Origin: Oscillospiraceae bacterium
GTDB taxonomy: Bacteria > Bacillota > Clostridia > Oscillospirales > Acutalibacteraceae
Direction of reading: 5' to 3'
Assembly: GCA_015066445.1 (NCBI GenBank)
Contig: SVOK01000018.1
Location: forward strand, 1 to 40,038
Length of the DNA: 40,038 nucleotides
The notes below the pieces were generated by a model. It saw only the letters and a program-made list of their open reading frames with translations. It was not told the origin of the DNA and made no database searches. A program made the position numbers and the translations under genes. Shown piece after piece: positions 1 to 40,038 of this stretch; positions within the stretch are counted from its first letter, which is position 1; each line of letters begins with the position of its first letter.

Positions 1-657
1 AAACAGAACTAAATCAACCGCCTCGTCTAAGGACATAATAAAGCGTGTCATAGAAGGCTCGGTTATTGTAATATCCTCGCCTTGCTTTATCTGGTCTATC
101 CAAAGCGGAATAACACTACCACGGCTGCACATAACATTACCGTAACGTGTACAGCAGATTTTAGTCTTTTGGGGAGATACCGTTCTTGACTTTGCAACTG
201 CAACACGTTCCTCCAAAGCCTTAGAAATACCCATAGCATTTACAGGGTAAGCCGCCTTATCGGTAGAAAGGCAGATAACTGATTTCACCCCTGCTTCTAT
301 AGCTGCTGTAAGCACATTATCTGTACCGATAACATTGGTGCGAACAGCCTCCATCGGGAAAAATTCGCAGGAAGGAACCTGCTTTAAGGCTGCAGCGTGA
401 AAGATATAATCCACACCGTACATAGCGCTTTTTACAGACTCCAAATCACGCACATCGCCTATGAAAAACTTGATTTTCTCAGCCACCTCAGGCATTTTAG
501 CCTGAAACTCATGGCGCATATCGTCCTGCTTTTTCTCGTCTCTTGAAAAAACACGGATTTCCCCGATATCGGTATTGAGAAATCTGTTAAGCACAGCGTT
601 ACCGAAGGAACCTGTACCACCGGTTATTAGTAATGTTTTATCTTTAAATAAGCTCAT
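1..657 (-). CDS. capE: UDP-GlcNAc 4,6-dehydratase, CapE/FnlA-type (partial, C-terminus beyond window)
   Basis: Extended short-chain dehydrogenase, first 219 codons visible. It starts at ATG 657 and runs off the left edge. The N-terminus carries the Rossmann loop GGTGSFG (about residues 12-18). The segment STDKAAYPVNAMGISKALEE gives the S...MxxxK arrangement known from CapE/WbjB enzymes, where Met stands in place of the usual catalytic Tyr. CapE-type enzymes convert UDP-GlcNAc by C4,C6 dehydration with C5 epimerisation, the first step to UDP-L-FucNAc. It is the last visible gene of the polysaccharide operon, 13 nt after wzx. I infer that capF/capG (fnlB/fnlC) lie just outside the window. A retaining 4,6-dehydratase of the PseB/FlaA1 type is the alternative, but the Met motif argues for CapE. 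Confidence 0.88.
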   Translation of the reverse strand, partial: MSLFKDKTLLITGGTGSFGNAVLNRFLNTDIGEIRVFSRDEKKQDDMRHEFQAKMPEVAEKIKFFIGDVRDLESVKSAMYGVDYIFHAAALKQVPSCEFFPMEAVRTNVIGTDNVLTAAIEAGVKSVICLSTDKAAYPVNAMGISKALEERVAVAKSRTVSPQKTKICCTRYGNVMCSRGSVIPLWIDQIKQGEDITITEPSMTRFIMSLDEAVDLVLF

Positions 658-670
658 TTTTTTAATCCCC

Positions 671-1954
671 TTATTTTATTTCCTTTAAAATTATAGCCTC
701 AAGCATAAGCTTTGCGTTAGGTCTTAATTCCTTTATAAATAATGGCAAAACTATGCTTGTAAGCACCTGTGTTATTAAAGAAGCTAATGCTGCTCCCTCT
801 GCGCCCATAACAGGTATCAGCGCAAAATTTATAATCACATTTAATAAAGCTGCAACAGTATAAATATATTTTAAATACTTTTGCTTTCCCTCTGCTACTA
901 TCCAGGCATTTCTTGCAACACCCAAGTATGAAAAGGCGGTGTACCAGGTAACTATTTTAAGCACATTCACTGCCGGAAGATAAGCTTCACCATATAAAAT
1001 TTTTATTACAGGTGTACCAAAAAACATAAACAATACCGAAACCGCCAGTGACATATAAAAGGTAATAGCATAAAGCTGACGGTTTTTACAGTCGAAAGCT
1101 ATATTATCCTTACCGTGAAGAGTAAGTATTGTGGGGTAAATAGAATCTATAACTGCCTGTAAAACAAAGCACCACATTGTACAAACCGTTACAGCGGTTG
1201 AATAATAACCGACCACCGTTTCGTCAAGCATTTGCTTAAGCATAAATTTATCGGTCTGAGCGTAAACTGCAATCATCATACCCGATAAAATATAATGATA
1301 ACTACTGCTTAGTAATTGCTTGGCTTTTCGTTTTGTGAATTTAAAGCGCTGACCGCCGTGTTTTTTATATGCAAGTAGTAAAAAGACTGCAACAGCAATA
1401 TAATCAACCGAGGTTGCAAGCGCAAACCATTTTACATTTGCACCAAAAATGAGTAACAGTATTTTATAGCACGATACAATGATATATGCCAAAAAAGTAG
1501 CTATTGAAGTTATTTTTGACTTGTACTGTGATTGAAACCAATAATTTACAGTATCGAAAATCTGGAACACAAGCCCCAGGCTACAAAGAGCTGTTACTAT
1601 TATAGTTGTGGGCTCGTTTCTGTCAACAATTCCAACAATTCCAACAACCATAACTGCAGAAAGAAAGCTTGAAACTGCTCTCAGCAAAATTGCCGAGCCT
1701 ATCGCTTCGCCCTGCTCATCAGGATTATCCACAAAATCTTTTATTATTACTGAATTTATACCTAATGTACAAAGAGAAGAAAAAAACACTACAAATGCAG
1801 AGGCATAGCCTATCAGACCGTAATTTGAAGGACCCAAATAGCGTGCCGTCAGGATACTGACGATAAAAGAAATTACCATCTGCGCTATTTTACCGCCAAT
1901 AATCCAACCCGCATTTTTAACTTCCTTGTTTTTTAAAATGTTTTTAATATTCAT
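671..1954 (-). CDS. wzx: Wzx-type oligosaccharide flippase
   Basis: A 427-residue polytopic membrane protein of the polysaccharide transporter (MOP/PST) superfamily, with about 12 hydrophobic segments spread over the whole length. The N-terminus has the family-typical pattern of a basic stretch followed by GGKIAQMVISFIVSILTARYLGPSNYGLIGYA. It should move the undecaprenyl-linked repeat unit across the cytoplasmic membrane for polymerisation by the Wzy-like protein encoded at 4371-5699. It lies 9 nt downstream of a glycosyltransferase gene, clearly in the same operon. Substrate cannot be read from the sequence. Confidence 0.9.
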   Translation of the reverse strand: MNIKNILKNKEVKNAGWIIGGKIAQMVISFIVSILTARYLGPSNYGLIGYASAFVVFFSSLCTLGINSVIIKDFVDNPDEQGEAIGSAILLRAVSSFLSAVMVVGIVGIVDRNEPTTIIVTALCSLGLVFQIFDTVNYWFQSQYKSKITSIATFLAYIIVSCYKILLLIFGANVKWFALATSVDYIAVAVFLLLAYKKHGGQRFKFTKRKAKQLLSSSYHYILSGMMIAVYAQTDKFMLKQMLDETVVGYYSTAVTVCTMWCFVLQAVIDSIYPTILTLHGKDNIAFDCKNRQLYAITFYMSLAVSVLFMFFGTPVIKILYGEAYLPAVNVLKIVTWYTAFSYLGVARNAWIVAEGKQKYLKYIYTVAALLNVIINFALIPVMGAEGAALASLITQVLTSIVLPLFIKELRPNAKLMLEAIILKEIK

Positions 1955-1963
1955 TAATCAACT

Positions 1964-3118
1964 TCAACCGTCTTTTAAAATTTCAGCCTTACTGCAAATG
2001 CCGTCTTCAAACACAGTGCTATTAACATCCTTACTGATAATTGCTTGTGCCAATTCAACAAATCGCTCTGCGGCATTTTGAGGATTCCAATGATTCTTAA
2101 TTGTATTATAAGCCTGTTTGCCCATTAAATCAATTTCGCAAGGATTATGCATCAAGAATTCAACTTTTCGGTATAGCTCGTCGATGTCACCATTCTTGTA
2201 AATCAAGCCGTTTATACCGTCTTTAATCAAATATGGCACTGCACCTATCTGATTATTGCATACAACCGCACAGCCGCTGTTCATAGCCTCATTAAGAACT
2301 GCGCCCCACCCCTCCTGACGGTCCGAAGTGAACAAAAAAACTTTTGCTTTTTCCATATACGAGCGAACATTCTGTGAGGGTACGGAGCCAAGCAAATGCA
2401 CATTTTCCTCTAATGCTTCAGCTTTGATAATATCGGCTAACTGCCCCTTCATCTGGCCGTCACCAATTATATTGAGCTTAAATTCATATCCATTATTTCT
2501 AAGCCTTTTTGCAATTTCAACAACAACTTCAGGGTGTTTCCAGTCGATAAGACGTCCCACCCACAAAATTGAAAGCTCTTCTTTGGCATTTAACAATACA
2601 GTTTCATCATAGCTCTTAAATTCAGGAAAATAGCCCCATTTATAGCATCTGCCTAAAAACTCATAGGTTTTAGAATAATCAAAAGCTGTATAGGCGCTTG
2701 CACACAGCATATACTCATTTTTCCTGAATCCGTTTTTCAAAAAACGCTTTACGGTAATAAGCGGCAATTTTAAAGGGTTAATACCAGTTTTATAAATGCG
2801 TTCGCTATATCTGAAAATAGGCAAGTTCTGCTTTTTTCTGATTTTTATGAACTTTTCCCATGCGGTGCCATGAATTATAACGTCACTTTCAATGCACCAT
2901 TTTTCCGCCTCTTTATATTGTTCATCACTCTCATAAGCTCTTATAACATAATCATTAGCGTTCAAATCGCTATAGCCCGAAGAAACACGTGACGCATTAA
3001 AGGGCTCACACGCAATAAATCGAAAATTTCCATTTGTAAGCTTTAACATTTCTTTACAAAAAGGCTCTTGATGATGTGTGAGAAAATTTGAAAAAAAAGC
3101 AACTCTCATCTCATTCAC
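1964..3118 (-). CDS. Glycosyltransferase, GT4-like (GT-B fold)
   Basis: A 384-residue cytoplasmic glycosyltransferase. The C-terminal half has the donor-binding Rossmann region, with ELSILWVGRLIDWKHPEVVV near residues 182-201 and the E-x7-E element in DRQEGWGAVLNEAMNSGCAVV, typical of retaining GT4 enzymes. It overlaps the upstream glycosyltransferase gene by 8 nt, so the two are probably translationally coupled. Its likely job is adding one sugar of the lipid-linked repeat unit; donor and acceptor are unknown. Confidence 0.85.
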   Translation of the reverse strand: MNEMRVAFFSNFLTHHQEPFCKEMLKLTNGNFRFIACEPFNASRVSSGYSDLNANDYVIRAYESDEQYKEAEKWCIESDVIIHGTAWEKFIKIRKKQNLPIFRYSERIYKTGINPLKLPLITVKRFLKNGFRKNEYMLCASAYTAFDYSKTYEFLGRCYKWGYFPEFKSYDETVLLNAKEELSILWVGRLIDWKHPEVVVEIAKRLRNNGYEFKLNIIGDGQMKGQLADIIKAEALEENVHLLGSVPSQNVRSYMEKAKVFLFTSDRQEGWGAVLNEAMNSGCAVVCNNQIGAVPYLIKDGINGLIYKNGDIDELYRKVEFLMHNPCEIDLMGKQAYNTIKNHWNPQNAAERFVELAQAIISKDVNSTVFEDGICSKAEILKDG

Positions 3119-4328
3119 TCTCCGTGTAAAGCTTATAATATTTCTCTGCCATTATATCAGAATCGTACTTTTTCCTGGCTATTAATGATATTTCGGTTAT
3201 ATTGTTATTTTCTTTGAAGTCGAGCCATTCAGAACGTATTGTATTTTCTAAAGCATCAATATCTCCAAATTCCACAAACTCTGTAAAATCTTTTACCGCT
3301 ATACTTTCAGAACCGCCGCATTTAAAACCAACAACGGGAGTTCCGCAGCAAAGCGATTCTGCCACTGCCATACCAAAGGTTTCTCTTTTGCTTGTGAGCA
3401 CTGTTAAATCGGCTTTTTTATACCAAGTCGCTAATTCTGACTGATTACTAATATTGCCAAGTAACAAAATATTATCAGGCAAAGCAATATTAATATTGCT
3501 AGTTCCTGCCGCAACAACAAATTTAATATTATCCTTTTCAAAACGTCTCGCCAGCTCTATAAAATATTCTCCGCCTTTTACACTAAGCGGCGAATTAGTG
3601 AAATAGGAGGTTACATAGAGTATTATTTTTTCTCTCTTTTTATTATCAAAGCAGGAATAATCCTCAGCATTAAATACATTGGTATTTATTCCGTTTTCAA
3701 TAATATAATGCTTATAGTTATCCATAATAGGAGATAACTTTGCCCTATCATTACTCCAAGGCGAGACTGATACAATTCTTAAATCCTTAAACCCTTTAAA
3801 AGCCTTTTCCATTTTTTTGAAGGAAGCTTTGGTTTTATCAAAAAAATTAGAACCTGTAGCTTTTTTTAACATTGGACAATTGCCGCAACCTTTTTTCCAA
3901 TTCTCACATTCTTCGGAATAAGCGCAATTGCCTGTATATAAAAATTCAGCATGGTTTGTAACTACTGTTCTGATATTTTGCTTTTTTAAAAAATTCAAAA
4001 GCTTATATACATTGACCATATTTACATTTATAGAATGCAAATGAACTATATCAGGCTTTTCAAGCTTTATTACATTCAAAATTTTATGTGTTGAAATCGG
4101 AGCAAACCCATAAGGGATACCCGAAATATATGAAAAACGTCCATATACGCCCTGTTCATGGTGCAAACAAACAGCATATTTTTTTAGAATTTGCTCGTTA
4201 TTGTTATCAGTTATCTTAGGAGCGCATAAAACCGAAGCACCGCCCTTGGAATATACATATCTGCTGATATCACTGATGATTTTTCCTGTACTACCGCTAT
4301 CAGAACAGTTAATATGCAAAATCTTCAA
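3111..4328 (-). CDS. Glycosyltransferase, GT4-like with Cys cluster
   Basis: A 405-residue GT-B glycosyltransferase. The N-terminal domain has KPDIVHLHSINVNMVNVY followed by a cysteine cluster around GNCAYSEECENWKKGCGNCPML (about residues 135-156). That cluster is seen in a subset of GT4 enzymes such as WcaC-like proteins and may bind a metal. The C-terminal half has the E-x7-E element in KRETFGMAVAESLCCGTPVVGF. The ribosome binding site AGGAGG lies just before the ATG at 4328. It sits in the polysaccharide operon, 42 nt after the Wzy-like gene. Linkage and sugar cannot be deduced. Confidence 0.85.
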   Translation of the reverse strand: MKILHINCSDSGSTGKIISDISRYVYSKGGASVLCAPKITDNNNEQILKKYAVCLHHEQGVYGRFSYISGIPYGFAPISTHKILNVIKLEKPDIVHLHSINVNMVNVYKLLNFLKKQNIRTVVTNHAEFLYTGNCAYSEECENWKKGCGNCPMLKKATGSNFFDKTKASFKKMEKAFKGFKDLRIVSVSPWSNDRAKLSPIMDNYKHYIIENGINTNVFNAEDYSCFDNKKREKIILYVTSYFTNSPLSVKGGEYFIELARRFEKDNIKFVVAAGTSNINIALPDNILLLGNISNQSELATWYKKADLTVLTSKRETFGMAVAESLCCGTPVVGFKCGGSESIAVKDFTEFVEFGDIDALENTIRSEWLDFKENNNITEISLIARKKYDSDIMAEKYYKLYTESE

Positions 4329-4370
4329 AGCTGTACCTCCTATTCACACCTGTTAAAACCAGAACCGAAC

Positions 4371-5699
4371 TCAAGCCTCGTTTAAAACCGATTGACTTTT
4401 TTCACTGATTATTATTCTTTTACCAAATAATAATACCGCAATAATTACTATAACTGCACCTGTTGACGAAAGAACCCATTTCATAGACATCATAAACATT
4501 TGATTTAAGAGTATTCCAACCATAAGTAAATCTAAAAAATAATGCTTTTCCATAAGTCTTCCAATAAAATAATTAATCAATAAACCGAACAGAAAAGAAA
4601 ATACTATTATCCCTATAATGCCAAAATCAAAATAGAAGTGAAAAAGACCTGTATAAAGAGCGTTAAATGTATGACCCCCACCTATATTTATATACTCCTG
4701 AATAACCTCACCGTAGGAATAATTCATAATAGGATAATCTATTCCCAATGCGCCCAAGAAAACTCCTAATATTTCATCAAATCCGCCAAAGGTCATTCTG
4801 CCATAGTTCATACCTATATTGTCGCTATAATTTTCCAACGCATAATCAAAAGCACGAAAAGAGCCCGTGGTATAAACCCTTATCTGCTCTAAACTTATAT
4901 CAAGAATTTCTTTAAAATTAGATAGTGATAAAGTAGTAACAAGTCTAGACGCTGTAGTATATAAAAACAGAAAAACTGCACCTAATGCTATAATAACCAA
5001 AAGCAAAATATGCTTAGCGCTTATTTGACCTTTAATTCCGCTTTTTCTATCAGACGTATAATATTTAAATAAAAACACCGTAGCAAATATACAGCATATC
5101 TCGAAAAATTCAAATCTTCCCATTCCTATTGATGCATACAACAAAATTACACCGAGGGAAATTGCTATAAGTGCTATCTTTTTGTGGTTATACAGCAAAC
5201 AATAAAAGCATACTGCGGCCGCAAAAATAAATAGAAGCTCCCCAAAGAAATTAAACAGATACATTTCTGCATTAGTTCTGAATAATTCTCCTACCGAAAA
5301 ACGCAAAAGCCTTCCTTCCTTTGCTCCTTCGTAGGTCGAGGTCAAATTCATAAACCTGATTGCATAAAAAGCTATAGGTAATATGAGTATCGCCAAAGCT
5401 CCTAATATAGAGTTGTTTTTAACAAGCTCCGTAATCGTTTTAGTGTTGCGATGCGATGACTTATAATTAAATCTGACATTTAAACTTAATCCGATAGAAA
5501 ATGTAAGAATATGAAGAAAAACGAAAAAATACACCTTCTCAGAAACAGCTTTAAGTCCATCAGTATTGATTAATGAAATTGAAATTATAAGCAACCACCA
5601 AAGATGAAAAAATATAGAGATGGTTCTTTTGAATGATTTTTCATTGCACAAATTCACAAAAATAAAAACCAAATTACAAGCTATTATAAGTAATCCCAT
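4371..5699 (-). CDS. wzy: Wzy-like polysaccharide polymerase, multi-spanning membrane protein
   Basis: A 442-residue protein with about 11-12 hydrophobic segments and one large hydrophilic loop near residues 270-340 (LDISLEQIRVYTTGSFRAFDYA onward). This is the layout of O-antigen/capsule polymerases of the OpsG/Wzy type (oligosaccharide repeat unit polymerase). It lies between glycosyltransferase genes in an operon that also has a Wzx flippase and an initiating transferase, so it is the best candidate polymerase. Wzy proteins are very divergent in sequence, so the call rests on topology and context. Confidence 0.8.
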   Translation of the reverse strand: MGLLIIACNLVFIFVNLCNEKSFKRTISIFFHLWWLLIISISLINTDGLKAVSEKVYFFVFLHILTFSIGLSLNVRFNYKSSHRNTKTITELVKNNSILGALAILILPIAFYAIRFMNLTSTYEGAKEGRLLRFSVGELFRTNAEMYLFNFFGELLFIFAAAVCFYCLLYNHKKIALIAISLGVILLYASIGMGRFEFFEICCIFATVFLFKYYTSDRKSGIKGQISAKHILLLVIIALGAVFLFLYTTASRLVTTLSLSNFKEILDISLEQIRVYTTGSFRAFDYALENYSDNIGMNYGRMTFGGFDEILGVFLGALGIDYPIMNYSYGEVIQEYINIGGGHTFNALYTGLFHFYFDFGIIGIIVFSFLFGLLINYFIGRLMEKHYFLDLLMVGILLNQMFMMSMKWVLSSTGAVIVIIAVLLFGKRIIISEKSQSVLNEA

Positions 5700-5737
5700 A
5701 AAACACCTTTCAAAGTAAATACTTACAATGATTATCT

Positions 5738-6955
5738 TTAATTATCTGAATATCCGCAAAGATCTATTATCTTTTTAACCTGCTTTTCGCTGTTTTTTTC
5801 ATTAAGCACAAACTCTCTGGCTAACTGCCCTATTCTGTTTCTTTCTTCTAATGACAAGCTGCAAATTTCCACAATTTTTTGTTTTAATGCATCAACCGAA
5901 TTATCGGGAACATAGTTCAAATAATTATCGTATTCATCAGGCACACCGTCAAGCTTGTACATTATTACAGGTCTTCCACTTAACATATATTCTATAGTTT
6001 TTGAGGGAAAGCTATATTTTGTAAATTCCTCTGTATTCTGTCGTGGATTAATAAGCACAGACGAAGAAAGCTGTAACGACAATATTTCATTTCGTGGTAA
6101 AAGCCCTTTAAAATCTATTCGGCTGTCCTTTTTCTGCGCTTCACGAATATAATCCTCTGCGTCACCAGCACCACAAAGTATAAGGCGATAGTCAGGATCT
6201 TCTATTTTCATAAAAGCATCAATTAAATTAATAATTCCATACCTTTTATTTAAGCTTCCTGCATACATTACAGTCTTATCCTTTACTGCAGTATGCTCTA
6301 TATCAGAATAGAAATCAACGCCTATACCTTCAACAACAGTATAACTTCTGATATTAAGCTTATCGTTCATTTTTTCCGTCAAAAGCACAAATTTATCGAT
6401 ATATTTAAGCTTTGACTTTTGAAGCTTTATATCTATACTTTTAAATATCTTATACGTTAAAGTAGGGTTACTGCTAAGATTCATAAATTGCGGTAAATCG
6501 GGAACTATCAAACAGGTAACTATACTGCTATCAAGTTTTTTCGCTTTATGAAGAGCGTTAATCATAACATCCGTCATCGCATATGCAATAATAACCTTTT
6601 TCTCTGGTGTGTTTTTAATCCACCTCTTTAATGCTTTATTAAGATTAAAACTTCTTGAAAACATTTTATAAACGCTTAAATTACAGAAACCAACATTTAG
6701 GTCATCGGCGTTTTCATTATGTTTGAATCCATATGTAGGTATAAATAATCTTTTATACCTTTTAGGCCAAGAACCAATAAATAAAGAATTTAAAATCTTA
6801 ATCGGATTTTTTAAATTCTTATCCAAACCGTCTACTATATTCCACTGTAAAACATTTGCAGCATTTTGTATATTACTAATAGAATTTTCTACTATTTCTG
6901 ATTCTGTTTCTTTTGGGAAAAGGCCTCCCAGAAACAAGCATTTAATATCATTCAC
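5738..6955 (-). CDS. Glycosyltransferase, GT4-like
   Basis: A 405-residue cytoplasmic glycosyltransferase. The donor-site domain begins near residue 225 (DKTVMYAGSLNKRYGIINLIDAF), and NTEEFTKYSFPSKTIEYMLSGRPVIMY gives a family-like catalytic/phosphate segment. The N-terminal domain starts with MNDIKCLFLGGLFPKE. It is separated by 38 nt from the polymerase gene and by 79 nt from the formyltransferase gene. It probably builds the repeat unit; the specific sugar is unknown. Confidence 0.8.
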   Translation of the reverse strand: MNDIKCLFLGGLFPKETESEIVENSISNIQNAANVLQWNIVDGLDKNLKNPIKILNSLFIGSWPKRYKRLFIPTYGFKHNENADDLNVGFCNLSVYKMFSRSFNLNKALKRWIKNTPEKKVIIAYAMTDVMINALHKAKKLDSSIVTCLIVPDLPQFMNLSSNPTLTYKIFKSIDIKLQKSKLKYIDKFVLLTEKMNDKLNIRSYTVVEGIGVDFYSDIEHTAVKDKTVMYAGSLNKRYGIINLIDAFMKIEDPDYRLILCGAGDAEDYIREAQKKDSRIDFKGLLPRNEILSLQLSSSVLINPRQNTEEFTKYSFPSKTIEYMLSGRPVIMYKLDGVPDEYDNYLNYVPDNSVDALKQKIVEICSLSLEERNRIGQLAREFVLNEKNSEKQVKKIIDLCGYSDN

Positions 6956-7034
6956 AACAAAATTTCCTCATTTGACTCTTTTAAACATACATGATATACA
7001 ACCATAAAATCTTAACCGTACCGTTCCAAAGTGC

Positions 7035-7985
7035 TTATATGTCAAAAATGCATTTTGGCAAACTATATGCTGTGAAAAAGTCTTTTGCCCACATTGAAGG
7101 AGAATTTTCCATTTTAACTCTAATCAATTCTAAAACATTGCCATCGCAAGTTGAAACATATACGCCACCACAAGCAGAGTCACCAAATACCGTACCTGAT
7201 GGTAAACTTGTTTTAAAAGATTCTATCACTTTTGATTCAAGTAAGTATAATTTACCGTTTTGAGTTTCAATATATGCACCTGGATACGGAAAAGTTTGAG
7301 CTCTAATAAAATTATGTAAAACAATCGGTTCTTCGTTAAAACTGCAGATTTGTCCGTCAGTAGGTTTTCTGCGTTTATAGTATGTAACCTCAGCTTCATT
7401 CTGCTTAATAACATCAAATTCACCTCTACACCATTTTGAGGCATATTCCGATATTACTTCAACAGCACATTGCGCAACTTTTTCATAAATGGTAAATACC
7501 GTATCATAAGGTTCTATTTTAAAGCGGCGCTGAGCGTATAAATCCCCTTTGTCATACTCCTGCACCATTTTAAAATAACTGTCGCCCCACTCCGTCTCGC
7601 CTGTGAGAATGGCCCAGTTAACACATGCAGCTCCTCGCCCTTTAGGTAGTGGAGCAGGATGCTCACCTATACATCCAAACTTTGGTATATTCAATACTTC
7701 ATCGGAAAATTTCTGAGACCAACCTGATTGCAAAATTATATCAGGATTTTTACTCCTCATAAATTTTACTGCTTCATCATCATTAATATTTTCGCAATAA
7801 AAAATAGGAAGATTATACTTAATCGCTAAATCAGAATAATCATCATAATTTGCTTTATTTATACCTTGCTTTCTGTTTAGATTAATAACACCGACCAACT
7901 CAATATCATTATCTTTTTTGCCTTTTATAGTTTCTATAATATATCTGCCTACATTTGTACAAGCAACCAATAGCAATTTTCCCAT
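7035..7985 (-). CDS. Formyltransferase-family protein, probable sugar N-formyltransferase
   Basis: A 316-residue protein of the methionyl-tRNA formyltransferase/GART fold, using 10-formyltetrahydrofolate in known members. The conserved core is GEHPAPLPKGRGAACVNWAI near residues 107-126, with the catalytic-type His109 and Asp145 (EYDKGD). The Asn of the usual N-x-H triad appears to be Gly107 here. The C-terminal region (FIRAQTFPYPGAYIE, about 248-262) resembles the Fmt C-terminal domain. Placement inside a polysaccharide operon, 15 nt after a PIG-L deacetylase gene, argues for modifying a nucleotide-linked or lipid-linked amino sugar rather than Met-tRNA. The deacetylase would free the amine and this enzyme would formylate it; that order is inference. 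Confidence 0.78.
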   Translation of the reverse strand: MGKLLLVACTNVGRYIIETIKGKKDNDIELVGVINLNRKQGINKANYDDYSDLAIKYNLPIFYCENINDDEAVKFMRSKNPDIILQSGWSQKFSDEVLNIPKFGCIGEHPAPLPKGRGAACVNWAILTGETEWGDSYFKMVQEYDKGDLYAQRRFKIEPYDTVFTIYEKVAQCAVEVISEYASKWCRGEFDVIKQNEAEVTYYKRRKPTDGQICSFNEEPIVLHNFIRAQTFPYPGAYIETQNGKLYLLESKVIESFKTSLPSGTVFGDSACGGVYVSTCDGNVLELIRVKMENSPSMWAKDFFTAYSLPKCIFDI

Positions 7986-8000
7986 AACAATATCCCCTCA

Positions 8001-8633
8001 TCAAATTTTAATTTTAACAGGGACAAAACCTTCTGCATATTTAACCTTGTTAGCATAGCCCCAAATTTCAGTTTTCTTCAAAGAGATATCAAATAAACGA
8101 TCAAATCGATTGTGATCGCCCTGATATTGATATAAAGCTTCTTTTTTTGCATCGTAATAATCAGAAATATCAAAAAACACCGTCGGATAAAAAGGCTTAT
8201 TAAGAATATATCCGTTACTTTGATAATACAATATATTCTCACAATGTCTGGCGGCTGTCAGACAAATTTTAGATGCTTCAATATGATCCTGATTCATATC
8301 CGAATCATAGTGTATAAATATTGTATCAATTTTCTTATCAAAAATTATACTTTCTACCTTTTGCATTATATCCTTGCTGTATAAAAGCTTATTGCATTCT
8401 GCCATTTCAAAATCAACAATTTCTTCAGCGTTGAGTATTTTACAAGCATTTGCAGAATCTATACGGCTACTTTCGACACCTACATGAATATTCATCTGTT
8501 CAAAATTAGTGACATTATCTGTTAACGTAAGCTTATAAACTTTTTTTCCTTCAGCGGCTAACTTGGCCATTGTACCTCCACAGCCTAATTCCGCATCATC
8601 AAAATGTGCTCCTACAACTAAGATATTATTCAT
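8001..8633 (-). CDS. PIG-L/LmbE-family deacetylase
   Basis: A 210-residue zinc-dependent de-N-acetylase. The N-terminal motif GAHFDDAELG supplies His10 and Asp13 (family consensus AHPDD; here Phe replaces Pro), and the second motif IHYDSDMNQDHIEAS supplies His117. Known family members remove acetyl from GlcNAc-type residues on lipids, mycothiol precursors or antibiotics. In this operon it probably deacetylates an N-acetylated sugar of the repeat unit or its nucleotide form. It directly precedes the formyltransferase gene in transcription order (15-nt gap), which suggests an N-acetyl to N-formyl exchange. The substrate is not shown by the sequence. Confidence 0.85.
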   Translation of the reverse strand: MNNILVVGAHFDDAELGCGGTMAKLAAEGKKVYKLTLTDNVTNFEQMNIHVGVESSRIDSANACKILNAEEIVDFEMAECNKLLYSKDIMQKVESIIFDKKIDTIFIHYDSDMNQDHIEASKICLTAARHCENILYYQSNGYILNKPFYPTVFFDISDYYDAKKEALYQYQGDHNRFDRLFDISLKKTEIWGYANKVKYAEGFVPVKIKI

Positions 8634-8670
8634 ATTATCACCTCAAACTTATTCTTCTTAAAAATTATAA

Positions 8671-9852
8671 CTAATCATAAAACTCTATTTCAAGTTTTTT
8701 AAAAAACTTTTCCTTTGAAAAATTAGTCTCATTATATTCAACAGCATTTTTTGCATAAATTTCCAATTGATCGGATTTAGCAATTTTTTTAGCTGCATTA
8801 GCTAAAGCCTCTGCATCATTTGGAGGACAGCATATTCCACACTTTGCATCTTCAATAACAATATTTGTTTCTCCTTTTGAAGATACCAAAATCGGTTTTC
8901 CTGCCGCCATATAAGTTTGGACCTTGCCAGGAAGAGTTAAAGCAATTACAGACTCGCCCAAAATCGTAACCACCATTACATCTGCCATAGCATAATATTC
9001 AGGCATAGCTTCTACCGGCTTTCTGCCATGGAAAATAACATTATCCGCTCCCAGAGACTCTGCTAACCTTTTACAGTTTTCCAGTTCACTACCGTCTCCA
9101 ACAATGTGCCAACGGATATATTTATCTTCTTTCGTAAGTGCAGCAGCTTTTACTATTGTATCAACACTTTGTCCTGCTCCAACATTACCCGCAAACATAA
9201 AATCGGTATATTCGTCCTTGTTTTTTTGGCACGTATCTGCAGAAAAAATATTTTCCGAATATTGCGGCAAATATTCTATATCCTCTTTTTTTATACCAAA
9301 CTGTTTGTTAAGATACTCTGTAAACAAAGTAGAAGTAACCAAAATTTTATCTGCCGATTTATATATTCGTTTTGAAATTTTATGAAATATATTAAATATA
9401 AAAGAACCTTTCTTTATACCGCCCACAGCCAAGCTCTCAGGCCATAAATCCAAACAGTACAGCACTAATTTAGTACCGTGCTTCTTCTTATATTTAATTC
9501 CGGCTTCTGCCATCATAACAGGAGAAAGCTGATTAACAAATACAACATCATATTCTTCCCGTAAACCGGATGTGTAATCAGTGGAAGACAGCATAAAGCT
9601 GTAATAATTTAAAAAACGCCAAACCGCTCCGCTACGACGTCCTATTGTAAAACAGCGATGCACATTAACACCGTTGATACATTCGTCCCGCTTTTTTCCA
9701 TTGCGGTAACCGTCATAAATATGTCCCATAGGATAATTGGGCAATCCTGTTACTACTGTTACCTCGTGTCCGTTTTGAACTAACTGCTCACAAATATCCG
9801 TTATACGGAAAGGCTCAGGATAATAATGCTGACATATTACAAGTATTTTCAT
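8671..9852 (-). CDS. Glycosyltransferase, WbuB/WcaI-like
   Basis: A 393-residue GT4 enzyme with the WbuB-family start MKILVICQHYYPEPFRI and the conserved TGLPNYPMGHIYDGYR block near residues 35-50. The C-terminal half holds GNVGAGQSVDTIVKAA and ALTLPGKVQTYMAAGKPIL. WbuB in E. coli is assigned as an L-FucNAc transferase, which fits the CapE/FnlA-type dehydratase gene at the left edge. The start overlaps the stop of the initiating transferase gene by 4 nt (ATGA), showing tight coupling; this would be the second sugar added. Sugar specificity is inferred from family and context. Confidence 0.87.
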   Translation of the reverse strand: MKILVICQHYYPEPFRITDICEQLVQNGHEVTVVTGLPNYPMGHIYDGYRNGKKRDECINGVNVHRCFTIGRRSGAVWRFLNYYSFMLSSTDYTSGLREEYDVVFVNQLSPVMMAEAGIKYKKKHGTKLVLYCLDLWPESLAVGGIKKGSFIFNIFHKISKRIYKSADKILVTSTLFTEYLNKQFGIKKEDIEYLPQYSENIFSADTCQKNKDEYTDFMFAGNVGAGQSVDTIVKAAALTKEDKYIRWHIVGDGSELENCKRLAESLGADNVIFHGRKPVEAMPEYYAMADVMVVTILGESVIALTLPGKVQTYMAAGKPILVSSKGETNIVIEDAKCGICCPPNDAEALANAAKKIAKSDQLEIYAKNAVEYNETNFSKEKFFKKLEIEFYD

Positions 9853-10478
9853 TTTACTGACACTTCATTTTCCTTTTCGTTTTCTGTCTTTATGCCGGTA
9901 CCGCCTTCGACAACACCGTCAGATTTGAGAACTGAAAAAATCGTTCCGAAAAAGCATTTACAGTCAAATAAAAAGCTCATTCTTTCTACATATTCCCCGT
10001 CAAAACGAGCCTTTATTTCTATTTCAAGCTCATCTCTTCCGTTTATCTGAGCCCAACCTGTAAGTCCAGGACGCACATCATTAGCACCATATAAATCACG
10101 CTCTGCTATAAGATCATCCTGATTCCAAAGAGCAGGTCTGGGACCTATTATACTCATATCACCTTTAAGTATATTCCACATTTGGGGAAGCTCATCAAGG
10201 CTTGTCTTACGTAAGAAATGTCCCACTCGGCTTATGTATTGCTTTGGATTTTTCAAAAGATGAGTAGGAACATCAGGGGTGTTAACCTTCATACTGCGGA
10301 ATTTATATAAATTAAAATAGCTTTTATTTATTCCCACTCTTTTTTGCTTAAAAAAAGCAGGACCGGGATCATCTATTTTTATGATAATTATTATGACTAA
10401 AAATATGGGAGAAAGCAGAATCAAACCTACAAGTGAAAGAATAATATCTATCATTCTTTTTCCGAAACTACTATACAT
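9849..10478 (-). CDS. Undecaprenyl-phosphate sugar-1-phosphate transferase (initiating transferase, PglC-like)
   Basis: A bacterial sugar transferase of about 209 residues that starts repeat-unit synthesis by moving a sugar-1-phosphate onto undecaprenyl phosphate. After a short basic stretch there is one membrane segment (IILSLVGLILLSPIFLVIIIIIK), then the family core DPGPAFFKQKRVG, LYKFRSM, RKTSLDELPQMWNILKGDMS and IGPRP. I chose ATG 10478 over the in-frame ATG at 10538. The upstream start would leave only a few nt of leader after the promoter, whereas 10478 has AAGGG 8 nt before it and gives the usual PglC-type length. It is the first gene of the operon. The tail after residue 190 is charged and poorly conserved in the family. 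Confidence 0.9.
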   Translation of the reverse strand: MYSSFGKRMIDIILSLVGLILLSPIFLVIIIIIKIDDPGPAFFKQKRVGINKSYFNLYKFRSMKVNTPDVPTHLLKNPKQYISRVGHFLRKTSLDELPQMWNILKGDMSIIGPRPALWNQDDLIAERDLYGANDVRPGLTGWAQINGRDELEIEIKARFDGEYVERMSFLFDCKCFFGTIFSVLKSDGVVEGGTGIKTENEKENEVSVK

Positions 10479-10550
10479 ACCTCGCACCCTTATTTGTAAA
10501 TTAATTATTGGTTTTAAAGCCTCAAATTCAACCACCATATAATCTTTAAG

Positions 10551-10579
10551 ATTATAGCATAAAACCGTATATATGTCAA
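10551..10579 (-). promoter_or_regulatory. Promoter of the polysaccharide operon
   Basis: On the minus strand the -35 box TTGACA (10574-10579) and -10 box TATAAT (10551-10556) are both perfect and 17 nt apart, with an extended TG before the -10. Transcription should start near 10544, about 65 nt ahead of the chosen start of the initiating transferase. The terminator of the upstream tail-fibre genes ends a few nt before the -35 box, so this operon is insulated. Confidence 0.88.
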
Positions 10580-10587
10580 TATAGACA

Positions 10588-10634
10588 GTAAAAAGGGAAC
10601 AACGGAAATATAGATTTCATTGCTCCCTTTTTAC
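10588..10634 (-). terminator. Terminator after the tail-fibre-like genes
   Basis: The arms 10588-10602 and 10620-10634 form a 15-bp stem with one mismatch (GTAAAAAGGGA...TCCCTTTTTAC) and a 17-nt loop. Read on the minus strand it ends in CCCTTTTTAC, so the T-run is within the arm. It lies 14 nt beyond the stop of the 61-residue gene and directly before the operon promoter. Confidence 0.7.
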
Positions 10635-10647
10635 AAAAAATTATTAC

Positions 10648-10833
10648 TTAAATATCGCTTTTAAAATTAAGCTTTTCTATAATTATTTTATACTCTTCCT
10701 CGGTAATCTCCTGCCAATTATCGGGATTATCATTACAACCCAAATAAACTTCTTTGCTGTATGCTTCTCCATTGGTTAAAACCATTCCTTCAGAAGCTGT
10801 AATCTTTCTTAATTCAATAGTTGTCATTTCCAT
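10648..10833 (-). CDS. Small phage-type protein of unknown function
   Basis: A 61-residue acidic protein starting MEMTTIELRKITASEGMVL and ending in DNPDNWQEITEEEYKIIIEKL. Small proteins with this 'NWxEITEEEY' look are common at the end of phage tail modules in Firmicutes, where their role is unclear. The start ATG overlaps the stop of the upstream LRR gene (TAATG), indicating coupling. A GTG 15 nt upstream is possible but is poorly placed against the AAGGGG ribosome binding site. I do not know its function. Confidence 0.65.
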   Translation of the reverse strand: MEMTTIELRKITASEGMVLTNGEAYSKEVYLGCNDNPDNWQEITEEEYKIIIEKLNFKSDI

Positions 10834-12089
10834 TACGCTATAGTCCACCCCTTTTCAGTTGCTATTGCTTTTTCTGCATCGGTCAGCAATGCTTTGCTGT
10901 CTGCGTGCAGTGTTAATGTTTTAGTGGTTTCTACAATTGCCAAGGCGTTAATAACACTCATTAGACTATCGTGTGTAAGCTTGCTACTTTCTGAAAATGA
11001 AATAGAGTTAGCTATTTCTCCCTCTACCACTATATTTTCAAGTGCAGTACAACCGAGGAAGGTATTCTGATATGTATTAACAGCAGAAAACCTTAATAAT
11101 TCTATAGTTTCTAAACTCTTACATTCTCTGAATACACTATCTAATGTTTTACTCAAAGTGAAATCCATTAATTTGATTTTTTTAACCGCACTTTTATAGA
11201 ACATATATAGTATATTGTTGGTGAAGCCTGAAAAATCAAACTCATCATAGTACCCTACCTGTGTAATAGCCGAATTAGCAAACATATAATTTACATTATA
11301 TAGCTTCATAGGATATATGGGTTTGTAGTTATAATCATTCCATCTGTTTCCATAAAAAGCATAGGCATAATCAGTAATGCCATAAGTCAGGTTTCTCCAA
11401 TACCTATCGTTATTCAAATTCACGCCGTAAGACTGGTTATAAGTAATATCTAATGTAACATCTTCATTATCTGAAACAAAAGTCACACTTGGATTTACAC
11501 TTTGCACTTCGATAGTTCCCTCGGTATTAGGAGATAGCTCTATCGGTTCCTTGTATGCTTCAAATTCGGTCAGATTTAAACCACGCTCTAACTGAATGTT
11601 GTCTATACTGCCACCTTTAGCAGAACACCAATTTATAACACTGATTTTTGTCAATGTACCGCTTATATTTACTCTACGTGTATTTGGTACAGCATACTTA
11701 CTTGAACCGTTTACTGTAATCACAAACATAGCACCTGCATAATTTGAAACATCAGTTAAATTATTTTCATAAGAAAATACAAAATCCCCTGTTAAAGAAC
11801 CATCAAATATGACTCCGCTTTGACTCACTCCAACAGTATAGCTATTCACAGTCGACAGATTTTTTCCACATTGATTAACCTTAAAATCGGTAAAATCAGT
11901 AATACTATCACTTTTAAGCTTAATATTAATTTTATGCGGCATTTCCGAAACATCTGTTAAGCGCACCAAACCCTTTCCGCTTACGGTTTTAGTTATAACC
12001 TTACTCCCGTCAACAGCCGCTCTTTTTCCCGCTTCATATACTTCATCATAATCTGTCTTAGCTCTTAGTATTTTTTCTGCTATACTCAT
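10833..12089 (-). CDS. Phage tail-associated protein with BspA-like leucine-rich repeats
   Basis: A 418-residue protein. The N-terminus (MSIAEKILRAKTDYDEVYEAGKRAA) is of the kind found in tail-fibre-adjacent phage proteins. The middle (about 30-215) is rich in beta-type sequence and may be a carbohydrate-binding or jelly-roll domain. Residues about 265-360 hold BspA/LRR_5-like repeats (MFYKSAVKKIKL, VFRECKSLETIEL, TFLGCTALENIVV). The end LTDAEKAIATEKGWTIA is typical of such proteins. It overlaps the upstream gene by 4 nt (ATGA). A receptor-binding or surface-adhesion role is plausible but inferred. Confidence 0.68.
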   Translation of the reverse strand: MSIAEKILRAKTDYDEVYEAGKRAAVDGSKVITKTVSGKGLVRLTDVSEMPHKINIKLKSDSITDFTDFKVNQCGKNLSTVNSYTVGVSQSGVIFDGSLTGDFVFSYENNLTDVSNYAGAMFVITVNGSSKYAVPNTRRVNISGTLTKISVINWCSAKGGSIDNIQLERGLNLTEFEAYKEPIELSPNTEGTIEVQSVNPSVTFVSDNEDVTLDITYNQSYGVNLNNDRYWRNLTYGITDYAYAFYGNRWNDYNYKPIYPMKLYNVNYMFANSAITQVGYYDEFDFSGFTNNILYMFYKSAVKKIKLMDFTLSKTLDSVFRECKSLETIELLRFSAVNTYQNTFLGCTALENIVVEGEIANSISFSESSKLTHDSLMSVINALAIVETTKTLTLHADSKALLTDAEKAIATEKGWTIA

Positions 12090-13168
12090 TCTTCCGCACC
12101 TCCGGATACTAACGCCTGAGCGTATGCGTGAAGCTCATCGAGGGCTGAATCAATATCACCAATTTCTTCTTTAATTTCCTGAAATACAGGCTTTAATGCT
12201 TTACCGCTTTGGGCGAAATAGCTTTCGGCATCATATACGATGTCAACAGGATAATTAACACCCAACCAATGTGCCTGATAGAAGTATTTGGATAGTACAT
12301 CAGCGCTATCTTTTAATTCAACATCGAAACATATATACGCACGAGCTTCGAGTGTATTTATATAAATATCTCCAACTTTATATGGAGCTTTATTGCATTT
12401 TCCTGTTAATACACATACTAAGTCTGGTTCTGCGCAAGAAACTTCCATACCATAAAACGTTCTTGGGTTGTTTTCTATAGCCTCAGCTACGGCTTTACCG
12501 CTTTGAGCATTCTCGCTTTCAGGGTTATAAGTCTGGTCTAAATTTGTGATTACACCGTCTTCACCCTTGTCACCCTTAGGACCCTGCTCGCCCTGGGGAC
12601 CGGTATCTCCTTTTTCTCCCTTTTCGCCTTTAACACCTCTCGGACCAACAGCACCGGTATCACCTTTAATACCCTGTGGGCCTATGTCGCCTTTGTCACC
12701 CTTATCACCCTTATCGCCTTTGAAAAGTCCGTTATCGGCGTCATTTCTTACCGACTGTGCAATTTTTTCGGTTTGCTCAAACAGATTAATCATCTGCTGA
12801 TATTCGCTTTTTGTAGGTTCGGCAGGCTCTGAACCTTCAGCATATCCGCTCTCCAGAACCTTTACAAAAGCAGTTGTAGCAGTAGCAACACATTCCCCGC
12901 AAACTCCAAAAACCGAAATACCGAATTTTGGCGCTTTTAACACCTCGTGGGGAATATAGCACTCTTTTTCGCTGATACAAAGTGTGTTTCCTGCTGACAA
13001 AACGACATTCACCGTTTCACCCTCAGCAGATGTAAAAACTACAGTTTTTTTAAAATTATTCCAAGATGGAGGAAACGAAAATTCCACTGTTTCAAATTTA
13101 ACGCTGTCTGCCACAACGTTATCTAGAATACTAAGCGTATTATTTTGCAGAATTTCTGCCTTTATCAT
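12086..13168 (-). CDS. Phage tail-fibre/baseplate-like protein with collagen-like repeats
   Basis: A 360-residue protein starting at ATG 13168, chosen because AGGAGA lies 6 nt upstream; an upstream in-frame ATG at 13231 has no such site. The N-terminal 120 residues (MIKAEILQNNTLSILDNVVA...) resemble BppU-type baseplate domains. Residues about 151-205 are 18 uninterrupted Gly-X-Y triplets, expected to trimerise. Two tail-fibre-like motifs follow (YNPESENAQSGKAVAEA and YDAESYFAQSGKAL). No capsid, portal, lysis or integrase gene is near, so this is either a prophage scrap or a domesticated surface protein. Confidence 0.75.
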   Translation of the reverse strand: MIKAEILQNNTLSILDNVVADSVKFETVEFSFPPSWNNFKKTVVFTSAEGETVNVVLSAGNTLCISEKECYIPHEVLKAPKFGISVFGVCGECVATATTAFVKVLESGYAEGSEPAEPTKSEYQQMINLFEQTEKIAQSVRNDADNGLFKGDKGDKGDKGDIGPQGIKGDTGAVGPRGVKGEKGEKGDTGPQGEQGPKGDKGEDGVITNLDQTYNPESENAQSGKAVAEAIENNPRTFYGMEVSCAEPDLVCVLTGKCNKAPYKVGDIYINTLEARAYICFDVELKDSADVLSKYFYQAHWLGVNYPVDIVYDAESYFAQSGKALKPVFQEIKEEIGDIDSALDELHAYAQALVSGGAEE

Positions 13169-13206
13169 ATACTCTCCTTTCCGCTTGCATACACGTTTTA
13201 ATTCTA

Positions 13207-13250
13207 AAACCATTTTAAAACCGCCATTCACCGCCCTTTTAAAATGGTTT
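13207..13250. repeat. 14-bp perfect inverted repeat upstream of the collagen-like gene
   Basis: The arms AAACCATTTTAAAA (13207-13220) and TTTTAAAATGGTTT (13237-13250) match perfectly around a 16-nt loop that on the minus strand is G-rich (GGGCGGTGAATGGCGG). It starts 39 nt upstream of the chosen ATG of the collagen-like gene. It could be an RNA hairpin in the leader or an operator; no T-run follows it on either strand, so it is not a standard terminator. Confidence 0.6.
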
Positions 13251-13323
13251 AACAGTTAATAAGGGGGCTGTAAAAAAATAAAGTCATCTCAAAATCTCAT
13301 AAAATAAGGATAATTATTAAAAC

Positions 13324-13364
13324 AAATGCGGAAGAAGTTGGATTTTTTAACTTCTTCCGCATTT
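13324..13364 (-). terminator. Terminator after the BlaR1-like gene
   Basis: A perfect 16-bp stem, AAATGCGGAAGAAGTT (13324-13339) with its complement at 13349-13364, around a 9-nt loop. On the minus strand it is followed by a T-rich stretch (GTTTTAATAATT). It lies about 235 nt after the stop of the BlaR1-like gene, the nearest upstream gene on that strand. Confidence 0.75.
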
Positions 13365-13428
13365 TAAAGCTAATGAATTTTGATTTTATGTGTAAAGCAA
13401 TAATTTATTGAGTTGATTGGTATAGAAA

Positions 13429-13500
13429 ACGCCTGCCTCCCTCTGACGATAAATTTCATTAACATAAGCGTTCGAATGTAAGGACAGGCGTCCCTACGAT
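13429..13500. repeat. Degenerate dispersed-repeat-like segment
   Basis: The segment has 7-bp inverted ends (ACGCCTG at 13429 and CAGGCGT at 13485) and, on the minus strand, begins CGTAGGGACGCCTGTCC. Similar 'GTAGGGRCG' non-coding repeats occur in many gut Clostridia genomes as I remember them. It codes for nothing visible. A genome-wide search would be needed to show that it is repeated. Confidence 0.4.
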
Positions 13501-13598
13501 ATAATTATAAAATTGAATCTTGTTTTTTTGTAGCCTTTTTTTAAATCAACCATATAAATTGCAAACACTTTTATTAATTCTTGCAGAATAGCCTATCG

Positions 13599-15716
13599 CT
13601 ATTTCTCCGTTATAACAGAACTTTCCTCAACAATAAATTCAAACAAAGCACCGTCCGGTACAGGGCATTCCGACTCTTTAGCATCTGACGAATATCGGTA
13701 TGAAGGTATTGAGGAAGAATGTTTGCCGTCAAATACAAAGCCATTATCCACAGCATTAAACCTGTATACATTTTTGCCGTCGTCTGTGGTGCATATAACA
13801 GAGCTTCCGTCATACTCAAAGTCGCCCATAGCCATATAACTGCTGAAAAGCGACCAACTGAAATGGAAAGTTCTGTCACTGTAATCAAGCCTTAAAGACG
13901 GTGCGCTTATAGGCTCGGGAGAGCCGTTATAAACATAAATCCCAACCGAATTTGTTACAGGCACTCCCTCATTAGACACAAGTCCCATTTTAAATATCCA
14001 ACGTATGCCATAGCCCTCAGTATATCCGTATGCAATATAGACCTCGCCATTATCCTGCTCTAAAAGATAATAAAGTCGGTTATTCTTCTTATCAATCACA
14101 CGAAAAGCATTTTTATTGTTTTTTCTTAAAAATTTAGCAGAATATCCACTATCCCACATAAAATTGTTTAAAATCTCATCAAATGTTTCTGATTCAAGCT
14201 TAAAGCTTTGGAGTTCTCCTATATCATACCAAGAGCTTGAAGATGGATTTTCAAGGTTTTCGTTTGTAAAAAGGTGCATTTCTTCAGAAATTAAATACTG
14301 CGGAATAGATTTATCGGTATAAATTATAGAAGAATACATACCGTCCTCAAATACTATTTTTTCACCCTTATACCGTAGCCCTATAAAAGAAAAACGGCGG
14401 TCAATGGTAAAATCAATATACGCCACATATTTTTTATCGCTGTTGCTATCAAAGTGAAACTCTTTTTCAAGTCTATAGCTTCCGCTTTTGGTAATGTCAT
14501 AACCCATAAGACTGCAGGTTTCGGTGGAAACTCCGCCCGAATTTATCCCGTATAAAAGCGTATTCCAGGCATAACCCTCGTCTCTTACAAGCTCTTTGTT
14601 CCCGTAATAAAGCTTGAAATCCTCGCCGTAGCAAAGCTGCTCCTTAGTGTTATTTTCCCATTTTACCTCGATATAAGGGTTATACTTATTAACGCTTCCC
14701 CTTATAAAACTGAATTTGACATCATCACATTCGGCGGCAGAAACAGTTGCCACTATTCCGTAATTTTCCGACTCCCACTTATCCTTAGGGTCAGTCAAAA
14801 AGCATATTGCTGTTACAACACAAGCCACCACCGCTATCGCAATCACCCAGAACGCAGGCTTTTTGTAATTAAGCACCGCTTTAATTCTACCCTTAACCCC
14901 CGTCTCACCAAAAGCCAACGGACAAGCGGTTATCGCTTTTCGTGGCATACTGCAATTGATAAGTGCCTCAGAATAAGGTTTTTTAATATCTGCGCCCAAC
15001 CTTTTTATTACCCTTTCATCGCAGGCAAGTTCAATATCACGACATAAAAGAATATAAGCTAACCACAAAACAGGGTTAAACCAATAAGCTGTAAGCAGTA
15101 AAAAGCCAAGAGGCTTCCAGATATGGTCATATCTCTCAATATGAGCCCTTTCGTGAGCTATAACAAATTCGCTGTCCTGCTCACTTATCGAAGACGGCAA
15201 ATATATTTTAGGCTTTATTACACCGAATATAAACGGTGTGGCAATGCGGTCGCAGATATAAATATTTTCTTTTATCCATACCGCCTCTTTAATATAACGT
15301 CTGACACGTAAAAAGCTTATAACAGCGTATATTAACATTGCCACCACACCCGAAATCCAGAGCGCAGACGCTATAAAAGCAATTATCTGCATAGGGTTTG
15401 CACTGTCAGCAGGGTTAGGTGCTAAAGAATTCTCAATAATGGGGTTAACTGTGGAATTAAGAAAGCTTATACCGCTATGAATATTAGGCTCACTGCTATA
15501 GATAATATCGGTTGGTACTGTTTCAGCGCTTGGAATAAGACTCAAAACACTCTCAAACGAAAAAGGGCAAATAAGCCTTATTGCTACAAGGCCCCACAAA
15601 ATACAACGAATGTATTTAGGAGCTTTTTTAAAAATCAGCCTCAACAGCAATACCGCTAAAACAAGCCAGCTGGCATTAATGCTCATATTAAGGAGTTTTA
15701 AAAATAAAGCTTCCAC
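13599..15716 (-). CDS. blaR1: BlaR1/MecR1-family M56 metallopeptidase receptor
   Basis: A 705-residue membrane receptor. Four hydrophobic segments occur near residues 12-30, 36-52, 110-137 and 283-304, and the zinc motif HERAH is at 188-192 in a cytoplasmic-type position. Known M56 receptors relay an extracellular signal by cleaving or triggering cleavage of the BlaI repressor. The C-terminal 400 residues after DPKDKWESENYGIVA are extracellular and look like beta-rich domains. I see no penicillin-binding SxxK/KTG set, so the ligand is probably not sensed as in classical BlaR1. It starts 1 nt after the blaI stop codon. No beta-lactamase gene is in the window. Confidence 0.85.
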   Translation of the reverse strand: MEALFLKLLNMSINASWLVLAVLLLRLIFKKAPKYIRCILWGLVAIRLICPFSFESVLSLIPSAETVPTDIIYSSEPNIHSGISFLNSTVNPIIENSLAPNPADSANPMQIIAFIASALWISGVVAMLIYAVISFLRVRRYIKEAVWIKENIYICDRIATPFIFGVIKPKIYLPSSISEQDSEFVIAHERAHIERYDHIWKPLGFLLLTAYWFNPVLWLAYILLCRDIELACDERVIKRLGADIKKPYSEALINCSMPRKAITACPLAFGETGVKGRIKAVLNYKKPAFWVIAIAVVACVVTAICFLTDPKDKWESENYGIVATVSAAECDDVKFSFIRGSVNKYNPYIEVKWENNTKEQLCYGEDFKLYYGNKELVRDEGYAWNTLLYGINSGGVSTETCSLMGYDITKSGSYRLEKEFHFDSNSDKKYVAYIDFTIDRRFSFIGLRYKGEKIVFEDGMYSSIIYTDKSIPQYLISEEMHLFTNENLENPSSSSWYDIGELQSFKLESETFDEILNNFMWDSGYSAKFLRKNNKNAFRVIDKKNNRLYYLLEQDNGEVYIAYGYTEGYGIRWIFKMGLVSNEGVPVTNSVGIYVYNGSPEPISAPSLRLDYSDRTFHFSWSLFSSYMAMGDFEYDGSSVICTTDDGKNVYRFNAVDNGFVFDGKHSSSIPSYRYSSDAKESECPVPDGALFEFIVEESSVITEK

Positions 15717-16082
15717 TTATTTTCCCTCCTCATATTCGCTAACCATCTTTTTAAGCGCTGTTACTTCCTCCGCAGTTAAATTTTTTCTTGCGGTAAATGC
15801 GGCAAGAAATGCGGGAAGCGAGCCCTTAAAGGTCTCCTCTACAAATTTTTCACTCTGCAATGAATAAAATTCTTGCTTTTTAATTAAAGAAGTGACTTCT
15901 CCCCCGTTATTCTTAAATATCCCCTTTTCACAAAGCCTTTTAAGCACAGTATATGTAGTGCTTTTTTTCCATTTTAGCTTCTCCTCACAAAGCTTTGTTA
16001 ACGCTGTGGAGGAAATCGGCTCGTTGCTCCATATAATTTCCGCAAAACGGGACTCAACTACACCCATCTGATAATCACTCAC
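15717..16082 (-). CDS. blaI: BlaI/MecI-family transcriptional repressor
   Basis: A 121-residue winged-helix repressor with the family pattern VVESRFAEIIWSNEPISSTALTKLCEEKLKWKKSTTYTVLKRLCEKGIF in residues about 7-56, and a C-terminal dimerisation helix. The start codon is GTG at 16082, with AAGGAG 7 nt upstream. It should repress its own promoter, where two operators overlap or flank the -10 region, and be inactivated through the BlaR1-like protease encoded next. Regulated genes beyond this pair are not evident. Confidence 0.92.
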   Translation of the reverse strand: MSDYQMGVVESRFAEIIWSNEPISSTALTKLCEEKLKWKKSTTYTVLKRLCEKGIFKNNGGEVTSLIKKQEFYSLQSEKFVEETFKGSLPAFLAAFTARKNLTAEEVTALKKMVSEYEEGK

Positions 16083-16107
16083 GGTATCACTCCTTAATAC
16101 AAAAATC

Positions 16108-16126
16108 GGTTTACATTTTGTAGACC
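16108..16126 (-). promoter_or_regulatory. BlaI operator 1
   Basis: GGTTTACATTTTGTAGACC, an imperfect palindrome with the TACA-N3-TGTA core of BlaI/MecI operators. It lies downstream of the -10 box, in the early transcribed region, and shares most of its sequence with operator 2, 25 bp away. Confidence 0.8.
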
Positions 16127-16132
16127 AATTTT

Positions 16133-16161
16133 AGTTTACAATATGTAGACCGATTTGTCAA
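16133..16161 (-). promoter_or_regulatory. blaI-blaR1 promoter with operator 2
   Basis: On the minus strand TTGACA (16156-16161) and TAAACT (16133-16138) are 17 nt apart. Operator 2, AGTTTACAATATGTAGACC (16133-16151), covers the -10 box and most of the spacer, so repressor binding would block RNA polymerase. The -35 box begins directly after the T-run of the ATPase gene's terminator. Confidence 0.82.
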
Positions 16162-16168
16162 TAAAAAA

Positions 16169-16191
16169 ATTACCCTAAACTTTAGGGTAAT
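16169..16191 (-). terminator. Terminator of the ATPase gene
   Basis: An 11-bp palindromic stem, ATTACCCTAAA with its complement, overlaps the stop codon of the ATPase gene and is followed on the minus strand by seven T residues (16163-16169). It ends where the blaI promoter begins. Confidence 0.75.
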
Positions 16192-16928
16192 AATTTTCTT
16201 AACAGACCCTCAGGGTCAGTAAAAAAGGTTTGCGATATTTTATAATGCTCAGTATCCCTGTAATCAACCTTTTTAATTCCATTATCCGAAAACTGCAAAA
16301 TTTGGGCATTCGGGAAAGCCATTAGTATCGGCGAATGTGTGGCAATAATAAACTGTGAATCCGCCTTTAAAAGCCTGTCTATATGAGTGATAAGTGTTAA
16401 CTGCTTCATCGGTGACAAAGCCGCCTCAGGCTCATCGAGAATATAAACGCCATTTCCCCCAAAGCGGTTTTCCACAAGTGTTAAAAAGCTTTCCCCATGG
16501 GACTGCTTATGAAGAGATACCCCACCGTAGCTTGCGATAATTGGCGGAGCCGCCGCATTTTGACGGTCTAATTCCTCAATATTAGTAGCAACATTGTAAA
16601 AGCTCTCCGCTCTAAGAAAAAAGCCGTCTTTTGCGTACTTCTGTTTTGTAAGCATAATTTTACTGTAAAGCTCAGAATGAGAGGCATTGGTAGAAAAATT
16701 AAAATTCATTGTTCCACCCTCGGGATTAAAGCCAAACGCCACGGCAATAGCCTCAATTAAAGTAGATTTTCCTGTTCCGTTTTCTCCAACAAAAAATGTA
16801 ATTCGGTTATTTAAATTTAAAATATTACCCTCTGCCAAATACCGCACAGCAGGAATATTTAATAAATATGAATCCTTTTCTATATCCTCATCAATAAAAA
16901 CCGAGCTTATATATTGCCGTTCTATCAC
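16182..16928 (-). CDS. Predicted AAA/ABC-type ATPase (COG3910-like)
   Basis: A 248-residue soluble P-loop ATPase of the stand-alone SMC/ABC-like group. Walker A is GENGTGKST at residues 48-56, the signature-like SHGES at 143-147, Walker B VYILDEPE at 161-168 and the H-loop ATHSP at 196-200. There is no transmembrane part and no partner gene next to it. Members of this group are found as solitary genes with unknown targets. It has its own promoter (16949-16977) and terminator. Confidence 0.82.
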   Translation of the reverse strand: MIERQYISSVFIDEDIEKDSYLLNIPAVRYLAEGNILNLNNRITFFVGENGTGKSTLIEAIAVAFGFNPEGGTMNFNFSTNASHSELYSKIMLTKQKYAKDGFFLRAESFYNVATNIEELDRQNAAAPPIIASYGGVSLHKQSHGESFLTLVENRFGGNGVYILDEPEAALSPMKQLTLITHIDRLLKADSQFIIATHSPILMAFPNAQILQFSDNGIKKVDYRDTEHYKISQTFFTDPEGLLRKLLP

Positions 16929-16948
16929 TTTTTCACCACCCTTATACT

Positions 16949-16977
16949 TTTATATCACACTATTAAAATATTTACAA
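16949..16977 (-). promoter_or_regulatory. Promoter of the ATPase gene
   Basis: TTGTAA (16972-16977) and TATAAA (16949-16954) with 17 nt between them on the minus strand, about 15-20 nt ahead of the start codon once a start site is allowed for. Confidence 0.55.
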
Positions 16978-16981
16978 GCAT

Positions 16982-17020
16982 AAAAGCACCGCTAAAGCCA
17001 AAATGCCTTAGCGGTGCTTA
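16982..17020 (-). terminator. Terminator of the pepD-OPT-PqqD group
   Basis: A 12-bp perfect stem, AAGCACCGCTAA (16984-16995) with TTAGCGGTGCTT (17008-17019), extended by two pairs after a mismatch. On the minus strand it is followed by TTTTATGCTTG. It begins just beyond the stop of the PqqD-like gene. Confidence 0.8.
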
Positions 17021-17023
17021 AAT

Positions 17024-17371
17024 TTATTCATTATTCCATTCAATAAAGCCGTAGCTATCAAGAATTTGAAAGTATTTTGCAAGCCTTTCGTAAAGAGGGT
17101 GAGCCTTCTCACCAAAATGCCCGTCAACCGCCTTGCCTATCTCGGTTATATCCTTTTGACCGTCCATAATAGGCCAGACAAAGCTACCCATTTCGTCAAG
17201 ATGAACATAGCTGATTTTAGGCTTTTTGAAAAGCTTTTGAGCAATTCGGTTAAATACGCCCTTATTCTCAATTTCCAAAGTGACAAAACCGTTTTCTTCG
17301 GTCTTCCAGCCGATACTTTCTTTTCTTAAAGGCTTTCTTTCAAGATAGTTTTCACTTTTCTTAGCTTTCAT
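17024..17371 (-). CDS. PqqD-family protein (possible peptide-binding RRE)
   Basis: A 115-residue protein. After a basic N-terminus, residues about 25-112 match the PqqD pattern: GFVTLEIENKG, a hydrophobic YVHLDEMGSFVWPIMDG, then DITEIGKAVDGHFGEKA and a C-terminal helix ending LDSYGFIEWNNE. In RiPP pathways PqqD-type domains bind precursor peptides, but no radical SAM enzyme or precursor gene is visible here. The start codon lies 2 nt after the stop of the OPT transporter gene, so the two are almost certainly co-translated. A role in handling or sensing imported peptides is a hypothesis. Confidence 0.82.
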   Translation of the reverse strand: MKAKKSENYLERKPLRKESIGWKTEENGFVTLEIENKGVFNRIAQKLFKKPKISYVHLDEMGSFVWPIMDGQKDITEIGKAVDGHFGEKAHPLYERLAKYFQILDSYGFIEWNNE

Positions 17372-17373
17372 AA

Positions 17374-19284
17374 TTACTTACTGCGTTTCTTCCAAAGAGT
17401 GAATTTGAGAAGAGTTAAAATAATTACACCAAAGAGCACTAAGCCACCGATACTTGAAACGGGAGCAGGAATATACTTAGAAAGGTCAATAAGCTCGCCT
17501 ATTCCGAATACAGCCAAAAGTGCCAAAACTATACCTACAAGACCCTCACCTGCTATCATACCTGAGCAGAAGAGAATACCGTCATTTACAATAGCATCCT
17601 TTTCTTCCTTATCCTTCTTCATCTTATCAAAGAATAAACGAATAAGACCGCCAACCATAATGCACGCATTAAGCTGAACAGGGAGATATACACCTATTGC
17701 AAAGGGGAGCACTGGTATACCGATAAGCTCAACAACAACGGCAATAAACACACCTGTAAATACGAGTCCCCAAGGCAGATTACCGCCCATAACACCTTCA
17801 ACAATTATCTTCATAAGAGTAGCCTGAGGAGCGGCAAGCTCATCTGAGCCGAAGCCCCACGCATTATTAAGCAAATAAAGTGTGCCTCCGATAGCCAATG
17901 CTGCCGCAGAAACACCAATAAGCTCAGCGATTTGCTGCTTTTTGGGTGTAGCGCCTAAAAGATAGCCTGTTTTAAGGTCCTGTGAGGTATCGCCTGCGAT
18001 AGCTGATACAATACAGATAATAGAGCCGATAGCTATAGCACTGCACATACCCTTTATGCCATCTGAGCCTGTGAACTTAAGTATAAGAGTTGATATAAGA
18101 AGTGTCGCAATAGCCATACCTGAAACGGGGTTATTACTGCTTCCTACAAGACCTACCATGCGGGAAGAAACGGTTGCAAAGAAGAAACCGAATACAACAA
18201 TTATAACAGCGCCTATAGGATTAACAGGAATTGCGGGAACAAGCCATATAACAAGAGTGAGCACCAAAATAGCAATAAGCACTATTTTTATGCTTAAGTC
18301 CTTTGCGGTACGCTCGGTAGAAGCAGCGCCTGCCCCTGCCATACTCTTCATTGCGCCGCCAAAGGTCTTAATAATAAGCGGCAAGGATTTGATAAGGCTT
18401 ATAATACCGCCAGCCGCCAATGCACCTGCACCGATATATCTTACATAAGAGCCCCATATACCGCCGGCACCGTTTTCGGCAAAAATTTCACCGATAGTTG
18501 CTTCAACTTCAGGATAAAGCACGCTGTTTTCACCGAAAAGCACAATAAGGGGAATAAGTACAAGCCAGCTTAAAACACCGCCCGCAAACATATATGAAGA
18601 AATACGTGCGCCACAAATGTAACCAACACTCATAACCGCAGGATAAATCTGTGTTCCAATTTCACCTGCATACCCTTTAACTCTGCCCGAAACCTCGCCC
18701 GATACTACCTTTAAGCCGTCGATTATAAACTTAAAGAGAGCGGCAAAGCCCATTCCTGCAAAAACGGTTGAAGCATTAGAACCACCCTTTTCGCCTGCTA
18801 AAAGCACCTCTGCACAAGCAGTTCCCTCAGGGTAAGGAAGTGTTCCGTGCTCTTTAACAATAAGCGCGTTACGAAGCGGCACCATAAAGAACACGCCCAA
18901 AAGACCGCCTATTAAAGCGATAAGGGTAATTTCAATAAGACTGGGGTCTTCAATTCCCCATTTATCTTCAGCCGCCCAAAGGAAAAGAGCAGGAAGAGTG
19001 AAAATTGCACCGGCTGCCAAGGATTCACCTGCTGAGCCGATAGTCTGCACTATGTTGCTTTCAAGAATGGAGTTTCTGCGCATTACTATGCGGATAACTC
19101 CCATTGCAATAACCGCCGCAGGAATCGAAGCCGAAACCGTCATTCCGACTCTGAGTCCCAGATAAGCATTTGCCGCACCAAATATAACTGCCAGAAGAAC
19201 ACCAATAATTACAGAAGTAACCGTAATTTCGGGGGTAATCTTTTCGGCAGGAATATAGGGCTTAAACTCTGTGTTTTTGTCCAT
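17374..19284 (-). CDS. OPT-family oligopeptide transporter
   Basis: A 636-residue polytopic membrane protein with about 14-16 hydrophobic segments. Family features include the N-terminal GAANAYLGLRVGMTVSASIPAAV and later GSSNNPVSGMAIATLL and GDTSQDLKTGYLLGATPKKQQ. The start at ATG 19284 is supported by AGGAG 5 nt upstream, against a longer reading from 19317. OPT proteins import small peptides or metal-ligand complexes by proton coupling. It sits between pepD, which would hydrolyse imported peptides, and a PqqD-like gene. It has its own promoter and a palindrome in its leader. Confidence 0.93.
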   Translation of the reverse strand: MDKNTEFKPYIPAEKITPEITVTSVIIGVLLAVIFGAANAYLGLRVGMTVSASIPAAVIAMGVIRIVMRRNSILESNIVQTIGSAGESLAAGAIFTLPALFLWAAEDKWGIEDPSLIEITLIALIGGLLGVFFMVPLRNALIVKEHGTLPYPEGTACAEVLLAGEKGGSNASTVFAGMGFAALFKFIIDGLKVVSGEVSGRVKGYAGEIGTQIYPAVMSVGYICGARISSYMFAGGVLSWLVLIPLIVLFGENSVLYPEVEATIGEIFAENGAGGIWGSYVRYIGAGALAAGGIISLIKSLPLIIKTFGGAMKSMAGAGAASTERTAKDLSIKIVLIAILVLTLVIWLVPAIPVNPIGAVIIVVFGFFFATVSSRMVGLVGSSNNPVSGMAIATLLISTLILKFTGSDGIKGMCSAIAIGSIICIVSAIAGDTSQDLKTGYLLGATPKKQQIAELIGVSAAALAIGGTLYLLNNAWGFGSDELAAPQATLMKIIVEGVMGGNLPWGLVFTGVFIAVVVELIGIPVLPFAIGVYLPVQLNACIMVGGLIRLFFDKMKKDKEEKDAIVNDGILFCSGMIAGEGLVGIVLALLAVFGIGELIDLSKYIPAPVSSIGGLVLFGVIILTLLKFTLWKKRSK

Positions 19285-19298
19285 AATGTCTCCTATCC

Positions 19299-19320
19299 GT
19301 TGTAAACTTATGTTCACAAC
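19299..19320 (-). promoter_or_regulatory. Palindrome in the OPT leader, candidate operator or hairpin
   Basis: On the minus strand GTTGTGAAC and GTTTACAAC form 9 pairs (one G-T) around ATAA. It lies about 10 nt after the expected start of transcription from 19337-19365 and ends 14 nt before the start codon, close to the ribosome binding site. No T-run follows, so a repressor site or translation-control hairpin is more likely than a terminator. Confidence 0.5.
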
Positions 19321-19336
19321 CCAAAAAATTCATATT

Positions 19337-19365
19337 ATTCTATCATATTTACATATTTTTTGCAA
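19337..19365 (-). promoter_or_regulatory. Candidate promoter of the OPT gene
   Basis: TTGCAA (19360-19365) and TAGAAT (19337-19342) with a 17-nt spacer on the minus strand. The -35 box is inside the last codons of pepD. Confidence 0.55.
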
Positions 19366-20800
19366 CTTCTAAAATTTTAAGCAGTAATTTATAGGTGCTT
19401 TCGGTTGAAGAAATGCTCAGTCTTTCGTTAACTGTGTGTATATCGTAAGCCTCAGGACCTACAGATATACAGTCGAATCCGTTAATCGCATCAGCAAAAA
19501 CGCCACATTCAAGACCTGCGTGAATGGCCTTTACCTCAGGCTCGTAACCGAACTGCTCGCTAAAGCATTTCTTATAAACCTCTACTAATTTTGAATTTGC
19601 ATTATATTCCCAAGGGGGATAATGCCCAAAGGCTTCAATATCACAGGAAGCATTTTTATAAAACACCTTAAGTCTTTCTTCAAGGTAAGAAAGAGCGGTC
19701 TTTTTATTACTTCTTAAAGCGGAATGGAAAATTATTTTATCTGCTTTAGTTTCAAGAACACCTAAATTAAGTGAGGTCTCCACAAGACCTTTGATTTCGG
19801 CGCTCATTTCCATAACTCCGTTAGGAATACAGGTGAGTATAAAAATAAGCCTTTCCTTAACTTCTTCAGGCAAAACTTCATATTCACCAGCACCGGACGC
19901 AATTATCCCGAAAGTGAAATCAGGCTCACGGAAAGCGATTTCTTCCTTTATTATATTAATATACTTCTCAGCCTCTGCCTTTAAAAGCTCGGGCTCATTT
20001 GTGCAAAGCACTAATTCCGAACAAACAGGAATAGCATTTCCCTTATCGCCACCGTTTACGGAAATTACCTCTAAATTGCAACGGCTGTTAAGATAATTTA
20101 AAACTCTGCCTGCTAAAATATCGGAATTAACTCTGCCGCTGTTTATTTTATCTCCCGAATGACCGCCTTTAAGTCCATTTAACAAAACCGTAAGCTTAGT
20201 GCCGAAAGCCTTTTCCCTTTCAAAAGGCATTGAAGCCCTGAAATCGCTTCCGCCAGCACAAGAAACGGTTACAGTGCTTATTTGCTCAGAATCGAGATTT
20301 ATCATTCTTTTGCTCTTCAAAAGGCTTTTATCAAGCTTGCCTGCCCCTATAAGACCAATTTCCTCATCGGTAGTGAAAACAGCTTCAATAGGCGGGTGAG
20401 GGATATTATCGCTTTCAAGCACACTTAATATCATAGCAACCGCAATTCCGTTATCCGCACCTAAGGTAGTGCCCTTGGCCTTCAGGAAATCACCGTCAAT
20501 ATAAAGCTCTAAGCCGTCCTTTAAAAAATCAATTTCACAGTCGGCAGTTTTCTGGCAAACCATATCAAGATGGCCCTGCAAAATTAATGGCTCTGCATTT
20601 TCACCGCCACAAGAACCGTCTTTAAAAATAATAACATTATCAGCATCATCTTTTATTGCCTTAAGAGAATGCTTTTTTGCAAAATCCATACAGTACTGCG
20701 CTATTTTTTCCATATTGCCCGAGCCTCTCGGTATAGCGCTTATCTCTTCAAAGTAATGAAAAACTCTCTCAGGTGCTAAGCCCCTTGATATACGCATCAT
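19349..20800 (-). CDS. pepD: Aminoacyl-histidine dipeptidase (Xaa-His dipeptidase, M20 family)
   Basis: A 483-residue cytoplasmic metallopeptidase of usual PepD length. Metal and catalytic motifs are visible: LQGHLDMVCQ (His77, Asp79), GADNGIAVAM (Asp116), TTDEEIGLIGAG (Glu146-Glu147), and the later SVGPEAYDIHTVNE. It hydrolyses dipeptides with broad specificity, releasing free amino acids. GGAGG lies 4 nt before the ATG at 20800. The OPT transporter gene follows 64 nt downstream, so import and breakdown of peptides are linked. Confidence 0.95.
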   Translation of the reverse strand: MMRISRGLAPERVFHYFEEISAIPRGSGNMEKIAQYCMDFAKKHSLKAIKDDADNVIIFKDGSCGGENAEPLILQGHLDMVCQKTADCEIDFLKDGLELYIDGDFLKAKGTTLGADNGIAVAMILSVLESDNIPHPPIEAVFTTDEEIGLIGAGKLDKSLLKSKRMINLDSEQISTVTVSCAGGSDFRASMPFEREKAFGTKLTVLLNGLKGGHSGDKINSGRVNSDILAGRVLNYLNSRCNLEVISVNGGDKGNAIPVCSELVLCTNEPELLKAEAEKYINIIKEEIAFREPDFTFGIIASGAGEYEVLPEEVKERLIFILTCIPNGVMEMSAEIKGLVETSLNLGVLETKADKIIFHSALRSNKKTALSYLEERLKVFYKNASCDIEAFGHYPPWEYNANSKLVEVYKKCFSEQFGYEPEVKAIHAGLECGVFADAINGFDCISVGPEAYDIHTVNERLSISSTESTYKLLLKILEVAKNM

Positions 20801-20827
20801 AATTCCTCCAAATTTTATCTTTAAAAT

Positions 20828-20856
20828 ATTTTACCACATTTCACTTCAATATACAA
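20828..20856 (-). promoter_or_regulatory. Candidate pepD promoter
   Basis: TTGTAT (20851-20856) and TAAAAT (20828-20833) with 17 nt between them on the minus strand, about 27 nt before the start codon. The -35 box overlaps the T-rich tail of the upstream terminator. Confidence 0.5.
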
Positions 20857-20861
20857 CAAAA

Positions 20862-20920
20862 GACCTGTAAAAGGAGCGCATTTCGCAAGGCTTACTCAGA
20901 AATGCGACCCTGAACAGGTC
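20862..20920 (-). terminator. Two-tier hairpin terminator after the permease gene
   Basis: The outer arms GACCTGT/ACAGGTC (20862-20868, 20914-20920) enclose an inner stem CGCATTTC/GAAATGCG (20877-20884, 20899-20906). On the minus strand TTTTGTTGT follows the outer stem, as in an intrinsic terminator, but the inner stem makes it longer than usual. Confidence 0.65.
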
Positions 20921-20926
20921 CTCAAT

Positions 20927-22084
20927 TTAAAACAGCTTAATTAAAAGCATTACGCCTGTAAGAATTATTAAAAAACCGAAGTTAAAAGCGGAGAACTGCT
21001 TTATATAGCTATCGCTTTTGCCGGGATTATGGCTTACATACTCTCTATAGGTTATGAGACTTGCAAGAGAAGCTATAAGCGTACCCACACCGCCGATGTT
21101 AACACCCACAAGCAAATCGCTGTAATTTTCTGTAAACTGTGAAAGTAAAACTGCAGACGGCACATTACTTATACATTGGCAGGAAAGCGTGCTAAAAACC
21201 AAGGTGTTTTTATTAAGGAGATAAGAAAACACATTTATCACCGCATCAATTCTTGCCATATTGCCTGCAAAAATAAAGAAAAACACAAAGGTTAATAATA
21301 GCGGATAATCAACCTGCGAGAGCGCCTTTTTATCAAAAAAGAAAAGTGTTATAGGTATAACAGCCAGACCTATCCAATAAGGTATACCTCTGAAAACTAT
21401 TGCAATGGAAAGGGTGAAAAGTAATAAATACACAGCTGTTTTGCCTAACGGTAGCTTAACAGCAGTCTTTTCGGTTTCAAGCGGCTCTGCCTTTACAAAA
21501 ATGATACAGCATACAGTTATAAGAAGCACCGCAACCGCAAAAGGAAATATCATAATACCCATAAATTCTAAGGTGGGAATACTGAACTTGGTATATAAAT
21601 AAAGATTTTGAGGATTGCCGAACGGGGTAAGCATTCCTCCTAAATTTGCCGCAATATTCTGCATTATAAAGGTGAATGCCATATATTTTTCTTTTTTAGT
21701 ACTGCTTAAAACAAAATACCCCAACGGTAAAAAGGTTAAAAGTGCCATATCATTGGCTATAAGCATCGAACCTATAAAGGTTATGTAAACCAATGCCAAT
21801 ATGCTCATACGTGCTGTTTTAAAGCGCTGAACTATCTGTTGGGCTAAAATATAGAAAAATTTAATATTTTTAAGTGCGCAGACAACCGCCAGAACACAAA
21901 AAAGGCAGGTCAGTGTTTTGAAATCAAAATACCCGAGGTGTTTCTTGTCCACAGGCACAATAAAGCTTGTAGCCAAGGCGGCAACAAAAGCCACAACCAT
22001 AACAATATTTTTCTTTAAAAAATCATATATCGCTTTGTGGCGGAAAGACACAACTATCGGTCTTATTATATGAGTATGCGCCAT
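20927..22084 (-). CDS. Permease of the SLC13/ArsB-NhaD ion transporter superfamily
   Basis: A 385-residue membrane protein with about 10 hydrophobic segments. The motif TPFGNPQNLYLY (about residues 156-167) is the superfamily's GNPQNL element in a re-entrant loop, and SCQCISNVPSAVLLSQF holds the second-half equivalent SNVPSAV. Such carriers move dicarboxylates, citrate, arsenite or sodium; the sequence alone does not settle which. It stands alone with its own promoter and terminator. The start has AAAGGAAGG upstream. Confidence 0.85.
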   Translation of the reverse strand: MAHTHIIRPIVVSFRHKAIYDFLKKNIVMVVAFVAALATSFIVPVDKKHLGYFDFKTLTCLFCVLAVVCALKNIKFFYILAQQIVQRFKTARMSILALVYITFIGSMLIANDMALLTFLPLGYFVLSSTKKEKYMAFTFIMQNIAANLGGMLTPFGNPQNLYLYTKFSIPTLEFMGIMIFPFAVAVLLITVCCIIFVKAEPLETEKTAVKLPLGKTAVYLLLFTLSIAIVFRGIPYWIGLAVIPITLFFFDKKALSQVDYPLLLTFVFFFIFAGNMARIDAVINVFSYLLNKNTLVFSTLSCQCISNVPSAVLLSQFTENYSDLLVGVNIGGVGTLIASLASLITYREYVSHNPGKSDSYIKQFSAFNFGFLIILTGVMLLIKLF

Positions 22085-22131
22085 TACTAACCTTCCTTTC
22101 TGTGACAGAATAAAATATCACACAATTAGGT

Positions 22132-22160
22132 AGTTTAGCACATTTTAAAATATATTGCAA
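22132..22160 (-). promoter_or_regulatory. Promoter of the SLC13/ArsB-like permease gene
   Basis: TTGCAA (22155-22160) and TAAACT (22132-22137), 17 nt apart on the minus strand, with a TG just upstream of the -10 box. Confidence 0.55.
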
Positions 22161-22163
22161 GCA

Positions 22164-22613
22164 CTATTTCTCTTTATGCTTAAGCCCTAAAATATATTTG
22201 GTTGCGGCAGTAACAATAACTATGCCAAGTGACAGTGCCACCGCTAATTCCAAGGTATAAGCAGCTTTGGGTAAAAACAACTGAGCATTACCGCTAAGCG
22301 CATAGGTAGTAGTGTAATACATAGCGCCTCCCGGTACTAACGGAATAAGGGTTATTATACAAAAGGTTGCGGCAGGAGTTTTCATCAGCCTTGCAAGCGC
22401 TTCAGCATAAGCTGTACTGCAAATTGCCACAATAAAATACCTCAATGGCTCGCTTTCAAACAAAAATCCAAGCGCTAAAAACAGCGCCCAGGATAGCATA
22501 CCCCCGAAAGCCGCCCAAACAAGCTTTTTGCCTCTGATATTAAAAAGAAAGCCAAAGCCCAACGTTCCAAAAAACGATGCTGTTATCTGAATTATTGCAT
22601 CAAAAATACTCAT
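22164..22613 (-). CDS. Threonine/serine exporter, small ThrE subunit (ThrE_2/DUF3815)
   Basis: A 149-residue protein with five hydrophobic segments (MSIFDAIIQITASFFGTLGFGFLFNI..., PLVPGGAMYYTTTYALSG). This is the membrane domain that is C-terminal in the fused ThrE of Corynebacterium and a separate gene in many Clostridia. Its ATG follows the TAA of the large-subunit gene directly (TAAATG), so the two are co-translated. It probably forms an amino-acid exporter with its neighbour; substrate is inferred from the family. Confidence 0.88.
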   Translation of the reverse strand: MSIFDAIIQITASFFGTLGFGFLFNIRGKKLVWAAFGGMLSWALFLALGFLFESEPLRYFIVAICSTAYAEALARLMKTPAATFCIITLIPLVPGGAMYYTTTYALSGNAQLFLPKAAYTLELAVALSLGIVIVTAATKYILGLKHKEK

Positions 22614-23381
22614 TTATGCAGCACCTCCCAAAAAATAAGCGGCGATAATATATCCGCAGGCTATAGCAAGAGCTAAGAGCGCCGCTTCGATAATCCGCAA
22701 AACACCTGAGATACTGTCCCCTGCGAATAAATCACGCAACGCATTTGTAAGACCGATACCGGGGATAAGAGTCATTATATTACCTATTATAATATGGTCC
22801 ACACTTTTGGCTAAGCCTAAGCGTAAGCCTGCAAAAGCCACCAGGCAGGCGAAAAGTGAGCAGACGAAACGACCCAAAAGTCGGTTAGCATTAATCTTGC
22901 CTAAAAGTCTGCTTATAACTCCAACCAATACTCCCGTTACAGTTGAAATAATCAATTCTGTTATATCTCTGCCACCGAAGAAAAGATAAAAAGCACCTGC
23001 AATTATACCGTAAAAAGAGAAAATTAATGGAGCGCTATACACGGGAGCTGCCTTTATTTCCTTTATTTCTTCCGCAATTTCCGATATTGACGGCGTATTT
23101 GTGGTCATATTTCTTACAAGCTCATTAAGTCGGTGAACACGCTCAATATCGGTATTTATCTGTTTTACTCTTCTTGTATGCGATTTAATTGTACCGCCAT
23201 CCTCTACAGAAATGATTATATTTGAGGTAGTGGCATAAATATCCACCCTTTCCATTCCGTAAGCCTTACAGACACGAACAGCGCTTTCCTCAACACGGTA
23301 TATTTCAGCACCCGATTCTACCATCATTTCAAGAATTTCAAGGATACAGGTAAGCAACCTATTAATTTCTGTCTTTTCCAT
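22614..23381 (-). CDS. Threonine/serine exporter, large ThrE subunit (DUF1212)
   Basis: A 255-residue protein. The hydrophilic N-terminal part (LLTCILEILEMMVESGAEIYRVEESAVRVCKAYGMERVDIYATTSNIIISV) carries the GAE.yRVE family motif, and five membrane segments occupy residues about 118-252. In ThrE the soluble part is thought to have a protease-like fold. It is the first gene of a two-gene operon with its own promoter 23-50 nt upstream. The split arrangement is normal in Firmicutes. Confidence 0.9.
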   Translation of the reverse strand: MEKTEINRLLTCILEILEMMVESGAEIYRVEESAVRVCKAYGMERVDIYATTSNIIISVEDGGTIKSHTRRVKQINTDIERVHRLNELVRNMTTNTPSISEIAEEIKEIKAAPVYSAPLIFSFYGIIAGAFYLFFGGRDITELIISTVTGVLVGVISRLLGKINANRLLGRFVCSLFACLVAFAGLRLGLAKSVDHIIIGNIMTLIPGIGLTNALRDLFAGDSISGVLRIIEAALLALAIACGYIIAAYFLGGAA

Positions 23382-23403
23382 TAAACTTCACCGCCTAAAA
23401 GAC

Positions 23404-23431
23404 ATTTTAACATAAATAAACCCATTGTCAA
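23404..23431 (-). promoter_or_regulatory. Promoter of the thrE-like pair
   Basis: A perfect TTGACA (23426-23431) and TAAAAT (23404-23409) with a 16-nt spacer on the minus strand, ahead of GGCGGTG and the ATG at 23381. Confidence 0.7.
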
Positions 23432-23494
23432 CAAGACAAATTTGAGCCAAAACACCTAAAATATCAAATTATTGCTAAACATAGATTTAATTTC

Positions 23495-23523
23495 TTGATT
23501 TTTGTTTTAAATAATGGTAAACT
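23495..23523 (+). promoter_or_regulatory. Promoter of the structured RNA/XRE transcript
   Basis: TTGATT (23495-23500) and TAAACT (23518-23523) with 17 nt between them on the plus strand. The expected start of transcription, about 23530, coincides with the first base of the long stem of the RNA described next. Confidence 0.65.
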
Positions 23524-23529
23524 ATGTAT

Positions 23530-23694
23530 GCCACGTAATTTAATACGACATACTATTAGGGATTGTGATTTTTTACCTTTGAAAAAACACATTCTCTGTT
23601 TTCACATTCTCTTATAGTTTGTCGGAAATTACGTGGCCGTAAAAAGAGCTATGTGTTTTTCGGTGCGTAGCTCTGCTGCGCACTTTTTTATTTT
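23530..23694 (+). ncRNA. Rod-like structured RNA with terminator/antiterminator, XRE leader or independent small RNA
   Basis: The outer arms GCCACGTAATTT (23530-23541) and AAATTACGTGGC (23626-23637) pair perfectly. Then CGACATACTAT (23546-23556) pairs with ATAGTTTGTCG (23614-23624) with one mismatch, and GGGATTGTGA (23559-23568) with TCACATTCTC (23602-23611), again with one mismatch. The result is one extended hairpin of about 108 nt. It is followed by AGAGCTATGTGT (23645-23656), which can pair with 23663-23674. That pairing excludes the terminator stem at 23663-23683. No reading frame of note lies inside. It matches no RNA family I can recall; overall shape recalls 6S RNA, but I see no sequence support for that. 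Confidence 0.65.
23663..23694 (+). terminator. Terminator within the XRE leader
   Basis: GTGCGTAGC and GCTGCGCAC form nine pairs (one G-T) around a 3-nt loop and are followed by TTTTTTATTTT. It ends immediately before the GGGGTG ribosome binding site of the XRE gene, so most transcripts would stop before the gene unless the competing upstream pairing forms. Confidence 0.82.
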
Positions 23695-23702
23695 GGGGTG
23701 TA

Positions 23703-24185
23703 ATGATGCAAGAAACAGTTAATCAAAGAATTTTTCACATCAGAAGGTTAAGCGGTTATACACAGGCAGATATGGCAAAGATGCTTAATATGAAGCTTAG
23801 CACTTATGCTCAGGCAGAACGCAAGGGTAAAATCAACACCGAATTGGTAGTCAAAATAGCTGAGCTTTTAGATGTTGATGTAGGTTACTTAATCACAGGC
23901 TGTAAGAATAAAAAAGAAACCGAAACTATGTCAACGCAAGTATCTCCTGTGAAACCGCCCGACCCAAATATAACACCCAAATACCCAAAGGAAGAAAGTT
24001 TAAGGCATCTTCTTTCTTCAATAAACCTTTCAGACGATTTATTAACTGCATTACAGCATATTTCAAAGCCGAGAAGATTCGCGCTTTATAAGCTGATAGT
24101 TTTAACTCAAAGACATAAAAAATTTGATATTGAAGCTGAACTTGCAAGAATTGAAGCCCAGCTTAGTTACAAAAAAGACTTATGA
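23703..24185 (+). CDS. XRE-family helix-turn-helix regulator
   Basis: A 160-residue DNA-binding protein. Residues about 8-63 are a Cro/CI-type HTH (QRIFHIRRLSGYTQADMAKMLNMKLSTYAQAERKGKINTELVVKIAELLDVDVGYL). The remainder is a linker and a helical C-terminal part without a recognisable domain. It is the only plus-strand gene in the central window and stands between the divergent thrE-like operon and the convergent surface-protein gene. Two adjacent ATG codons (23703 and 23706) are possible starts. Targets are unknown; the upstream terminator suggests that its own expression is controlled by attenuation. Confidence 0.88.
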   Translation: MMQETVNQRIFHIRRLSGYTQADMAKMLNMKLSTYAQAERKGKINTELVVKIAELLDVDVGYLITGCKNKKETETMSTQVSPVKPPDPNITPKYPKEESLRHLLSSINLSDDLLTALQHISKPRRFALYKLIVLTQRHKKFDIEAELARIEAQLSYKKDL

Positions 24186-24207
24186 CAGCGTGAAGCTGTC
24201 ATAAGTC
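24177..24207. terminator. Bidirectional terminator between XRE and the surface-protein gene
   Basis: GACTTATGACAGC (24177-24189) and its perfect complement (24195-24207) enclose a 5-nt loop. T-runs flank it on both strands: TTTGTTTTT on plus and TTTTTT on minus. It overlaps the end of the XRE gene and serves the convergent 2388-codon gene. Confidence 0.9.
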
Positions 24208-24232
24208 TTTTGTTTTTAAGCAGAATATTTAA

Positions 24233-27200
24233 TTATTCTTTATCGGTCTTGCTCTTTTTTCTTAAAGCGGTTGTGGTGAAAATACCTGTTACGCTCACAA
24301 AGAACACTGCAATCCAGAGCATAAGATTTGTGCTATCACCTGTCTTGGGGCTTTCAGGAACCACGGGAGCAGGTGTTTCAGGCTCATCATCAGGCTCGGG
24401 AGTGGGAGCAGGAGTATAGTTATAAACATTTTCAAACTCTGCAACTACGTCTTTTACCTCTTTGCCGCCTACAGTAGCAGTAGCCACAATTACATTCTTA
24501 TCGCTGAGAGTAATTGCTACAGAAATATTATAAACCTCTTCACTGTAGGTCACATTAGCCTTATCGCCCTTAACCTCAGAAAGCTTATACTCATAGGTCT
24601 TGCCGATATCGTCCTCAGTAAAGGTCAACTCAAACTCAGCCTTACCGTCCTTATCAGATTTAACGGTATTCTTTTCATTCTTTGTTACATTTTCAAGCAC
24701 GAATTCAAAGTCCTCAGGACCCAATTTTTCGCTACCTGTGTTTTTAACTTTCTTATTAACATCGAATGAAACCTTAATATCGTCAGGCTTAGGAGTGTAA
24801 GTGTTTTCAAACTCAATTCCGCCAACATCAGTTTCAGTACCCTTATCATAGGTAACTGTATCGATAACGAAATCGCCGTTGCTGTTTGCCTTTACCTTTA
24901 TTGTAACTGTATAAACAGACTCGTCGTAAGTAACACGCTCAATTCCGTTTTTCTTTTCAACTACAGTATACTTAAAGCTCTTAGCCTCATTGAAGTTAAG
25001 CTTTTTGAACTCAAACTTACCGTCCTTATCGTTCTTAACAGTTTCGATAAGCTTATCTGCGTTACGGCCCTCACCCTCATAAAGCTCGAACTCAAATTCA
25101 TCAGCCTTAAGGTCTCTGCCTTTAAGCTTCTTTTCGCCGCCGATAGTGTAATCGGTAGCCTTAGGAGTATAAGTGTTATTGAATTCTATACCGTTTGCAG
25201 CCTTCTCGGTATTACCGCTGATAGCCACATAAACAGGGTCAGCCGCTACAAGCTTGCCCTCGCCGTTATCGGTAACAGTAATCTTAACGCCAAATACAGT
25301 CTTATCATAAGACATACGCTCTGCGCCGAGATCCTTTTCAACTACTACATAGTAGTAATCTTGGGCCTTAGTAAACTTAAGCTCCTTATCGAAAGTGAAT
25401 AATCCGTTAGCATTATTCTTGGCAGATTTAACAGCTTCACCCTTTTTGTTATAATCCTCATCAGCTTCATAAAGCTCAAAGGTGAACTCATCAGCCTTGA
25501 TTTCTCTGCCGTTAGCATCAAGCTTTTTATTACCGCTAAGCTTAATCGCATCAGTAGCATCAGCCGAATAGGTGTTGCTGAACTTAATATCGGTATTAGC
25601 CGAATTATTTATAAGCTCCTCAGTAATTACAAGCTGACCTTCTCCGTTATCCACAACAGTAAGCTTAATTGTGTATACAGTGCTGTCATACTTAATACCC
25701 TTAATGGTGCTTCCACCGTTTACTTCCTTAACAGTCAGAGTATGAGTACCTGCAGTAGTAAGCTCTACAGGCGCAAACTCAAATTTATCTGCCTTGTTTT
25801 TAACAGTTTCTAAAGCAGAGCCCTCATAGCTTAATTCAAATGAGAACATATCGTCATCAAGAGTTTTATTATAATCCTTTTCACCCGAAACAGTATACTC
25901 AACGGGAGCAGCCTTATAAATATTACTGAAGTTAAGAGTGTTGCTTGTGAAATTGCCTTCAATACCGTGGCACTCAATTCCAACAACGCTTGCAATCATC
26001 TTGCCGGCACCGTCATCTACTACCATTACGGTAATATGATAGTCACGTGTATCAAAGCCGATACCCTTCTTATTAGTTTGAGGTATCTTTTCTGCAAGTA
26101 TGTAATAGTACATACCCTCGTCACCGTCAGCATAATTAAGGGTCATTTCATAGCTGCCGCTGTAATCGGTATCCTTATCATTCTGAGCAGTTTTTATGGG
26201 ATTAGCTCCTGCTGCAACGATGAAATCCTTATTAGCTTCATAAAGCTCAAAGGTAAATTTATCATTTTCAGTAAGCTTTCTGCCCCCAAGTGTCTTAACA
26301 CCCGAAAGTGTGATACTTGTACCTTCTGCCAAATAGCTGTTTCTGAACAAAACATCAACCTTAGAAGCCTCAATACCGCCCAAATCAACTGTAGAGGTTA
26401 CTGTAGCGCCGTCAAGCTTAACTGTTTTAGTAAGTCCGCCGTTAGTATCGTCAGTAAGAGTTACAGTAATTTCATAGGTCTTAGTATCGTAGGTTATACC
26501 CTTCTTATCGGTAGGAATGTATTCCTTAACGGTATAGGTATGCTCACCAGCCTCAGTAAATGTAAGCTCAGGGAATTCGAAGCTTCCAGATGCAGTATTT
26601 GCAACAGTGTATAAAGGAGTGGAGCTGCCTTCTTCATAAAGCTCGAACTTAAATCCGCCTGCTACAAGAGTGCGGCCTGTAAGCTCCTTAGTACCGTAAA
26701 TCTTAACCTTTTCAGTATCAGTAACGGTGTAACTGTTAACAAAATCAAGCTCAGACTGAGAAACATTGCCTGCTCCTACCTTATGAACAACCATACTGCC
26801 GCCGTCATTTTGGGAAACAGAAAGTATTGTCTTTCCGTTTGCATCAATAGACTTCACAACATTAACAGTAATATGGTATTCGGTAATATCGTAGGTAATA
26901 CCGCCAGCATTACCCTTCTGCTCTTTTACAAGAAGATATTTAACACCGGGAGTGTCGAATATGATTCTACCGGCAAATTCGTAAGCTCCGCTTGTAGTCT
27001 CAGCTGTCTGTACAGGGGTAAGACCGGTTGTTGAGAAATCTGCTCCTGTTTCATAAAGCTCGAAAACAAACTTGTCGCCCTGCTTCCAGCTTCTGCCGTT
27101 TAAGGTCTTCTCACCGCTTAATACTATCTCCGGCTTAGAAGTAACGCTATCATCATAGTTATTGTTGATTGCAAGTGCGCTGTCAGGCTTATTTGCTGTG

Positions 27201-30200
27201 CTTGCAATTTCTGTTCCTAAGCCGTTTTGAGCAGAAGCATCATAGTTATAATAATTAACTTCCGGCTCAACACCCGTCCAGACAACCTCTACAACATACT
27301 TGAATGCAGTATCATAGGTCATACCTACAACTCTGTCATTAAGATCAGGAGAAATCTCACGAACATAATAGTACTTAGCGGTTGCATAGTCACCCTTTAA
27401 AATATTGAATCTTATTGTAGCATTACCGTTATCATCAGTAAGAGCATAGTAAAGCGGGTTATGTCCGGAAGTAGTCTCGGTTGGGTCGGCAAACAAACCG
27501 AAAAGTATACCCGAGTCGTGCTCATGGTCGTCGGAAGAACCGTTTATAGTCTTCTGCATATCAAAGCTTACGGTGCCTGCCTCGTAAAGATTTTCAAAAT
27601 TCTTTACAATAGTGGTGGTATTAGCCGATGTATCAAATTCTGCGCTTTGTCTGTGAATGATAACATTATCTTCCTCAATTTCCAAAACGCCGTCTGCATT
27701 ATTATCAGTTACATTAACAGCGAAAAGTGCAAAGCTCTTATCGTAAGCAATATTTGCGGGCTTGCCAACAGTACCGTCAGCCGGCTCAACCTCATAAATT
27801 TCGTATGTATATGTACCAACCTCTGTGTAGGTAATAGCAGTTCCCATATTATAGCTATAGGTTTCGCCTTCCTTGATAGCATCAATTATTATAGGTGCTC
27901 CAACATTAACTGAAGTATTACCGCCTATATCAACCTGCTGCAGAGCTATCTGATACTCGGTTACAGTATCGTCATAGTTAGGAATATTCTTAGTACCTTT
28001 GAGTATTATATCCGGAGTTACGGAATCGGGCTCATAATCATTTACAAGCAATGCCATACTCTCGGTATTCTTTACAATTGTTCCGCTTAAATCGTTAGCA
28101 TCAGTAACAAGCTTAAAGCCATAATCCTTATCGCCCTTATTAGCGTTTACAAGATTTTCTGTTACAACATACTTAACGGTTTCAGGAATATTGGTAAACA
28201 GAACATCCTCACCGTCGCTGAGTTTTAAGGTATAAACGCTGTCGCTCACCTTGTTAACACCTGCGGGAGCTACAATGTTTGCAAGGTCATTTGCATTACC
28301 GCTAAAGGTTACAGTAATATCAAATTCCTTGTTAATTAAAGCCTGTGGAACAGCATTTGTGACAAACGGATGGGTTACATCCTTTTCCACAAGCAGGCTG
28401 CCGTAGCCACGGGGAGAGTTTACAAAATCAACCGCATTAATAGTGTATTCTTCAACTTTGCCTTTAGCATTAGTGGAGCTTGCAACGTAATAAGCACTGT
28501 ACTGCTCTGTTACTGTATACTCTGTATCTGTGGGCAGACCTGTGATATAAAGCACATCACCTGCACCTATTGCACGCTGGATATTTCCGTTTACTACTGC
28601 TACCGAGCCTGTTTCAACAGTACCGTCAGCCTTTTCAAGTCTGTAAGGATAACTGCTTGCAATAGTTGTGCCCGAAAGCGCAATATTAAAGGTAAAGCTG
28701 TTAGAAGCACCGTCAACCGTTTCGGTCACAGTCTTTGTAAGCTTAATACCCTGAGCCGCAGCAACAGTAAGCTTACCGTTGTTACCAAGGTAGTTAACTA
28801 CGTGATAACCGTTATGACCTTCAGATGCGTGATAAGCAATAGCAGGATAATCATGCCAGCTTAATGTACCTGTTTTGTTTTCAGATTTATCGCTATGTAC
28901 ATTAGAATCTGCTTCAAGATAGCTAAAGTAGCTCTTAACAGTACCCGCTTTAATATACCAGTTGTTTCCTACCTGCTTATTTTTAAGAATAGCATTTTCG
29001 GTAATGGGGTTATAAACTGTTTTGAACTTTGCCGCTCCGCCTTCAATTTCAACGTAATTGTAAGCGTGATAATAATTGCCGCCTGTAGGAGCAGATGAGC
29101 CTGTATAAGGCTTATATGAGCTACCGTCCTTTTCATAAATAAGAGTGTCCTCTGTGTAGTAATAGCGTGTATTCTCTAATGAGGGAACGAAATGTGTTAC
29201 ACTGGTATGAATCTCGTTGTGGTTAAATATATTCTCAGGCGGTGTTTGAGGAACTGTGAATGCGTTACCGTCATTATCTCTCCAACGATTGGTGTAGAAA
29301 GAATATGTACCGTCAGCATTTTTGCGGAAATCCTCAGTAACCTTTTCACTTATATTGTAAGGAGTGATATCGTCTCTTAGACCCACCTCATACAGAAGTG
29401 TTGCAGGAGATTTCTCGCTTGCGTTATTGGTCATACCCTTAATACTTTCCGCTGTGAGTTCTTCACCGTTAATTTCAATTGAATATGTAACCATCGGCAG
29501 TAAAGCTGCAGGAAGGTTTGCATCTACCGACTGTCTGCCTGTTGCAATATCCTCTTTTACACGAATAAGGGTATACATCATTGAAGTTTCAACATAGTTC
29601 TGAGTAACATCTCCGAGATATATGTATGACTTCATAATATACTTAGCATTTTGGGGAGCCGAGGTGCGTGCGAGCTCGTTATAAGGAGCTATATAATTAT
29701 TATTCGCATCTGCATACCAAGCTACATAGTTAGAGAAATCGTTTTCGTTGGTATAGTGAATATATCCATTGTTAACAGCATTATTAATAAGTGTCAAAGC
29801 AGCTTCGTTATTAACATTAAAGCGGCTTTCCAATGCAGAAATAAGCTCTGCTCCAAGCTCGGTAAGAGTTCCGTCCGCAGCTACAATTTTATCATTAATT
29901 ACATGCTCTGCAAACATATCACCTGTTACAAGTGTTCCCTTGCCGATATGAACACCCTTCATATCCTTTACTTCCATATATGTACCGATTTCATCAGTAA
30001 AGGAAATATAACCGTCAGTTTCAGCATTGCCATCTACCAAGGTAGAATAGTATTTATCCTGAAGAATTTTAGACTGATTAATAATTTCAGATACTATTTT
30101 CTCAAAGGCTTCAACCATATCCTGAGCATCATTCGCGGACTTATAATCGGTAACATAATGACGTTGCTCTGTTGAAGTAAGCATACCTGTAGTATCCTTA

Positions 30201-31399
30201 GGAACATCAAAATTATTTGATACTTCAACATAGCCGTCTTTATCAGCTACATCGTTTATGAAATTATCCCACATATCTATGGTGTTAGAGTTAGCATTAG
30301 AGGGATTAAGCACATCAGCCGCATTCTGGTTGTTAGAAACACCGAGGCCTAATGTATAAAGCTTAGCGTTACTAAGCTCCTGACCGTAAAGCGAAGCCAT
30401 TTTTGCCTTTGTCCATGCAGCGGTAAGCTGGGTTAAGAAGCTGAGTCTTGTGCTTTCGCTTGTACCGTTACCCACATTGGAAGTATTTACATCATTATAA
30501 TTGGTAGTACCTACAGTAGGCGCACCGTCACCCATAAGCACCAAAATCGGAACACGCTTTGTTCCTGCCTGAATCTGACCCTCAGGTATCACCTTATCGG
30601 GAGCGGCTTCAAACTGCTTGTACGCAAGATAAATACCATTCTGCATATAAGTAGCGCCGCTTGCAGATTTAGAGCCTGTTATATACTCTGTACCGCCCTC
30701 TGCCTTAACGCCTGCTGTAATAGTGGGATTAAAATATCCGGTACTACGGCTTGCAACCGAAACAGAGTTACCGCTACTGGTAAGATAAACGTTATGAGTC
30801 TTATTGTCTTCCGTTTCGGTTATATCGGTTACATATCTTCCAAGAGGAAGGATTACAGTACCTGTTGAAGCAGAAGAATTACCTGCATAAGAATTACCAG
30901 AATAAAGCACAACACCTACACGGTTGTAGTTATTAAGCTCTAAAAGACGCTCAATAGCACGGTTAGTACTTGTAACCATTTCGGAAACCTCATTGTTTGA
31001 CATCGAGTTCGATAGGTCAAGCACTAACATTGTATCAGTAGGAACAGAGGAATATCCCTTAATTTCGGTATTAGAACCGATACCGCTTAATGCTACAAGG
31101 AAATTTTCATTACCGAAATTATCCTTGCCAAACTTAAGCTTATCGGCGATATCATTTTCAAAATAATCCTTAGCCCCTTCGCTTGTGAATACAGATTTAT
31201 CCACAAACACACCGCCTGCATAGCGTGAACTGTCATCAGTAAGCCAGTTCTTCCATACATCAATAGTATGAGGGTCTGCAATTGTACCTGTAGTGCTTGC
31301 GGCCATAGTCATAAGCCCTGCAATAGGCATAACACCAAGCAGGATTGCTATTGACAGCAATACAGACAGCACTTTCTTTCCAACAATTTTTGTTTTCAT
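24233..31399 (-). CDS. Giant vWA-domain surface adhesin with tandem pilin-isopeptide-type repeats and sortase anchor
   Basis: A 2388-residue cell-wall protein. It has a signal peptide (residues 1-34, MKTKIVGKKVLSVLLSIAILL...) and a vWA domain with the MIDAS motif DLSNS at 128-132. About nine beta-rich repeats begin near 1130, 1275, 1423, 1563, 1693, 1831, 1948, 2080 and 2205. Repeats carry lines such as IxLSGxKxLxGRxL, FxFELYE and GIxYDxxxYxIxVxVxDxGxG, typical of the Spy0128/FctA pilin domain, which forms Lys-Asn isopeptide bonds. The C-terminus has SPKTGD (about 2349), a membrane segment and basic tail, a variant of LPXTG. It probably acts as an adhesin or pilus-tip-like protein. A TetR gene lies 44 nt upstream; no sortase gene is in the window. 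Confidence 0.88.
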   Translation of the reverse strand: MKTKIVGKKVLSVLLSIAILLGVMPIAGLMTMAASTTGTIADPHTIDVWKNWLTDDSSRYAGGVFVDKSVFTSEGAKDYFENDIADKLKFGKDNFGNENFLVALSGIGSNTEIKGYSSVPTDTMLVLDLSNSMSNNEVSEMVTSTNRAIERLLELNNYNRVGVVLYSGNSYAGNSSASTGTVILPLGRYVTDITETEDNKTHNVYLTSSGNSVSVASRSTGYFNPTITAGVKAEGGTEYITGSKSASGATYMQNGIYLAYKQFEAAPDKVIPEGQIQAGTKRVPILVLMGDGAPTVGTTNYNDVNTSNVGNGTSESTRLSFLTQLTAAWTKAKMASLYGQELSNAKLYTLGLGVSNNQNAADVLNPSNANSNTIDMWDNFINDVADKDGYVEVSNNFDVPKDTTGMLTSTEQRHYVTDYKSANDAQDMVEAFEKIVSEIINQSKILQDKYYSTLVDGNAETDGYISFTDEIGTYMEVKDMKGVHIGKGTLVTGDMFAEHVINDKIVAADGTLTELGAELISALESRFNVNNEAALTLINNAVNNGYIHYTNENDFSNYVAWYADANNNYIAPYNELARTSAPQNAKYIMKSYIYLGDVTQNYVETSMMYTLIRVKEDIATGRQSVDANLPAALLPMVTYSIEINGEELTAESIKGMTNNASEKSPATLLYEVGLRDDITPYNISEKVTEDFRKNADGTYSFYTNRWRDNDGNAFTVPQTPPENIFNHNEIHTSVTHFVPSLENTRYYYTEDTLIYEKDGSSYKPYTGSSAPTGGNYYHAYNYVEIEGGAAKFKTVYNPITENAILKNKQVGNNWYIKAGTVKSYFSYLEADSNVHSDKSENKTGTLSWHDYPAIAYHASEGHNGYHVVNYLGNNGKLTVAAAQGIKLTKTVTETVDGASNSFTFNIALSGTTIASSYPYRLEKADGTVETGSVAVVNGNIQRAIGAGDVLYITGLPTDTEYTVTEQYSAYYVASSTNAKGKVEEYTINAVDFVNSPRGYGSLLVEKDVTHPFVTNAVPQALINKEFDITVTFSGNANDLANIVAPAGVNKVSDSVYTLKLSDGEDVLFTNIPETVKYVVTENLVNANKGDKDYGFKLVTDANDLSGTIVKNTESMALLVNDYEPDSVTPDIILKGTKNIPNYDDTVTEYQIALQQVDIGGNTSVNVGAPIIIDAIKEGETYSYNMGTAITYTEVGTYTYEIYEVEPADGTVGKPANIAYDKSFALFAVNVTDNNADGVLEIEEDNVIIHRQSAEFDTSANTTTIVKNFENLYEAGTVSFDMQKTINGSSDDHEHDSGILFGLFADPTETTSGHNPLYYALTDDNGNATIRFNILKGDYATAKYYYVREISPDLNDRVVGMTYDTAFKYVVEVVWTGVEPEVNYYNYDASAQNGLGTEIASTANKPDSALAINNNYDDSVTSKPEIVLSGEKTLNGRSWKQGDKFVFELYETGADFSTTGLTPVQTAETTSGAYEFAGRIIFDTPGVKYLLVKEQKGNAGGITYDITEYHITVNVVKSIDANGKTILSVSQNDGGSMVVHKVGAGNVSQSELDFVNSYTVTDTEKVKIYGTKELTGRTLVAGGFKFELYEEGSSTPLYTVANTASGSFEFPELTFTEAGEHTYTVKEYIPTDKKGITYDTKTYEITVTLTDDTNGGLTKTVKLDGATVTSTVDLGGIEASKVDVLFRNSYLAEGTSITLSGVKTLGGRKLTENDKFTFELYEANKDFIVAAGANPIKTAQNDKDTDYSGSYEMTLNYADGDEGMYYYILAEKIPQTNKKGIGFDTRDYHITVMVVDDGAGKMIASVVGIECHGIEGNFTSNTLNFSNIYKAAPVEYTVSGEKDYNKTLDDDMFSFELSYEGSALETVKNKADKFEFAPVELTTAGTHTLTVKEVNGGSTIKGIKYDSTVYTIKLTVVDNGEGQLVITEELINNSANTDIKFSNTYSADATDAIKLSGNKKLDANGREIKADEFTFELYEADEDYNKKGEAVKSAKNNANGLFTFDKELKFTKAQDYYYVVVEKDLGAERMSYDKTVFGVKITVTDNGEGKLVAADPVYVAISGNTEKAANGIEFNNTYTPKATDYTIGGEKKLKGRDLKADEFEFELYEGEGRNADKLIETVKNDKDGKFEFKKLNFNEAKSFKYTVVEKKNGIERVTYDESVYTVTIKVKANSNGDFVIDTVTYDKGTETDVGGIEFENTYTPKPDDIKVSFDVNKKVKNTGSEKLGPEDFEFVLENVTKNEKNTVKSDKDGKAEFELTFTEDDIGKTYEYKLSEVKGDKANVTYSEEVYNISVAITLSDKNVIVATATVGGKEVKDVVAEFENVYNYTPAPTPEPDDEPETPAPVVPESPKTGDSTNLMLWIAVFFVSVTGIFTTTALRKKSKTDKE

Positions 31400-31443
31400 A
31401 ATTTTTCCTCCTTACAGGAACCAATAAAGATGTCTCTATATAT

Positions 31444-32130
31444 TTACATTAGGGAATCGCTCTCAAGAAATTGGAGCATCGACTCGATGGTGTTTTTAGC
31501 TATACTATTATAATCAAACTGAAATGCAAATTCGATTATTTTCTTAATTTTTTCATCAGGAACACGGTATATTAAAAAAGTGGTTTCCAAAAAACGCTTA
31601 ACCTTGCGTTCCATTGTGAAATACATATCGCAGGGAATTGTCATAAACCCACGCATTACTCCACCCGAAGCTATTTCAAGCTCATAAAAATCTTTGGTTT
31701 CAAGGTGAGGTAAATGCTCACCGAAAATATCCTCAAGCTTCCCTGTCAGGGTGCGCTGTATAATTTCTGAGGTTTTTGGCATTGAATATGCCGTAGCATA
31801 AATTTCTCGGACATTTTCATCGCTCTCTGCCATATAAAGCTGTAAAGTAGTTTCCACAGCATAAAAGAATATTTTATCCTCGGTTTTGCCTTCCACCAAT
31901 TTTTTAGCCGTCTCAAACTGACCTCTTATAACATATTCCACAAGCTCGCAAAGAATTTCCTCTTTGCTGCCGAATATATACATAAGCGTGCTCGGATTAA
32001 TATCCGCTGCGGCTGATATTTCCTTGACCGTAGAGTCTGCGAACCCTTTTTTCAGAAAAAGCTTAGCTGATTCGTTTAATACCTTTTTGCGTATTATCTC
32101 TGTTTCTCTTGCATCTCTGTAATTCGCCAC
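31444..32130 (-). CDS. TetR-family transcriptional regulator
   Basis: A 228-residue regulator. The N-terminal HTH is in residues about 13-60 (RKKVLNESAKLFLKKGFADSTVKEISAAADINPSTLMYIFGSKEEIL), and the ligand-binding helical part follows, with no recognised ligand class. The giant adhesin gene starts 44 nt after its stop with no terminator between, so both are likely one operon. A palindrome sits between its promoter and start codon, which suggests autorepression and thereby control of the adhesin. Confidence 0.9.
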   Translation of the reverse strand: MANYRDARETEIIRKKVLNESAKLFLKKGFADSTVKEISAAADINPSTLMYIFGSKEEILCELVEYVIRGQFETAKKLVEGKTEDKIFFYAVETTLQLYMAESDENVREIYATAYSMPKTSEIIQRTLTGKLEDIFGEHLPHLETKDFYELEIASGGVMRGFMTIPCDMYFTMERKVKRFLETTFLIYRVPDEKIKKIIEFAFQFDYNSIAKNTIESMLQFLESDSLM

Positions 32131-32181
32131 CCTGTTGCCCCCTTTTTCGATAAATTTCGATAAATTTCAAGTTGTTTTGAT

Positions 32182-32199
32182 ACGCAAATCAAAATGCGT
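32182..32199 (-). promoter_or_regulatory. Candidate TetR operator
   Basis: ACGCA-N8-TGCGT, a perfect 5-bp inverted repeat, lies 15 nt after the -10 box of the tetR promoter. Location in the early transcribed region fits a TetR-family autoregulatory site. Two copies of TTTCGATAAA follow downstream on the plus-strand map (about 32145-32170) and may extend the regulatory region. Confidence 0.5.
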
Positions 32200-32214
32200 T
32201 TTAATTTCAAGTTC

Positions 32215-32243
32215 AGTATACCATCAAAATAGCCTGATGTCAA
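32215..32243 (-). promoter_or_regulatory. Promoter of the tetR-adhesin operon
   Basis: Perfect TTGACA (32238-32243) and TATACT (32215-32220) with a 17-nt spacer on the minus strand, about 85 nt before the tetR start codon. Confidence 0.82.
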
Positions 32244-32245
32244 TA

Positions 32246-32287
32246 AAAAAATACCTTTCAAAAAATATTTTTTGAAAGGTATTTTTT
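32246..32287. terminator. Terminator of the citrate operon
   Basis: Perfect 21-bp palindromic arms (32246-32266 and 32267-32287) with the core TACCTTTCAAAAAA, flanked by A- and T-runs on both sides. It lies 13 nt after the stop of the isocitrate dehydrogenase gene and just before the tetR promoter. Confidence 0.88.
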
Positions 32288-32299
32288 ATCATTAAATTA

Positions 32300-33448
32300 T
32301 TAAAGCTTAGAAATTGTTTCCATTACATAATCGCCAAGCTCGGAGCAGGTAGCACCGTCGCTTCTGCCTGTGATTACATACTTAGGCTCAACCTCTGTAC
32401 AGATGTGTAAAGCCTTGTCAAGCTTGTCTGCATACTCGGTAAAGCCGATATGACGAAGCATCATCTCGCTTGCTTTAAGCATACTTGTGGGGTTAGCATA
32501 CATACCTCTGCCCTCTTCCATCATACGGGGGGCAGAGCCGTGGATAGCCTCAAACATAGAATAAACATCACCAAGGTTTGCACTTCCTGCAGTACCAACA
32601 CCGCCCTGAAGCTGAGCTGCCTCGTCAGTGATAATATCACCGTAGAGGTTAGGAAGAAGAATAACCTGGAACTTTGAACGAACACGGGGGTTTACAAGAT
32701 TAGCGGTCATAATATCAATGTACCAATCCTCAGCCTCAATACCGGGATAGTCCTTTGCAACCTCGTGGCAGATTTCAGAGAACTTACCGTCGGTCTTCTT
32801 CATAATATTAGCCTTTGTAACAATAGCAACATTGGTTTTACCGTTGTTCTTTGCATATTCAAAAGCAGCGCGGGCAATTCTCTTTGTGCCCTCATTAGTA
32901 GTAACCTTAAAGTCAAAAGCCAAAGTATCAGGAATTTCAACACCGCGTGAGCCTAAAACATACTCACCCTCGGTATTCTCACGGAAGAAGGTCCAGTCAA
33001 TACCGTCCTCAGGAACAGCTACGGGACGAACATTAGCGTAAAGGTCAAGCTCTCTTCTCATTGCAACGTTAGCACTCTCAAGTGTACCGCCCTTAAGGGT
33101 TGTTGTGGGAGCCTTAAGTATTACATTACAAGCCTTGATTTCAGCCAGAACATCGTCAGGGATAGCCTTGTTGTGAGCTATTCTGTTTTCAATGGTAAGA
33201 CCTTCAATAGTACGAATTTCAACCTTACCTGCTGCAATTTCGTCTTTCAAAATAAACTCAAGAACTCTTACAGATTCAGCGGAAATAATAGGTCCTATGC
33301 CGTCACCGCCGCAAACACCGATAATAATTTTATCAATCTTTTTATAATCTGTATAAGCAGTATCCTGCTCCATTTTTCTCTGTCTTGCAATCTGCTCCTC
33401 TAATATTGAACGAAACTGTTCAACCGCTGCATTTACATAATTTTCCAT
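32300..33448 (-). CDS. icd: Isocitrate dehydrogenase
   Basis: A 382-residue beta-decarboxylating dehydrogenase. Family motifs: GGDGIGPIISAE near residue 47, the substrate loop LKAPTTTLKGGTLESANVAMRRELDLYANVRPV near 110-142, FFRENTEGEYVLGSRG, and LLPNLYGDIITDEAAQLQGGVGTAGSANLG. It converts isocitrate to 2-oxoglutarate and CO2. Similarity to isopropylmalate dehydrogenase is expected, but the operon with aconitase and a citrate synthase-type enzyme settles isocitrate. NAD or NADP use cannot be fixed from sight. It is the last gene of the operon; an AAAGGA site precedes the ATG. Confidence 0.92.
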   Translation of the reverse strand: MENYVNAAVEQFRSILEEQIARQRKMEQDTAYTDYKKIDKIIIGVCGGDGIGPIISAESVRVLEFILKDEIAAGKVEIRTIEGLTIENRIAHNKAIPDDVLAEIKACNVILKAPTTTLKGGTLESANVAMRRELDLYANVRPVAVPEDGIDWTFFRENTEGEYVLGSRGVEIPDTLAFDFKVTTNEGTKRIARAAFEYAKNNGKTNVAIVTKANIMKKTDGKFSEICHEVAKDYPGIEAEDWYIDIMTANLVNPRVRSKFQVILLPNLYGDIITDEAAQLQGGVGTAGSANLGDVYSMFEAIHGSAPRMMEEGRGMYANPTSMLKASEMMLRHIGFTEYADKLDKALHICTEVEPKYVITGRSDGATCSELGDYVMETISKL

Positions 33449-33468
33449 TTATAATCTATCCTTTCTAA

Positions 33469-35397
33469 TTATTTACCTGATTTAGTATAGCTTAAAAGTC
33501 CGCCGGCCTTAAGAATTGCTTTTTGACGCTCTGTGAAAGATACAGAAAGCTCAAAGCTTTCGCCTGTGGTTTCATTCTTTAAGGTGATTTCGCCCTTATC
33601 CATACCCTCGAATACATTCACAAGGGTTAATTTATCACCCTGATTAAGTTTATCATAATCGTCGGGATTTTTAAAGGTTAAAGGCATAATACCTGCATTG
33701 ATAAGGTTAGCAACGTGAATTCTTGCAAAGCTCTTTGTTATAACCGCACGAACACCTAAATACATAGGAACTAATGCTGCGTGCTCACGTGAAGAGCCCT
33801 GACCGTAGTTACTGCCACCCACAATAATACTTCTGCCAAGCGCCTTTGCGCGCTCAGGGAATGAAGTATCGCAAACACCGAAGCAGAACTGTGACAAATG
33901 GGGAATATTTGAACGGTAAGGAAGAATCTTTGCGCCTGCAGGCATGATATGGTCGGTTGTGATATTATCTCCAACCTTAAGACCTATTTCTGCTGTAAGG
34001 GTATCCTCCTGAGGGATTTCTGTCGGGAAAGGCTTAATGTTAGGTCCACGGAGCACCTCTAAGCTTTCAGCCTCCTCAGGGCTTGCAGGAGCAATAACTG
34101 CTGTATCGTCGATAACGAATTTTTCGGGCATTTTGATTTCGGGCATTTCGCCTAAGAGACGGGGGTCTGTAATCTCACCTGTGAGCGCTGCCGCAACAGC
34201 AGTTTCGGGAGATACAAGATAAACCTGACCGTCAGCAGTACCGCTTCTGCCCTCAAAGTTACGGTTAAAGGTTCTGAGCGATACACCGCCGCTGTTGGGT
34301 GAGAAGCCCATACCGATACAAGGTCCGCAAGCACATTCAAGAAGTCGAGCACCGCTAGCGAGTATATCGGTCAATGCACCGCAATCAGCCAACATTTTAA
34401 GAACCTGTTTAGAACCGGGGGATATTGAAAGGCTTACCATTGGGTCTATTACCTTGCCCTTTAATAAAGCGGCAACCTTTAACATATCAAGAAGTGATGA
34501 GTTTGTGCAGGAGCCGATACAAACCTGATCAACCTTAGTGCCCTTTAAGGACTCTACAGTTACTATATTATCAGGGCTGTGAGGACAAGCGATAAGAGGC
34601 TTTAGCTCTGACAGATTTATATCAATTACTCTATCATAAACAGCATCAGCATCACTTGAAAGCTCTACATAGTCCTCGCCTCGGCCCTCAGCCTCTAAGA
34701 AAGCCTTGGTAATTTCGTCTGACGGGAAAATTGAGGTTGTAGCGCCAAGCTCTGTACCCATATTAGTAATTGTAGCACGCTCGGGAACTGACAGAGTTTT
34801 AATACCCTCGCCACCCCATTCAATTATAGCGCCAACACCGCCCTTAACTGACAGTATACGCAAAATTTCAAGGCTTATATCCTTAGCAGTAACAAAGGGA
34901 TTAAGTTTTCCTGTAAGATTAACCTTATACATTTTAGGCATTGTAATATAGTAAGCTCCGCCGCCCATTGCAACTGCAACATCAAGACCGCCAGCTCCCA
35001 TTGCAAGCATACCAATACCGCCGCCTGTGGGGGTATGGCTGTCAGAGCCTATGAGTGTTTTACCGGGCTTGCCGAAACGCTCTAAGTGAACCTGATGGCA
35101 AATACCGTTACCGGGACGTGAGAAATAAATGCCATGCTTTTTACAAACCGACTGAATATATCTGTGGTCGTCTGCATTTTCAAAGCCTGACTGTAATGTA
35201 TTGTGGTCAATATAAGCCACGCTTCTCTCAGTTTTAACACGGTCAAGACCCATTGTTTCAAACTCTAAGTATGCCATAGTACCTGTAGCATCCTGAGTTA
35301 AGGTCTGGTCGATTTTAAGAGCCACCTCACTGCCAACGGTCATATCACCGCTGAGCATATGCGCCTTAATAATTTTTTGTGCAATAGTTAAACCCAT
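33469..35397 (-). CDS. acnA: Aconitate hydratase
   Basis: A 642-residue [4Fe-4S] enzyme interconverting citrate and isocitrate, of the shorter single-chain type (AcnA/mitochondrial-like order). Cluster ligands are seen in CIGSCTNSSLLDML and ECACGPCIGMG. The swivel domain near the C-terminus has GSNYGQGSSREHAALVPMYLGVRAV. The N-terminal active-site segment GSDSHTPTGGGIGMLAMGAGGLDVA is complete. It starts 5 nt after the GntR stop codon and precedes icd by 20 nt, all one operon. A LeuC-like isopropylmalate isomerase is excluded because the small domain is fused here. Confidence 0.95.
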   Translation of the reverse strand: MGLTIAQKIIKAHMLSGDMTVGSEVALKIDQTLTQDATGTMAYLEFETMGLDRVKTERSVAYIDHNTLQSGFENADDHRYIQSVCKKHGIYFSRPGNGICHQVHLERFGKPGKTLIGSDSHTPTGGGIGMLAMGAGGLDVAVAMGGGAYYITMPKMYKVNLTGKLNPFVTAKDISLEILRILSVKGGVGAIIEWGGEGIKTLSVPERATITNMGTELGATTSIFPSDEITKAFLEAEGRGEDYVELSSDADAVYDRVIDINLSELKPLIACPHSPDNIVTVESLKGTKVDQVCIGSCTNSSLLDMLKVAALLKGKVIDPMVSLSISPGSKQVLKMLADCGALTDILASGARLLECACGPCIGMGFSPNSGGVSLRTFNRNFEGRSGTADGQVYLVSPETAVAAALTGEITDPRLLGEMPEIKMPEKFVIDDTAVIAPASPEEAESLEVLRGPNIKPFPTEIPQEDTLTAEIGLKVGDNITTDHIMPAGAKILPYRSNIPHLSQFCFGVCDTSFPERAKALGRSIIVGGSNYGQGSSREHAALVPMYLGVRAVITKSFARIHVANLINAGIMPLTFKNPDDYDKLNQGDKLTLVNVFEGMDKGEITLKNETTGESFELSVSFTERQKAILKAGGLLSYTKSGK

Positions 35398-35402
35398 TTT
35401 TA

Positions 35403-36041
35403 TTATCCTTTCTTTATGTGGTTATAAGCATTCTCTACATGCTCTTTAGCATATCTTTCAGCAAGCTCGCTGTCACCTGCGGCTACAGCCTCATATATTT
35501 TGCGATGTTCTTCTACAGAAGCTACTGCTCTGCTTTTACTTTCGACAGAAGCTTTGCGGTATTTCTGTGCTTTTTTATGAAGTGGCAAAAGTGTATCATA
35601 AAATACCATACTTCCGCTAAGCTCATACATTCTGTTATGGAATTTATTATCCATTTTCTTTATACGGTCTGCATCCTTTTTCTCAAGATAAAATTCTTGC
35701 AGCTCCAAAGCCTCACGAAGTGCTTCAAGCTTTTCCTTGGTAGCGTTTTTTGCCGCCATAGCCGCTATCAAGCCTTCCAGCTGGCCTCTTATTAAATAAA
35801 TATCCTCTAAATCCTTTTCGGTAATACCAATTACCATTGAGCCCTTACCTGTTTCTTCTATTAAGTGCTCCTGTTCAAGACGGCGGAGCGCCTCTCTGAT
35901 AGGAGTGCGGCTAACACCAAGCTCTGAGCTTAGCTTGCTCTCGGTAAGAATTTCACCTCGGCTGTATTTGCCGCTTAATATATTGGTTTCAAGGTGCTCA
36001 AAAACCTGATCGGCAAGGGACACAGTCTTATGTTCTAACAT
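35403..36041 (-). CDS. GntR-family regulator, FCD/FadR subgroup
   Basis: A 212-residue regulator with an N-terminal winged helix (residues about 8-72; SLADQVFEHLETNILSGKYSRGEILTESKLSSELGVSRTPIREALRRLEQEHLI). The FCD ligand domain (about 78-205) contains a metal-type His/Asp pattern (DNKFHNRMYELSG, EEHRKIYEAVAAGD). FCD regulators usually sense small organic acids. It is the second gene of the operon it presumably controls, through the 22-bp palindrome over the operon promoter. Citrate or a related acid is the natural effector candidate, by inference. Confidence 0.92.
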   Translation of the reverse strand: MLEHKTVSLADQVFEHLETNILSGKYSRGEILTESKLSSELGVSRTPIREALRRLEQEHLIEETGKGSMVIGITEKDLEDIYLIRGQLEGLIAAMAAKNATKEKLEALREALELQEFYLEKKDADRIKKMDNKFHNRMYELSGSMVFYDTLLPLHKKAQKYRKASVESKSRAVASVEEHRKIYEAVAAGDSELAERYAKEHVENAYNHIKKG

Positions 36042-36055
36042 CCTGTCTCTCTCCT

Positions 36056-37432
36056 TTAAAATGTTTTAAAGCGTCCGCCCGAGAACTCTTCTATCTTCTT
36101 TTCGAGCTCGCCGTTTGAAAGGGCGGTCTGTCTGCCGTCTTCATACTCTTTATCTACCCATTCCTTAAGAGCAATAACAAGCGGGTCTTTTTTATCAAGA
36201 GCCTCACTCTTTGGCAAACGGTAGTTATTATTTATCCAATAAGCAATACCTGCAAGACCGCTTGTTTTACTGATAGAAACAGATGCGGGTCTGCCGAGTA
36301 TTTTCTCTGTATTGAATATATTGTAAATTTCCTCGTCCTTTAAAAGTCCGTCTGCGTGGATACCCGCTCTCGTAACATTAAAGTTTCTGCCCACAAAGGG
36401 AGTCATCGGCGGAACATCATAGCCCATCTCATTTTTAAAGTATTCGGCAATTTCGGTTATAACCGAGGTATCCATACCGTCAAGTGCTCCTCTGAGCGAA
36501 GCATATTCCATAATCATTGCTTCAAGCGGAACATTACCTGTTCTTTCTCCGATACCAAGGAGCGAGCAGTTAACAGCACAAGCACCGTAAAGCCAGGCTG
36601 TTGAAGCATTTGCAACCGCTTTATAGAAATCGTTATGACCGTGCCATTCGAGCATCTCACTCGGAACATCGGAATAGTGCTGTAAACCGTAGATAATACC
36701 CGGTACACTTCTCGGTAGTGCTACCTCACTGTAAGGCACACCGTAGCCCATAGTATCACAGGCGCGAATTCTTACAGGAATACCTGCATCTTTAGACATT
36801 TTCATAAGCTCGTTAACAAAAGGAACAACAAAGCCGTAAAAATCAGCTCTTGTAATATCCTCCAAATGGCATCTCGGCATTACGCCTGCCTCAAACGCCT
36901 CAGCAACAGCCGCCAAATATGTATCCATAGCCTGCTTACGTGTCATTTTAAGCTTTTTGAAAATATGATAGTCACTGCAGGATACTAAAATTCCCGTTTC
37001 TCTGATACCCAAATCCTTAACAAGCTTGAAATCCTCCTTGCTTGCTCTTATCCAGGTGGTAATTTCGGGGAATTTTAGTCCCAAAGCCTGACATTTTTCA
37101 AGCGCCTCTCTATCCTTTTTACTGTAAACAAAAAACTCGGTCTGACGGATTATTCCAAAAGGACCGCCAAGCTTTGACATCAGTTTATAAAGATGCACTA
37201 TCTGGTCTACAGTATACGGCTCAACCGACTGCTGACCGTCACGCAAGGAAGTATCTGTAATCCAGATTTCCTTAGGCATACCCATCGGCACTCGGCGGTG
37301 GTTGAATGCCACTCTCGGTATATCATCATAAGTGTATAAGTCTCTGTAAAGATTAGGCTCTGCCACATCCTGCAAAGAATATTTATACATTGACTGTTCC
37401 AACAAATTGGTTTTATTAGAAAGCTCTAACAT
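36056..37432 (-). CDS. Probable Re-citrate synthase (homocitrate/isopropylmalate synthase-like)
   Basis: A 459-residue HMGL-type TIM-barrel Claisen-condensing enzyme. Motifs: ITDTSLRDGQQS (about residues 57-68), EWHGHNDFYKAVANA (metal-binding HxH, about 257-271) and GIHADGLL. Relatives make isopropylmalate, homocitrate or, as in Clostridium kluyveri, citrate with Re specificity. The operon partners aconitase and isocitrate dehydrogenase favour citrate synthesis from oxaloacetate and acetyl-CoA, giving 2-oxoglutarate for glutamate. I chose ATG 37432 because GAGGTG is well placed, while the upstream ATG at 37462 lies in the operator. Homocitrate synthase is the main alternative. Confidence 0.82.
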   Translation of the reverse strand: MLELSNKTNLLEQSMYKYSLQDVAEPNLYRDLYTYDDIPRVAFNHRRVPMGMPKEIWITDTSLRDGQQSVEPYTVDQIVHLYKLMSKLGGPFGIIRQTEFFVYSKKDREALEKCQALGLKFPEITTWIRASKEDFKLVKDLGIRETGILVSCSDYHIFKKLKMTRKQAMDTYLAAVAEAFEAGVMPRCHLEDITRADFYGFVVPFVNELMKMSKDAGIPVRIRACDTMGYGVPYSEVALPRSVPGIIYGLQHYSDVPSEMLEWHGHNDFYKAVANASTAWLYGACAVNCSLLGIGERTGNVPLEAMIMEYASLRGALDGMDTSVITEIAEYFKNEMGYDVPPMTPFVGRNFNVTRAGIHADGLLKDEEIYNIFNTEKILGRPASVSISKTSGLAGIAYWINNNYRLPKSEALDKKDPLVIALKEWVDKEYEDGRQTALSNGELEKKIEEFSGGRFKTF

Positions 37433-37446
37433 CTTAGTCACCTCTC

Positions 37447-37468
37447 GTATAATTGTATACAATTATAC
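37447..37468. promoter_or_regulatory. 22-bp perfect palindromic operator of the citrate operon
   Basis: GTATAATTGTA and its exact inverted copy, centred between 37457 and 37458, contain the TTGTATACAA core typical of FCD-subgroup GntR sites. It covers the -10 box of the operon promoter, so binding would repress transcription. The likely ligand is the GntR protein encoded as the second gene of this operon. Confidence 0.85.
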
Positions 37469-37489
37469 TCATATTCAAGTATTTGTCAA
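37462..37489 (-). promoter_or_regulatory. Promoter of the citrate operon
   Basis: Perfect TTGACA (37484-37489) and perfect TATAAT (37462-37467) with a 16-nt spacer on the minus strand. The -10 box lies within the palindromic operator. A plus-strand promoter at 37540-37568 faces the opposite way. Confidence 0.85.
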
Positions 37490-37539
37490 TACCTAAGTGT
37501 AATAAGATGTTAAATTTTTTAATGTTACTATTTTGTGAT

Positions 37540-37568
37540 TTGACTATGTTCCCTTTATTTGGTAAAAT
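37540..37568 (+). promoter_or_regulatory. Promoter of the small membrane protein gene
   Basis: TTGACT (37540-37545) and TAAAAT (37563-37568) with a 17-nt spacer on the plus strand, about 80 nt before the chosen start codon. Confidence 0.65.
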
Positions 37569-37655
37569 ATAAATGCCGAATTTGAGAGTGTTTTTATTTT
37601 AATGATAAGAAAAGTATATAAATCGGCACTTAGCTTAGAAAGAAAGGGTTTGCGT

Positions 37656-38126
37656 ATGATAAAAATAAGAAAGCTAAAAGACGCACAGGACTTTTATAAT
37701 TATTTGGAAAATAACGCTCAAAAAAGTTCTAAAAAATTGCGTTTTTATCGCAAATATTATTATCCGAGTGAAATAGGCTTTTATTATCATACGAATAAAA
37801 ATAAAACCGTTATATATTACGAAACCGGTGTGCATGGTAAGGGCGGTGATATATCAACTGATAAAACCTTTTTAATTTGTTGGAATATAAAATTTTTAAA
37901 AACAAATTGGCTGTTTACATTTTTGTTCGTTAGTCCATTATTTTTTGCAGTAGTATTATTTGATGCACTTTTAATTTTGTATACGCAGAAAATAGTCTAT
38001 GGAGCATCAGCAATTGTTTTTTTACCTATTGTATTATTATTGCATTATAAACAGGCTATAAAATTATTAGAATTTATTGATGATATTCCAAAAGATAACG
38101 TTGGAAGGAAGACGGGGGACGGTTAG
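37656..38126 (+). CDS. Hypothetical membrane protein with repeat-derived C-terminus
   Basis: A 156-residue protein that I do not recognise. The N-terminal 80 residues are basic and aromatic (MIKIRKLKDAQDFYNYLENNAQKSS..., FYRKYYYPSEIGFYYH). Two membrane segments follow at about 95-115 and 120-140 (WLFTFLFVSPLFFAVVLFDALLI, IVYGASAIVFLPIVLLL). The start at 37656 has AAGGG about 8 nt upstream; an in-frame ATG at 37602 is possible but lacks a site. The last codons (KTGDG, stop) lie in a GGGGACGGTT repeat, so the original end of the gene was probably replaced. Confidence 0.6.
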   Translation: MIKIRKLKDAQDFYNYLENNAQKSSKKLRFYRKYYYPSEIGFYYHTNKNKTVIYYETGVHGKGGDISTDKTFLICWNIKFLKTNWLFTFLFVSPLFFAVVLFDALLILYTQKIVYGASAIVFLPIVLLLHYKQAIKLLEFIDDIPKDNVGRKTGDG

Positions 38127-38170
38127 CGGGAGACAAGGGGACGGTTCTCTGTGTTGACAGACAGGGGCGA
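38111..38170 (+). repeat. GGGGACGGTT dispersed-repeat remnant
   Basis: GGGGACGGTT occurs at 38115-38124 and 38137-38146, the second continuing CTCTGTGTTGACAGACAGG. Stretches of this type recur in Clostridia intergenic regions, often beside IS200-like transposase remnants, as I recall. The first copy supplies the stop codon of the preceding gene. Confidence 0.5.
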
Positions 38171-38205
38171 TTTTCAGCTCCCTCTCCTTTTATCATTACA
38201 AAAAT

Positions 38206-38241
38206 AAAAAACTTCTTAAACTAAAGTTTAAGAAGTTTTTT
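38206..38241. terminator. Bidirectional terminator
   Basis: Perfect 17-bp arms (38206-38222 and 38225-38241; core ACTTCTTAAACT) with a 2-nt central gap, flanked by A-runs on the left and TTTTTTGTTTTT on the right. It serves the plus-strand membrane protein gene and the minus-strand 79-residue gene. Confidence 0.85.
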
Positions 38242-38249
38242 GTTTTTAA

Positions 38250-38489
38250 CTATTGCTTAATAACTTTTACAAAGACTAATATAGAAAGAACTATGCCGCC
38301 TGTGGCGTAAAGACCGATTACTGAACCTAAAAGGCTGAATAAAATACCTATAATCGGAAGCTTTGCGAGTAGTCCGATTATCACTCCGCAAACAACATCA
38401 ATTACAGCATAAATAATCAGCGCAACAATAAAATTGTTCACTTCTGTAGCCTTAAAAGCATTTGGGAATAGTTTCTTTAATGTGTCCAT
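38250..38489 (-). CDS. Small two-span membrane protein of unknown function
   Basis: A 79-residue protein with an amphipathic N-terminus (MDTLKKLFPNAFKATEVNN) and two hydrophobic spans, about 20-42 and 46-74, rich in Gly. AAGGAG lies 8 nt before the ATG. Small proteins of this look are common and uncharacterised in gut Clostridia. It stands alone with a terminator directly downstream. I assign no function. Confidence 0.72.
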   Translation of the reverse strand: MDTLKKLFPNAFKATEVNNFIVALIIYAVIDVVCGVIIGLLAKLPIIGILFSLLGSVIGLYATGGIVLSILVFVKVIKQ

Positions 38490-38546
38490 TAAAAATTCTC
38501 CTTTATAAATTTTTTATAAACCTAATCACTTAGATTATTCCAATCA

Positions 38547-39539
38547 TTATCTTGTTATGCATTCTACCTTGTAGCCTCTTTGTTTTAACAGCTCTGCCAC
38601 TGCGCCTTCACCTACAATATGCGCCGCACCAACACAAATAAACACCTCTTTACCGGACTTTAACGAGGCCTCCGCATAATCTGTCATCGAAAGATTTCTA
38701 TCCACAAACATAGCCTTGATATATTCTTCATATAGTTGTTTTTCCGCTGTGGTCATATCCTGATCTTCATTTGCAAGATATTCCGAAAATTCCTTTTCAT
38801 CGCCTGCCGCCCATATATCCATCAGCTCGTCAAGTTCTGATTTTGCGGTTTCGGGATTTTCGTACATATCCACCGTTTCCTCTAACAGCAATGCCTGTAA
38901 ATCATCAGAGAAGCCTGCCATCATTTGGTATTGCAGCTCAGCTGATTCAACCTCAAGTATTTCCTTTTGATTTTCATAGGCCCTGTCTAATAAATGACGG
39001 TCTATTCCCAAATTGATATTCAGTCCCATCTTCTCATACTGTACAGATTCTATCATACTGCTCCAAAAAGCAGGACAGTAACGGTCAAAGACCGACATGT
39101 ATATATCAAGCTCCTCCATAACGCTGACCGCCTTATTGTAAAGCTCCTCAGAAATATGGTCGTCAATCCTGCTCCCATCTGTATAAACCAATTGTGACAG
39201 TGCCTGTGTCTGAAGCTTCTTATCCTTTTCAAAGGCATTTATATCTAATTCCACTGCCAGACTGTCCGCGTTGTCAAAAGCTTCTAAAACATAGTCCGGC
39301 AAAGGATAATAATTCTCTCTGCCTATATGAATTGAGCCGAACAGCCAAATAACCCGACCGTTGTTATCCGTAACCCGATATAAAAGCGGAGTTGAGCCCT
39401 CTGTTTCTGTTTTGGTGATTGATGAGGTTTTGTCCGAACGGTCCGCAGAACTATTATCTGATGTGACCTTACGGCAAGAAACCAGCGTAAAGCAGAACAC
39501 CAAAATCATTAACCACGCTAACAGCTTTTTCATCTTCAT
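38547..39539 (-). CDS. TraB/GumN-family lipoprotein
   Basis: A 330-residue protein starting at ATG 39539, with AGGAG 8 nt upstream; a GTG at 39548 is less likely. A lipoprotein signal ends in the lipobox LVSC (Cys22), followed by a Ser/Thr/Asp-rich linker. The TraB/PrgY/GumN domain fills residues about 50-328, with the two GxxH motifs WLFGSIHIG (about residue 67) and CVGAAHIVGEGAVAELL near the C-terminus. The TraB fold is related to the Tiki metalloproteases, so an extracytoplasmic peptidase role is possible but unproven. It would sit on the outer face of the membrane. Confidence 0.88.
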   Translation of the reverse strand: MKMKKLLAWLMILVFCFTLVSCRKVTSDNSSADRSDKTSSITKTETEGSTPLLYRVTDNNGRVIWLFGSIHIGRENYYPLPDYVLEAFDNADSLAVELDINAFEKDKKLQTQALSQLVYTDGSRIDDHISEELYNKAVSVMEELDIYMSVFDRYCPAFWSSMIESVQYEKMGLNINLGIDRHLLDRAYENQKEILEVESAELQYQMMAGFSDDLQALLLEETVDMYENPETAKSELDELMDIWAAGDEKEFSEYLANEDQDMTTAEKQLYEEYIKAMFVDRNLSMTDYAEASLKSGKEVFICVGAAHIVGEGAVAELLKQRGYKVECITR

Positions 39540-39609
39540 AAGCAACACTCCTTTAAATTAAGCATATCACATAATCTGTTAAAAATCAAGCAGCCTGCCT
39601 CAATAAAAA

Positions 39610-39717
39610 CTCCCTATCGTTTACTCGGTTATAATAACCATTAATTCAGTTATCAAATATTGTTTTCAGCTTGCAAATACATATAATAACCGTGACGAGA
39701 ATTTAGATGTTAGGGAG
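39610..39717. repeat. Imperfect inverted repeat beside the IS end
   Basis: The ends CTCCCTA (39610-39616) and TAGGGAG (39711-39717) and inner arms CGGTTAT/ATAACCG (39626-39632, 39686-39692) are in inverted order around an AT-rich centre. No gene is seen. It could be a small non-autonomous element or chance. Confidence 0.35.
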
Positions 39718-39728
39718 CATTATTCTGA

Positions 39729-39766
39729 TTAATAGAAAGAAAGAAAATTAATAGAAAGAAAGAAAA
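39729..39766. repeat. 19-bp perfect tandem duplication at the IS boundary
   Basis: TTAATAGAAAGAAAGAAAA is present twice in direct succession (39729-39747 and 39748-39766), ending 4 nt before the palindrome of the IS200/IS605-like element. Confidence 0.85.
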
Positions 39767-39885
39767 TCATAACCACCCGTCCAACGGGTGGTTTGCACAA
39801 GGGCTATAAGCCCATAATGCCGACCCGCGTCTCAAGGCGCGGGCTTTCTCTTTATTCAAGCCTTAGAGTCTTTGCCTCTTTGACT

Positions 39886-39899
39886 ACCCCTAAAGGGGT
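39886..39899 (-). terminator. Hairpin after tnpA
   Basis: ACCCC/GGGGT stem with a TTTA loop directly after the transposase stop codon on the minus strand. It is weak as a terminator because no T-run follows. Confidence 0.4.
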
Positions 39900-40038
39900 T
39901 AACTAAATAGGTCTGCGTACTCTTTCACGCTTAATTTATCTAAGGCAATATCTGCTTTCTCTTGGATATATTTCTTTATTGTGCTCTCATTTAAGCCTAC
40001 TGTAGAAACGTAATATCCTTCTGCCCAAAAGTGACGGT
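39899..40038 (-). CDS. tnpA: IS200/IS605 TnpA transposase (C-terminal 46 codons)
   Basis: Only the C-terminus is in the window, reading RHFWAEGYYVSTVG, then LNESTIKKYIQEKADIALDKLSVKEYADLFS and a TAA stop. The block WAEGYYVSTVGLNE and the helix with STIKKYI, which should hold the catalytic Tyr of the Y1 HUH transposase, are family hallmarks. The HUH motif lies outside the window. Whether the copy is intact cannot be judged here. Confidence 0.9.
   Translation of the reverse strand, partial: RHFWAEGYYVSTVGLNESTIKKYIQEKADIALDKLSVKEYADLFS

Follow-up and report, generated by a model that had tools for sequence, protein, structure and literature searches.

A dispersed leader RNA of Clostridia, a candidate transcription attenuator with alternative strand pairings, upstream of an XRE-family regulator gene

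In trp-type attenuators a chain of RNA segments, each pairing with one neighbour or with the next, decides whether a terminator forms, and the T-box leaders, which occur in several copies, are leader attenuators of the Firmicutes. 6S RNA is a single-copy RNA and not a leader. Like the element described below, transcription-terminating riboswitches such as pfl/ZMP and preQ1 occupy a 5' leader, combine alternative terminator and antiterminator with a pseudoknot and fold co-transcriptionally (for part of these features see PMC7337938, PMC11625349). The excerpted account of LoaP/dfn antitermination describes a leader hairpin, an intrinsic terminator and an UNCG hairpin (PMC12691694), and the orphan RNAs of Weinberg 2010, in the part of that report considered here, include Gut-1 and Clostridiales-1 and come from gut bacteria, in part Clostridiales (PMC2864571).

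The locus studied here comes from an Oscillospiraceae bacterium (assembly GCA_015066445.1, contig SVOK01000018.1), of which the whole analysed stretch of 40,038 nt is referred to as the window. Positions 23495-23689 hold one copy of a dispersed RNA family, in which promoter, rod, linker and intrinsic terminator follow one another ahead of a ribosome-binding site and gene (Table 1). Mutually exclusive terminator and antiterminator pairings lie between the promoter and the start codon, the antiterminator with modest covariation. We consider it probable, at roughly two chances in three, that the element is a cis-acting transcription attenuator and a member of a large family of leader RNAs in Clostridia. 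The initial annotation had read the layout as a riboswitch or attenuator platform, and the 5' leader position together with the covariation of the outer helix P1 and the terminator supports that reading as far as sequence can. The element shares the segment chain with trp-type attenuators, but has one strand more and no conserved leader peptide. It differs from the pfl/ZMP and preQ1 riboswitches in having no Rfam match over threshold, no metabolic regulon, little conserved sequence besides an apical run of five A residues (A5) and the linker, and one strand with two partners (NEAR and FAR). Its likeness to LoaP/dfn, as far as the excerpted source goes, lies in the leader hairpin and the terminator, and in the UNCG motif, which stands in a hairpin there and here forms the terminator loop (UNCG tetraloops in 94/145 elements; PMC12691694).

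Table 1. Features of the window copy and of the gene behind it
Feature	Coordinates	Strand	Remarks and basis
Sigma-70-type promoter, -35 TTGATT (23495-23500), -10 TAAACT (23518-23523)	23495..23523	+	17-nt spacer, TG upstream of the -10; read from sequence
P1 5' arm GCCACGTAATTT	23530..23541	+	Begins at predicted +1; P1 pairs covary in alignment A1
AATA bulge between P1 and the remaining rod	23542..23545	+	Semi-conserved across the family (column conservation)
5' rod strand S1	23546..23575	+	23557-23575 pairable with NEAR, 23546-23568 with FAR; duplexes, shuffles, swap tests
NEAR strand with A-run	23580..23598	+	Partner of S1 or LINKER; duplex, swap and covariation tests
FAR strand of rod	23602..23625	+	CACATTCTCT common to FAR and NEAR; duplex test
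P1 3' arm AAATTACGTGGC	23626..23637	+	Sequence; covariation in A1
LINKER	23638..23662	+	Partner NEAR (23645-23648 and 23651-23660) or terminator side (23645-23655)
Terminator 5' arm GTGCGTAGC	23663..23671	+	Antiterminator arm 23664-23674; scan and covariation
Terminator 3' arm GCTGCGCAC and T6 tract	23675..23689	+	Sequence and terminator scan
XRE-family HTH regulator (PF01381), 160 aa	23703..24185	+	Gene behind the leader; GGGGTG ahead is the likely ribosome-binding site

The promoter of the window copy is weak, with 8 of 12 consensus bases, and falls below the cut-off of the promoter scan (9 of 12 required), so that its placement rests on the relatives. A -10-like hexamer ends exactly 6 nt upstream of the rod in 87% of 142 elements (window copy included) and lies 5-8 nt upstream in 139/142, of which 111/139 also carry a -35 of at least 4/6. 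From the placement of the two hexamers the predicted transcript start coincides with the opening base of the rod, 23530, which agrees with the start proposed initially and with the conserved -10 position in relatives.

The rod (23530-23637) had been described as three consecutive paired segments, the first perfect and the other two with one mismatch each. The 12 perfect pairs of the first segment, P1 (23530-23541 with 23626-23637), were confirmed; the two one-mismatch segments were not, and 23546-23568 instead pairs with 23602-23624 in 5-bp blocks split by U.U mismatches every 6 nt. This regular spacing was not noticed on reading through relatives. The 10-nt direct repeat CACATTCTCT (23588-23597 and 23603-23612) lies inside both NEAR and FAR, the alternative partners of one rod strand. 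Family-wide the likeness of NEAR and FAR is weak (5.44 for own against 4.70 for swapped pairs, sd 0.09; values of at least 8 in 11/113 elements against 3.3% of swapped pairs), and the exact repeat of the window is therefore not general.

The region 23495-23702 folds at -60.4 kcal/mol, against -38.5 (sd 3.8) for shuffled sequences (z -5.7; 0/200 shuffles). The 9-bp terminator stem that had been placed at 23663-23683 upstream of the XRE gene is borne out by the sequence and by the scan: 23663-23671 pairs with 23675-23683 and is followed by the T6 tract, ending at 23689, and the scan found one terminator, compared with 0.4 on average (sd 0.8) for shuffled sequences. The element ends 13 nt upstream of the XRE start. 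The antiterminator, previously given as 23645-23656 with 23663-23674, is present as 23645-23655/23664-23674 at -14.7 kcal/mol; it is not striking in the single sequence, since 20/1000 shuffles are as good. Three further pairings are absent from the initial annotation, namely a NEAR:LINKER pseudoknot of 14 pairs (-14.4 kcal/mol, 0/1000 shuffles), S1:NEAR (-15.0 kcal/mol, 2/1000) and S1:FAR (-25.8 kcal/mol, 0/1000). It is this pseudoknot and the NEAR/FAR exchange, both missing there, that would carry the switching logic. Beyond the XRE gene and convergent with it, the minus strand (24233-31399) encodes a repetitive surface protein of 2388 aa that has a signal peptide and, at its C-terminus, an SPKTG-like sorting motif.

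A BLAST search of the region against its own genome and 60 related genomes matched 52/60 of the latter (E<=1), mostly over linker and terminator; many of the matches were weak and a fair number strong. Alignment A1 comprises 29 rows from 30 elements collected by regular expression on fetched loci, the divergent L005 being excluded, and the covariance model R1 was built from it with the outer helix P1 and the terminator as its sole pairs. R1 finds 7 copies in the window's genome (E<=0.1, the weakest at 8.7e-7) and copies in 60/70 genomes of the same genus (E<=0.001, up to 13 per genome), in 142/394 of the order (E<=0.001) and in 98/391 sampled genomes of the class (E<=1e-5). In the phylum sample of 398 genomes, which doubles as a specificity control, only the window's own genome gave a match (E<=1e-5). 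The samples include that genome, and in the larger ones seven candidates were scored per genome, so that copy numbers there are lower bounds. The exact pattern occurs in at least 117 stretches of the named genome collection, and the 80 named records among the matches listed are mostly metagenome-assembled genomes of gut or rumen Clostridia. Three contigs of the viral collection carry one identical element, of which one was kept for the statistics; among phage records, two contigs of human faecal phages, both without annotation, match in part (77% of the query in one of them), and the plasmid records gave no match to the element.

The family-wide statistics draw on R1 matches in two sets, 89 in 79 loci and 94 in 80 loci (80 of the at least 117 pattern loci were used). 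Their last 90 bases define 163 distinct matches, and removal of the opposite-strand matches L059:829 and L133:2453 and of fragments under 120 nt leaves 159. The script found all landmarks in 145/159 and dropped 14 (11 without a clear P1, 2 without an A-run, 1 without a U-run). Tandem promoter-attenuator units, placed on one strand and as many as four in succession at 55-nt intervals, occur in L049:886-1666 and also in L014, L061, L079, L109, L111, L113, L117, L137, L139, L151, L171, L176 and L179; 16 neighbour pairs of elements lie within 400 nt, counting same-strand pairs. A longer subclass of about 200-228 nt is seen in L103, L107, L109, L112, L150, L152, L166, L169, L172, L174 and L175, many of whose members carry a further side hairpin, for example GGGGUAUU/AAUACUAUACCC, and at the apex a hairpin resembling GAAUUUGGUAAAAACGCAAAUUC. 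The elements of L017, L103, L223 and L224 have tRNA genes no more than a few kilobases away, which may mark integration islands.

The possibility, raised initially, that the region is absent upstream of homologous genes was not borne out, and the elements lie in 5' leaders. Of the 156 elements whose downstream sequence extends for 150 nt or more, 134 are followed by an open frame of at least 38 codons with a loose SD-like motif (at least 3 bases), at a median distance of 21 nt and within 40 nt in 106 of the 134; these are raw values from a start-choice script that favours near starts. Thirteen of the 22/156 elements without such a frame precede another element. Pfam annotation of 128/134 products returned HTH_3 (13), BspA-type LRR_5 (12), AMP-binding (4) and ABC_tran (4), with zinc ribbons, lectins and SLH also present, among the best 25 of 78 families; a crude regular expression classed 24/134 products as lipoprotein-like and 27/134 as signal- or membrane-like. 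The downstream genes, including XRE regulators, BspA-type surface proteins, lipoproteins and ABC ATPases, do not form one pathway. The XRE paralogue behind another copy in the window's genome (L041, G000:C18) appears to depart from the shared reading frame some 27 residues in.

Compensatory changes in relatives, which the initial annotation had called for, are seen in the 29 rows of A1, where the outer helix and the terminator covary. The P1 and terminator pairs, picked after screening A1 itself, are 94.5% paired in this alignment with double changes in 12/21 pairs, and their covariation score of 0.343 compares with 0.155 for shuffled alignments (0/500) and at most 0.097 when slid. For NEAR:LINKER, also on A1, 90.6% of cells are paired and the score is 0.264 against 0.173 shuffled (0/500) and at most 0.130 slid; double-change pairs number 6 against 4.4 expected (88/500 shuffles). 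The covariation of the antiterminator on A1 is modest (0.278 against 0.224 shuffled, 0/500), its double-change pairs number 3 against 2.9 expected (316/500), and a +2 slide scores 0.231 with more double-change pairs (8) and cells (15 vs 11) than the true register.

In a swap test each strand was offered the partner of another element, and own and foreign duplex energies were compared. Among 145 of the 159 elements, own partners gave -17.3 against -13.4 kcal/mol (sd 0.21) for NEAR:LINKER and -14.8 against -12.1 kcal/mol (sd 0.21) for LINKER:T5; among 110 of 116 class-A elements, they gave -12.9 against -9.2 (sd 0.26) for S1:NEAR and -20.9 against -8.3 (sd 0.37) for 5'strand:FAR. All four alternative pairings thus fit their own element better than swapped partners, on average. 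At the level of individual elements, a median of 8% of foreign partners for NEAR:LINKER and 22% for LINKER:T5 bind better than the own one, which falls in the best tenth in 81/145 and 47/145 elements, respectively. Reversed-strand controls, run for all pairings except LINKER:T5, deviate too (NEAR:LINKER -7.9 against -7.5, sd 0.12, a shift of about 0.4 kcal/mol; z -2.6 for S1:NEAR and z -9.0 for 5'strand:FAR), indicating that relatedness and composition inflate the swap-test figures; for 5'strand:FAR the gap of 12.6 kcal/mol is about seven times the control gap of 1.9. The duplex test supersedes a fixed-register pseudoknot count with 14 zeros of 153, because the zeros inspected were mostly A-runs ending in G, which allow G.U pairs. 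The sequence elements, their genomic position and the statistical support for each alternative pairing are matters of observation.

Two other readings of a promoter-terminator unit in many copies bear on these results. A dispersed MITE- or REP-like repeat of mobile DNA, carrying a terminator by chance, would account for several copies per genome, tandem copies and inverted-repeat ends, but copies within one genome differ through most of the rod and yet keep its pairing, the geometry of promoter and start codon is fixed, and complementarity is kept between strands outside the inverted repeat; we regard this origin as highly improbable. A gene for a trans-acting small RNA, with the terminated transcript as product and read-through incidental, is improbable as well: its own promoter, its strong terminator, the tandem rows of up to four and the fairly good pairing of NEAR from one copy with the linker of another (mean -13.4 kcal/mol) would suit such a gene, whereas in most copies the start codon follows at a median of 21 nt past the terminator, and an antiterminator would be pointless. 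The more specific proposal of a 6S-like RNA with read-through was rejected, given several copies per genome (7 in the window's own), diverse downstream genes, mostly directly behind the copies, and no Rfam match to 6S in the window or the further loci searched.

For the attenuator we propose a chain of strands, S1, NEAR, LINKER, T5 and T3, in which each would be able to pair with its neighbours and FAR would be the rival partner of S1. As the polymerase leaves the promoter, S1 would first fold on NEAR. Once FAR and the second P1 arm emerge, S1 would shift to FAR, closing the rod and freeing NEAR, which could then form the pseudoknot with the linker; the linker would be unable to pair with the terminator 5' arm, the terminator would form and transcription would stop before the gene (OFF). 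If S1 were held on NEAR, or if the NEAR loop were occupied, the linker would be free to form the antiterminator, allowing read-through into the gene (ON). We infer this folding order, the direction of the switch and its action on transcription in cells. Contact between the linker and the tip of the rod, which is about 30 bp long, would require the rod to bend, and this counts against the model.

Partition functions were computed on lengthening transcripts without the pseudoknot. In the 116 class-A elements the mean probability that NEAR is paired to the 5' strand falls from 0.84 before FAR emerges to 0.48 after, and in the window copy from 0.83 to 0.11. No such release is seen in the 20 long class-B elements (0.35 to 0.42). 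At full length, again without the pseudoknot, the mean probabilities over 145 elements are 0.49 for T5 paired to the linker and 0.40 for T5 paired to T3, and the antiterminator outdoes the terminator in only 59% of the 145. The window copy favours the terminator under these conditions (0.92 against 0.07 for the antiterminator), unlike the 208-nt fold of the window copy including its flanks, which shows the antiterminator. The closeness of the two averages (0.49, 0.40) would fit an element without ligand that sets a fixed or polymerase-speed-dependent level of read-through for each gene, as would the free variation of sensor sequences between copies, and the U5 tract of the linker might act as a pause; a fixed level, however, would need no set of alternative pairings kept in step, and such a kinetic element seems quite unlikely to us.

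As to what might set the attenuator, our guess is that the trigger may be a molecule that recognizes either the loop at the apex, (GG)UAAAAA, or the linker, UUUUUCG. Each of the five columns of the apical A5 is kept in 28 or 29/29 rows of A1. GG precedes it in 21/29 rows; a higher value, 93% for each G, was produced by a script with an anchor biased towards GG. Behind U5, C and G each occur in 26/29. The linker stretch was used in selecting elements and the apical A-run was not; the constancy of U5 is partly built in, because the U5 tract served in that selection. A conventional small-molecule riboswitch, with a second messenger or stress metabolite held in a UAAAAA/UUUUUCG pseudoknot pocket that sets terminator against antiterminator, is possible but rather doubtful. 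The near-constant A5, never required by the search, and the bases flanking A5 and U5 argue for it, as does the occurrence of multiple copies in a genome ahead of genes for surface proteins and regulators, a regulon of the shape familiar from c-di-GMP riboswitches. Against it, the remaining RNA is almost free in sequence, which is unusual for an aptamer, and c-di-GMP as general ligand is disfavoured by protein content. For that comparison, the order sample supplied 20 carriers and 20 genomes without a match to the element, these last all belonging to the window's family. GGDEF is unmatched in 11/20 carriers and 7/20 non-carriers (E<=1e-5).

The conserved apical loop on variable stems is also compatible with a hairpin-binding protein, and in protein-dependent antitermination such an RNA-binding protein would hold the apical hairpin; we think this unlikely, as the known factors are dispensable. 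CAT_RBD, expected for a BglG/LicT (RAT) leader, occurs in 0/20 carriers (2/20 non-carriers), and ANTAR is missing from 6/20 carriers (present in 14/20) and from 1/20 non-carriers. For LoaP, carriers have at most one NusG match (one in 19, none in 1), and second NusG copies occur in 3/20 non-carriers (both at E<=1e-5). GGDEF, ANTAR, CAT_RBD and LoaP-like proteins are thus not required in the 20 carriers. A trp-type leader peptide was likewise rejected: an ATG frame of at least 5 codons is found in 126/145 elements, a start codon with an SD-like motif before the end of P1 in only 16/145, and the only ATG in 23530-23660 of the window (at 23651) lacks an SD-like motif. T-box leaders do not apply either, since Rfam finds one in L176 away from its elements and the downstream genes are not amino-acid genes as a group.

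The initial annotation had recognized no known family, and the Rfam search that it suggested returned none above threshold: Rfam 15 gave 0 matches in the window and none above the gathering score at the elements in 12 further loci, where it recognized tRNA, T-box and Gut-1, all away from the elements. When the limit was relaxed to E = 5 for 8 loci, just two matches overlapped an element, both at chance level: ncS025 at L018 (E 4.5; 22.4 bits, cut-off 46) and, on the opposite strand of L019, mir-254 (E 3.1; 21.4 bits, cut-off 70). Gut-1 (RF01706) lies at L034:849-923, in the locus of an element and at a different place. In the part of the 2010 report considered, the orphan RNAs, like the element, come from gut bacteria, in part Clostridiales; Gut-1 and Clostridiales-1 have Rfam accessions and give no match at the element, and TwoAYGGAY is listed there without accession (PMC2864571). 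Full-text literature searches found no described family of this kind. An earlier, unnamed listing is possible, because one study lists 3161 candidate RNAs in its supplements, 100 of them near HTH-XRE genes (PMC8040213). A leader RNA that controls a terminator is of a known kind; judging from the sequences, the family and its chain of strands appear to be new.

A broader proposal, which we put forward tentatively and at less than even odds, is that the family forms a Clostridia-wide class of RNA sensors built as a strand-exchange chain, in which the choice between NEAR and FAR during transcription would be relayed through the long pseudoknot to the terminator. If this is true, the copies of a genome, which have little in common apart from the A5/U5 contact, could all respond to a single non-metabolic signal and adjust surface proteins and regulators in concert. 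The NEAR/FAR exchange would then offer an elegant example, found in nature, of strand exchange during transcription. The alternative pairings yield clear predictions for reporter or in vitro work. The element is widespread, and most of the named records listed for it are metagenome-assembled Clostridia of gut and rumen, in which gene control is largely unexplored; that one RNA family is linked with adhesin-like surface proteins, lipoproteins and regulators suggests a signal common to them.
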